Assembly: GCF_000003815.2 (NCBI RefSeq)
Contig: NC_049993.1
Location: forward strand, 2,405,434-2,469,433
Source of the DNA: Branchiostoma floridae
Lineage: Eukaryota > Chordata > Leptocardii > Amphioxiformes > Branchiostomatidae
DNA length: 64,000 bases
Direction: 5' to 3'
The first letter of the stretch is position 1. Every line of letters starts with the position of its first letter. This document shows positions 1-64,000 of the stretch, in pieces. The notes beneath the pieces were generated by a model. It worked only from the letters and a program-made list of their open reading frames with translations. It was not told the origin of the DNA and ran no database searches. A program made the position numbers and the translations under genes.

Positions 1-624
1 GAGGGCCTGTTATCATCGAACGAGCGCTCTTGAACCCATTCCTTAATTCGCTCATTAAGTGTCGTTAGCACCAAACGGTTCGAATGTACAGTTCCCCAGA
101 CGGGTAGCAGAAGCGAACATAGGAGCAAACTACTACTACCCCGATGGTACCCAGGCTACCACTGAGGCTACCAGGTAATGACATCAAGCTAGAGGAACAA
201 ATCCAAGTACTACTCATTAACATAAACCAAGCAGATGTAGTGTAGCCTGACCTTCCTCCCCTGGTCTGGTTGTAACAGTTGGCACCATGTCCAGCCAGGA
301 CCTCCCTCTCCAGATGGTAGAACAAGATATGGCCCTGGCTCGTCTGGAAATGGGAAATTTAATACAGTTACTTAAGCAATTCAATATAGTTACCAAAGCT
401 CTTGGGTCAACATCTTGCAAAGGTGATGGTCACCTGTTATGTCAATCATTCCACAAATGTGGTCAAACTGAATAGATAAATAAAGCTGGCATTGAAGACT
501 GTCACTCATCCTCGGCCAACTCTGCTTTTTGTCAGAAGATGAGAGTCAAGTATTATCTCCAAGCAGATCTATCGGGGGCAAAAGAGGATCAAAAGTGCTA
601 AACAGCATCAAACTGGCTGCTGAG

Positions 625-740
625 ATATGTGTGTGAGAGTGTATGTTAGTGTTAGTGTTAGTGTGTGTGTGTGTGTGTATGTGTGTGCATGTGTGTGTGA
701 CTGTGAGTGTTTGCTTACATAGGAACATGTGTGTGTGGTC
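625..740. repeat. GT-rich microsatellite
   Basis: Imperfect (GT)n with GTTA interruptions, seen directly. It creates a long open stretch on the minus strand that reads as Thr-His repeats and is not a gene. Confidence 0.9.
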
Positions 741-973
741 ATCTTTTGCGACTTATAACAGATAATTCCATGCACATTGTCAGTATTATGACTTTACACA
801 GGCAATTAGTGGATCATTTTTACTTGCTTTTGACCACATACTTGGCAATTATTTATTCAGAAGTCAATAAGTTTAACTAATAAGAACTGATTCTGGAATT
901 TGTGACTCCTTGGTGCAATTGACAGCAGTTTGCAGTTACCCATTGCAATCAATTGGCATCTCATATCTCACTA

Positions 974-1181
974 CTGTAAATGCAGAAACTTTCACTGTGG
1001 TTTAATGTTAGCGGTTTTCGCGTTGGCCGCTTCACCACAAATTAAAAACCACCACGAACATTTTTCCATGGCACTTAGAGACTCCATTGCATGGTGCTAC
1101 CGTGAACTTAAAACCACCACGAAAAGTCCCTTTTCCCGCTACCACGAAATTAAATCCCCGCGAACTTAAATGCATTTATAG
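974..1181. mobile_element. Short TA-flanked MITE (copy 1)
   Basis: About 208 bp bounded by inverted ends CTGTAAATGCA and TGCATTTATAG, each next to a TA dinucleotide, consistent with a TA target-site duplication of the Tc1/mariner type. The interior contains repeated CACGAA/CGCGAA blocks. A second copy of the family at 6361-8297 is split by another transposon. Confidence 0.7.
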
Positions 1182-1317
1182 TAACACCCTGCAGGTTACA
1201 GTACTGATGCAACAATGCCAAGACTGAGGTGGTGGTGGGACATTCTCTACATAACTTGGGATTAAGTTGTTAGAGATTGGGCGGCCACAGACAAATATCA
1301 GGCATGTAACACCAGGA

Positions 1318-1407
1318 TTAGCCTGGATACCAGACTTCCTAGCAGGGTACCAATCACTCAGTGGCGGCAGGTAATGAGTAAAGCTAACAAGGCTGGCATC
1401 CAGGCTA
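1318..1407. repeat. Short foldback element
   Basis: Inverted ends TAGCCTGGATACCAG and CTGGCATCCAGGCTA lie about 55 bp apart. The same terminal motif bounds a foldback at 25341-25434, so this is a small dispersed family. Confidence 0.55.
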
Positions 1408-2029
1408 TGTCAGTATGTGATCTCAGGTTCTTGCATTGCTGCAAGTTGCTTTGGCCTTGAATTTTTTTCTTCATTCATGATATCATGCTCAACCCTTAAA
1501 ATATAAAAACTCCAACTGTTTTGATCTTGGACATGTCAAGTTTAAGGCTTCCACTATTGCCATAAATGGAAACGTATCAAGCATTTGTCGTGATTCTTGA
1601 TACATTGAAACTGATTGTAACTTGGAGCTCAAATATGACACACATATACAATAATTTTTTTCTATTTCAAACATAAATAAATCAAGAACTGAACAGATAG
1701 AAACAATATCTATGACTTCTTTGACTACTAGTACATGTAGTTGCATTTAGATTATGACCTGCAAATTACTAGTATGACCTATTTCTGTTGTAAGCACAAA
1801 TCATTCAAATTAACACATCAATAACAAGAAAACAATACACAAAAGGGTGTCAATATCTATTCTGGGAACAATTCCCACTGTCCTTCAAACAACTGTACTA
1901 TTGTTATTGAGAAGACAATAGAACAACAACAACATTCCTTCTATTGATAACATCTGTTATTTGGGAGAAACAATATATTTTCTGTATTGCAACTACTCAA
2001 GAATGGAACTACAACTTAGTACAAGTGTA

Positions 2030-2203
2030 GAAATTCGAGGGGCGAGTAAGAACAGAAAGAAACAACATACCGACTCCCGGGATTCGAACCCGCGCCGAAC
2101 CCGGGCAGCCGGATCACAAATCCAACGTGCTAACCACAACACCAAAAGCTCAAGAGCTGTTGGCGTGGTCAGTTTGGCAGCGCTAGAACCCCACTGTTAC
2201 ACT
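2030..2203 (-). repeat. tRNA-derived SINE-like repeat, copy 1
   Basis: On the minus strand a tRNA-like block (2071-2142) has an A-box-like TGGTTAGCACGTTGG and a B-box GGTTCGAATCCC, the split pol III promoter of tRNA genes. It is embedded in a longer conserved unit and lacks a convincing acceptor stem, so a SINE is more likely than a functional tRNA gene. A near-identical copy lies 277 bp away. Confidence 0.6.
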
Positions 2204-2306
2204 ACTCCCCCTTTTCTTTTCAAGATTCGTCCTCGAATCCCCGAGATCGACATCCCTGTGTGGCACATACTAGCCTGTTACTCACAGGGCCGGCGTGGGA
2301 ACCATT

Positions 2307-2484
2307 GTAGAAATTCAAGGGGCGAGTAAGAACAGAAAGAAACAACACCCCGACTCCCGGGATTCGAACCCGCGCCGAACCCGGGCAGCCGGATCACAAA
2401 TCCAACGTGCTAACAACAACACCAAAAGCTCAAGAGCTGTTGGCGTGGTCAGTTTGGCAGCGCTAGAACCCCACTGTTACACAA
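2307..2484 (-). repeat. tRNA-derived SINE-like repeat, copy 2
   Basis: Nearly identical to the unit at 2030-2203, in the same orientation, with the tRNA-like block at 2351-2422. One visible difference is CCACAACACC in copy 1 versus CAACAACACC here, next to the A box. The copies are separated by about 100 bp of unrelated sequence, so this looks like a local tandem duplication. Confidence 0.6.
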
Positions 2485-2536
2485 GGAAGGAAGGGGGAAG
2501 CATGGGTAAAGATACTTTCCCTACAATGCTCACACC

Positions 2537-2725
2537 TTAGGCTCCCTTCATGATGAAAAAATCGAACGGTTCTATCCATTTGGCCAGAAAATCCGACAGA
2601 AAACGGTAAATACATTTTGTGTTCACGATGCAAAATTGTACACACGGGCAAACCATTTCAGTTCCTTGAAAAGGAATGGTAATGCATGGTAATGTGACCT
2701 CTGACCCGCTGAGTTTGTTGTGGTC
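2537..2725 (-). mobile_element. Fragment of the GGCCCCGTTCATGAT-ended MITE family
   Basis: The stretch from TTCATGATGAAAAAATCG through AAACCATTTCAGTTCCTTG to the TGACCTCTGACC region matches, in reverse orientation, the right half of the Harbinger-like element at 13675-14774. It is diverged and truncated. Confidence 0.6.
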
Positions 2726-3002
2726 CTGCAACCATTGTACTTCAGTGTCAGATCATATTTATAGGTCTTCGATCCGAACAGAACAATGTCTTGCTGAAAC
2801 CGTATTCCTTCATTGGACTTGGAAAAATATTCTACCCTCGATAATCATAATAATATAATATGCAATAACATTTCCTCTGAATCTCCTGACACATCCCCCC
2901 TTCCATATCAGGACTGTCAGTTCCCCATTTGACCAGGGGGTGGGATAATAAAGACAAATTTTTAGACTAAATCAAAACGAGGCCAAAATACCCAACAGAC
3001 TA

Positions 3003-4821
3003 CTCTCATGTCCCTAATAAACGTACCGGGACGTTTATTTTTTTCAGCCTCACAATCCACCCGGTACGTTCTTATTTTGGACGGTACGTTTATTTTTTTT
3101 CTGAAAATTGGGGATTTGCTTAGCCAGGACCTTCAAAGAATTGAATTTTGGGGGGTTTTCTGCCCATATTTCCGCGGTATTTTTGCTCAAAATTCCGTAT
3201 TTTTCGGGCGAAACAGCGCGGATTTCCTTGAGCGTGTACGCGTACGCGGTACACTTTCGGTGATTTCGGCCGATCTCGCTATGACGCTACGAAGTAAATG
3301 TTGTTCTTGGGGGAAAATAAAACACCACACTGACGTTTTGGAATACAATTTTTACATAAATAACTTTTAGTTTTCATTTAGTAGTAGTTTACAGTCTGTG
3401 TTTACATCGTAAACCAGCACCTTGCACGAGGAATTTCCCGCCGGTCTGGTGGTTCCATGCGCTTTCGGCAGCGAGGCGGAAGAGTGATACGTTCACATAA
3501 TAAATGCTGGACGTAAAAATAACAACTATAACTTCGTTTCCCTTGTGATATGAGGCTTGACGCCGCAAATTCTCCCAAACGACAGGAATTCGTCGGTAAA
3601 AACAGCAAGTTCATAATCATTTCTAAGCATCAACCGCCACAACTTTCCTTTCTAGATGCATGTGCCATTATGCCGAGATGGTCACGTCGAAATAAAACTT
3701 TCTTAACGTAGGCTTATTTCTTTGACAAAAATCAACCTTAGTCTAGTTTTCACATAACTAACTTTTATTTAATAGATTTTAATCGTTTTTATACCGTAAT
3801 CACTGTATTTTATGCTACACATCAGAAATCATGTTGCGATATTTTACCTTGGTAAAAGTGGAGCCGTCCACTGACCCCTAGTGACCTTGTTTACAGCTGC
3901 TGCGACGCCATGTTCGAGAAAAACCGAAAGACGGAGATTTCCATTTTTGGCCCGCGGAATACGAAAATTGGGACAGCTTACATGCATTTCAAGAACCTAA
4001 AACATCAGATACATGAACGGACGGTCTATTTGTAAAATCTGCCCATAGTAGCCTTCCAGTCTGCACAGAAATGACGATGTAGAGAAGGGTAGAAGTGCAA
4101 AGAGTATGAGATGAGAAAAAAAACGCCACGTGAATTCAACAACACTTCGCATAAAATCACATAATTTTGTATAATGTTTCCTTTATTCAATGTCTCCTTC
4201 GTAAAGAGTCCAAGTTGAACCGACATCTTGCTGATGTAGTACAGAAAAAAAAAACGTGATCCCCTCGTGGATAATTTACTATTTAGCGCAGCGTAACGCG
4301 GCCGGCCACGCGCCCGTGACGGCAGTGTTGGCATAGCGGCCGGACTGAAAATCGTCTGGCCGCGACCGCATTCGACAGGTGACCGCTATAGACTAATTTC
4401 TTAATGCATAGGTCAACTGGAAAAATCCAAGGGACCGACGAAAACTGACCGCATGACATGACCTCAGTTACGTGGCCCCTATACTCAGGTGACCCTAAGG
4501 CAGGTTTCACTGCGAATTTCAACTTACCTTTTATTAAAAAATTGAGAAAACATCATGATTCGAACAAGATATCTATAGTTCTTCAGCTCATCATTTATAG
4601 AACTAACTGATGTGGTTCTTAGGCATAAATGAATAAAAAGACCTACCTGCTTATCATCTCCTTTTCTTTGGACAGAAGTAGCATGTTCACAGTTAAATAC
4701 ATGTCAATTTGGTAATTTTCCAGGGGGTATGTTTATTCCGGGGGGTACGTTTATTAGATATTGACGATTTGTCCTGGGGGTATGTTTATTCCGGAAGGTA
4801 TGTTTATTAGGGACATGAGAG
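3003..4821. mobile_element. 1.8-kb inverted-repeat DNA transposon, non-autonomous
   Basis: The ends are near-perfect inverted repeats of about 25 bp (left CTCTCATGTCCCTAATAAAC, right GTTTATTAGGGACATGAGAG), each flanked by TA. The subterminal regions repeat the AATAAACGTACC theme several times. No transposase is seen. A segment near 4290-4500 matches the core of the different element at 14844-15761, so the interior is mosaic. Confidence 0.75.
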
Positions 4822-5150
4822 TACTTTTCAAGCTGAGAATCCAGAAATTATACCGAGGACATTTTATGTAACATCCTTGATTGATGATTATACTGATTAT
4901 CACTTTCTAGAGCAATAGGAGAAATTCTGCACCCCTACCGTGACAGCCACACTGGTTGAGTCCGGTCTCCATGCTGCCTTCTGATTGGTCCCCAGTGTTC
5001 GCACAGATTCCTCGGAGCGACAGTGGCACACGATCTGCACACATGGCTGTAAGACGGAAAAACATACGCCCGATTTATAACCAGAAAATTGATGGACGTA
5101 CTACAAAGTACAACTTAAATCAAGCTAGGTCATGTTGATTTGATCATACG

Positions 5151-5509
5151 TAGGGCTTCAATTTGAATTTCATTGAAAAACTTTTTTCTGCATACCTGCA
5201 CTGTTGCAGGCAACATTGAAAATTACCTGCACCAGACAAATTTTACCTGCACCACTCTGAGTTTAGGAAGTATGGACCATACTAAAATTGTTCAGGAACC
5301 ATTGCAATTTTGTCTTTTATACTTTATAAGTGGTAAAATTCAATGCAGTTAATAACAATGCACATACACCTACATCATAGGACATTTATGTACTACAAAC
5401 CCGGTACATGAACCAGTGCAGGTACGGTGCGGGTAGACACCAGAAATATCTGCACAGCTCCAATTTTACCTGCACTAACTTGCATACGCAGGTAGTATTT
5501 CGCGCCCTG
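5151..5509. mobile_element. Possible MITE related to the CAGGGCTCGAAATT family
   Basis: The right end reads ATTTCGCGCCCTG and the left AGGGCTTCAATTT, imperfect inverted repeats. The interior repeats TACCTGCAC in both orientations and includes the phrase GCACAGCTCCAATTTT shared with 16143-16429. I see no target-site duplication. Confidence 0.4.
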
Positions 5510-6360
5510 ATATGGATGATATCCAAAAAGACCCCCCAAAGTGATGCAAGCATGCTTATAGAAAAAGATTTGACTCAAAAAAAAAGTTGCCTTCGTGATA
5601 TAATCTGTGGTCAGGAAGGTTAAACAAAGAATGACTGTAGTACAGGCAGTTGTATACTGTACAACTTACAAGAGACCCTTTATTTTTGTTCTTTTGTAGT
5701 CTCACATCTCTATCAGCTTGGAATGTTCTAATATAATCAAATCAACATGGCTTTACTGTTAACAAATCAAGAATAACACTACCACAAACACAATCCCTAA
5801 TTCAAGACAGCTGAATCTGTTTTAAGAAATGTGATATTTGTCAGCATCTGATTTTACATATCATATGAATGTAGGTCAGATTGATTATGGGGTAGAGGAA
5901 AATAACTATACTCTCTATCTCTTTAACATAAAACAGGTGTGATTAGTAGAGTACACACATTTGAAAGTTTTCAAAATCATTTCAAATTCAAAAGGTGCTG
6001 TAAGTTGTTGACAAAGTCAAGTTGTACACTATATTTGAGGCTATTGATGAATAGGAAAAGGACCCCAAAATAGTCAAATAGACCAAGGTGGTGTTGCAGT
6101 TCTAGGAAGGATGCAAATCTTAACAATAGATCTAGATGCTTACAGCAAACTCAAACAAAAGATTTCACTCTAAACCGCAGCGAACTTTTTTGTTTTGTCC
6201 TTTGCCAACCTATGCCAAACACTACATGTATGTACTATAATACATTTTACAGTATGTGCTGGAGGTGCATGCTATGAATCAAAATTGCAAATGATAAAAA
6301 CACACATAGAGCAGTAAATACATGATTATTATGAAGTGCTACGTATCCAGAGGGTAGATA

Positions 6361-8297
6361 CTGTAAATGCAGAAATGTTCGCGGCGGATTAATGTTCGCG
6401 GTTTTCGCAGTGACCACTTCACCGCGAACATGTTTCTATTATGGTATTACACTGCAGTCTATGGTGTTACCGCGAACCAGCGTTCCCGCCAGGCATACGT
6501 CTTTACGTCTTTGGACGCATTTTTTTCTGGAAAGACGCACTCAGCTCGGCTGAATGCGTCCATAAAAAATCTGTAAGAAAGGCTGACCTGTACCACCAGT
6601 GTACAAAATGTATCTGGAATCTTTTAAAAAATCTGTCTTTATAAGAAGGAATCCTACCTTTACAATTTATACTTCAAATTGTTCACTTTCCGGTCATCCC
6701 ATGGGGCGGAGCGCGGCACGTTTTACAACTAGCGGACCCATGTGCGACACACCCAGCCACGCGCCAGTCTGAGCTGTCCGTTGCGCAATATAATTATTTG
6801 TAGTCCGTGAAATAACGTTACATCTGACAGCCAGCATTCTGTAACACTGGAAGAAATCTTATGCAGATTTTATATTCTGATTTTAACATGATACTTACTT
6901 GTCCTCATTTTCATGTATTTGTTAAAGATTTGTGGTTAATACTAGTATTGAACAAACAAACTGTTCTGCGCGAGTGTTGCACATCTCAACAAAAGTTCTC
7001 ACGCTGTGGGCAGTTGATTGGCAGTCGGTTTCTTTGACAACAGGCCGCCGGCGCCAAGCAGTCTAGATTGGCCACCAGGTCCAAATCCAATCATCTTAAT
7101 AACCAATCGGCGTTTGCTAAATGTAATGATGTACTCTGTCATTGGTCACCGGAGAAAATACAAAAGTTACCGAGTATTAGCGCACGTGACGTTGTTTTGT
7201 GATATTGGTAGGCGCCCGTGTCGTCTGGCAAGTTTCTTCCCTAGCTGCTAACAATTTGCTATTAAAGTTTCCCCATTTATCCAAGTTAAAAAAGCGGTGC
7301 GCGGTAAATAAGTGAAGAATCTAAAACTATACACTTTATTTCTTATTTCCAAAATTTCTTTTGTTTCAAAAAGACAAAATTTGTGGCAGAAAAGGGGCCG
7401 CAATATTGTTGTCAAGCGTCGATCGAGTCGGCTGTGCACTGGCGTTGGCCTCCGTGGCACATGGCGCGGCACACCCCCCTCCCAAGACGGACCGTCGATC
7501 GCAGCGCCCAGCACGTTGGAACGTCTTTCTGGCTACTAGTTCAAGGCTACCCCGGCACTGATCACTGCCAAAGAGGCAACAGATCGTCCTCCTTCGAGTA
7601 ATGTATAACGTTCTTGGTCTATTTACAAATAAATCCAGCCAAAGATTTCACGCCGAAAACGGGGTTACATGAGGTCGCAGGAAACAAACGCACGCTCGTG
7701 GAAAATGACGGCACGGCCTTGTAAAACCCCACCGATTCGTGAGTGTGATGTCGTCGTTATTTTATCGTCTCGGAAAACTATTTGATGAGGAAGGGCGCAA
7801 CATCGATCGCACGAGGTCGACATTTTTTTATTCAATGACGGAAGAAATTGGCAGAATTTTTCCATGGGCTGACGAACTGGCTAGAGCCCTGTTGCGAAGC
7901 ATAAAAAATCCAAAAATTTTCGTGTCTGGAGAAATTATACCCGGGCCAGATCACTGACGGCTGATTCCCCGTGCTGTAGTATATTACGGGAGTAAAAGAG
8001 GCAACCGACATCCAATCTCAAGTGCATGATTTTCCTCTCAAATTGCGGGAAATTGTGTTCTAGAGGGTTTGAAAATCCAAATTTTCCTGGGGGAGCATGC
8101 CCCCGGACCCCCCTAGAACGCGAGCGCCTGCGGCGCTCGTCTCGCGCCTCCGGCGCTCAATACCCCCCTCAGAAATATTTGGACGCATACTGTCAAGAAC
8201 CTGGCGGGAACGCTGCCGCGAACTTAAATCCACCGCGGAAAGTCCTTTTACACGCTACCGCGAAATGAAATCCCCGCGAACTTAAATGCATTTACAG
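6361..8297. mobile_element. TA-flanked MITE (copy 2), split by a nested transposon
   Basis: Outer ends CTGTAAATGCAGAAATGTTC and its right-end partner ending ATGCATTTACAG are flanked by TA, as in the copy at 974-1181. Removing the nested element and one copy of its 8-bp duplication leaves about 191 bp, the same size class as copy 1. Confidence 0.75.
6478..8215. mobile_element. hAT-like non-autonomous transposon nested in a MITE
   Basis: 1,738 bp with perfect 16-bp terminal inverted repeats (CAGCGTTCCCGCCAGG / CCTGGCGGGAACGCTG) and a perfect 8-bp target-site duplication CCGCGAAC at 6470-6477 and 8216-8223. The 8-bp duplication and CAG start are typical of hAT elements. No transposase reading frame is present. 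The right subterminal region carries a GC-rich foldback around 8085-8160. Confidence 0.88.
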
Positions 8298-9613
8298 TAC
8301 ATTTTCTTTAGTGACACTAGTTTATCATGTACCAGCACGACTAAAAGCAATTGTTTTGTTGCTAGTAGCTTGCCGGTAAGTCGCCGGTGTGTCCATTACT
8401 GTAATCCATGAAGTTGTTTACCCAGGCCAAAGATCAGAGTAGAAAATGACAAACATGTTTTGATTTGTTGTGTTGGGCCATGTTGATTGGAGTATATGGA
8501 TGACATCCTCTGGTAGTGCCAAAATTGAGTTTGAGGAAAAAAAATTGCCTTCAATAACTGAAACAAACAAAATACTAAAAAAAATTTTAGATTCTTCAAA
8601 AAGTTCAATTTTTTTCTTTCACATCTTGAATCTGCTTCTTTGACCATGACTTTGGGATTAACTTTCCACATTCAAAGAAATCAGTACTAGTATCAATCTT
8701 TAAGTATTATTTTTTTCATTCAAGTGCAAACAACAGGCACATTATCTAATATTTGCAGCTGCTTAAGATAGAGCAATTTACAACTTATGGTCGAATCCTT
8801 TTTTTGTTTGTTTTGGAAATGGACGAAAATAGATGTGCAACCACCAACCAGATGTCATCCATATTTTTTAATCAACATAGCCTTGTTGTTAATCTTCTAG
8901 GAAATGACCCAAATAACATAATTAAACAAAGATATTTCAAACAGTAGCAACAAATAACACTAACAGAGAAATATGCATGGCCATAGTTTCAGTACCAAAG
9001 GTCATTACTAGTATATACTAGTTAGTACTACAGTAGTAGTCGTTGTGAAATTTTTTACTATCAGCTATTCTGCTTTTGTATCAACAAAAAAACAAGTTAA
9101 CAAGAGGAAAATAGCTGATGAAGGATATGAAACATTCTTTGAATATCTTCAGGGCTAAATTATTTCCAGCAACTAGAATAATTCCTTGGAAAACGCCCAA
9201 GTTGTGGCATTAAAATTATATCAACATTTATAGCTCCAGGTTTAGAATTAGATGAAGAGGTGTTAGTTTGAACAAACGATCGGGTATTGCTGTAGGGTTT
9301 GGTAGAAGTTTACAAACACGGGGATTTGAGGGAAGAGCGTCGGAAAATAAACAAATTATGGCCACGAAGCGAAGCGAGGTCAAGTATAAAAAAAATACGG
9401 GTTGTCAGTCAACCGGTCACGTCAACAGCGATCTGACTTTTCTTCCTCTCAAATATCCAAAACTAGAAATGCTAACAAAATTAATACCATATCTTGGTGA
9501 AAGTATGGAAAGATTCTAAAATCTACAGTAAGCCAGCTTACGGAGGCCATAGATATTTTCTAGTGACGATTTTGCAGTTCAAAGAGCGATCAGCCGAGAA
9601 GAAAAACACTCAC

Positions 9614-9754
9614 CCGGCAGTACCAAATAGCGAGGGATCTCTCGGTGATGACGGCGAAAAGGACGCGGTCCCGGTTACACAAGACGGAGTGGAGCCCGCC
9701 GATGTCTTCAGGAGGCACGGCCAATGCCTTGGGCCAGCCTACGGGAAAATACAT
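9614..9754 (-). CDS. RIC1: RIC1 homologue (RAB6A-GEF complex partner 1), first coding exon
   Basis: The minus strand encodes 47 residues beginning MYFPVGWPK and ending LAIWYCR, directly followed by a strong donor (GTGAGTG) after a complete codon. RIC1 proteins begin with a closely similar block: MYF, then GWPK, then a Phe-Phe-Ala-Val-like strand, then IWY and Arg at an exon end. In the known family RIC1 pairs with RGP1 as a nucleotide exchange factor for Rab6 at the Golgi; this exon is the first strand region of its N-terminal WD40 propeller. Only this exon lies in the window; the rest should lie beyond position 1. The start is the first ATG that gives the conserved N terminus; an inverted CCAAT pair sits about 110-140 nt upstream. 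I infer identity from the N-terminal pattern alone. Confidence 0.85.
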
Positions 9755-9862
9755 GGCAGAAAAGACTGGGAAAATCACTCGATGGCACTCCGGCAATCGC
9801 TGGAAGTTCACCTAGGTCGCCATGTTGGGGACGTCAGGAGGCATGTTGTTACAGACGATCTG

Positions 9863-9892
9863 ATTGGCCAGCTGTCGACCGCATAAGCCAAT
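9863..9892 (-). promoter_or_regulatory. Inverted CCAAT-box pair upstream of RIC1
   Basis: ATTGG at 9863-9867 (CCAAT in RIC1 orientation) and CCAAT at 9888-9892 lie 109-138 nt upstream of the RIC1 start codon, in a locally CpG-richer stretch. The placement suits a TATA-less promoter; no TATA box is seen. Confidence 0.45.
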
Positions 9893-10639
9893 AGAAATCG
9901 ACCTTTCATTTCCTGCCTCGTTTAGTACGAAAGCCTACAAGTACAATTTATTCCTGACAAAAATATTGTGAAATTTCTCAAAAGGACAAAAAATTAGCGA
10001 TTATTGCTAGATATAGTGGAAATTTACGTTAATATTGTAGCTTAAATGATGCAGTGTGTTGCTCACTACAATGTATACAAAACGTATACGTGAAAAGTTA
10101 CTGTCATTGCTATGTCCCTTTTTCAGTCCTTCAGTGGCCAAGTCGGATTTCAAATGACAATGTTTTGGTATTGCATTTTCACTTACAGTTTCTTTGTATT
10201 TCTTTTTCAATATTTGGTATTTCTTCACTAGTCTGTAAGGAAACGAGTATTGTATCCACACTGTGACGGCCAGCTGAATAGGATAGCACTTTAATAGGCT
10301 GGATTGATAATGCAATTCAAAGAATTTGTCAACAGCATTATATGATGAATTCAGAATAGCAAATAACGTGATACATAGAATTAAAACGAGGAGTTTTAAT
10401 CTGTAAGCTTAATCAAAACAAGCTATTCATATTGGTGTATTATTGCAGCCAGTATTAAACGTTACCCAATCTGAGTAATGACGCTGTTAACGTGCTTATT
10501 TTTCCTTTTTGTCAAATTCATCAATAAAGATTTTTAAAAGTCTTTCAAAAATCAAATTGTTACTTAAGATGATAAAATATAGTGTTATCCGGCACTCCAA
10601 ACTTGTGCACACCAGTTATGCCATTGAAAACATTAATTG

Positions 10640-11010
10640 TACTTATGGGCCTTCGTAGACGTGGGCGCGGCGTCCGACCAACTGACCAATCACAAGCCGT
10701 GCTGTAAATCTAATTAAGTGGTTATCAATGAAGTTTGCAGTTTCCCAGAGCGACCGGGTCAGGTCTATTCACAGCGCTACACTGACAACCTACAGGCGCA
10801 TTCCTTACCTGAAAAGACTTCTGAGTGGAGGGGCAACAACACAAGTACGTGTATTTATTACTTTATCATGACTTGCTTCCTTAGAAATACCCAAGTTTAG
10901 GATTAAGACATGTTTTGTTGTTGAAATCTACACGATCTTTGTTTACTTCCGGTTTGTGAGCGAACGCGCCAAACCCAGAAATGGCGACTTCCAGTATAAA
11001 TTTTCAATCA
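10640..11010 (+). promoter_or_regulatory. Possible DYNLT5 promoter and 5' untranslated exon
   Basis: A CpG-bearing island between RIC1 and DYNLT5 holds a CCAAT motif (GACCAATCACAAG), an ETS-like CTTCCGGTTT and a GCGCCAAA motif. A possible donor GTACGTG lies near 10845. The first recognisable DYNLT5 coding exon is preceded by a splice-acceptor-like AATGTAG, implying an upstream untranslated exon. The link is inference. Confidence 0.25.
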
Positions 11011-11929
11011 GGAATCATTTAATACCAAAATTTTGGCCCATTTTAATCGTAGATAATGTTGTTACTATGTCTTGTTGTCGTTTGTTATAGATACAGTGTA
11101 AATTCCTTTGTAGCCAAGCGGTTCTTTTGTGGGAAACAAAAAAGGTGCTCTGGTGTAGGTTTCATGTACAAGTGTACATAATGTCGAATTTCACTCTCTT
11201 TTGTTTAAATTGTTGTCAACCAAAACGTTTGAAAAGCATAAGTTATTGGCGTTAAGGAAGTACATTAAAGCATATTTTATCGTTAGTAAAACAGAATTGA
11301 GTAAAATATGATTTTCAGGTAAAACTGAGCCATCGCCCCCCCTCCCCCTTTTCCCTATCGAGTCTATCAATATTTATGAGGGACATTCCTTTGTTGGTGT
11401 TTATCACATGAAAAAAAAAACTTGTCAAAACTACCAACTTATGCATTCACCCAGTAGCACTAGTCTTTAATTGGTAAGCCCAACAATGCAAATAATTCCC
11501 CTAGTGACTTTATAGTCAAGAGTAATTATGTCAGTTGCCCAGATGTATGCTTCGAAAAAAAATGGACCCGATTCCCGCCAGGTGAATTTCATGTCATACG
11601 ACAATGGCAATTACAACAAAGGCTTATATCTTTGGTATACAACAACTTTCATGCTTCATGTGGTTCCGCCCCCAGCATTGGGAGACAAATATTTTTACAA
11701 TCCGTCATATGTCACGTTACTCCAGGGTGGACGTACTATGACCATTCAGCAAGAAGGTCTGAGAAGCTCACGGCCTTGTCTGAATGCACTACTTAAGATC
11801 ATGGAAAACTAATTTGCATTAAATAACAGAGTTTTAAGATAACAAGATTATCACCATTGTCATTGTTGATTCGGGATTTACTTGTCCATCAGTCTTAATA
11901 AGTAGTGTTTGATAGTGATTTAGTTTGTT

Positions 11930-12080
11930 TAGGTACAGGTACAGGTACACAGATGTTTAGGTCCGGACCTGTACCTAAACATTTTTTTTTAGGTACGATA
12001 CAGGTACGGGTATTTAGGTACACAGCCCTAGGTCCAGACCTGTACCTAAACCCACGGGTGCCTGTACCTAAAATTTCTAT
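11930..12080. repeat. Cluster of GTACAGGTAC / TAGGTACAGG inverted motifs
   Basis: At least eight copies of a TAGGTACAGGT-type motif occur in both orientations within about 150 bp, just upstream of the first DYNLT5 coding exon. It may be a short satellite-like repeat. Confidence 0.6.
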
Positions 12081-12154
12081 ATATACACAGCTCTACTCCT
12101 GAAGTCATTATATTTCTTGACATGTTTGTATTGTTTTGTGAATGTAGGTCAAGA

Positions 12155-12309
12155 ATGTCGGACAAGCAGACTAGCGACATTGCCCGTGACAAAGCAGCAC
12201 GGCTGCTGAAGAAGAGAGGGAGCGCGTCATCGCTGAACACCTCGGAAGCCGTCCCACCACCCCAGCAATCCAAACCCCTACCCCCTAGGGAAGGAAGGCC
12301 GAGACATGG
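12155..12309 (+). CDS. DYNLT5: DYNLT5 (TCTEX1D1) Tctex-type dynein light chain, coding exon 1
   Basis: This exon encodes residues 1-51 plus two bases of codon 52, ending at donor GTACGT. The full model joins 12155-12309, 23352-23565 and 24035-24238 for 190 residues, close to vertebrate DYNLT5 (about 180). The start MSDKQ and the block KKRGSASSLN match the vertebrate N terminus (MSD..., KKRGS.SSL). The middle (residues 35-51) is Pro-rich and not conserved. Exon phases agree: GG plus G makes Gly. Tctex-type light chains form dimers that bind dynein intermediate chain and cargo; DYNLT5 itself is little studied and likely ciliary (family knowledge). An AG just upstream at 12147 suggests a 5' untranslated exon. 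Confidence 0.85.
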
Positions 12310-13674
12310 GTACGTTTATGAACATAGTTGAAGTTCACATTACATAAAAGGTTATTTGAGTTGGTAAATCAAATTGCAAGGAAAATTAGCTGGTCTCCAA
12401 CTCAAGATATTTCACTCGCTGTAATTTCTCAGCCTAAAAATTCTTGTCAGCTTGATCTAACCCAAGTGTTGTAAGTCATGTTTAAAAATATCATGGGCAG
12501 AAACACTCAGCAACACTATGCGGAAATGCACAAATCTATTCTCCCAATGTAATGGTCTGGTTTACATTTTACATACTAGTAATACTTGTGAAAGTAGTGA
12601 TTGACATTTGTTTCTCATGAAAGTAAAGCTTGACCTTGAGCTACTCTTTTGCTTTATTTTGGTGCGTCTCATTGTCGTGGAAACTTGACGATACCATCTT
12701 GAATATCTCCTTTTGTCTGTAAGTACTCCTACGAGTCCTAGCAGTATTTTTAAGTGTATGTGTAGCCCATAGGATTTGTGTGTTCTCACATATAGCGAGT
12801 CCTGCATTTTTCTTTAAATCCACTTCTGCATAGTAAGACGTCCGTTTTTTTATAAATCCGTATGCTTAATTGCATGGTAGTGCTTGAGTTTGTTTTTTTT
12901 TTAAATCTGTATGGTTTTCATAACTTTGTGCAAAGGTTTTGGCCAAACTGCCATATGCAAAATGTAACATTACAGAAGACTGAACATGTATAAGTTTAAT
13001 CTTCAACTTCAAGATAAAAACAGCCAGGCAAATCTTGTCTATTCAAGTGCCAATCATAATATACAGTCGTTCTGACATTATATACAAAATATAGCACTCA
13101 GTCTGACTTGATGAGATATTCAGGAAAGACTCGGGTAAGAAATGTAACATGATATATACTGGTGACTGAAAGTGCCCCTTGAAATGACAACTTGCCATTT
13201 AGCTATGATTCGCCTTTTCAGCTCAAAGAAAAAACAAGTTATTGAGTTATGATTATGATATGATCATATGGGCAAGTATTTGCCTGGAGTAAGTTCATTG
13301 ACCCCTCTAGATGTTCTTGTCTTTCCTTTTACTTAAATCTACTGTAACAGTAAATAGACTTTGTGAATAGTACAGTTATTCGCTTATTTGGATAGCTCAT
13401 TTGTCAGCGCATTTTATCCAATAGTCCGAATTATCCAACAGTAAGACAGCCCCGAAGGTGGGGGGGGGGGAAATATAGGATTACTACACTGTACAAAGAC
13501 AAGACACAAACCCCACACACACGATACGGATTTACTTCATTTACAAAACTTTTTATCAGCCATTTCTTCATCAAGAGTAGTATTCTGTATTTCATTTCAA
13601 AATTGCTTCAAACTCAAGTAACAGAATTGCTGATCAACAAAGGATTTAAGTAAGTTTTAAATTGAGATGAATAA

Positions 13675-14774
13675 GGCCCCGTCAGGGTTCTCCCCAGAAT
13701 TTTTTAGTATATAGTGGAGGGGCTGGCAAAAATAACCTGAACCAACACGCTGCGCTTCCATGATAATAGGTTCATTTTGCAATGACAGAGGGTGTCAAAT
13801 ACTACAGGTAGAATGTATTATACTTATAGTGGTTCCTTTGTTGTGAAGTGGCAAAACAACTATTGTTTTGATAATTCACAAGTTTTTGCAGACAATGCTG
13901 ACTGGAAAAGTGATGCCACTTGGCACAGAAATCTGTGAATTTTCATTAATTTTAGCAAAACTAACCAAGAAAATAGGGAAGAAACACACTAAATTTCAAA
14001 AGGAGTATAGTGGAGCTGGGCTAGAGTATAGTGGAGGGCCTCCCTTATTCCATCCTGTGGGGAGGACTCTGCCCCGTTCATGATACAAAAAATGAAACGG
14101 TTCTATCGGTTGTAACTATCGGTTAGGCCAGCTGAAACGGATAAGTTTTGTCATCATGGATGGTCCGAAACGGATCTGAAGCGATAGGAAACGGTTTGTT
14201 TGGAACCTCCTCGCGAGGTAGTATTGAAACGGTTTCTTCCTTATCTGGAATTGCGAATTTGTATCATGAATGCAAAAGCGGCGCGATCCGTTTTACATCC
14301 GGGCATGTGCGTTCATATTTGGTGGCGCCACGGTGCCATTCAGGTGTTTCGGCCGCGTTTTCAATCGTACGATTCGTTTCTATAATCGGGCTGCCTCTTG
14401 GTCAACTGAGGAGCTAGCATTCCTGATATCGTAAGGGGAATGTGTCAGGAGATCCAGTGGAAATGTCATAGCATGGCATATATCGGGACGGTCAATGTTT
14501 TCAGAGGCATTTCCAAGGTCATAACAGAACCCAGCTTCGAATTCAGTAAGACATTCGTTCAATTTCGATCAAAGACCAATAATCTGACACAGAAGTACAA
14601 GTTTGGGCAAGATCACAACAACCTCAGGGGTCAGAGGTTGCGTTACCTTGCCTTTTCAAGGAACTGAAACGGTTTGCAAGTTTGCATCATGAACGCAAAA
14701 TGCAAACCGTTTCCTGTCGGATTTCCAGGCCTAACCGATAGAACCGTTTCATTTTTCGTATCATGAACGGGGCC
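13675..14774. mobile_element. Harbinger-like MITE, interrupted
   Basis: Outer inverted ends begin GGCCCCGTTCATGATAC (left, once the nested insert is removed) and end GTATCATGAACGGGGCC (right), extending inward through AAATGAAACGG and TATCGGTTAGGCC. The flanks are TAA on both sides, fitting the 3-bp duplication of PIF/Harbinger elements. No transposase. A diverged fragment of the family lies at 2537-2725. Confidence 0.8.
13683..14071. mobile_element. CAGGGTTCT-family MITE nested in the Harbinger-like element
   Basis: 389 bp with ends CAGGGTTCTCCCC and GGGGAGGACTCTG (11 of 13 positions inverted-complementary), flanked by CCCCGT on both sides (13677-13682 and 14072-14077). It sits only 8 bp inside the left end of the outer element, and excising it restores that terminal repeat. 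A second copy lies reversed in UGT intron 1. Confidence 0.85.
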
Positions 14775-14843
14775 TAAGTAAGTGAATTGAAATAGCTCAT
14801 TATGCCTTCAAGTCATAGTACAACTGTCATGTAGAAAGATGTA

Positions 14844-15761
14844 CAGTCAAACCTGTCTATAGCGGCCACTCAAGGGACTGGTCAAAATTGGCCACTATAG
14901 AGAGGTGGCCACTATAGAGAATATGCTAATTAATTGACCACAAGCAATAAGTTACACATGGTTTTAGTACCCACTGATCTTTATTCACATAATACAGTAC
15001 TGTACATGTACAGCAATGATTTTTACACTACTAGTATATGTATTAAGAAAACAAAAGCTATAAAAAGTTTTAAATGTTCTACTGTTGATATTGTCTGAAG
15101 AGACTGGTATCGTCATATTTCTTTGATCTTTCGTCTTGTATCCTTTGATACTTCGCCGTCTGTGTGTTCCCTCTCGCGTTCACACGTCAGGTTCGCCCAT
15201 TTTGCTAATGTGGTACTCACAAGAAAAGTCTCGTCATTTTAGACTTATCTCTTAATAAATGTAAGAATAAAATCCACCATAGTCTGAAGTTCATATCATT
15301 TTGTCTTTGTAATAATTCATTTAGAAAGTTTTTGTGATGAAAATTAACCTAAGCGATAGTGTATAATTAGAACGTATCTTTAACGCAATTTACCTCCGTA
15401 ATATTGGTGTCGTCTATTAACCTTATATGACCTCGTTTGTCGGCGGGTATGAGTAGCGCCAGTTTACGAAGTTTTGTTTTGAAAATAAATCAAAGAGGTT
15501 TTAAATCCGGCGTAGGGTGACGATACGGCAGCTGTATATGGCCGAACGCGTGCCAAAACATAGATCAGCGGTCCCGGGCGTGGCCGTAATCGGCAGTGTT
15601 TTTGTACCTGCGGGACCGGAAATCGTGTGGCCGTGGCCGCGTTGGACAGGTGGCCGCTAAGCCTATTTCTTAATCATTACGAATCCAAGGGACCGACAAA
15701 AAGTGGCCACTATGGGCAGGTGGCCGTTGTGCAAAGGTGGCTGCTAATACAGGTTTGACTG
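14844..15761. mobile_element. CAGTCAAACCTGT-ended DNA element
   Basis: Inverted ends CAGTCAAACCTGTCTATAGC and its partner ending ACAGGTTTGACTG bound 918 bp. Both subterminal regions repeat GTGGCCACTATAG-like phrases. No clear target-site duplication and no transposase. Related fragments occur near 4290-4500, 22940-23055 and 42400-42440. Confidence 0.65.
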
Positions 15762-16142
15762 CACATTCAATAGTGCAGTTTCACAAGTTGTCTCTAGGGG
15801 GAGCTTTTAGCCAACAAACTGCACAGTACTCAAAAGAATAGAGAAAATTGACTATGGGTCCTAGGGGGTCTGCCTTAACACATCAAACAACTTCAAACGG
15901 CTCTAATATGCAGTGTATATGGGGCAACGACCTTGTTTGACACTCTGGATACATTGTTTTTGCAATTATGAATTTTAAAAAAATGCAGCAAGTCCTAATT
16001 ATTCAACCTTCATTTGGAGTCAGTCTGCAATTTGCAGATTAAAACAATTTGAGGCTGAAAAACACTTGGTATACAAGTGTTATAGAATTGAATTAAATTA
16101 TTAGCTGACAATGACAGAATTGTGCTATAATGTTATAGTCTA

Positions 16143-16429
16143 CAGGGCTCGAAATTCATTTTTGGGATTAGGTGAACTGGTGCACCCAGCTTAAAAAATT
16201 GGGTGCACCAAAAAAAATTTTGATTGCACCACTTAAATTTAAGTAATAACCGAATAATAAAACTTAGTTACAAGCTATCAAATTCTTTAACAAGAACCAT
16301 GACAGACATTTTTATTATTTTTCTAACACTTAGATGTCAAGAATATGATGTATACTAGTATACTTTGATATCTTTACATGCATAAACTTAAGAAAATAAT
16401 TGGGTGCACAGCTCCAATTTCGAGCCCTG
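16143..16429. mobile_element. CAGGGCTCGAAATT-ended MITE
   Basis: 287 bp with inverted ends CAGGGCTCGAAATT and AATTTCGAGCCCTG and internal GGGTGCACC/GGTGCACCC repeats. Target-site duplication is unclear. The interior matches 62760-62960. Confidence 0.7.
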
Positions 16430-17629
16430 ATCTATGAGCCAACAGCACCCACAATTTTATCATACTGTCATGATCTGTGGACTGAATATTCAATGTATGT
16501 AACACCTTTCTCACGCGGCGGCCATGATAGATCCAAGAAGAGGTCAATGAGGCAAACAGACAAAACTTATTTCTAAAATCAGGTCCCATTTAGTTTTCCC
16601 CCAAACCACACAAATTTTCATGATATAAGATGGAATAATAAATATTACAAGAAGTGTTATGCACCGAAAAATGTAGCAATTTAGAGTAGTGTAGACTGAC
16701 CCCTTAGTCCATTAAGAGATGCAAAATAAAAACATAATAATGGAAATTTTTAACGAATTTGCAGCCATTCACTTATTGGTCGATTTCCTAATTGGCAGGC
16801 TACCATTGGTCGAACTGCTAATTATGATGGACAGTCTTTTGTTTGCCACATTGAACTCGTTTTAGATCTATCATGGCTGCCGCGTGAGAAAGGTGTATTG
16901 AGAACTTCCCCATGCAGACTCCCAACACAGAGGACCCGACGTGGTGGCCAGACATTGCTTCAATCTGGAAACTGGCAGACTAACTCCAAATAATAACGTT
17001 AAATACTTGCATTTTTTAGAATCATAGATGCATATTGAGCATTGTATCCAAGTAGCACCACACAAATTAGTTGGCCCAAATTCACTGCATATTAAAGCCA
17101 TTTGAGGTTGTTTGAGGTCGTTTTAGGTGTTAAGGCAGACCTGGTCATAGGTACCAGATATCCTATACTGGCCCCCTTCTTTGTTCAATAACATTACTTC
17201 AGTCTCACTTGTGCATATATCTGATGGTGCAGTTTGACAGTTTGTCTCCAGGGGGAGCTTTGCAGAACAATAAGAACTGGGTGTCTGGAAAGCTGCAATA
17301 ATACCAGGTTAATGTATTACCTCCGCCAAGATAGCTTAAGTAGGCTGTATTTTCACTGGGACTGGTCTGTTTGTTTGTGGCTTTATTTGTATGAAGTTAA
17401 AGGTAAACAAGATATGGGTGATGATAGGTCTCATTACTTTTTGGCAAAGAAAAGTTAATTGAAAAATATCATTTGAATTTCAATGAATGTAAAACAGGAT
17501 TTTAGTTAGCAACTTTTGCATGGCATTGAACTAAACTGAAATGATCTAGAAATACAGGACTATGAGTTTTCTTTATCTTTTTAACCAGTAATTGATCAAT
17601 GAAGTATTGACAAGTGAGAGGAGAGTAGG

Positions 17630-17705
17630 CGTCCCCTGGGTCCCAGGATTCAAACCAAGGTCCACCAGTTCACAAACCAATGCCGCTAACCGCTAAGCCA
17701 AAAGG
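17630..17705 (-). repeat. tRNA-like SINE fragment
   Basis: On the minus strand TTAGCGGTTAGCGGCATTGG resembles an A-box region and GGTTTGAATCCTGGG a B box. The other tRNA arms do not pair convincingly, so a decayed SINE is favoured. Confidence 0.4.
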
Positions 17706-17774
17706 TCCAGACCCATTTAATAATTGGCCTGATGGATTGAGGGTGCTTGAACCTCAACCGCAATCGTTCGCTTG

Positions 17775-17860
17775 CGTCCTCTGTGTGTGTGTGTCTGTCT
17801 GCATGTGTATGAATAGGACTATTTCTGTGTGTACATGTATGTGTATTTCTGCAATCGCTC
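17775..17860. repeat. GT-rich low-complexity tract
   Basis: Imperfect TGTGTG/TGTATG repeats; overlapping short open stretches on both strands are low-complexity artefacts. Confidence 0.7.
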
Positions 17861-18179
17861 AAACACATGTATAATGCACCATGATGCAGAATTTTTGTCT
17901 TTAACTATTCATATTAGGACTTGAAGGGGCGCAATGCAACTTATGGGATAAGGGGTGAAGTCTGCCATTTCTTGCATGCCTTTATGATAAAACAATTTTA
18001 CAAGACAAATTCATAAATGCAAATCAAATCCATAACTTAATTAAAATGCTCAAAACCAATCAATATACATTGTGTATGTATAACTATAAGATTAAACCAT
18101 TGAATTTTCTGATCACCATTGAAAGTAAAAGTAATGGTTAACCGAGCAGAGATCTTCAAAACAATTCTGGTGACAACCA

Positions 18180-18756
18180 TGCCCGTAGCCAGGGGGGGTT
18201 CGGGGGGTTCGGAAGAACCCCCCCACATGCTCAAAGGTCCGCTTTTTCACACTCAAAGGTCCACTTTTTCATGCTCAAAGGTCCCCTTTTTCATGTCCAA
18301 GATTTTTTTTCAAAGGCATGGCTGATTTTCATTAATCACTGATAGACATCTCATTCAATCCTAGTGAGTCTATTAGCAAACTTTGCCCCAGAAAGTGCAG
18401 AAAATGGCTTTTTAGAGGGTCCAGATTCAAAATTTCCCCGGACCACCATTGCAACGCCTCCCGCCTTTGGTATCGGACATGGTGAAAATATGTCGGGGTA
18501 GTCGGCCTCAAAGACTTATGCCAAAAGCCTTGTGTATTTTAAGAGAAATTCCATTAAACTTAGCCCGAGAATTTTGGCCGTCAAAATGCAGGAAATGGCG
18601 TTTCAGAGGGTTAAGATTTCAATTTTTTCCGGGGGAGCATGCCCCCGGACCCCCCTAGGCAGCTCACGCCTTCGGCGTGAGTCTCGCGCCTGCGGCGCTC
18701 GATGGTCCCACAAGTACTAAAAAGAACCCCCCCAACCAAAATCCTGGCTACGGGCA
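18180..18756. mobile_element. 577-bp DNA element with 14-bp inverted ends and 9-bp duplication
   Basis: Ends TGCCCGTAGCCAGG and CCTGGCTACGGGCA are perfect inverted repeats. The flanks carry TGACAACCA on both sides (18171-18179 and 18757-18765). A 9-bp duplication points to a Mutator-like origin, although ATG/CAT at the border means 7 bp is also possible. The interior includes poly-G/poly-C patches, three repeats of CTCAAAGGTCC and a GC-rich foldback near 18626-18700 resembling the one at 8088-8160. Confidence 0.8.
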
Positions 18757-19586
18757 TGACAACCACAATTGTCTTTAAATGGTACTTACATGTACATGTA
18801 CAACGTGTTTAAGACCCTAACAGCACAGCTATTTTTGTACCTTTCATGTTTTCTTTCTAAATTGAGAGCATACAGAAGTCACCTCATTGCAAATATGTTT
18901 AATATGTAACTTCGTGCCAAGCAATGGAATTCTAAGTGTGTATACTGTAAGGACTGTCCGTCACAGTGCATCTGATTGGTCAAGAAAAGATGTCAAATCT
19001 CATTTAATTAATTGGGTAGACCAATCACAGAACATTTTACATTGTACTAGTAGTAGTCATTGGCAAACTGGACTCAAAAGATCTTGATCAGAGTATACAA
19101 AGATAAAAATACTTAAGTTGAGTGTGGTATTTATTTCCTAATGGCTATTGGACAGTTCACAAATGTCCAGTATTTGAGTTAGAAGTTCCGCATTTTTGTC
19201 ACTCTGACAGTTGATGAAAAGATACATTTGAGTTTTTCGTTTGCTGTCCAAATTCTAGTGCCAGACTGTATCATCATCAGATTCCTTTGCTGATAAGGTT
19301 GAGTCACGTACCATTTAACTGAGCGCTGTCGGCCAAAATCTCTCAGAAAAAGGAAAAAGTTGCTCTGTATGAAGAACAACAGTAACCCGGTCATTTTAAA
19401 AGGTCTTTGCAGGAGGTAGATTTATTCAAACGTTCTAAAAAAAAGGGGGATTGAAGCATAAGTCTTTGTTTGCAGACCTCTGTGTTTGGTATCGAAGCCT
19501 GGGATCCGAACGTGCTTAATGAGGTCTCATCTGTTTACCCTTCACAAAGGAACCGGGCAGGCACCAGGCTAATAAACCCAAAGCAA

Positions 19587-19852
19587 ATGTTGTTCGACGC
19601 GCGGCGTGTAAACGGGACTGGGGAGCAACGCGCGGGAGCGCGGTTATCGGGAAAGCCCTTTGTCACGTTCGGTGGTCCGTGCCACCTGCTGAAAAGGGAC
19701 GACCCTAAAGGTTACCGGGTAGCGAGTGGCGGGGTGAAAACTTCAATTCAGAGATCAGTGGTCGCAAACCGAACGGTAGATGTGGGGATGGATTTCGCTA
19801 AGCTGCGAACATCCTCCTTCGGGACGGACGTGGACAATCAGCGGAAGCCGCG
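19587..19852 (+). CDS. Candidate alternative first coding exon of DYNLT5
   Basis: An open frame runs from an acceptor-like TTTGTTTGCAG (ending 19475) through the first ATG at 19587 to a strong donor GTAAGG at 19853. It spans 377 nt without a stop in a CpG-richer patch within an AT-rich intron. From the ATG it encodes 88 residues (starting MLFDARRVNG) plus two bases, the same end phase as coding exon 1, so it would splice in frame into the exon at 23352. The protein sequence resembles nothing I recognise and the ATG context is weak. It could be an alternative N-terminal exon, an unrelated exon or chance. Confidence 0.3.
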
Positions 19853-22800
19853 GTAAGGTGTCAGACAGCGAGAGAAAGATCTAGCAGAACTTTAAACAAG
19901 TTTGTTTTCTCAAACATAACGTTAGCATTTAGATTCTACAAAACACAAAGCTCTAGATATAGGAACATGTGTAGTGCGCAACAACTTTTGGTTGCCGATC
20001 GTTTTCCTCTCATTTTTTTTTCCAAATGACTTACAGAGACGTGGCCTGTGTTAAGCAATGTGTTTGGCTAATGCTGTTGCTAGGCAGATAGCAAATCACT
20101 TATAGAGGCGAACTATAACTACAAGCAATGCTCAATGTTCAGGAACCTATAAGTTTTAACCCAAGAGACAAATGAGATATCTACTTTAGAATGCTAAAAT
20201 CATGAGATATTTTGTGTTCTATTGTCAGAGTAGCTGGTCAAACGTTGGGATGTAGTAGCTAGGTCCAGGGAGGTAGGTTCTGTTGTAGTGACAGGGTAAT
20301 CTATAAGCTAACATGTATAGTCTTGATTGGCAGGGCAAGCTTTATGACTTTTTACTTCGTTGAGTTTTCGATATGATATTTGCTGGTTAGACTTAAATGT
20401 GGTTTGACTGGTGTTGTTTTATTATCAATTGTCTGCATTGATGGCACAAATTGGACCTCGTGGCATGGTAAATTTGTGTAAACATGAGCGAAATGTTGAT
20501 CAAAAGTAAATGATGTTCGTTGAAGTTATAATGATGGAGCAAAATACATACATGAATATTCAACAGTTACCTTTTTTCTCTTTTGTTGCTTTCCTGCTTT
20601 AGCTTTAAATCAAAGACGACGTGAGACACTCAGGATGAAACAGGTAATATTTGTCCAAAACCAGTGTCCTTTTAACACGTGTACAGTCGCGGACTGTGTC
20701 GACGTTTGTAGGACAAACACTTGTTTGGCGGGTTTCCTTGGAGATGACATGTCCAGGCTTTTCTGGCATTTACAAGGTCGTTTGACCGAATCTTGTTTCT
20801 AAAAACAGATCAAAATTACAGCAACTTTCTATTCTTGAGTGATCAAATTTAATGAGTGTGTCTTGTCGAATTGGGTTCTAGTAGTTTCCCGTAGAGGAAG
20901 TTAAGGAAAAGGAAATTCAACATGACTAGTACTGTCTTTGAAGAAAAAAATCCAGAAAGGACAAAAATAGTGGACTTGGAACTGAGTCTTTAAGTTACGT
21001 ACTAGTAGGCTCTTACACTTACAACAACTTCAACCTTCTTCTGTTACAAGAAAAATATGTTTTTGTATTTTGTTTGTCTTCAACATAGAAATCATAAGTC
21101 ATGGATCTGCATACTTAAAAAAGGAATTAAAAAAATGTAACGATGATTTGTCACTGTCAGGCCAATGTTGTTCATTAGGTATTGTACTAGACTGAAGAAA
21201 TTATTTGATTTAAAAATTGAGCTGTGGCTTTTCGTGATACTGCAGATTGAAGCTTTTCTACCTTCTCATCTGTACAATTGTAAAGATGTGGTCATGATTA
21301 TTTTTGCTTTAGTTTCTTTTGTTGATTTTCTTAAAAATTACTGATCTGTCAGGTACATGTAGCTTTTAGCATGTACATTGTACCTAGAGACATTTGCTAT
21401 TTGTTTGGTCAGCAGTTCAGGACAATTTGTCTCAATACCAACCACTCCCATATCAGATAGTACACACGTCGGAAGGTTCACAATGGTTTACAGTTGATGG
21501 GACATGTTGATTTACTGCAAAGGAAAAGATTTAAATTAGTAGTAACATTATTAGTTAATAAATGATTATATATTTATAGTGTTATCAACTTTAAGTTAAA
21601 GACAGTTCAGTTGGTTAACGTACATGTAAACTTGGATTTGGGCAAATACTTGCAAGAATTATTATCCATATCGAGTGCAAAAATTTTACCAATGGAACAG
21701 TTTGTCAAGATAATAAATCCTATGCAAATTACAACGGATGTGACTTTGTCGCAACATTGAACAATTTTCATTTTGTAACTTGCAGTAGAAGGGTATTCAC
21801 AAGTTTGTAGAGACAAGTTGCTTTCAGCAAGGACATTAAGAGAAATCCTAAGATAATTCATGCAAAAGTGAAAAGGGAAAACAGAACAGCATTCATAAAC
21901 TTTTCCAGTTCTAGATTGATGTACAACGGGAGCATATTTACAAAATGTGATTAAGCAAATTGTCCCAAAACGGGTGAATATGTATTACACATTTGGTTGC
22001 TTGATCTCCGGGTAACCAAGAATGACTATTAAGTAAACAATCAGAGAATTCTTATCGTGAGTTTTCATCCCGTACGCAAACACGCTGACAGTTGGACATG
22101 ACAAACTTAAATTACACACAACCAATTTACTCTCAACGGTTTGTTTTCCGAGTGTCACCAAAACAACGTTAGAACGGACCGCAATTACTTGACCTACACT
22201 TAACCTTCATCGATTTACCACTAATGTTAGACAGAAGTTCAAGTTTTCTGTGCATGATATTTCTCTGGAGTTTGGAGAAATATTTTTTATGATAATGATA
22301 CTGATAAGAATATTATTTTGTATAAGTTTTTGCTGAGAAGTCATTGATTAAAAATCAACTACTAGATTTGAAGTGTAATAAAAATAGCCAGGGTTCTGTG
22401 ATGCTCTGGAATTCAGGCATGGCGTTTCTTAGACAAGTATTCAATGTACTTTGCTAAAACACAAACATTACTGAATCACTGTGTGAACATGATGTTCAGG
22501 GTAGCATGTCTTTGTTCAACTTTTAATTAACAAAGTGTAAATTCTTGAATTTTAACAGTTTTAACTGTCAACTGGCAGCTTATAATGTAGGTGATGTGTA
22601 TATGTGAAATAGATTACGTGATATTACATGTAATTTGTACACAAACACATTGGTGATGATAATGATGTTGTTATTCGAACATTAAAAAAAATAGCAGTAT
22701 AGCAGTTAACTAAAGTAGTAACTGAATTGCACTGTTCACAAAAATGATACAATCAATCGTCTCAAAATTCAACTCACCTTGCCAAAGGCAAATCTAAAAT

Positions 22801-22939
22801 GATTGATATTAATACCATGCGTAAGTGTTGGTAAATTTGCAGACAAAGACTTGCACTCTAACTTTCAAGGCACGCGTACCTTCCGCTACTGCCAAAATGA
22901 CCCTGTCGGGAACTCCAAATTCTCGCAAACTATGATCAT

Positions 22940-23055
22940 TTAAAACTCTGCGCGGGGTGACAATTACGGCTTCCATATAGTCGCAATATGCAGTGTTTCT
23001 GTATCTATGGGACTGGAAATTGTGTTGCCGTCGCCACTTATACAGGTTTGACTGT
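22940..23055. mobile_element. Right-end fragment of the CAGTCAAACC element family
   Basis: Ends in TACAGGTTTGACTG and contains GCAGTGTTTCTGTATC and GGGACTGGAAATTGTG, matching 15590-15761 in order. The left half is missing. Confidence 0.55.
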
Positions 23056-23351
23056 TGTTGAAGAGTTTCATCAGTCACGTATGAATACAGTTACTCAAAA
23101 TTTTCTTCAAGCAATGACTGTTTTTAAAGGTAAGGTTACCGTAGTACTACATAACATGTACCTCCAAATTTTCGACAGCTGACAGTCCATCTTGCTGGAC
23201 AAGACTAGGTCAGCATAGATCATCTGTCCCCTCTCCCTGCCCCCTTACGGAGTAGGGTTAGGTAGGACTTGGGCAGCTCCCAATCCTCATTGTGGTTCAG
23301 CTTTGCACCCTTCAGCTGGATTGACTGTATTTTCTTTTCTGTTTCATCCAG

Positions 23352-23565
23352 GTCCATCAGTACAGTGTCGTTCATGGACGAGCCGAGTCACACAGACGAG
23401 CTCCACCCTCCCGTGAAGCTGGAGAACACGTACCAGATGAGCCCCCTGAAGCGTTTTCCCGTCAGCACCGTACGCCACATCCTGCAGGACGTGCTGCAGA
23501 ACTACCTACAGGAGGAGAAGTACGAACCTGAGCTCTGCAGGCAGATGACAAAAACTATCTCAGAG
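23352..23565 (+). CDS. DYNLT5: DYNLT5 coding exon 2
   Basis: Codes for residues 52-123, preceded by TTTCATCCAG and followed by donor GTGAGA after a complete Glu codon. It includes STVSFMDEP and ENTYQMSP, the hallmark linker of the DYNLT5 subfamily, then the start of the Tctex-1 fold: [12 protein letters not shown] and [15 protein letters not shown]. The last block is virtually identical to vertebrate DYNLT5, which separates it from DYNLT1/3, DYNLT2B and DYNLT4. Confidence 0.93.
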
Positions 23566-24034
23566 GTGAGACAGGGCTGAAATTCTTTTCTGGGAATGGG
23601 TTTAGTAACCTGAAATGGAAAATCAAATCAACATGGCTTTACTATAATTACCTTCCACTGAAGTTCCAGTCTTAAGCTAATTATTTGGGGCACAACCCAC
23701 CGTACGTGCAATTTGTCCGTACTTTTCGGAGACCACATCCGCCACGTATTTCTGAGAACATCAAAGTTGTACAGGGCAGACGCGTCTCCCGTACTGGCAC
23801 GTATAGAGGGCCAATCTGCAGCACGATGGCACACAAAGTTTTGCCTGCACATAAAATTCAACAGCGTGTCTGCTTGCTCCAAAATCTGTCAGATTCCCTA
23901 CGAGTTCGTATGGAGGCATGCAGTGCTTACGATTTACAGATCCCCAAAGATTGCCCACGTTTTGGCACATATTTGCACTCATGTCGGTATATGACTGCAG
24001 TTTTCACCAAGAGTTGTTTTCTTTTCCTCTCCAG

Positions 24035-24238
24035 GTTATTAAGGCTCGTGTAAAGGACCTGATGGTTCCACGCTACAAGATCATCTGTCTCATCCACATC
24101 GGTCAACTCAACAACCAGGGTCTCCGTATCGGCTCGCGCTGCCTCTGGGACCCAAACAACGACACGTTCGCCACCCAGGACTTCCAGAACGGTTCGCTAT
24201 ATGCGGTGGCGACGGTGTATGGAGTTTACTATGAATAG
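24035..24238 (+). CDS. DYNLT5: DYNLT5 coding exon 3, with stop
   Basis: Codes for residues 124-190 and the TAG stop, after acceptor TTTCCTCTCCAG. It completes the Tctex-1 domain: [17 protein letters not shown] (helix 2 to strand 1), HIGQLNNQ, the SRCLWDP signature and a C-terminal strand ending YGVYYE. The conserved Tctex dimer strands are present and the frame is intact, so the gene looks functional. The 3' untranslated region probably extends downstream; a canonical AATAAA lies at about 28310, but its use is unproven. Confidence 0.93.
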
Positions 24239-24467
24239 AAATATTCCTTTGTCTGCAATAATGTTCATGATAGGGTTTTGCTCAGCCTTATAGTTTTTTT
24301 TTTTTTTCATTTCCAGGCCAATCTTTGACTTTGAGCAGTAGAATTATCCACCATAGGACTAAGTCCTGACTGGAAATGTTGTTACAGTAACAGTTACTGA
24401 AACATCTGCTAGGAGTTAAACTGTCTGTAGATTTCCGTATTAGTTTCGTCAGGTTGGTAGATCAATC

Positions 24468-24628
24468 AAACAAAGTCTTCTTCATTTCACAACCTTCTTT
24501 TTATTCTTCTGTAGACGTTTCGGTGACTCTCTCATTTTGTACTGATGAAGGTGGCAGACAGTCACCGAAGCGTCAGAAGAATAAAAAAGAAGGTTGTGAA
24601 ATGAAGAACTTCAAGACTTTGTTCGTTT
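24468..24628. repeat. Long imperfect foldback with hammerhead-ribozyme-like core
   Basis: Left arm 24468-24526 and right arm 24561-24628 are inverted complements over about 57 bases, including GACGTTTCGGTGAC and GTCACCGAAGCGTC. Between and into the right arm lie CTGATGA (24542-24548), a GGTG/CACC stem and GAAGCGTC. This order matches a hammerhead core (CUGAUGA, stem II, GAAA, cleavage GUC) with the last A of GAAA changed to G. Hammerheads of this form are known in Penelope-like retroelements. Confidence 0.6.
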
Positions 24629-24639
24629 GTTTGTAGATT

Positions 24640-27600
24640 TCTTTGACCATCTGATAGACCCTCAGTGTCTGTCAAAATGGCCATTGATTTCTCTCCGTCA
24701 TTCAGTTAACAAGATCAGTCAAATGACTGTCAGTGAATAGACAATGCTGGGCAAAACCCTGATTGATTATAGGCTGTATAAGGATATAGTTTGCGGTTTG
24801 TCTAATAGTATGTAAATGCAGAAACTTTGACCTGGCAGAATATGCAATTCTTACGGTAGAGATTATGATTAGAGTCCCTGTATAACTGTGACTGATTGGG
24901 ATATGTACACCTTAGCAAAAGCGGTCTTCAGTGCTGCATTGATGATTGAAGTATTCATGCCTCTTTGGTATAGCATCAGTGCCGACTGCCACCATGATGG
25001 TAACTTCATTGTAATTATGGCTGACAGATGAATTATTGCTAATTGTAATAGACTAAGTAGAATTGTCTGGCGGAGATCCTGATCACAACCTCTGCAAGAC
25101 AGGGAAGAACGGACGCTAAACCGGATAGTGAGTGAGTGAATCTCTGTGTATAGAGACTCACAGATCGTAATTGCTACTGGTGAAAATGCACAATGTACAC
25201 TGTCAGTTAAAATCCCCAGATTGTACTGGAAGAGATTCTTATACCAATCATGCTCTCTACTGATAGAATCGGTGATTTTGCCGGATGACGATCTCCTTCC
25301 TAACGTGTGTATGCAATGACTATGAAGGGGCTCCAAAATAGCCTGGTATCCAGTTGTATTATTGCGCCCAAGTCTCTTCTGTCCTCTCTTTAACAGAAGA
25401 GACTCAGGAGCTATAACATGGCTGGATACCAGACTAGCTCCAAAAGGGGTGTGAATATTCTACAATTGTCATAGGTTTAAAGATTTCACATCACAATGTT
25501 TGTGCACTCTTGAAACAGCTTTATTTTTCCACAGTGCTATAAAAAAACTATAGAAAAGTATAGTCAACATCTGTAATATAAACAAGGTCTTGCTGTAAAT
25601 GTTGCAAAATAACCAGAAAAAAGTTTAGAAAATATTAATATTGCACATGCTACAATGATTATTATTATAAAGTGTATTCCCTCTGAATTTATGATTATCA
25701 TAATCATTGCAGAATTGATTAGACTATTTACTCTTCATTCCAACCTGGATTTTTTGGAATGTGATGAGTAGTTTTCCTGTCAATAATAATATAGGCATTC
25801 CAGAGTATATCTATGCAATCAAACATTGATACATTTATGTATTCCGTCCACCTTGACCAATCCTGAATCATTTTCCTTGAATGAAATAATAGAAATTAAG
25901 TTAATCATGAAATTGCAAAAACAAAATGTACTTGTCTAGAACTTTTGGTGTGTCAGGCTTTTATCAATACTAAGGCCATGTTGATACAATTATATGGATG
26001 CCATCCTCTGGGAAGCCCCAAACTAATGCCGGCATTTGAATAAGTTTGGTATGAAATAAAGTTGCTGTCGATTCAAAATATGTGGTCAGGAGGCTTGAAC
26101 AAATTTTGAGTATTGTATAGTATTACCAAACAATAGATTCTTCAATTTTGTCTGTTGTATTTTCCTTCTTTTGAATGGTTTTGGCAGTCTACCGAATTTA
26201 GTACTCACGGATTTAACTTGCAATTAATGAAATATTTGCTCATATTGAAGCTGCTTTGTGCAAATAACTGTATGATCAAAAACTTTTTTTTTTGAGAATG
26301 TCAAAAAATTTATGCATCTGTATGTCATCTGAATATAATTGAATCAATGGTCTAATGTGTGTAAATTCATAGGGAAGAGAATGAAAGGAGCATATTATGT
26401 TTTACACCTCACATTATGTAATATGCATTATGTAAATAAATAAATATCATGGAACAGAATGGTAAATGTGCACCATGTGTAATAGAAATACAGGCTAGTG
26501 TGTACAGCACAAGTTGTATACAGGGTATATTTAAATATTTTCTGACACTTTCTGATGAAATATATTATTCACTGATGAATTAATAATATGACAAATGTAA
26601 AACCTAGAGTATCTTTCAGACAGATGTTGAAAATGTAGTTCATGATGATAATTAATCGAACCAGTCACATTTACTACTGACTGTAACAAATGGATTCCAT
26701 AATGTCATACTACAAAAATATGATTGTCATCATTCCTAGGCATGTACTAGTAGTGCTGTGTTTCTATGCACTTCACCAGACTCTGACCTATAAAACTTTT
26801 AGGTTCAGTTAAAAGAAAAAGAAAACATTTGGGAACCAGTTCCAGACATGCAAAAAACTATCTCTCACTTATATTCTCTTTTTTGTTCTAAACAATCCTT
26901 AACCTTCCATAGATTATGAAATTTGTGCTGAAAAAAAGACAAAAACATTTTCCTGTTGTGTGTTTATTACTGATCTATTATAATTGTGTTTATTTCTGAC
27001 TGTATTTTGCATATAAAATTGCATGTAAAATCTTGTAAAACATGCAAATCTTACACTGTTTTCACATGACCCAAAAAAGGATTTCAAGCACACAATCATA
27101 CAGGTGAGGTACATGTACCTGTAAGATTTAAGCTGAACCTGATTGTGTACTTAATTCGTAATTATGGATGTTATTGTAATGAGTTTAGGTACACAGCACC
27201 ACAGCAATACAAATGTAGGCACGTAAACTCAGACTATTGACAACATTGAAAACTCTTAGCAGTGATCATTAGCTATAGTAAGCCCTGTGTAAATACAGTT
27301 TCCAGAGTCTTTACATCAAGGCTTTTGAGTACTACATTTTGTATGATTAATGAATTACAGTTCCCATAATGTAAAGTACCAGGTCCTCTTTCAAGCCTTT
27401 GTAACGGTTTAGTTTTTTACAACAATCTTTCTTCAGTGACAACAATGTTATTTTTGGGTTCTCGGATTAACCTGACCTGATCTGTATATTAGTGTACCTT
27501 TCTGTATGTGTAAAAAAAGGGGTATTTTCCTATCTCTCATTATGTAGGGCTGTGCACATCTCAAATGCTATTGCCCTCGGGCCACACTGTAGTACAGCTG

Positions 27601-29100
27601 GGGAGTCCTACACTGGTTGTTGAAATAGTTAAATTGATGCATACTGCAATGTGCATCATTTGCCAGTATTGCAATAGGAATTCATAATGTAAAGTAATTC
27701 TGTCAATGGTGTTTTTTTAAAATATTGTATTATTTGAAAGATCAGTACACTCTATGATATTGTATAAAATGTGATATGATACCACAGGTTTTATACTCAT
27801 CTACATGTAGTTGTACATTGAAACACTTAACAGTCATACAATTGTAACATGAACTCTCCTGAAGTAATTCTAAATTTGAGATCAATTAAATGCAGCATCA
27901 AGTAATGCACACTACAGAATGATACTCAGTTGTTCAAGACATTCTAAGAAGTGAAATTATTCCATTTCTCATTGTTTTGTATGTACTGTAAGTTTTGGAG
28001 TAACCATGCAGTAGACTTATGAGAGGTGAATTTACATGTAAAGCATTATGTAATGTCAGACTGAAACATTACAGTGCAATACCACAGATGAAGCCTTCTT
28101 TGTAACAATAGTAATGTTCAATTAGTGGTTAAAAATTCATTTAATCATTCAGAAAATTGCCCGCATGAAACAAGGTTGTTTTCTACTGAGTAATACACTT
28201 GGCTGTACCTATTCCTGTTTTGTACAAAAATCAAGATGTATTTTGTTTGAAATATTTCTTAATAGTGCATAACCACTGACATTTAACTCTCAAGAAGAGT
28301 CAGTCATACAATAAAGATTTTGTGAACACCTTCATCATTATCTGACTGTGCAGTTTTATTTTTATAAAGCTGTACATTATGCAGTATTGAGAGAAAAATA
28401 CATGACAAAAGTGATGATAAATATATCTTGATGCAATATTTAGTATTGAATGACTGTACAATGTGTATATACAGCATCTTAGTTATTGCAGTGCTTCAGC
28501 GCCCCCTTGTGGTTGGTTTATGAACTACATTTTATGCACCCACAGAAACTAATGCACAAACCCTCCAAAGCCCTTTCATCAATCAACATAAGATGTAATT
28601 GTTTTTCATCCCAATCTACCTGATACAACATGTACTAGTGTACTAAACGTTCAACGTTATCGGTATATTATATTTAGCCAATGGATGTTATATTTTTTAT
28701 ATATTTAGCCAAAGGCCCCATTTCCTACTGGTTATAATGCCGTAACATATAGAAAATCATTAACAGCCGTGCATATTTCAAAGACAAGGGTAAAAAAAAT
28801 AGGAAAAGTACATGTATTCCTGAGTCCAATGTAAAATACATGTATCTGCTCCGAGATAAGACAAATTCTTCTCTGGTACGATCGTTCCTGGAATGGCCTC
28901 GAATGAAGATCCAGCCCTAAGATTTAGTCTACTTCCTTTTGTCCTCTCCCAGCACACCAGTCAACAGTCACCTGTAACGTGTACAACTCAAACACACAAT
29001 GTGTTAATGCAAAAAGGGATTTCATGTCAAACACTGTCAAAACTCATCATTTGAGGATTGACAAAACCATTTACCTTTCAAACATATGGAAAACTATGAA
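24640..29100. other. AT-rich intergenic DNA (or DYNLT5 3' region), no gene seen
   Basis: No open frame here looks coding on either strand. A small foldback at 25341-25434 (GCCTGGTATCCAG / CTGGATACCAG) belongs to the family at 1318-1407. Polyadenylation-like AATAAA occurs near 26438 and at 28310. Confidence 0.6.
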
Positions 29101-29120
29101 CTTTCATGTTTAAACTACTA

Positions 29121-30501
29121 GTAGAGTTCCAAGACCTCATACATTTACGAAATGATTGTAACTCTAAGGCTTACAACTGATATATTGTTTCCATCAATCA
29201 TGCAAATAAGGTCCACAGTTACATTAATTAAATTAGTTGATCATCACTGACCCAAACTGAAGGAGACAATAACGTTGTCTCAAGAAAAAAGGTCACACTC
29301 CCATTTCTATCAATTATGAAAATAATGTCTAATTGGCATGATTTATGTCAAACATAGTTCACTTTCATGTAACTTCACAAATATATTGCTTACTTTGCAT
29401 GTATCGTGCTTCAATCTTTGTTTCATGTAACACTTTAATGTCAGGCAGTCCCTGTGAAACTGGTCCCTTGTTAGCAATGTCCCCCATGTAAGGCGAGACC
29501 AATGCCGTCATAGGGAAACAGCCGGTATGCCTGGAGAGAGAGTAAGCTCTGTCGCTTACTTCCGCACCTACAATGCTTCGCTCTCCTTTTGTCTTGTGTA
29601 AGGCAGTCCCTGTGAAACTGGCCCCTTGTTAGCAATGTCCCCCATGTAAGGCGAGACCAATGCCGTCATAGGGAAACAGCCGGTATGCCTGGAGAGAGAG
29701 TAAGCTCTGTCGCTTACTTCTGCACCTACCATGCTTCGCTCTCCTTTTGTCTTGTGTAAGGCAGTCCCTGTGAAACTGGTCCCTTGTTAGCAATGTCCCC
29801 CATGTAAGGCGAGACCAATGCCGTCATAGGGAAACAGCCGGTATGCCTGGAGAGAGAGTAAGCTCTGTCGCTTACTTCTGCACCTACCATGCTTCGCTCT
29901 CCTTTTGTCTTGTGTAAGGCAGTCCCTGTGAAACTGGCCCCTTGTTAGCAATGTCCCCCATGTAAGGCGAGACCAATGCCGTCATAGGGAAACAGCCGGT
30001 ATGCCTGGAGAGAGAGTAAGCTCTGTCGCTTACTTCTGCACCTACCATGCTTCGCTCTCCTTTTGTCTTGTGTAAGGCAGTCCCTGTGAAACTGGTCCCT
30101 TGTTAGCAATGTCCCCCATGTAAGGCGAGACCAATGCCGTCATAGAGAAACAGCCGGTATGCCTGGAGAGAGAGTAAGCTCTGTCGCTTACTTCTGCACC
30201 TACAATGCTTCGCTCTCCTTTTGTCTTGTGTAAGGCAGTCCCTGGGAAACTGGCCCCTTGTTAGCAATTTTTACAGCACAATTCACATTGTATGCAAATG
30301 TCCATAATTGCAAAGTTAATGACAGAATGTAAACATGGAATTTTGACAGGACTACCGGTTAACAAAAACTTTGTGTCTTTGTGTTAAAAAGACCACGATG
30401 AATAATATAGATCTTTCTGATTGTGACCTTATTTGCATAATCAATGAGACAAAACAATAAATCTACAAATATTTTAAAGAGGTATGAGGTCTCGGAACTC
30501 T
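29121..30501. mobile_element. Element with inverted arms around a minisatellite
   Basis: The left flank (AGAGTTCCAAGACCTCATAC, 29121 on) and right flank (GTATGAGGTCTCGGAACTCT, to 30501) are inverted copies. Homology extends inward through CATGCAAATAAGGTC-like sequence on both sides. The same GAGACCTCATA family recurs at 57362 and 58545. The interior is filled by the 158-bp tandem array. No coding capacity. Confidence 0.55.
29443..30270. repeat. 158-bp minisatellite, about 5.2 units
   Basis: Units start with AGGCAGTCCCTG at 29443, 29601, 29759, 29917, 30075 and 30233, exactly 158 bp apart. The sequence after GAAACTGG alternates TCCC, CCCC, TCCC, CCCC, TCCC, CCCC through the array, indicating a 316-bp dimeric higher-order unit. 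Other unit differences are single bases. Confidence 0.95.
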
Positions 30502-31022
30502 TGATGCAATAGATTTACGACATATTGTCCAATTAAAGAGATTATGTTTGCCAATGCTGGAGGCTAATGTTTAAGGAGTTTCTTTTTTTTTCAAATTCAA
30601 ACAAGAACAAGTGACCGTAGGTCACATACTAGATATGACATATTTATGGATTCCCTCGCATCGGTCGCTATAATATATATTATGCCGATGATATTGACAG
30701 TCCCAGACAGACAAATAATGACGAACAGGAAGGAAAACAAGTCCTAATATTACTGATATCTTACCAGAACAAGTATTGTTTATTATAACACTGGCAGTGA
30801 CCTATGCAATGCGCTAGCAAGCCAGAGTCTAACATCTGTTTAGGGACGTCTACCGCGGCAGCTCTTCAGTGCATTAGACAACACATAACCCTCCATATCT
30901 GCTTGGAGATAAGCAAATTACCAAACCCCGAAGCCACATGGCCTGTTCCACAATACTCAGGGAATATAGGAGTAATTTCTGAAACTATGACATTGATCAT
31001 AAAACAACAGCTACCGCAACAA

Positions 31023-32015
31023 GCCCAAGATAATAAAATGTTTTTCATCTTACAGTATTTTTTGCTCCAATTTACTTCTACTTCAGAGGCACAACATGCA
31101 GATGAGAAAACAATCCCTAAACATTTTGCTGTGGTGCACCATTTTAGCCCACTAGCTTGTTCAGAGCAGTGTCTCCAAGGGCCTAGCCACATGGCTACTG
31201 TTTTTTTCTTTATTCAAAACTAGACCAGAAAAAACGGAAAAATGTCTAATAATATCTAAACTTCTATCAATAGAAATTTTGTCACCAAGTATCAGTTCAG
31301 TATCATCTGCATATTGAAAAATTCGAGATTCAACATCGGAGTCGCCAAGCCCAGATAATGTAATACCTTTGATTTCGGAAGACTGGCGGATTTTAAGAGC
31401 AAAAAGCTCCGTGGCTAGAATAAACAGAAGAGAAGACAAGGGACATCCTTGACGTACACCTCTTCCCAGGTCAAACCATTCAGAGATATGACCACAATGA
31501 TTGATACAACTACGGGCATTATTACTAAGTGTCATAATACCTTTACCCACTGAACAAAATCTGAACCGAAATTGAACTTTTCAAGAACTTTTATAATGAG
31601 GTCTTTGGAAATAGTATCAAAGGCTTTGCTGTAATCTAAGAAGAGAATGGCACCTGGAACATTAGAATCTCTAGTAAAGCAAATTATGTCATCTATGGCT
31701 CGTATGTTATTCAAAATACTACGTCCCTTGATATATCCAACTTGGTCTGGTCCAACAATGTGAGAAATAATGTTCTGTAATCTATTTCTTTGCACCTATT
31801 TTGTAATCAGTATTTGTAATTGAGATAGGTCGCCAGTTAGACAGCTGGTCTGTACTTAAATCTTGGTGTTCACCCCCTTTAAAGAGTAAGGATATAACCC
31901 CTTTACGTTGAGTGGAAGAAAGCTGGTTCTTCGTGTAGCCCTCATTTAGTGAGTTCAAAACCATAGATCCTATTCTGCTCCAAAAGACTTTATAAAAGTC
32001 AGTAGTCTTGGGCTT
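31023..32015 (-). pseudogene. LINE reverse transcriptase fragment, inverted
   Basis: The minus strand reads, with frame changes near 31200, 31540 and 31790, from KPKTTDFYKVFW through NWRPISITNTDYKI, QVGYIKGRSI, LFLDYSKAFDTI, RQGCPLSSLLF and YADDTELILG to MWLGPWRH, GLKW and KMKNILLSWA. These are successive blocks of an L1-type reverse transcriptase, including the catalytic YADD. It is truncated at both ends and broken by frameshifts, so not functional. Confidence 0.9.
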
Positions 32016-32993
32016 CACGCAACCTTAGTCTTATAGGAAAAATAACAGTGCTCAAAAACCTTGTAGCTTCACAACTGTCTTACAGTTTTGGTGCACTTAT
32101 ACCACCGGATAGCTTCTTAAAGGATGTTAATTTGATGTTTTACAGATTTATCTGGAAAAGAGATAGAGTAAAGCGTAATGTGATGGTTCAAGACTATTCA
32201 AAGGGAGGATTGAAAATGATAGATATAAGAATAATGCACAAATGTTGTTTATTACGATCGATAAAGAAATTGTTATCCGGTAGTGAAACTCCTACTCCTA
32301 CATGCAAGAAGATACAACTGTATTATTTTAAGAAGTTAGGACCTGATCTTTGTATATTGAGACATAACTGCTCGGCAGTCCATGTGTCATCTAAAGATTC
32401 ACTGTTGCCCTTACCTCTCTATTACCGTAAACTCATACTTACTTGGTATGAAATGAAACCTGTACAGAATGTCAATGATATTGAGGTAAATCAAGTAAAT
32501 TGGCAATTGTTATGGAACAATGCTTGTATAAGTTACAAGGGCAACATGCTTTATTTTAAGAAATGGATTAGACGACATATTCTTTATGTAAATGATATTG
32601 TGGATAATCAGGGTAACTTTATATCTTTTGATGATGTAAAAGCTATTGTTGGTAATGATGCACATGTATTACTACAGTATCATGCTTTAATCAATTCAAT
32701 TCCCAAACAATGGAAAGGTGTTTCTCGATTAGACAACGAAGAATCTCCTAGTATCAAACTTTGTGGTAAAGACATCCGCTTACTAGACTCTATCTTCTTT
32801 AAGAATTTCTGTATCATGCAATACCAAGCAGTCCCAGTCTCACAGAATTTCTGGGAGAAACGATTTCCTATGTACGATTTTCGTTCCATTTCTTGGCATG
32901 TACTATGGAAATCTCCCTTCTTGACCACTAAAGAACCCAAACTTATTAGTTTGCAATGGAAGATCTTGCATAATATTTATCCGACCAAAATAT
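32016..32993 (+). pseudogene. LINE ORF2 C-terminal region, forward part 1
   Basis: An open frame begins RNLSLIGKI and continues LVASQLSYSFGALIPP, typical of the post-RT region of L1/Tx1-type ORF2 proteins. It runs 318 codons from the first ATG and breaks at HNIYPTKI, where the transposon at 32994-34736 is inserted. Coding resumes after it at 34743. Confidence 0.88.
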
Positions 32994-34736
32994 CAGGGTT
33001 CTAGCTAGCGCAAAGTTGCGTAGCGGCCCACTACGTTAAAATTTTGGACCGCTACGCTCATTTTGGGGCCGCTACGCTTATTTTCAATACAAAGTAGCGG
33101 CATTTTGACTGTATTTATTTGTGCAATAATGCCAGATCAAATGTAAAAAAACGTTGGTTTCAGTTGTTTCAGAGGGAATCGCAATGAGCAAAACACAAAT
33201 ACATGTGTGGGCGCTGCCTGGCGTGACTTATCAGGTCCCATGTGCACAGAGCGCACGGCCGAGGCGGGTCTTCATGTTGCCCTCCCATATTGGCAAGCCC
33301 AGAGCCATATTTGGGCTAGACTGGCTTATTACGACTTGCCGAGGGAGTGTCCTTGTATGACAATCTTTTTCGTGGAACTTGAACAACTACAACTACAAAT
33401 ACGTTTCCTCCTCGTCCTCAACGCTTTTTCCTCGTAACTTGCGCGCCTACCCTCACTAAACTGCATTAATAATTTTTAAGGATAGAAAAAATAATAATCA
33501 GACACTTGTCCCTCATACACTTGGCACGTCCCGATCAGGCCGTGGGAGGCTGTTGAAAAAGTTCGTCACAGTAGCAGATACTTTTGGTCATTTTATCAAA
33601 GTAAAAACTAAACTAACAATATATAATGTGAAATATTTTTAAAAAGTTGGAGCACTGTTACCATCAGATATGCTTTATGAGCATTTGTTTTTGTCATTTA
33701 ATCATCAGATATTGTCAGTTCAGTTTTGTTTTGGAAATTCCAAATGCCGTTTGTCCTCCCCAAAAGTAAACCTGACTAGACAACACCCCAAAAAGGGCGG
33801 AGTCTGCACTGCCAGCAGGCTGGTGCCGGAGACTGTCCAGTGCAGTGGGCGGAGTCAAGTCTCTTTAGCCTCTAAAAAGTTTTGCCGCCAGCACGGCCCC
33901 AGTGCAGTGGGAGGAGCATTGTGCATACAAGCCGTGGGAATGAATTTCCCAAGAGGGACCCGCCTCATAGATGAATAATTAAACCATATTTGGTGTGTCT
34001 CAAAGGAACGTGTTTCTTTCTATCTTCTGGTAGTGCCTGCAGAGGAATCAGCAATACGATATGACATGTAGGGGGAGGTGTAAAATGTAAAGTGTGTTCT
34101 GTGTTCTTTCTCTCACTAAATTTCTGGAATTGATTTACAAGAGAGGTAGAGTGGCTTACATTGATAAACATGTTAAGATTTTGGCAGTGTGATGTAGCCA
34201 TTCTTTTTTCAAGTATTGTAAACATTGTTCCCACTGCCATGAAATTGAATACAGTATTCTGAACATTGTATGGAAATGGAGGAACATTGAGGAAGTCTAA
34301 GCAAATTTGGAAATGTATGTAGAAATGATTACAGACTTTTGAAATTAATTCTTACCTTTGATTTGACTCTCTAGTAACTTTTAGTAAAATGATGTTACTT
34401 ACCTGTTTCTAGGTTTACCTGTTAATTTTTTGTTTCTATGTATGAGTTAAGATATCTTGTGACAAGGTCCTTTGTAAGGGTAACACAGTGACAAGATGCA
34501 AAAGTATAAGAATTACCCATCAAGAATACATATTGAGAAAACAACAATTTTCCTTTTATAGGTCCCTAAGAATGGCCCATTTCAATTTTATATTTCCAAA
34601 AGCTCCATACCGTGGAAGGGGGGAAAGCCCCACTTCCACACCATCCCCCCCTCGGTCGCTTCGCGCCCTCGAGCTTGGTCGCTTCGCTCCCTCGCCTTGA
34701 CCACTACGCTCAAATTTCATCCGAGCTAGAACCCTG
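32994..34736. mobile_element. CAGGGTTCT-family DNA transposon nested in the LINE
   Basis: 1,743 bp with perfect 13-bp inverted ends CAGGGTTCTAGCT / AGCTAGAACCCTG and a 6-bp duplication AAATAT (32988-32993 and 34737-34742). The left subterminal region repeats GTAGCGG/CCGCTACGCT; the right carries GGTCGCTTCGC repeats. No transposase. Shares its terminal nine bases and duplication size with 13683-14071. Confidence 0.9.
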
Positions 34737-34742
34737 AAATAT

Positions 34743-35086
34743 TGTTGCATAAGATGAGAATTGTAGAAAATAATAAGTGTATTTTTTGCGATATTATAGA
34801 ATATATAGAGCATTTTTTCTTTGATTGTAAAATTGTTAAACCATTATGGGATTATGTGGAAAGTTTGTTTAGTTATTCCATATCTCTCACTGTACATGAC
34901 ATTATTTTTGGATACAACCCTCATATGTTAAACAAGTTTCGGTACATCAATGAACTGCTGCTAGTTGCGAAACTATCCATTGTAAAATATAAGTCTACAG
35001 TGTCATCCCCGAATTCACTATGTCAAGATGCAGAAATCATCCTGAAAATTTTCAAATCAGAATGTATTCTTAGAAATATGATATAA
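34743..35086 (+). pseudogene. LINE ORF2 C-terminal region, forward part 2 (zf-RVT)
   Basis: The frame continues as LLHKMRI and then CIFCD, EHFFFDC and PLW, the cysteine/histidine cluster of the zf-RVT domain at the end of L1-type ORF2. It stops at 35086, about 65 nt before the poly(A) tail. Confidence 0.88.
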
Positions 35087-35180
35087 GCTACATATTGTAC
35101 AGCTTTCTGTGATATGTAATAAAGTGCCGTGACGAACACGGAATCAGGAAGAAAAAAAAAAAAAACAGCTACCGCAACAA

Positions 35181-38100
35181 CAACAAAAAACAAGGTGCAT
35201 CTACATACGAATGCAGCAAATGGATAGAGAAACAGATACTCATCACATACACCAACAACAATACTGTCATCAGAGGTTAGTCGTCCATAGAATTTTCCTT
35301 TCCTTTATCCCAAAAATCTTCCTGGCTCCTTGAACATCAAATATATATGCTAAGAGCAAAGAAATGGTGTATAGCACAGTCAGAACATAAATTCATGCAC
35401 AGCTACAAGTACACTGAGCATTGGTGCCTCAAAACCTTTTAATTTCAGTATCATTGATTGGAGATTTCAAATTCAGGATATGTCCTTAGATTTATAAGCA
35501 ACAAATTATGTAGAAATATGATAAAGTAGGTCCTTTATGAAAGTTATTTCAGAATTTTTATTGAGAAAAACAAAAATTTGCATGTGTAACATTTGCTACG
35601 TATATGGCATATTTCAGGTATCAAATAGACTTGCTGAATTAAGACATTAAGACACTTATATCTGCCTATATATCTTACTTCAAGTACTAGTAGACTAAGA
35701 TTTGCTTGTGGGTTACTGACCTTGTAAAATGGAAGCCCTGTCCCAGCACCTTGAGGAGCTTACTAAGTAAAATGACTTGGACTGGCTTTTTTCTTTCCAT
35801 CTGCAGTTGCACCTGAACAATGTCTGCAACAAATAACATGATATCATTACACAATGTGTATATATTATATAATAATCATTATATAAATTTATCAATTGTG
35901 CTCCAAACAACAGATAAGGAAATACAAACAAGAAAACATGTTCTATACACAACAGCAAGAGTGTGTAGCACACAAGCCTCTATGAAGTAGTTCTAGTGTT
36001 TGCTGTACTCAATGAATGAATGAATGAATTTGATGCTCTGAACAATCGCACAAGGTACAATGTAGATGTGGCTGAGGTGCAGGCTTTTAGCCAGGCATGC
36101 ATCAACGCGTCCAGATGACGCGCTTTTCTTAGAATAACAAGAAATTTGACGGGGCTGGACGCCCTTGCACTGGGCAGAAAATCCTCTGACAAGCATAAAA
36201 TTCTAATTGACCAGGCCTAGGGATGCTACCAGGTCATCTGTGGTCACATTCTACTTTGACCTCAGTCTGTAAGCCGTTTTGTTTTTTTTGCTTTTTAGGA
36301 TACCTTAGAATGCACTATTTTAATTCAAAATCATAAAAAAACTCTGCACCATGGAAGGGGGATGCCCCCCAGAGCCCCCTACAATAGTCAATTACCGCGA
36401 CTCACCAATAAATCTGGGCTCCCTATATAATAGGCTATAATAAAATATAAATCATAGCTAAAACTTTTAGCTAGGAAAAGCCTGCTGAGGTGTGTGCCAA
36501 ATGTTAGACAAATCCATCAAAAGGATCTTGATTTAAATATAGCAATGGCAAAACCCCAGACAAAACAAGTTGAATAATGTATGAAAGACTTGTCATCATC
36601 ATCATCATTAATCATCCGCTAAGGTGCAGCAAGTAAGACTAATCTTAGCAAAGAAGGATGTTGTAGCGTTTTCTTGTAGATCGTGTAAATTAGGCCGCCC
36701 CTAATTTTCAGTATTAAGTACATCAAACAATGTTAAACTTGAGGTTGTTGGTAGAGTTCTTCAGTTCAATGATCATGTTGAATGTTAAGTTTACCTTTGA
36801 AATGACATTCCCATCATTTACCATTATAGAATTTATTCATTATGGAAATTAGTCCTCAATCAATGCATAATCAATATCTATTAACATTCCTCTCTGTCTA
36901 CATGTCACATATTTGAGAGTCAAGACATACAGACTTATATAATTAAAGACTTAGTACTAGCTCCCACCATGTCGTGCAACGCATGAAGCAGTTACTTGTA
37001 GAGTAGTCCAGCACGGTCTTTCTGCAGCCAGTCTCGTTACATCCTTCCAGCCCACTGCAGTCAGGAGATCTCTTTCAATTGTCTGCTGCCAGGATATATA
37101 AATTTTCCTCATCAATAATCAAGCAATTTATTAATTTTAATAATTTTAATAATTTTATTAATATTCAAACTAGCTCCTGATTCACATGATTTGTATCTAA
37201 TTGAAATTTCTCTTTATGTCCAGGTAATTGTTTTATTTCAATAAGCTATGCAATAACATCCTCCTACGGCAGTCCCCAACCGCACTAGCCTATTGGGGCC
37301 CTGCTGTCTGGATGCCCACCAGTGGTTACTGTGATTGTCACCACAAACCAGCTGTCAACCAATCAGAGAATAGGCCTTTCTTGGGCTTTCTGTTCACAAA
37401 AGCCATCTCGCAAAGGAGGCTGGGAAGCTATCAGCCAATCATGATATGTCTTACATAGCTCCATCCTCCTACGCCCGATCCCCAACGGCTGACTGCCCAT
37501 ATAAGAATAAGGTCATTAATATTCATAAGCAGGGTTGTCAGTAACTCATCTGAGTGCACCAGACAGCAGAGGTGACCACAAGAAGTTTCGACACGACTGT
37601 GGTCCCTCTGCGTAGAGAGTGCACAATAATTAAATGAATATAGCGTAGGAAGCTAAATCCTATCGCTAGTTGGTGATGTCTGCTCCGTGTTAAGCTGCCA
37701 GACAAAGGAGGTTGAAGCACCACATAATCCAACATCTGCTTGAAAAAATTACACAATTTCTTTTAAACCCACGTTACCTAAACCAGTGGACTTGAAGGAG
37801 GATGAATGTCCTCTGATGGTAGGTCCACCCCACTTTGCAATGTTTGAAAGCTAGTACTGTTGGTGTTATAGTTTTTGTGGACTATTATCCAGAATAAGGC
37901 TTTTACACCAATTTAGGCAGTAAGTCCATCTTCAGTCCTACCTGAGTAAGTCCATTTTCCAACCATTGGACTTACTGTGGGTGAAAAGAGGTCCATTGTA
38001 TTAGTCATTCATTAGTTTGGAGAAGAGGAAGCAAAGCAAAAACAGTGTGTTTACCATAAATAATAATGACCTAAAATGTATACTAGTAATTGATGCAAAA

Positions 38101-38530
38101 ATGCCATAAATGTCTGACATACATGTAAATAATCTAAATGTGAATGTTCCCATGCATGACGTATGTGAAATGTTGAAGACAATTGCACAACATCTAAATA
38201 AAAGGTCCAAATATTTCTGGAGGTAACGTGTTATGAGCTCTCTGAACTCTTTTGGAACTGGTAGTGGTAGACAGGGGAGGGGGGCAGTTTCAAAACAAAG
38301 TAGTCAAAAAACGTTTGCTTGTATATATTGCCCTACGGATGGATGAATATCACTATATTTTCCGGCCATACATAACCTCAGCCAGTCAGCCTATTCGTTC
38401 TGAGAATACGTTGTTGAATTTGTGGAAGTTCAAAGGAGAGAAAATTTATAAATCATGTGAAATGTGAGCGCATCAAAACAAATTATGGCACATGGCACAC
38501 AGTTTTGCTCGTACTACAAGAGCAAATCAA
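35181..38530. other. Intergenic DNA, one hAT MITE, no gene seen
   Basis: Apart from the MITE at 36080-36484 I find no gene or named repeat. Short TCATCA and TTTAATAA low-complexity runs occur near 36595 and 37135. Confidence 0.55.
36080..36484. mobile_element. hAT-like MITE
   Basis: 405 bp starting CAGGCTTTTAGCCAGG and ending GCTAGGAAAAGCCTG, with a perfect 8-bp duplication CTGAGGTG at 36072-36079 and 36485-36492. The interior includes GGAAGGGGGATGCCCCCC, a subterminal GC foldback also seen in other elements here. Confidence 0.85.
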
Positions 38531-38531
38531 T

Positions 38532-38601
38532 CTTCATTGATCAATGAAGTTTACTATAACGTATATTTATATTTCAGCCATACATAGTATGGCTGAAATA
38601 T
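38532..38601. repeat. Two adjacent palindromes
   Basis: CTTCATTGATCAATGAAG (38532-38549) is a perfect 18-bp palindrome. ATATTTCAGCCATAC (38569-38583) and GTATGGCTGAAATAT (38587-38601) form 15-bp arms around a 3-bp spacer. They sit at the left edge of the tandem array that follows. Confidence 0.8.
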
Positions 38602-38654
38602 ATTGTATTCGTAATGTTTCTTCTTTCTTCTTTCTCCTGTCAAATCTTCAAAGT

Positions 38655-39460
38655 GATTCATCTCCGCCATTCCTGGACCGAATGACCTGAAATTTGGCAC
38701 AGGGGTAGAATGGGCCAATACCTTGATGCTTTTTCTCAGTTTTGTCATATCTGCCTCTAAAATGATTTTATTGAGATTTTTTGGTCAATTTTAGACCAAA
38801 ACTGTATATTTTGGCCCCTGTACCCTGGTATTACAACCAAATGAGCTGAAATTTGACAGAGATGTGCCTTGATAATGCCCCCATATAAAGTCGATAACAC
38901 TTTTGGTGTACAGTACAACAAAATGCTTATTTTTGCGATTTTTTTTACCAATTTTTGACCAAAAAAGGACACTTTTGGCCCCTGTACCCTGGTATTACAA
39001 CCAAATGAGCTGAAATTTGACAGAGATGTGCCTTGATAATGCCCCCATATAAATTCAATAACACTTTTGGTGTACAGTACAACAAAATGCTTATTTTTGC
39101 GATTTTTTTACCAATTTTTGACCAAAAAAGGACACTTTTGGCTCCTGTACCTTGGTATTGCAACCGAATGAGCTGAAATTTGACACAGACGTGCCTTGAT
39201 AATCCCTTCATATAAATTCAATAACACTTTTGGTGTACAGTGCAACAAAATGCTTATTTTTGCGATTTTTGGCCAATTTTTGACCAAAAAATGACACTTT
39301 TGGCTCCTGTACCCTGGTATTACAATTAAATGACCTGAAATTTGGTATAGATAGGCATTAGATACTTGGTAACAAGATTCAAGTAAAATTTTTGACATAA
39401 ACAACTTTAAAATGATTAATTGTGGCACTTTTCTGAGGGGAAATTTGTTTTCTTTTGGCC
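38655..39460. repeat. Tandem array of about 163-bp units
   Basis: The phrase GCTCCTGTACC or GCCCCTGTACC plus CTGGTATTAC recurs at 38813, 38977, 39140 and 39302, spaced 164, 163 and 162 bp, with a diverged unit before. Each unit includes GAGCTGAAATTTGACA and a TTTTTGACCAAAAAA run. Long minus-strand open stretches here repeat with the unit and are not genes. Confidence 0.85.
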
Positions 39461-41885
39461 TCCTGACGTGACCTTCCGTGACCCCGCACAGAGCCACACC
39501 TGTGCGCGTCAGCCGGAGAGTTAATTGAATCAAAGACCTAGCCAATCAGCGAAGAGGAGGCCAAAGGCTAATTAATATTCATAAGTGGGGCCTCATGATC
39601 CCGTATATAGCAGTGTTCCCGCCAGGGGGAGCGAAGCCCGCCTAAGGCTCTCGCATTTTAGACTATTCAGAAGGCTTTATATTGTATCAGTTCTTAGGGG
39701 CATATCTATGATAATCGCAGCAGTCACTTAACTTCTCTTCAGGAGTTTAGCGTAACACTATTTCAGGTCAAACCGTCAAAGGCAACTAAAAACAAACTTT
39801 AACGTTACTGAGTTCAACCAAGGAGGTTAAAAGAGGGAAAGGAGTCGGCTCATAATTTGTCCCTTTTCAACCATCTTCGACTCACTTGTGAAAAAAACAT
39901 TAACATTGGGGTGCGAATTGGTCTTGATTTACATACACCCAGCCGACTATCGGCATTGTTTTCATTGTTCACTCTATTATAAATGACAACAGCATGAATG
40001 ATGGCCGGGCAACAAGAACAATAGAGTAACTTTGGGGAAGATTTTCAAAAGTTGAGAGTTGTAGATAGAAGAACAGCAACAACGCTCTTTGCTTTATTAT
40101 TATATTATAAAGATGCCGATAGCACGGAAATCAAGCAAGCCCCAAGACGGAGGATCTCCGACGCACGACAGGCTTGAAACTTGCAGTCAAACAAGCGGGA
40201 CTGTTGCATTATGTTTTCAAGCCTACGAATACGGTGGCTGGCTAAATGAGATGGAAGGAATCATGATAAAGTCGGTGATAAAAACATCCCAGAAAAATTA
40301 TTAACTCTTTCTGTCCAGAAATAATTCAAAAATAAGAATTTATCTAGAGGCATGTTGTCCAGCTTGTCGAGAAAACTAGCCTCTCAAAATTCGCCTCGCA
40401 AGGAGATTTATTTGATGCCCCAACTTCACCCTTTGCACCAGACCATCCATGGAGACCTTATCAAGCTCAACTTTGATACAGAAAAAGAAGGCTAAGACCC
40501 CAGGAAAAATCGTAAGTGCCCACCGCCAAAAAATACATGAATGGAACGACAAAGACCTGTATAATACGTAAAAACCTCAAGTTTATTTTGGAAAAGTGCT
40601 ATATGTTTGTAATAAGAACATAAATCTATACATATTTCTCCATATTTCTAAGGCCAAAAAAATGACATAAGTCCAAAGAAATGGCTGTAAACAAACCCAT
40701 GTTCGTCGTAGAAAGGAAAACAAACTATCGCCATGATCGCCATGTTGTTTTCTTTCGAATGCCGATTTCTGCGCAGCTCTACTGCGCAATCCAAATAAGG
40801 AAATTGTCGGAAACCGAAGGGGCTTCGACTTCTAATCGGGCCGGCCTCGGTCCCTGCCGCTGCCCTGACGTCATGACTGGCTCATTATGCGGCTTTTATG
40901 GGGAGTCAAACATGGTTACAAAGGACTGCCGCCGGCCACCCTGAACAATGGGACACAGCAGGGTTTAACAGGGCAAAACAAAGGCCGCGGCAAGGTGCTA
41001 ATTATGAGCCGACTCCTTTCCCTCTTTTAACCTCCTTGGTTCAACAGTACTTATAACTTGTTATCCGAAGTTGAAACGCTAGCGATGGTATTTTCGCTGC
41101 GCTGTTAGCTCCGTGCGACTGTTGTTGACGGTCCTATAACGGTATATTTTGCACCCCTGTACCCTGGTATGAGTAACATTTGGTATAGATAGGCATAAGA
41201 TAGTTGGTAAAATGATCCAAGTAAAATTTTTGGCATAAAGTACTGTAAAAGGCTTAATTACAGCACTTTTTTAGGGGAAATTGGTTTTCTTTCGTTCTCC
41301 ATGCCATGACCTTTCGGACGTTCACCCCACAGAGCCGACATCTGCACCTGCGTCTAGCCGGCAGGAAGAGTTAATTCAATTAATGGTTCAGCCAATCAGC
41401 GAAGAGGAAAGCGAAGGCTAATTAATATTCATAAGCGGGACCACACAATACGTTAACTTGAAGACTCAGGCCGTACAGACTTCTCGCCAGGATTTTTCAA
41501 AGCATCGGACAGGGGTCCGGGGGCCGCCGAATGTCCCAGGCGGGGTCCAGGGGCAGGGCCACTGTGGGGGGGACCCAGGTGGGCGAAGCCCCCCCGGAAG
41601 CTCTTGCATTTTAGACTATTGAGAAGGCTTCTTTTATCAGTTTTTTTAGGGCCATATCTACGATAATCGTAGCAGTCACTTACTTCTCTTCAGCAGTTTG
41701 ACTTTAAGATATTTCGGGTCAAAGCTTCAAAGACAACTAAAACCTCATAAACAACAAACTTTACTTAGCTCAACAGTATACAAAAATATTGTACGGGTTG
41801 CCATCCTTAGTTGAAGCGCTTATTTATAGCGCTAGTATCTTCGCTGCGCCGTTAGCCGCCGTGCGACTTTTGTTGACGGTCTGAT
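39300..41885. repeat. Direct duplication of an about 0.6-0.75 kb block
   Basis: 39300-39817 plus 41045-41142 corresponds in order to 41143-41885. Both have the CCTGTACCCTGGTAT start, AGCCAATCAGCGAAGAGG, GCTAATTAATATTCATAAG, CATTTTAGACTATT, and the ending CGTGCGACT plus GTTGACGGTC. The first copy was later split by the element at 39818-41039. Confidence 0.8.
39818..41039. mobile_element. DNA transposon with 40-bp perfect inverted ends
   Basis: 1,222 bp; the left end 39818-39857 (starting CCAAGGAGGTTAAAAGAGGG) and right end 41000-41039 are perfect inverted complements over 40 bases. A 5-bp duplication TTCAA flanks it (39813-39817, 41040-41044). The adjacent paralogous block shows the unoccupied site at about 41775. 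No transposase is evident. Confidence 0.88.
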
Positions 41886-44240
41886 ATCCCTACGTCGCCG
41901 CCTCGCTGATATTCCCACGGACATGTTTCAAGAAAAATACCCAGCAAAAAACGCTGTTCTGCGTCAAATTCTATTCTATAAAACATGTGGGACTCAGTGT
42001 TACAGTCTAAATATTTTGTAGAAGCACCGCTGTAGGAAAGAAGGTTCAAGCAATGTAAAACATCAAGTAGCATGAAGTTCGCTGTCAACTGGCACACAGC
42101 ACATGACTGTTTGAAACTCTAAGTCTAATCGACAGCCGTGTTTGATTGATAGCCGACGGTCCTTTGATGAAGTCGGCGAAAGGTGCGTTAGTTAGAAAAT
42201 CTGCGTTTAGTTTTGATACGTAATTATAAGTTAGACAGTGGCGAGAATGATTATTTTCTCATCAATATTTCTCTTCAGAATTATTTGAACTTAATTGTAC
42301 ATCTAAACAATTGGCTTACCTGTGCAATGTTTATATGATTAATGATCAGTGTACTGAAATCATGAGTAACGTATGGCTCCTAGTCAATAGATCAGCATTT
42401 TCTCTATAGTGACCACCTGTCTATAGTGGCCACATTTCCTAGTGCTGTTGTTGTTTGACATAAACTTTGAAGATTTAAATTGTAAGTAACTTTAAACTGC
42501 CAGAGTTTCAGCCCAATAAAACACTCTCAGCGCCAGGGTATGAACAGACTGACCAGACAGACGAAAATAAATCCTCGAACAAGGTTCAATCGTATCTTCC
42601 GGGTCTGGCAGGAAGTTGTTAAACTAAAATAAGAATAGGCTCGATGGCTGATTGCATACAAAGTAAAACAGTTTAACAGTCAGCTTGAAGAAAACAAACG
42701 CTCCTACAGTACCTGCACCTGCTTGATAATTATTAAATCGTATGCCCTATTTGAATAAAAAAAGTTCACTGCAATAATAAATGTACCCACATCACAAGGA
42801 GCTTATACTTTTTTAAACTTACTCCTAGTTATCGTACTGAAAATTGTTAATGACATTACATGAAGTCATTCAACAATTTTCAGTCATGATGAAAATTTTC
42901 TGAATGGAAGGTGTGATTATTGTCATTTTCTGAAAAATAGAAGCAAGCTCTGTTTTTACCTGGAATCAATTCACAATACCAGTCCACTTTGGGGGATAAT
43001 GTACTGTTAAGAGGATGTTCCATTTTTGCGCAGGGGTGATTTGGAACAGTCCAATGTTGCGTGGGAAGGTGTATGGCTGAAATATGCTGTATTTGCTCTT
43101 AAGCAAATGTCGGCCTTTCTAGTTGGTAAAGTGTACAGTTTATTTGGCCCCAAACCCCACTGGGGTTCTCTAAAATAGGCGCCAAATCTGCCCACCCGTA
43201 CAAGCCGATGACAGCAAAAATTGTACTCCAAATGGAAGTCGTTTTTCGCGATTTTTAGGATAAGTCTACACGATATCTCCTTAAATACTTCACCCATCTA
43301 TTCCTTCATCTGTTACGTATTCTTCCCGTTAATGACAGTCACAGATAACGTAGAAATTTCCCCAAATACTCACCAAACGGGCACACGTTTGAATCAACCG
43401 GTCAGGAAAACCGCCATTTTGAACCTGCCTCTGTCATGATGATGATCCGCCTTAGCGGTGATTGGTCCTTTTCTCTCTAACGTAATTACTTTTGACCAAT
43501 GGGGTCGAAATATTTGCACAAAAGCAGAAAAATATGGAGATCAGTGAGTTTTTAGATGATTGTGTGTCTGTTAGCTCATACAATAAATGATGGGGGTTTT
43601 GGATGTGTTTTTTTTTGTGATGTTTCTTTCAAGCATACCTTTTGGAACAGTATTGTTTAAAAAACGCATTTTGTATTTTTGGCGACGTCTCAAGGGCGAG
43701 CCTAATTAGTTTGCGACGTTAAAAAGGATTCCCAAAATCTCGCAGGCATCTCAGGAATTTTTACAGGCATGTGTAGTTGCATCATGCCTTTAGAAGGGAA
43801 TAACTCAGGAATGGGTTGACGGATCTTCATGAATGCCGGCGGGGTGTATGTAAACATATCATGGTAGAATGTAGTCAGAAACGTTGTATTTCTAGCCTCC
43901 TTCGCAGACCGGATGGCTTTTAATATGCAATTGGGGGAGCACTGGTTCGTGATTTTCAATATTGGCCAGGGTTCTCTAATGCCGGAGGGGGGTTTGCTGA
44001 GGAAGGGACTTATTGCCCTGCAAGTTCTTGCGCGGAGCAATAACGTCCCTTCCTCACAATCACCTTAAGATCCCGCTTTGTGCCAACTTGGGCATTATGA
44101 GTTTATAAGTTTACAAAGTTTATGGCATTACTCGAAAGCATTAAACACTTCTTCTTTACAGAACTGGTTTGGCAAGCATTTGTCTTGCAGGTAGCTGCAT
44201 TTATGTACACCACAAACTACATGTACGCGCTGCTGACGGC
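41886..44240. other. Intergenic DNA, no gene recognised
   Basis: Minus-strand open stretches at 43007-43297 and 43702-44040 resemble nothing I know; the latter overlaps an inverted repeat at 44003-44053 (GGAAGGGACTTATTGC / GCAATAACGTCCCTTCC). A snippet at 42400-42440 matches the CAGTCAAACC element ends. Confidence 0.5.
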
Positions 44241-44249
44241 ATGTGCCTT

Positions 44250-46323
44250 TTCAGTTCAGACTGGGAAGGAGTTGTGAAAAGCAACTTGGCATAAAGGTGG
44301 CCCAAAATGTAGTAAAAAATGTGTCTCGACTTCAAGATATAAGTGGTCACAGAACTTACATGTTCTATCACTTAAAGGAGTACGGTTATACCTGTCGGAT
44401 TCTATATGTAACAGATGGTCACTTATGCGAAATTCACACACACTAAGAGTTTCCTTACATCAGATAACCAGCAGGGTGTTTTATGACTATCTAGTTCCTG
44501 TTGTATCATATAAGCTTCATATTGAAGACTACCTGTGTGCACTTCGTTGGCTAATCTAAAATGATAATTATGCATTCTGCATTGAGCTTCAATCCTTGTT
44601 TTCGCAAGGTTGAATGTTACTTTCCATTTTGGGCAACATCGGCTAACAGCGTTAATTGCGTTCTGCAGTCCTTCTTGTGTTTCAGAAAACAAAACAATGT
44701 CGTCAGCATAAAATAAGCTGTTCAATTTGGAGCGTTGTAACAGAGGAGTGTCTAAGTTTTCTGAATCAAGTTCATTTATGAGATCGCTGATGTAAAAGTT
44801 GAATAAGGTGGGAATTAAAACGCATCCTTGTCGGACACCAATTTCAATAGGAAAACTGTCGCTAAGGCCTTCCCTAGTTTTGACGCTAGCTTCGGACCGG
44901 AACGGTTATACAAGTCTTTGATTATATCAAAAACTTTGCCTGATATCCCCCTGGAAAGAAGTTTATACAATAGTGACCCTCATACCAGATTGAATCAAAA
45001 GCTTTTGATAAATCAATGAAACAAGCGAAAAGACGTTCTCCAGACTGTGAGTAATTGGTTATAAGAGTTTTCAATATGAAAATGTTATCAGATGTTCTGT
45101 AGTTTTTGCGAAATCCTGTTTGGTTTGGTTTGGTGATGCCATTCTCTTAATTCTTCCTTTTAACCCTATTCAGACCGGGGGGGGGCTTTTGAGGCCCGCG
45201 CTAACTTCGATGTCCTATAACGCCAGAACGGCTTACGCTAGAGCCACCAAATTTGGTGAGTTTTCCTAAAATATTGTTGGCAACAATTTTACAAAGTCTG
45301 ACAAATTTTCCATTTTTTCTTGTTGCCATGGCAACCGTTTGTTGACAGGCAGTTTTGCCAAAAATCACTATTTTTGATTCTAACTATGTATTTTTCACAT
45401 TTATTTGCTATATTACTGCAATTTTGTTACATAAATAAAATCTTATATTATTCAGCATATCTTTCATAATTATATATGCATAAATTATGCTAATTTGATG
45501 ACGTCATCAGCCCAAAATCCAAGATGGCGGACCGAATGGCCAGATCAAGAATAACAAGCTAATTATCCCTTAAAATTTGTAACTACCTGGTATTTTTTCA
45601 TCAAAAACCATCTAAATGAATGAATTTAGTCTATTTCCATTGCCCTTTGTGATTATTTGTTGCAAAAAAAGTATTTTTAAAAATTCAAGGTGATGGATAT
45701 AATATGGCGGAGCCCAACTCGTATCTTAGACGTACATGACGTCATTTTATGACGTCATATTGACGTCATTGATGTTGCTATTGGCAACGCAAGTCGTAAT
45801 AAACATTATTATTCTGTTATCTGCACTTGTTGTTACATTTTTGCAGCATAACTTGAAGTTTTCTGAGAATACCCATTTTTCATGGGTTTGGCCAATGTAA
45901 TCAAATTGATGACGTCATAATTACGTCATCTTACGTTAACGTAACGTCAAATGTCACATACTTGTTAGATATTATGTCGAAATCATGTCCTGAAAATTTG
46001 GTGGCCCTACGGCACGTCGTTTTAGAGTTATAGGACTTAGAAGTGGAGGGCCTCAAAAGCCCCCCCCCCCGGTCCAGGGATGACCAAAAAAGCCCGGTCT
46101 GAATAGGGTTAAACAGCTTAAAATTTGTTGGGGTCGTCTTTCCGACCTGCTTTGAAGATGGGGACAATTTAACTTTAAATTTGGACCACGTTTTTGGAAA
46201 TGTCCCCTTAGTGAAGTGTACTAGTTTCAGTAGAGGGGCCAGTAGAATTCTCTTTCCTGCTTTAAGCATTTCGAATTCATTGATGACCATGTCATCTCCA
46301 CTGGCTTTTAGTTTTCGAACCAT
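44250..46323 (-). pseudogene. Relic LINE reverse transcriptase, interrupted
   Basis: On the minus strand, separate blocks read in order: GDDMVINEF, LLAPLLKLV, NQTGFRKNYRTSDNIF, a KAFD block near 44990, FYADDIVLFSET with LQNAINAV, and near 44300 a zf-RVT-like CKFCDHLYLEVETHFLLH. Frameshifts and stops separate the blocks, and a TTAA-flanked element lies in the middle. The order and YADD identify a non-LTR retrotransposon; I do not assign a clade. Confidence 0.8.
45164..46108. mobile_element. piggyBac-like non-autonomous element in the relic LINE
   Basis: 945 bp bounded by CCCTATTCAGACCGGG and the inverted partner ending CGGTCTGAATAGGG, each next to TTAA (45160-45163 and 46109-46112). TTAA duplication with CCC ends is the piggyBac pattern. 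The subterminal C/G runs flank GCTTTTGAGGCCC and its inverse. The interior carries a cluster of TGACGTCA palindromes. No transposase. Confidence 0.82.
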
Positions 46324-46329
46324 TTAGAA

Positions 46330-48300
46330 GAAAAAATGAACCATTGAGCGTTCAGAAATTGGCATTCAACCTATAGAGACACTCATAATCTCACAAGTAA
46401 AACTAAGCTTCCTACATAGTTATAATGGTTGTGTACATGTGATATGATTGTATGCCTTTAAAATGTTAGTCTAATTGCCCTTCCATGTTAAGTTTTTAAT
46501 GTATGTGTATATGCTTTTAATGCCTAAATACGCAATTCAGCTCCTTAGGGCGCTGCGATGTATTTAGAGGTTGTTGAAACAATCAATAAACGTTATATAT
46601 ATAAGTGGGTCAGATCTAGAGGGAATAAAATTCTGACAAGTTTCCAGCAGGGGTGTGGCTTTTGGAAATTAACTTAGTTGCTACTAAAAATTGATATGTT
46701 TCAATATCAAGAGGGTATATGCCTTTACCTTTGTGCCAAATTTCAACTTATTCAATGACATATTCGGCAACGTTTAAAACTTAGATAGTTCGGGAAATAC
46801 CATTTCTGTGGGAAGGTGCGGCAGGACTCGTATCTACACCGAATGGGAATACGTACAGACACACATCGAGTATTCATAATGATTGGAATACTGTAGAAGT
46901 ATCTCTTTGTCTTAGCAATCATTCATTCTAAAGAAAATTCTCTTTTTTTCGGACTAGAAATCTGAAATCAAAGTTGCAACACTGTACGCTTTTGTACTAA
47001 TTTTGTACGCATTTTCTGCTCTATTGCTACCATTGTTTGGTGGCTTCTATCTGGGACGTTAGAAAACAACATAACATGCAAACTAGTATTGGGCAATATG
47101 AAAAAAAAAACGACCGGAGAATTCAATTTTTCATTTTCATTATTGCAAAATTGTACAGTTTGTGCTATTGTCACAACATTTGTACGGTAAATATCGGCAA
47201 GCCCCTCGTAAACTCACAGGCAAGACTCAATTGATTTAGGACAAGATAAGAGTAATCCACCGGCAGATAAAGCAGTAAACCCCAAACACAAAGTAAACCT
47301 AATTAGTTATCTAATATTTGTTATAAACGCCCCCAGAGTGCTATACTCTAACACAAATAGACTTACGCTATTGGTAATTTGATTTAACGTAACCTAAGTA
47401 CTGAGCAATTTTATATGTCCACTTGAGTAAGATGTATTTAATTTAATGAAATCAAATCTGTTGTAACACAGTTATGTAATTGCAAATGGAAGCTACGGGT
47501 AGTGACAGTATATGAAAATAAAAAGAACATTTGCTACAATTTTTTTAAGTATTAATTTAAAACAAGAAATTAGACAATAGTGAGGATTAAATTAGGGCAG
47601 AAAGTCCTTTGTTAATGACAGGTAGGTTAACAATCTGCACGGCGAGTTAGCATCATGTGGAACTAAACAGTTTGGCTAAACGACAATATGTTGAGTTCAA
47701 GTTCAAATAATGTTTTATTTAGTTTTTTTTATGAACTGTGAAGTTTGATACATGATAAGTATATTGTTTACTTAGATCCCATCTGTGTTACTGTGTACTG
47801 CCTAGTTGATTTAGGTAGCCGTTACCCTACCAATACACATTTTTCGACTAATCTGACTTGACACTGCTGTCCAAGTCATTTGCTTCAGGACAGTAGGATC
47901 TTAAATTAGGTAAGAACATTTCAAGACATGTATACTTCACTTCGTTGTTTGTCCTCAGGTGTTGAAGAAAGAAATAATAGTGTTGAATCACCATATCACG
48001 AAGTACCAAAGGACACCCTATTATACAATCTTTTGTTAAGATATTTGTTGTGTAAATAGTAACATGCTTATCTCATTCATGTGTCAATTTGATATTTGAT
48101 AATGGCTATATGCCAATAACGATAATGACCTGTTTTTTTGGTGTATGGCATGGTCGGTTCTAGTAAAATACCTCATAAACTACCTCAAGTGCTTCGAGAA
48201 TTCAGTAGTTTATTTGGTGGTTATCGGAATGAACCATGTCTTATGACACTATATTACACCTCAGGGTGGGTCAATCCCTAGCACATTTGCATACTTCCAG
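46330..48300. other. Intergenic DNA, nothing recognised
   Basis: AT-rich with no coding-like frame. A plus-strand TTTATT near 48207 is an AATAAA on the minus strand, the nearest I noticed downstream of UGT once the inserted LINE is crossed. Confidence 0.5.
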
Positions 48301-48375
48301 ATTTTTTTTCCTGGATACCTGGATACCTGGATACCATCTTCAGTCAAGAAAGGCCTCTGCCTGTAGTGGACTGCT

Positions 48376-49995
48376 CTAGACGCATCCCTCATGGACGTAC
48401 CACAGGTGTTCCCAGTGTCGATCCAAGTTGGATTTAAACTGGTTCACTGACTCGCTCATGACTATCCTTTCTGGTAAAGAGTTCCAGTCCTTTACGACCC
48501 TCGAACTGAAGACATGCCCCCTGATTCTAGTTTTTGCAAGTGGGATCTTCAACTTGTAACTATGGCCTCTAGTTGAAGAACCCTTAGCTTCCACGAAAAA
48601 CAGATCTGACTGTAGTCTCTCTTTCCCAGCCATAATCTTAAAAACTTGAATCATATCTCCTCTCCTACGCCGGTACTCCAGGGATGGTAGCCTCAGCTTT
48701 TTTAACCTGTCCTTGTAAGGAATGTCCTTGAGAGCAGGCACCATTCTGGTTGCTCTGCGCTGAACTCTCTCTAGCCTCTGTTTGTCCAAGGAGAAGTGTG
48801 GCCCCCAAATAATATTACCGTATTCTAGATGGGGTCTCACCATCGTTTTGAAAAGAATCGGGATTGTTTGTTCATCAATGTTGTAAAAGGCTCTATTTAT
48901 GAGTCCCAGCATCATGTTACCCTTGTTCGCTGCTTTTGCAGTGTGCATGTGGAATGCGAGATTGTTGTCTATAGATACACCTAAGTCCTTCTCTTCCACG
49001 GTTTCCTCTATATTCTGTCCACCAAGAGTGTATGTTATTTTCTGATTTGTCCTCCCCAGGTGTAGAACCTTGCACTTGCTCACGTTGAAACGTAGCTGCC
49101 AGTGCTGTGACCACTGATCTACCGCTACTAGATCCTGTTGCAATGCCTCCTGATCTCTTTTGTGTTTGACTGGTCGAAAAATCTTGCTGTCATCAGCGAA
49201 GATTTTTACTTCACTAGATATTGCCTCTGGTAGATCATTGATATATATCACAAACAATATGGGTCCAAGGACACTTCCCTGTGGAATCCCGCTTTTGACC
49301 TCTTTCCAAGATGAGAATTCACCATTAACTACCACCCGTTGTTTCCTCTGGGACAAGAAGTTTCCAATCCAGTTTCGTAAGTCACCCACCACCCCATATC
49401 TCTCCAGTTTCTGTAGTAACCGTGTATGAGGTACTGTATCAAATGCTTTACGAAAATCCAGATAGATGACATCTACTGGATCTCCTGCCTGTAGTAGTTT
49501 TGTCCACTGTTCCATGGTCACTAACAATTGAGTCATACATGAACGTCCAGGAACAAACCCGTGTTGGGCGTCAGTGAAATAGTTGTGAGAAGACATGTGT
49601 TCTACAACTTTGTCCCTAATGATGGATTCTAGCATTTTTCCTACTACGGATGTGAGACTTACAGGTCTGTAGTTCCCCGGAGATGATTTACTGCCCTTCT
49701 TGTGAATGGGTGTAACATGCGCCTGTTTCCACCCTTCAGGTAACTCAGAAGATGCAATGGATTTCTTAAAAAGAATTGTGAGAGGCGTAGCAAGGTCATG
49801 AGCCAGTTCCTTGAGAAACCGTGGATGCAAGTTATCGGAGCCTGCAGATTTTGCTGGGTTAAGCTCGGCCAATTTCTTGAGGACTACTTCCTCAGTGATC
49901 TCTAAACCTTCCAATAACTGGGTGTCATGTAGGTTGTTTATGGTAGGAATGTTTGACAGGTCCTCTTCCGTGAATACACTTGCGAAAAAGTCATA
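48376..49995 (-). pseudogene. LINE reverse transcriptase, intact frame but 5' separated
   Basis: An uninterrupted reading frame of about 540 codons begins at FFASVFTEEDL and contains all reverse transcriptase blocks: NPAKSAGSDNLHP, GNYRPVSLTSV, QHGFVPGRSC, YLDFRKAFDTVPH, SGIPQGSVLGPILF, FADDSKIF and LGVSIDNNL. It ends with the C-terminal CR1-type region, WNSLPERIV and a stop at 48376. The frame is undamaged, so the insertion is young, but lacking its own N terminus and promoter it cannot be autonomous. Confidence 0.93.
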
Positions 49996-50772
49996 AAGGA
50001 AATTGACTGGGAAAGGAAAATTTCCACGATAGGAACAAATCACCATGGCCAATTACTCCTAGACTGCTTGGACAATAACTTCCTATACCAACATGTAAAC
50101 GAACCTACACGTTTCCGGCTAAGCCAGAAACCATCCTTGTTGGACTTGATCCTTTCCAATGAGCAAGACTTAGTTGGGGATATACAGTACACACCCGGCC
50201 TGGGTAAGGGAGATCATTGCTGTTTGAATTTCTGCATCCAAGCAGATGTGAGGAGTGAGGACCAGACAACAGGTAGAAGGAACTACAACAAGGGTCAATA
50301 TGCTAAGGCTAAAGATGCTCTACATGATATAGACTGGGAAGAAGAAATGGGTCACCTGGATATTCATGAGGCTTGGGAAGTGTTTGCTGGAAAAATGGAT
50401 GCAATAATTGAGGATTGCATACCTTTTTCTAAGCCCACCCTCAGAACAGACAGGCTTTACATGAACAAACGTGCCATGAAGGCAAGGGTTAAGAAGAGAA
50501 AAACATGGGCCAAGTTTAGGAGAACAGGAAAAACAAGGGACTATGTAGCATACACAAAGGAAAGAAACAAACTTCGCAGTTTAACAAGGGAACTTTGTAG
50601 AACTTTTGAGCTGAGGATGGTTAAGGACATCAAGGAGAACCCTAAGGCCTTTTGGCGTTATGTCTCGACAAGACTTCACACCAGGGAGAAAGTAGGAAGT
50701 TTGGTAAAGGAGGGAGGTCAGGTAGCAGAAACTGATGGGGAAAAGGCAGAGGTTCTGAATGACTTTTTCGCA
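49996..50772 (+). pseudogene. LINE endonuclease C terminus and linker, inverted
   Basis: The plus strand reads KEIDWERKI, HHGQLLLDCL and SLLDLILSN, the end of an apurinic-type endonuclease domain. A linker rich in Lys/Arg follows, then ENPKAFWRYV and VLNDFFA. VLNDFFA is the residue block that begins the oppositely oriented reverse transcriptase piece, showing both come from one reading frame. Confidence 0.9.
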
Positions 50773-50779
50773 TGACTTT

Positions 50780-51062
50780 TTACTGGGACTTGAGCTTGCC
50801 GCCACTTTTACGGCAAATCTTCCTGCAAATGAACAGACAGCTGCACCACACTGTCCCTAAGACAGCCAAACAGACAGCAAACAGGAACACAGCCACGTCC
50901 AGCAGGTAGTACTGGTACCACGGCAGCTCCACGGCGCGTGCGCGGAGATGAGGCAGTCCGCCATGTTTGATGACGTGTTCTATCCACCAGACGGCCCGCT
51001 CCATGGGTGACTGCGGCTGGTCACGGTGCAGACGGGACAGGCGGGCTGCCGTCTCACGGTAG
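50780..51062 (-). CDS. UGT: UDP-glucuronosyltransferase, coding exon 4 (C terminus)
   Basis: Residues 434-527 after acceptor TTCTTCACAG. It has HRDQPQSP, ERAVWWIEHVIKHGG and HLRARA, all conserved at the end of UGT domains. A membrane-spanning segment (about residues 487-510) and a basic tail follow. The last five residues KLKSQ fit a KxKxx dilysine ER-retention signal, placing the enzyme in the ER with its catalytic face luminal. The TAA stop is followed after 7 nt by an inserted LINE, so the native 3' untranslated region is displaced. Confidence 0.95.
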
Positions 51063-51173
51063 CTGTGAAGAATGATATGAAAAGGAGCAAAATATTAATT
51101 TTAAAGTATGGGCTCACGTACCTATACTATAAATTTGTCCTATAAACATGAAAGTGATATCTACATCTATACC

Positions 51174-51174
51174 T

Positions 51175-51250
<76 letters not shown>

Positions 51251-51345
51251 GGCGAGAGAGGTGGAGAAAGAATGTGTGTGTTTGTGTGTGTGTGTGTGTA
51301 TGTGTGTATATGTGTGGGTTTGTGTGTGTGTGTGTGTGTGTGTGC
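51174..51345. repeat. Compound microsatellite in UGT intron 3
   Basis: (GA)n at 51174-51197, then (GACA)n at 51196-51251, then (GT)n at 51273-51345. Confidence 0.95.
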
Positions 51346-51460
51346 TGTAGTCAAGTTTGAACTCTTCAGGCTACGTAATTAAAAGAAGTATACGGTAAAT
51401 TAGATACCAAACATCATTTGACGAACATCATGACCTGTATCTGTGAAGCGATAGTAGTAC

Positions 51461-51680
51461 CTTGTGTTGGTCACAACATGAAGAACTGCCTGGTACAGCT
51501 GGTCGGCGGTGACCGTGCTAAAGTCCAACGTCACCCCCAGTCCCCTGGCCACCACGCGGGCAGCGTTGGCGGGCTGGTCCCCGAACAGCGGCAGACAGAC
51601 CATGGGCACGCCGTGGTGCAGGGCCTCGTACATACCGTGCGACCCAGCGTGAGTAATGAAGGCTCTGGTCTTTGGGTGGC
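51461..51680 (-). CDS. UGT: UDP-glucuronosyltransferase, coding exon 3
   Basis: Residues 361-434, bounded by acceptor ATTTTTTAAG and donor GTACTA. It holds the heart of the UGT signature: HPKTRAFITHAG, GMYEALHHGVPMV and LPLFGDQPANA. Asp395 and Gln396 (FGDQ) correspond to the pair that contacts the sugar of UDP-glucuronate in the family. Phases match: G|GC from exon 2, and AG|C into exon 4. Confidence 0.95.
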
Positions 51681-52103
51681 CTTAAAAAATATAGAATTTA
51701 ACTGTAAGTCAAAAGCTTTTTGCAAATCATCTAGAAACGTTGTACTGTATATAAATCAAAAACCATCCTGCAACTTTTACAGATACAGATACGGAATGTA
51801 ATGAATACTCTGTAAACATATTTTGACAAAAAAACAGAAATATTGTTCTTGCAATTGGTTTTTCAATTTGTAGATATGTGTATATGACTGGCCCGGGTCC
51901 AAATTTGTTCCCGTATGCTGTATTGGGTCCAGGTCCACAATACTTCAGCAGGACATGAATGTTGCTGTTGATAAAATCAGTAAGAGTGCAGCATGTTATT
52001 ATGTGAGAATTTGACATGATTGCTCGATATTTTGTCAACAAGCTATATCACTGCTGCCTTCCATTTTCACATTCATTTTCTGACTTTTTCTATGACTTCT
52101 TAC

Positions 52104-52323
52104 CCAGTAGGTCATTCTGAGGAAGCCAGCCCATCAGCTTGGTGTTGTTACCCAGACCAATCGGCTTCTCACCCACGTAACGCCACACCACTTTCTGTCG
52201 GAGTCGGGCGAAGGCTGCCGCGAAGACTTCTCTCCTCTCCGCCGACATCGTCTCCACAAATGACCCAAAACTGACGACAATCACTCCATCGTCTCCTGAG
52301 CTCTTGACAAACGCTTCTACATC
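52104..52323 (-). CDS. UGT: UDP-glucuronosyltransferase, coding exon 2
   Basis: Residues 288-361, acceptor TTTCCACAG, donor GTAAGA. It covers the linker and start of the nucleotide-sugar-binding domain: VSFGSFVETM, KVVWRYVGEKP and WLPQNDLLG, all at the usual UGT spacing. Exon 1 joins after a complete Glu codon. Confidence 0.95.
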
Positions 52324-52723
52324 CTGTGGAAAGGTGAATCAACCATAATGAATTATATTTTGTTAATCGACACCCAACTATGTGAACGTCTGAAGAAAGC
52401 TTGCTATTTGATTGCCAACAGTTCCAATTCGCGACTCTATAAAAGCGGACATCCCATTAAAGTTGCTGTAAGTTGGTGACCATGCTTCGCCGATAGGCAA
52501 TTTGACAGCTCTAAAGCAATCAACGAATTATATAGAAGATAAACGAATCTTTTTACACTTGTGTGTTTTGTTGTATCTTATTTTGAAAAAAAAGCGACAT
52601 TTTGTTTTTTAACCATCTTGTTTTTTTTTCGCCCTGTCTTATCATTTTTGCGGCCTGCCGGGGCTTTTATCCATAAAATTTACTTGCTGTGGTCTCATCA
52701 GAAATGGCTGCAGGATACCTATA

Positions 52724-53085
52724 CAGAGTCCTCCCGAAATTATGGAACAACGGTACGGTGGCCCTCCACTATACTTCTAGCCCAGCTCCACTATACTACT
52801 TTTGAAATCTAGTATGTTTCTTCCTTATTGTTTAGGTCAGTTTTTCTAAAATTAATGAAAAGTCACAGATTTGTCCAGTGGGTATTGTCTGCAAAAAACT
52901 TGTAAATGGGTGATGATCAGAACAATAGTCGATTCGCCACTTCATAACAAAGGAATCACTCACTTGTAGTATTTGATACCGTCTGTCATTGCAAAATGAA
53001 CCCATTTTCATGAAAGCGCAGCACGTTGGTTCGGGTTATTTTTGCTAGCCCCTCCACTGTACTAAAAATTCTGAAGAGAACCCTG
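52724..53085. mobile_element. CAGGGTTCT-family MITE in UGT intron 1
   Basis: 362 bp, reversed copy of the element at 13683-14071. Ends are CAGAGTCCTCCC and GAAGAGAACCCTG, with CTATA on both sides (52719-52723 and 53086-53090). Its right edge lies 15 bp from exon 1, next to the donor site. Confidence 0.85.
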
Positions 53086-53100
53086 CTATATTAAACTCAC

Positions 53101-53961
53101 CTCAGCAAGGGGGTTGTTCGCTCCGACATTCAGTCCTCCGACCTGAACCATGTTGGGCATGCTGGGACGAGGAAAATCCAAGACATTGTCGGTTCGACAA
53201 AGCCACAAGACTGCGCGTGACGTCACACTCTGGATAGTTTCTTTCTCGCCAATGTACTTTCGGACCAGTTCGTCATAGTAGCTACTCACACCCAGTCGTG
53301 CCAATACAGGTACAAGTGTAGACAAGACAACGTTCTGAAGCCGCTGTACGAAGGTCATGTCATCGGTAAAATCAGTCAATATTGACGGTACATACGAAAG
53401 AGGGAGTGGCACACCGGTTGCTTTTTCGTCCAGAAAGTGGAGATCTAAACGCATAAAGGCGATGTTAGGGATATCAAGTTGAGCTGAGAGGATAGCACCA
53501 CAAGGAAAAAAGGTTTCAGAGATAACAACACTGTACTGGGAAGCCCTCAGCCGATCCATCAGGCTGCTATCTCCGAGCAGATGGGCACAGTATTCCTTGA
53601 ACCCTTCCATCGCAGCTGGCATCCATTCTATCAGGTTACTGAGATTAAGTTTTTCAGCCGTAGACATAATCTCGTTTTCTTCTTTTTTGAGCCTTACTTG
53701 GGTCCCATGGTCTTGAATTGCCTCAAACTGAAGATCAGGCCACTCTGACCGCCGTTTTCCCACAAAGTCCTCTGAAACAACCGCAGTGACGATATGGCCT
53801 TTATCCACCAAAGCACAACCCATTTTGGCCATAGACATCCAGGGGCTTTCAGCGCATGGCGGAGGTACCAAGAGAACTTTTTCTGCGCTGCTCCTGTGAC
53901 TGATCAGAAAACCCAGGAAAACCAGCAGAATTGCGGAATATCGAAGCGTCGAAGCACCCAT
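53101..53961 (-). CDS. UGT: UDP-glucuronosyltransferase, coding exon 1 (acceptor-substrate domain)
   Basis: UGTs transfer glucuronic acid from UDP-glucuronate to small lipophilic substrates in the ER lumen. The four exons give 527 residues, the normal length (about 530), with no frame breaks. Exon 1 codes for residues 1-287: a signal peptide (1 to about 26, a hydrophobic LLVFLGFL core), then the variable substrate-binding half. The start is ATG at 53961; an in-frame TTG upstream is ignored. The catalytic His of the family (SHWL.M) is Pro40 here (ESPWMSM), and the partner Asp aligns with Glu149 (VVISETFFPCG). PCGAILSAQLDIPNIAF is otherwise conserved. Donor GTGAGT follows Glu287. Vertebrate UGT1/2 orthology is not one-to-one, so no specific symbol is given. 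Confidence 0.95.
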
Positions 53962-54000
53962 TTTGCTGCGCTCAGTTTTCTTTCCCAACTTTGTGCATTG

Positions 54001-54010
54001 CCTATTTATG
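54001..54010 (-). promoter_or_regulatory. TATA-like box upstream of UGT
   Basis: CATAAATAGG on the minus strand, about 40 nt upstream of the start codon, would give a short 5' leader. Motif match only. Confidence 0.4.
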
Positions 54011-54019
54011 TGGGGTCAA

Positions 54020-54890
54020 CGGATGGTCAAAGATTGTCTGTTTGATCTGTCTATTTGATCTGATATGAGCAAAACAAATATTCCAACATGCAAGCAAAGA
54101 TATGATTGGTAGTCCGTACGGAGCTGGTTGTTTTTGGACAAATCATGGCCGACATGACAAGTTATCTGATGTTTGCAAGGGGCCAATTTGGAAGGTAACC
54201 AGATACACAGGTAGCCGAGGTAGCAAATTATCTGTTGTTTGTACCGAGCCACAGCAATTGGTAACCAGATACACAGATAGGCACACAACACAATGGACAT
54301 CTCCTCCCTTGCAGTAGTTACATTTAGCTCCCCCAGGTTTTTATCCTGCATGAATTATGAAAAACATAGAAGCTCTGTGTGATAACGGAAGCCACCTGGA
54401 AGCCAAAGTTGTCCATGATGTTCGCCTTTCTACATTAAAAAAATACTAATTTCCTATCCACGGGGTATTAAGTTATGCTGATCAAACTATCCAGAAACAC
54501 ACACACACACACAAAACCCCCAAATACTCACTAGAATGATTATTTTCAATAAGGCAACACACAAAAGCACTCTGCAGACTTGGTCATCGATGAAAAGTAT
54601 ATTCCACCAAAGCATCAATTTGTGTATGAACCAAAACTGTCCCTAGCATTGCTTACTATGACTGTAACTTTTCTATTTCGTAGATATAGTACGTGTATCA
54701 TCAGTGTAGTATACGTGAAGCTTGCTCTCAGCACATTTTTCTCACAAAACGACGTTGGAACACAAAATTATGGACAGCCACTCATGATCGCGTATGGCAA
54801 GTCTACTGGAACACAAAATATTGCAGTTCCAGTAAACATCGCAATGCGGTACTCATTCATTGCGGCAGGATTAGGGGACGTACGGAAATC
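54020..54890. other. Intergenic DNA upstream of UGT, nothing recognised
   Basis: Two similar phrases (GTAACCAGATACACAG at 54195 and 54260) suggest a small tandem duplication. A short (CA)n lies at 54497. Confidence 0.5.
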
Positions 54891-54990
54891 NNNNNNNNNN
54901 NNNNNNNNNNNNNNNNNNNNNNNNNNNNNNNNNNNNNNNNNNNNNNNNNNNNNNNNNNNNNNNNNNNNNNNNNNNNNNNNNNNNNNNNNN
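54891..54990. other. Assembly gap (100 N)
   Basis: Exactly 100 N, a conventional gap of unknown size. Confidence 0.99.
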
Positions 54991-55009
54991 CGAATCCAGC
55001 TGCATGTCA

Positions 55010-55340
55010 CCGATCTTGTGCCCTTGGGAAAGGCACTTTACACGACTTTCTTCACTTTACTCAGGTGAAATGAGTACCTTGCTTCGGCTAGGGCCGTCCC
55101 TCGGATAGGACGTTAAATGGAGGTCCCGTGTATGTGGAGAGCCACACCCCATGCACGTTAAAGAACCCGCCACATGTGCGAACATGAGCGGATCAAACCA
55201 TTCCGGCTAAAATAGGGGTAGGGAATCTCCCGAGCAGCCCTCGTAACCCCTGCTTCGCCTATTGGGTCAGTTAGTCCTTACTCATAGTGAGCAATTGGTC
55301 TGGTCTCAATCATGATGTTTCTGACCTAGGGCGAAGAGTT
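55010..55340 (+). repeat. SINE-like repeat with conserved core
   Basis: Contains CCTTGGGAAAGGCACTTTAC, GGATAGGACGTTAAATGG and CACGTTAAAGAACCC, phrases that recur in deuterostome and other invertebrate SINE-like repeats (recalled family knowledge). The left end is lost in the gap. No pol III box is visible in what remains. Confidence 0.55.
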
Positions 55341-55644
55341 GCTGTTACAGTTCTAATCATGTAACCCGTAACCTTGAGTGGCCTTTGGCCTTGTTACGTG
55401 GTGACCATTGAGTAAAAAAAAATATTTCTGATGTCGACGCTTTGCACGCATACAGCAAATGCCACAGCAAGTAAATGACACTCTACGCAGACCCCAAATT
55501 TTGATGCGAAAGGGCAAACAAGCATAGTGTTAAAAAACACAGGTGACGAATGGTTACGATGGAATGTTTTTTTATTATTACTTTGTGACTGAAGGGTAAC
55601 CTCCGTCGACAAAGTATTGCGAACGTTTTTTTCTGTGAGCGTTC

Positions 55645-56080
55645 TCACCTATATCTCTATTTTCCGTTTGCCGCATTCGTATGTGGCACGTCGCCTGTAC
55701 ACCGGTGTGAAATGATGCACGTTCCTTTCTTTTGGCCGTAGCTGTTGTTATAATCGATGTAATAATTTCAGGAATCCCCCCTATATTTTCGGTATTGTGG
55801 AACAGGCAATGTTTTTTCGGCGTTTGGTAACCAAGCAGATACGGTGAGTTATGTGAACAGTTGTCGCACCTATATCTCTATGTTTCGTTTGCCGCATTCG
55901 TATGTGATTTGGCACGTCGCCTGTACACCGGTGTAAAATGATGCACGTTCCTTTCTTTTGGCAGTAGCTGTTGTTATAATCGATGTAATAATTTCAGAAC
56001 CCCCCTATATTTTCGGTATTGTGGACCAGGCAATGTTGTTTCGGCGTTTGGTAACCAGCTTATCTCCAAGTAGATATGGT
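55645..56080. repeat. Tandem duplication of about 220 bp
   Basis: CACCTATATCTCTAT, GTTTGCCGCATTCGTATGTG, GTACACCGGTGT and TTGTTATAATCGATGTAATA each occur twice in the same order, first from 55647 and again from 55867. No coding frame; sequence to 57200 is otherwise unassigned. Confidence 0.8.
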
Positions 56081-57217
56081 GAGTTACGTGAGCAGATGTC
56101 GTATTATGTGTGATGTAACGACAACGGCTGATGTCGTTTACCAACTGTTTTGGGCATCCCTTACAATTTTAGTATGATGTTTTGTATGTTTGGAACTGTC
56201 AATATTATCGGCTTATTAATATTGTCATGCCACAGTCATGTAAATTTTTCATTTCTCATGGCTTCGTTATTTGTCAATATCACCGCATATTATATATTGG
56301 GATAGATCCAGTTGTATCGGATATTTACGTGACTTGTCGTGTGACAGTCAAATAAAGTCTTAACGTTTCTTTTGCATGTCGTCCGCTCGAATTATTTCCC
56401 AAATCGCCGCTATATTCTCTGTAATTTGGATCATTTGGGTTTCGATTCGTTCTTTTTGTTCATCGTATTCGATGTTTGGGACTGTCAATATAATCGGTTG
56501 TAACTGACGTGGCGGAAGTTACAGATGTGATTGAACCAGATGTTCGTCGAATTATGTGTGGTGTAATGGCAACAGCTGACATCGTGGACCAACCAACTGT
56601 TCCTGGTATTCCTGACAAATTTTGTTCTACTTTGAATATCATAATTTATCAAAAACAATGGTAAATTTACGCCAACATATAATGCCGCGGGCCAATGGTT
56701 GTTGGTTTATCAGGGGAATGTAACAGTATGGTTGTTGATAAATAATAAACACAATGTTACACACCATTGAAAATAACACAACTGACAGACCATAATTACG
56801 TCAGAAAGTGTGTTACTAGTACCTGCGGTCACTTGTTTTTATTATCTTCATTAGTGATGTACCACTATTCTGCGTGACAATTCATATACAATAAGATTAA
56901 ACATAGACAATACATCCTGTACATTTTTTTAACAGAATAAGTAACAAAAAGTATGGTTTCTTTTCAAACAAGTGCTTTAAAAAACTGGCATTTTGCCAAG
57001 GTTTGGGAGTGTAAATTTTATTCTAGTTATTAGAATGTGCTGAAGGCAGTCCGTCAAGGGTTGTTGAGTGATGACATTCATTCCGTCCATTTCAACAGCA
57101 TAAAAATGCAGAACAGAAAGTCCCAAAGGCAAGTTTTGATGTTCGTATCTCAAGACAAAGTATGTTTGGATGTTTAAAAAGAAAAAAAGGACAATCGAAA
57201 AAAAAAACTCCCTCCTT

Positions 57218-57290
57218 GGACTCGAACCCGGGTCGAACCGGGAGCCCTTGCACTACTTGCTACCACAAGGGTCGGAAGACCTCATACCCC
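57218..57290 (-). repeat. tRNA-like SINE fragment
   Basis: On the minus strand TGGTAGCAAGTAGTGCAAGG (A-box-like) and GGGTTCGAGTCCAAGG (B-box) are correctly spaced. The rest does not fold as a clean tRNA. Confidence 0.45.
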
Positions 57291-57361
57291 ATAGTTAACT
57301 GCTAGACTGTTATTTTGAATGTTCGAATAATCAAAACCAAATTATCATCACAAATGCTAGT

Positions 57362-58140
57362 GGAACAAGAGTTCGGAGACCTCATACCTCCATGAAATAT
57401 TCTCATTATGCAAATAACTTCCACATCTGCATAAATTATGCCTGGTTATGTACACCTTTAACTTACTTACACAGGTTACAATGTTGACAATGCAATCACT
57501 TACTACATGAACATGAATTAGGACACTTTCACATTAAATTTACGCAATATCAGGAACTTATTTGCATAGTTGATATCGGCTAATCTTCAACCTACCATAA
57601 ACTACATATGTTACAGGTATTTGAGTCCTATAATGGAAAACACCGTACATATAGAATATTCTCATTAAGTATGCAAATTAAGTCCGCATGAGTTCATTTT
57701 GTACATATCTGTCAAAGATACCTGCATGCTAAATGTCATGGAAATCCCTCGTTCCATACTCCTTTATGCTCTTTGGATGATTTTGACAAAAGTGCCTCTG
57801 CAGTTTCAGAGCAAGCCGCCAGGTGGCACAAATGTACATCAATTCTTTCTGATACCACAAGCTATCTACCAACATACAATCAAGACCATAGCATGTCCAG
57901 GTCAAAAGATACAACAACAAAAATCGAAGTTCTGCTGCAGTACCAAGGTCACATACCAGGAGGCCCAAAATCGACCCTAAACTTCGTCTTCCCAACTCCT
58001 ACCCACATACCAAATACCATTTTGCTCCATCAAGAGGTTCTTGAGTTATGGCATGGCAAAGCTTGAACAGGTCCGTTCATTCCAAGATTCAAACGTCCAA
58101 TCTTCTGACTGCAGCCGCAAAATGCAAAAACTGCAATGCA
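57362..58140 (+). repeat. GAGACCTCATA-family repeat, copy A
   Basis: Starts near GTTCGGAGACCTCATACCTC and includes CTCATTATGCAAATAA, CTGCAGTTTCAGAGCAA, GACCATAGCATGTCCAGG and CTGCTGCAGTACCAAGGTCA. Copy B at 58545-59108 has the same phrases in the same order. Overlapping open stretches at 57699-58066 are within the repeat and not supported as a gene. Confidence 0.7.
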
Positions 58141-58544
58141 TATATTTTCGTTCGAAGTTAAAGATGAATGTTAGGAATACTTTTAAACATTTGTTTGAAC
58201 GATTTCAATGTGCTCTCGGTTTGTGCTGTGTGCAAGGATGCTTCGCTGTCGTTGTAAGGGCTGAGTATAGGTGTGATGGTTGGCTTTTGGTTTTAATTCA
58301 GTTTTAGTTTCTCAGGTATCCTTTTCCCCTCCATATTAACAACTTTTTGATGCTGTCATAGACACCCCTTGTCTCTGATATGGACTGTCCTTGCCTTGAC
58401 AGTACATATATGTATGAATGAATGAAATTAATTGCACGACAATTGTACACGGTAGAATGTACGGCGGCAACTATTACACAGAGTACGAAATAAAGGTATA
58501 GGGTAAAACTTAACATCATAATTACTATAACAACAAGATTTCGG

Positions 58545-59108
58545 AGACCTCATATCTCCATAAAATAGTCTGATTGTGTGAATGATTTCCACATTTACAT
58601 AATCTATCCTTGGTTATGTACACATTTAGATAACGTACACTGGTCACAATGTTGATTGTGCAATCATTTACCATTTAGACGAATTATAGCACTTTTAATT
58701 AATTATGCAAATTAGGGACGTAATTGCATAATTGTTATCAGTTAATGTTCCACCAGCCACAAACTACATAAATGACAGGTAGTTGAGTCCCACAATGGCA
58801 AACACTACAAATATAGATTCCCCTCATTCATTATGCAATTTAAGTGCTAGTTTGCATAATTGCATCTCTGTCTAAGCTACCTACATACCAAATATCATCT
58901 AAATTTGTCATTCCCTTGTCCAATTATCCTCCTTAGAAGATTTTGAAAAACGCCCCCTGCAGTTCCAGAGCAACCTGTTAGGGGACCCAAACATACACCT
59001 ATTCCTTGCGTCACGATCACAACCTATCTGCCACCAAAAAAATCGAGACCATAGCATATCCAGGTCAAAAGATAACAAAAATTTTTTTGCTGCAGTACCA
59101 AGGTCACA
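58545..59108 (+). repeat. GAGACCTCATA-family repeat, copy B
   Basis: Direct copy of 57362-58140, diverged, including GACCATAGCATATCCAGG and TTGCTGCAGTACCAAGGTCA. It ends exactly where the 72-bp minisatellite begins. Confidence 0.7.
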
Positions 59109-59840
59109 GGGTCAGGCAAGAGAGGGGCCATCCATTTCACAAGGGGTTAAGGGTGTGGGGAGAAGAGACCATTTCATTCAGGGTCAGGCAAGAGAGGGGC
59201 CATCCATTTCACAAGGGGTTAAGGGTGTGTGGAGAAGAGACCATTTCATTCAGGGTCAGGCAAGAGAGGGGCCATCCATTTCACCAGGGGTTAAGAGTGT
59301 GGGGAGAAGAGACCATTTCATTCAGGGTCAGGCAAGNNNNNNNNNNNNNNNNNNNNNNNNNNNNNNNNNNNNNNNNNNNNNNNNNNNNNNNNNNNNNNNN
59401 NNNNNNNNNNNNNNNNNNNNNNNNNNNNNNNNNNNNNNNNNNNNNNNNNNNNNNNNNNNNNNNNNNNNNNNNNNNNNNNNNNNNNNNNNNNNNNNNNNNN
59501 NNNNNNNNNNNNNNNNNNNNNNAAGAGACCATTTCATTCAGGGTCAGGCAAGAGAGGGGCCATCCATTTCACAAGGGGTTAAGGGTGTGGGGAGAAGAGA
59601 CCATTTCATTCAGGGTCGGGCAAAGGAAGGACCATTTGTTTCACAAGGGTCAAAGGGTGTGGGGGAGAAGGGGCCATACATTTCACAAGGGGTTGAGGGT
59701 GTGTGGGTTCGATACTATTTAACTCAAGGTCAGGCGAGTGGTGCACCCTTCGTTTCACAGAGGGTAAAGGGTGTGAGGGGGACGTCCATTTTGCATCTGG
59801 TTGAGGGTGTGGGACTGGAGAACCAATCCATTTCGTTTCA
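59109..59840 (+). repeat. 72-bp minisatellite
   Basis: Units begin GGGTCAGGCAAGAG at 59109, 59181, 59253, 59325 and 59541, then degrade. Each unit is built of two related halves of about 36 bp (GGCCATCCATTTCACAAGG and GACCATTTCATTCAGGG). As 72 is divisible by three and the unit lacks stops, open frames cross the array in several phases, a composition effect rather than a gene. Confidence 0.93.
59337..59522. other. Assembly gap (186 N) inside the minisatellite
   Basis: Unit starts on either side (59325 and 59541) are 216 bp apart, exactly three units, so the gap length preserves repeat register. Confidence 0.97.
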
Positions 59841-60680
59841 AGTCTAGTGTAAAACAAACAGTACACATCTGATTCAAAATATTTCTTTAATAGCATTTAT
59901 TGGCAAAATAGATGAATACAAGTATAAACATTTCAAAACCACACAAGAAATACAGTAGCATTAAAACATGATGAATTGAACGTAAAACTCAACATCAAAC
60001 CCATTTAGATTAACAATTATCCTTACTCTAGTCTAGGAGCTTAGATTCAGTAATTTTATACTGCCGGTACATGGTATAGAGCCTTTTGAACTTAAAGAAT
60101 CATAGCAAGTTTTTAAAGGCATTTGCGCTGATGTTAGTTACTGTGTGTTTGGTGGGGTTAGTCTGTTAGTGTGTGTTTGTGTGTGTGGTGGGGTTAGTCT
60201 ATATATAATAGTGTGTCTGTGTGTGTGTGTGTCATTGTGTTAGTGACAGCGCTAGCCAATTAGCCTTAGGTAGGGAAATTTCCCAAAGGATTGATTTAAA
60301 TGGCTACAATAGACCTCTGTACAATGGACCGGCAATATTGACATCTACTGAATTTTTTTTGAAACTGTCTTCCTTTCTTGCCTGTGTCATTCTCTTGGTT
60401 CCGGACCCAAGAGATAACAAAACGAGGCAGAGAGGTTCCCGACTACCACTGACCACGACATAAAACAGAAATATAACACATAAAACAGGTTGAGTGCAAA
60501 AAAAGCCTCCATTCACAAAATGTCCTGACCACCTACTGGCTACAAAACTCAGCATGTCAACAAAACCCCCTCAGGCACCTTAACACCAACAGAGAAGTTG
60601 TGATCAGTCCTTCCAACAATACCCTCAGGACGTACAGAGGGTATCGTTCGTTCAGTTAAAGCAATAATTGCAATCTCACA
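59841..60680. other. Unassigned DNA with GT tract
   Basis: GT-rich low-complexity DNA at 60140-60240. From about 60340 the sequence is paralogous to 63460 onward. Confidence 0.6.
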
Positions 60681-60682
60681 AT

Positions 60683-60973
60683 TCATTTACTTTCTATCAT
60701 GGCTAATGACACGTTAGTGCGCACCGTATCTGCAGCATGTTGCCATCTAACGCCTCCCAAGACACATGAGAACTTGACAATTTCCGGTCCTCTGGCAAGG
60801 CGTACACACGAGCACCGATCGTTCTGGACGTCACCGTGGAGATCAGCATCGGACAACCTCTCACCGGGATAAGTCCAACCATGAACATTGTGGCCGTAGT
60901 TGATCCGGCTTGATGGCACCAATAAGATCCTAGAAGTTGCTGAGAGATGACTCTCCTTCCCAACTTGTTGCAA
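60683..60973 (-). CDS. Unrecognised candidate terminal exon
   Basis: After an acceptor CTTTCTTGCAG the minus strand is open for 96 codons to a TGA in phase 0 (LQQVGKESHLSATS to LAMIESK). A second frame is also open for 90 codons. The phase-0 frame continues in register from the exon at 61242-61448. No domain is recognised. The sequence is paralogous to the window end (63900-64000). Coding status is uncertain. Confidence 0.3.
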   Translation of the reverse strand: MQQVGKESHLSATSRILLVPSSRINYGHNVHGWTYPGERLSDADLHGDVQNDRCSCVRLARGPEIVKFSCVLGGVRWQHAADTVRTNVSLAMIESK

Positions 60974-61241
60974 CTGCAAGAAAGCGAAATAAATTATGAC
61001 GAGCTTTCCTCCTGGCGAAGTGACCAGACATTCCTAACAAATTGGTTACGAAGAAACAGACTTGCATCATTTGCCTCAACACCGCTACAACAAACACATA
61101 AGGCTCAAGGCCGGTGCAATCGGCAAATGGGGTTGTTGATATATGATTAGGACATCTTAGATGCTACTTCAATGTTTGCATTATGCATCGGCTAGCAACA
61201 TTGCTAATGGAGTATAAGCAGAGTCTACCCTTTCACAATAC

Positions 61242-61448
61242 CTTGTCTAGGAAAGGTTTCATGTCCATCCAGACATCATGAATGTCTTCCGAAGAAGCTG
61301 ATGAAGACTTCCAAGGAAACCCACAACGAGACGAGGCACCAAGACGCCTTCCGCCAGGACCACTGTCTCTCCGGATGTGAAGCGCCTCCGTGACTGTGAC
61401 GCCTGCCACCTCCCCTGCCCACCTTTCCCTTAGCAAGTCCAGACATTG
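61242..61448 (-). CDS. Unrecognised candidate exon (module 1)
   Basis: 207 nt between acceptor TATTTTCTACAG and donor GTATTG, open throughout as 69 codons (QCLDLLRERWAGEVAG to MKPFLDK), a multiple of three. Three related exon-like copies lie upstream on the same strand. I recognise no family; it could also be a noncoding transcript exon. Confidence 0.35.
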
Positions 61449-61791
61449 CTGTAGAAAATACGATAAAAGAAACAGACATGCAGCAGCTGCCTTACCACTG
61501 ACGTAACAAATACTAAACGTCTGTGACCAGATAGAAGTCAGATCAGCGATAGAAAAGAATTACAAGTCAGATAAGTGAGAGAAAAAACAACTTTGTGCTT
61601 AACATTGTACAAGACCATAAATTGAGACTTCAAACTTACACTTACAATTACGCAAATTAATTTATTGACAGTCTGTAGTACAATTACAAATCTGGATGTA
61701 TGGGCATGATCACAGAACCTTTATTGTTACAGTAATGAAGCTACCAACACAGCTATTGTCACTGAAAGCTAGCTCTCACACAATACAATAC

Positions 61792-62029
61792 CTTGTCAAA
61801 TGTCTGGGAAAGGTCGCATGTCCTTCAAAACATCTAAAGAAAGTCATGGAATGTCTTCTGAAGAAGCTGATGAAGACTTCCAAGGAAACTTACAACGAGA
61901 CGAGGCACCAAGACGCCTTCCGCCAGGACCACTGTCTCTCCGGATGTTGTGAAGCGCCTTCGTGACTATGACGCCTGCCACCTCCACTGCCCACCTTTCC
62001 TTAGCACGACCAGACATTGCTGTAGAAAA
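61792..62029 (-). pseudogene. Exon-like module 2
   Basis: Copy of module 1 with acceptor GTATTTTCTACAG and donor GTATTG. It carries a single-base loss (CTAAGGAAAGG versus CTAAGGGAAAGG), an extra triplet and a longer 3' part. Length 238 nt breaks the phase of module 1, so it looks decayed if coding. Confidence 0.45.
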
Positions 62030-62344
62030 TACAATAATGACATGCATCAGCTGCCTTACCACTGACGTAACAAATACTAAACGTCTGTGACCAGATAGAA
62101 GTCAGATCAGCGATAGAAAAGAATTACAAGTCAGATAAGTGAGAGAAAAAACAACTTTGTGCTTAACATTGTACAAGACCATAAATTGGAACTGCAAACT
62201 TACACTTACGCAAATTAATTTATTGACAGACTGTAGTACAATTACGAATCTGGATGTATTGGCATGATCACAGAACCTTTATTGTAATGAATGCTACCAA
62301 CACAGCTAATGTCAGTGAAAGCTAGCTTTCACACAAAACAATAC

Positions 62345-62510
62345 CTTGTCAAATGTCTGGGAAAGGTCCCATGTCCATCAAGACATCTAAACAAAGTCAT
62401 GGAATGTCTTCTGAAGAAGCTGATGAAGACTTCCAAGGAAACCCACAACGAGAGGTCCTGGACACCAAGACGCCTTCCGCCAGGACCACTGTCACATTCC
62501 GTACACATTC
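62345..62510 (-). pseudogene. Exon-like module 3
   Basis: 166-nt copy sharing GACAGTGGTCCTGGCGGAAG and the GAAGTCTTCATCAGCTTCTT segment, with acceptor GATATCACAG and donor GTATTG. Its first third is replaced. Confidence 0.4.
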
Positions 62511-62759
62511 CTGTGATATCAGAAAGAGACATACATTAGCCGCCGTACTACCACTGTAACAAATACAAAAGACTCAACGCTTATCCCTTGGCATGTAGGA
62601 TTTGGAAACAAAATGCAGTACAATACCTTGTCTTTGTCGGGAAGAACTAATGCCACAATGGCCACTAGCGGAACAGTTTGTGGCACTCGGTGTCGGCGCG
62701 GTACGCCCAGTTTTGGAGCATTGAATTCAAAATATTGATGAACCTAAATTCTAACGTCG

Positions 62760-62965
62760 AATTCCTAAACATGTTGTGACAGACATTTTATTATCTTTCT
62801 TATAACTTAGATGTCAAGAATATGCTGTATGCTTTGATATATTAACTTACACTAACTTGTGAAAATATTTAGGGGCACCGATACACCCACAGAAACAAAT
62901 GGGTGCACAGCTCCAATTTGGGGTGCACATGGGTGCACATACACCCAATTTTTCTAGGCCTTCCA
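62760..62965. mobile_element. Fragment of the CAGGGCTCGAAATT MITE family
   Basis: CTTAGATGTCAAGAATATG and GGGTGCACAGCTCCAATTT match 16290-16420 in order. It is followed by a palindrome AAGGAGGTTAAACCTCCTT at about 62965. Confidence 0.6.
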
Positions 62966-63076
62966 AGGAGGTTAAACCTCCTTGCTTAAACTTGTCAACA
63001 CAAATGAAACGTCAATTATTGATAAAGAATGTTGTCCTATTGTTAAAGACTGTTTTCACACAATACAGTATGATAC

Positions 63077-63175
63077 CTTGTCATATGTGCAGGAACGAAT
63101 GCGAAGTCCCTTCCGTTCAGCACCTTCCTTCACCAGTCCTTGGCACCTCAAGTTCCCACGTCCAGGCATGTCTTC
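63077..63175 (-). other. Possible exon-like module 4
   Basis: 99 nt between CACCGTAG and donor GTATCA, sharing only the GAAGACATG start region and the ACAAG-GTAT donor with modules 1-3. Weak. Confidence 0.2.
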
Positions 63176-63459
63176 CTACGGTGCAATGATCCTCGGTAGA
63201 AAAGACGAGACAAAATTAAACTACGAAATATAGGTTTAACATAGAAATAGGTGGAATAATCATGATCTCATGATGGGTGGCAGGATGTTGAGTGCGCTTT
63301 GATGAAATGGAAGTAATGTTGCTGTTTGTTTCGGTTTAATTTTCGAAAGCAAGTTTTGTTTCTATGGCATACAAAGCCCAGTGCATAGCTGATTCAGTTT
63401 CTGTGACTGTGTCGACCCCGGGAATTCGAGTGTTTCTAAAAAAAATTAACTACTCTGAT

Positions 63460-64000
63460 TTCAGTCACCTGTCTTCCTTTCTGGCCTGTGTCGTTATCTT
63501 GGTTCGGGACCCAAGATAACGACACAGGCAGCTTATGTAATGGTCAAGGAAGTCCCGACAACCACTGACCACGACATAAAAAAAAAACAGAAATTAGAAC
63601 AGGTGGTGAGTTAACCAGGGAAGGCCCTGTTTACTAAAGAACATAACTTACAAAACTGACCGAATGCAATCCCGACTATCGACACAGTCACAGAAACCTT
63701 CAGAAACAAAATCAGCCACACACCCGGCCTGTACACCACAGAAAGATCGATCTATTAGCCCCGAATGCAAAAGGAGCCTCCATTTACAAAGTATATAATA
63801 CACCCCTACCAGCATCATCACTCGGCATGTCAACAAAACACACTCAACACCTTACCATCTACCATGAGGTTGCTAAACTAAGGCTAGGCAATTTACATTC
63901 CATAAGACACACAAGAACTTAACTTAGTTTCAGGTCCTCTGGTAGGGCTCGACGTACACACGAGCACCGATCTTTCTGGACGTCACCGTACAGCTAGCCG
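63460..64000 (-). repeat. Paralogous copy of 60340-60980, running off the window
   Basis: GTCTTCCTTTC, CCGACTACCACTGACC-like sequence, CATTTACAAAGTA, and finally AGGTCCTCTGGTAGG with CACACGAGCACCGAT and TTCTGGACGTCACCGT follow the same order as 60368-60835. The exon-like part has lost its long frame. Confidence 0.7.
63484..63529. repeat. Perfect hairpin, 19-bp arms
   Basis: GCCTGTGTCGTTATCTTGG (63484-63502) and its exact inverse at 63511-63529 around loop TTCGGGAC. The paralogous site at 60380 has a shorter hairpin. Confidence 0.85.

Follow-up and report, generated by a model that had tools for sequence, protein, structure and literature searches.

How did the two halves of one LINE reading frame come to lie head to head, directly behind the stop codon of a detoxification gene encoding a UDP-glucuronosyltransferase (UGT)? 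The arrangement is found in a stretch of Branchiostoma floridae DNA of 64,000 nucleotides (contig NC_049993.1, 2,405,434-2,469,433), referred to here as the window, in which the 3' part of a CR1-lineage LINE occupies 48310-49994 on the minus strand and the adjoining 5' part of its ORF2, in flipped orientation, lies at 49992-50772 on the plus strand. On the evidence of sequence comparison, we consider the most probable course to be target-primed reverse transcription of the RNA of such an element at the UGT 3' UTR, with twin priming, and put the probability of this reading at about 0.9. The features of the insert and its surroundings are as follows, with element positions in the coordinates of L042, the longest copy of the family.

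48302-48309, minus: A8 run in the 3' flank (AAAAAAAATCTGG in element sense), a candidate AAAAA target-site duplication, the 5-mer being present also in the 5' flank
48310-48335, minus: LINE tail (GTATCCAG)n of about three units, detected with TRF
48310-49994, minus: 3' segment with ORF2 residues about 428-967 (reverse transcriptase and C-terminal region; PF00078 and tblastn range), a short 3' UTR and the tail
49981-49994, minus: first copy of the 14 nt ATGACTTTTTCGCA, the putative cDNA overlap, repeated in the flipped segment
49992-49994: inversion junction, where x (L042 6105) and z (L042 about 5338) meet with 3 nt of microhomology (ATG/CAT)
49992-50772, plus: flipped 5' segment with ORF2 residues about 174-437 (endonuclease end and linker; open frame and tblastn range)
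50759-50772, plus: second copy of ATGACTTTTTCGCA, by sequence match, at the outer edge (y, L042 6118)
50773-50781, plus: flank TGACTTTTT, in element sense AAAAAGTCA, an exact match to the element at the breakpoint; either native target sequence or an AAAAA overhang followed by templated nucleotides
50780-50782, minus: UGT stop codon TAA, the last exon matching PF00201 at 7.2e-29
50783-54015, minus: UGT exons upstream of the insertion, with PF00201 in the two coding stretches tested

Much of this had been read from the letters alone in a preliminary description, and its account of two head-to-head halves of one frame, of 14 bases common to both, of a microsatellite-type tail and of an insert lying 7 nt past the UGT stop codon (50773-50779) holds good. 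The minus strand is open for 558 codons (48376-50052), in which a profile search finds RVT_1 (PF00078) at 4e-35, and the plus strand for 272 codons (49957-50775) that carry the end of the endonuclease domain. The plus half had been described as the endonuclease part of the element, which must be narrowed: the end of an APE-type endonuclease is indeed present, but only that end, and its match to PF14529, from profile position 42 to 113 of 117, has an E-value of 1.7e-4, under the curated cutoff. An Rfam search over 47000-52500 gave no match. Elsewhere in the window, 44426-44905 on the minus strand is a fragment of another reverse transcriptase (RVT_1, 6.5e-17).

Whether the halves are natively inverted can be judged from related copies in the host assembly, which was scanned over 513.4 Mb in 431 contigs. 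A DNA search with the 3' half returned the window copy and five more that are 99.6-100% identical; the 24-nt 3' end is found unchanged at these six places and, with two bases different, at six more. The six copies comprise one long example (L042, on contig C158), four that are plainly 5'-truncated and the inverted one in the window. In L042 a 402-codon frame with a PHD finger (4.7e-6) precedes a 967-codon ORF2 in direct order, in which a profile search places the endonuclease (PF14529, 2.2e-14; PF03372, 1.6e-6) before the reverse transcriptase (PF00078, 1.2e-34). L043, truncated at position 5356, is direct, as is the diverged relative L017, with 69-71% identity over long pieces; the truncation points of L044, L045 and L046 are 6180, 7229 and 7678. 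A native inverted order is thus rejected by a test fixed beforehand, in keeping with the preference for twin priming in the preliminary description. Among 63 genome loci compared, some of them overlapping and not all LINEs, no other head-to-head copy with pieces of at least 150 nt was seen. One candidate for a second inversion, L032, was discarded since its opposite-strand ORF2 matches overlap in the query range and have 29% identity, as in a neighbouring element. A protein survey restricted to the best 47 of 5,713 candidates omitted even the flipped half in the window and is therefore silent on the frequency of inversion.

The family probably belongs to the CR1 lineage. It has an APE-type endonuclease followed by a reverse transcriptase, an ORF1 of the type known there, short target duplications and a repeat tail: all six copies close with (GTATCCAG)n, short tandem repeats rather than poly(A), and a 3' end of this kind is typical of CR1. 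The assignment is drawn from the domains, the tail and a resemblance to CR1 reverse transcriptase sequence. PHD-bearing ORF1 types are reported, in the available part of PMC4120745, from lineages or subgroups of both CR1 and L2, so that the finger does not fix the clade. The protein matches of the reverse transcriptase included the contaminant-like loci L001-L003 and PDB structures of reverse transcriptases such as those of L1 and R2, with no named CR1 reference among them. A genome contig collection yielded three contaminant-like LINE fragments, and in a viral contig collection no relative was confirmed. One of the loci, L001 (JADGDE010000021.1), is filed under a Thiotrichales MAG and holds several animal-type LINE ORF2 pieces, the best with 38-41% identity to the window reverse transcriptase; these are most likely eukaryotic contamination.

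When the window copy is aligned with L042, the 3' segment corresponds to 6105-7784 (99.7% identity) and the flipped segment, in opposite orientation, to 5338-6118 (99.4%), which gives x = 6105 for the start of the former, y = 6118 for the end of the latter and z of about 5338 for the 5' truncation. The outer end of the flipped half is thus an internal point of the element (VLNDFFA) and its inner end the 5' truncation (KEIDW), just as the preliminary description had it. To this can be added that the halves meet at a 3-nt microhomology: the inner junction reads CCTTT-ATG-ACTTTTT, and ATG fits both segments. The marks of twin priming are two halves derived from one direct-order element, with a 14-nt overlap at one internal point, and the two ends of the flipped half as just described. 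In element sense the outer junction reads CCCAGT-AAAAAGTCAT-GCG-AAAAAGTCAT-TCAG, where GCG, like the second AAAAAGTCAT, belongs to the element and the first AAAAAGTCAT is flank or partly copied. The GCG of the element sits 3' of UUUUU, so that it would not arise if a single-copy junction were duplicated in tandem at a later time.

Under twin priming, the bottom-strand end (CCAGATTTTTTTT) would prime at the tail and the first cDNA would be copied as far as x = 6105; this is the presumed source of the 3' segment. The top-strand end would prime the same RNA at most 14 nt from the stop of the first cDNA and would be copied upstream to z, yielding the flipped 5' segment, and the two cDNAs would join at ATG. 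An RNA hairpin as the cause of the stop at 6105 was considered and received no support, no unusual fold being found in the one 141-nt stretch analysed (z-score 0.33).

The borders of the insert can be checked against paralogs of the gene. The last UGT exon matches 39 other places, and 17 3' ends of 211 nt were compared. In four of these (L068, L074, L076 and L079) both flanks are uninterrupted, the stop codon being followed after about 14 nt by the counterpart of the window 3' flank, and a query with L068 found the full 150-nt similarity at just those four places among 10 matches. Such paralogous empty sites confirm the borders but do not decide between readings of the outer junction. A second copy of the 3' flank, as expected of an empty allele, did not emerge from a genome search that may miss matches and that gave 38 others, short dispersed repeats. 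Of these 38, 34 lie on, or extend, one dispersed repeat at 48209-48273, just downstream of the insertion. The 3' half of the insert is in the sense of the UGT gene, the minus strand within the insert has no AATAAA or ATTAAA, and the next such signal downstream is at 48209-48214; the UGT transcript probably gains, as judged from the DNA, about 2.46 kb of 3' UTR. The AATAAA at the end of the dispersed repeat may end that transcript.

At the outer junction, microhomology with the UGT flank had been claimed. The match itself stands: a flank-terminal word of at least 9 nt that matches the template no more than 25 nt from the breakpoint was met in 184 of 200,000 random window flanks, and the match is displaced by 13 nt from the border of element and flank. 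Its meaning is ambiguous, however, since the word may be partly copied from element RNA. Tentatively, we favour the view that the CR1-lineage reverse transcriptase primed the second cDNA with an AAAAA overhang of about 5 nt. This short top-strand overhang would pair with UUUUU at 6110-6114, be extended by GTCAT up to the stop base of the first cDNA, abort there, slip back 13 nt and be copied again, which would produce AAAAAGTCAT-GCG-AAAAAGTCAT; the site before insertion would have read TAAAAAAAATCTGG. Were this so, LINEs with short overhangs could twin-prime with the aid of slippage, the second priming taking place where the first reverse transcriptase stalled. Such a process would be helped by primer slippage like that to which LINEs may owe their repeat tails.

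Several observations are consistent with the AAAAA overhang. Three of the four truncated siblings share end words of 5-6 nt (GTCATG, AAGTC and GAGTC), a raw count in which outer letters may be element or tail, while L045 has no clear target duplication; since the target duplications of the siblings are short, a short overhang is what would be predicted. Target duplications of 3-5 bp are likewise reported for L2 and CR1 elements in the accessible text of PMC4245944. AAAAA is common to both flanks of the insert, which happens by chance in 6,149 of 200,000 random 14-nt flanks, although the alignments with the paralogs score in favour of AAAGTCAT as native sequence. T5 runs number seven in the 4.2 kb of the element. 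The end of the first cDNA and the possible aborted second extension (AAAAA plus GTCAT) stop at one and the same template base, L042 6105. On the other side, the overhang leaves 6 nt between the stop codon and TCTGG, against 14 in the four paralogs that share the UTR, and its summed alignment score with them, calculated for six A, is 343.

Almost as probable as this is a form of twin priming that differs at the outer junction only. Here AAAAAGTCA(T) would be native UGT 3' UTR, a 9-10-nt match of the target would have captured the RNA, and copying would have begun 13 nt nearer the 3' end on a match of 1 nt, with no target duplication; if so, the empty site would read TAAAAAGTCAT before TCTGG. 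Besides a flank match beyond chance, it has in its favour the spacer length and the alignment with the same four paralogs, the summed scores for AAAGTCAT followed by A8, A5, A3 and A0 being 363, 375, 371 and 339, and the UTRs of paralogs L070 and L077 open with AAGTTAT-like sequence. Yet 27.5% of 400 random 5-mers put in place of GTCAT, with the spacer A5, also reach 375, and GTCAT ranks 105th of 1,024 5-mers against 16 of the 17 UTR starts (L082, with no stop recognised, was dropped) and 403rd of 1,024 against the four UTR-sharing paralogs. A single copy of the word would be expected had a 10-nt pairing primed. Furthermore, a 10-nt match lies outside the 2-5 bp given for about 70% of inverted L1 insertions in the part of PMC2912911 available. 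The remaining weight falls to other readings of the outer junction.

A second 5'-inverted LINE, at 31006-35180, bears on whether the event at the UGT gene is of a kind that occurs in this genome.

31006-31022 and 35164-35180, plus: 17-nt target repeat AACAGCTACCGCAACAA, of whose first copy the last two letters may be element
31021-32006, minus: flipped reverse transcriptase half of an L1-like LINE, frameshifted, PF00078 pieces at 1.4e-8 and 2.3e-8; 97% to direct-order L084
32006-32015, plus, and 31021-31030, minus: 10-nt overlap TCTTGGGCTT common to both halves
32006-32993, plus: unflipped (C-terminal) part, 99.6% to L084
34737-35163, plus: poly(A)-tailed continuation beyond the inserted element of 1,743 nt, from sequence comparison

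This LINE we take to be L1-like, in view of its poly(A) tail among other features; the 17-nt target repeat is of about the length known for L1 duplications. At least 20 places carry both halves adjacent in direct order and, among the matches listed (the best 40 of 535 candidates), only the window is inverted. L084, compared along with L085, has the direct order and reads through in one frame; relative to it the flipped half is much the more divergent of the two, with 12 substitutions and 17 indel letters over 994 columns, the unflipped half having four and none over 988. Like the CR1-type insertion, it combines a 5' inversion with a small cDNA overlap (10 against 14 nt) and minimal inner microhomology, 1 nt by eye; it differs in being L1-like, with a poly(A) tail and a 17-nt target repeat, the classical form. 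With its full set of marks, this second LINE indicates that twin priming, including the classical kind, occurs in this genome, and on these sequences the process appears in two LINE types here. The overlaps of 14 and 10 nt, in both of the inverted LINEs of the window, fit a second priming at the stall point of the first reverse transcriptase. The 1,743-nt element inside the second LINE (32994-34736) has inverted ends CAGGGTTCTAGCT/AGCTAGAACCCTG, with about 5-6 nt of LINE repeated around it, and relatives of its first 507 nt are numerous in the genome; it is probably a DNA transposon. At 29439-30268, TRF finds 5.3 copies of a 158-bp unit in tandem (98% match).

Explanations other than twin priming fare much less well at the UGT gene. 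An ordinary 5'-truncated insertion might have had its 5' part inverted later by DNA breakage; if the break was staggered by 14 nt and each end was copied, a 14-nt inverted duplication at the breakpoint would likewise result. We think this improbable: one break has to fall exactly at the border of element and flank, the flank word matching the breakpoint is left unexplained, and the same pattern in the second LINE would be a second such coincidence. More improbable still is an assembly artefact joining two copies. Copies 99.6-100% identical make a repeat mix-up conceivable, but both halves have private substitutions, the 3' flank matches itself only (short dispersed repeats aside), the gaps in the window are at 54891 and 59337, and the junctions have microhomology of the kind that the mechanism would leave. 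Around the second gap, a 72-bp minisatellite (59107-59780) is split by 186 bases of assembly gap. Two independent head-to-head insertions of the same family, for which the orientation alone speaks, can be dismissed, as the plus half is without 3' end or tail, no second 3' end is found, each of the six places with the exact 3' end is a single copy, and for independent breakpoints to coincide to within 14 nt over about 4.2 kb has P of about 0.007 on a simple uniform estimate.

The insertion had been called recent, and the window copy has indeed only seven private substitutions in 2,461 positions (three of 781 in the flipped half and four of 1,680 in the unflipped, with 14 positions counted twice); of its further substitutions, one is common to L045 and two to L043. 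These counts suggest that the insertion is young. Amphioxus heterozygosity amounts to several per cent, and the CR1-type insertion is therefore probably polymorphic.

Twin priming, or 5' inversion, of human L1 was reportedly set out by Ostertag and Kazazian in 2001. The accessible portions of three papers (PMC2912911, PMC4245944, PMC2837659) describe for it the same head-to-head halves, internal outer edge, 5'-truncated inner edge and short junction microhomology as seen here. Such microhomology is frequent but not universal in inverted L1: 28 of 605 5' junctions are without it and about 70% have 2-5 bp, according to the text available of PMC2912911. The differences lie in the element, which here is of CR1 lineage with an 8-nt repeat tail and short duplications in its siblings, whereas inverted human L1 has target duplications of 10-20 bp; in the 14-nt overlap, in contrast to an internal deletion in human L1 (PMC2837659, in part); and in the partly repeated word at the outer junction, where extra nucleotides are given for 3.9% of inverted L1 (PMC2912911, same portion). 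Nothing against twin priming appears in the available parts of PMC3747384, PMC5389967 and PMC2718515. Among the titles and abstracts listed in a literature search, none describes twin priming for amphioxus or for a CR1-clade element.

Twin priming of a CR1-lineage LINE is thus well supported as a known kind of event in a less usual element, of which the clade and the short target repeat make a useful case; what could be new is the way in which the second cDNA was primed. Most documented cases of 5' inversion concern L1, that of mammals above all, and the insertion described here is a young CR1-type example. In the cell assays covered by the accessible text of PMC4245944, human L1 in human cells was the sole source of 5' inversions, one Nimb-2_DR insert excepted, and the authors suggest that 5 nt of overhang may not suffice for pairing with the RNA. 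That suggestion would be qualified if the AAAAA overhang is real, and it can be tested at this one locus, given that the family has a copy in direct order, that UGT paralogs show the empty site and that a classical L1-like inversion lies 17 kb away.

The closest systems are found among CR1 and its relatives. In the CR1 lineage of the Jockey superfamily, as far as the available part of PMC4120745 describes it, a PHD-finger ORF1, an APE-type endonuclease and a reverse transcriptase are combined as here. The zebrafish L2-clade elements ZfL2-1 and ZfL2-2 (CR1-1_DR and CR1-2_DR) are treated in the same portion of PMC4245944: ZfL2-1 makes target duplications of about 5 bp, similar to those of the present family, and ZfL2-2 has extra nucleotides at about half of its 5' junctions in zebrafish. 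ZfL2-1 is described there as giving no 5' inversion in HeLa-RC or DT40 cells, whereas the amphioxus locus holds a natural inversion of an element of the short-duplication type.
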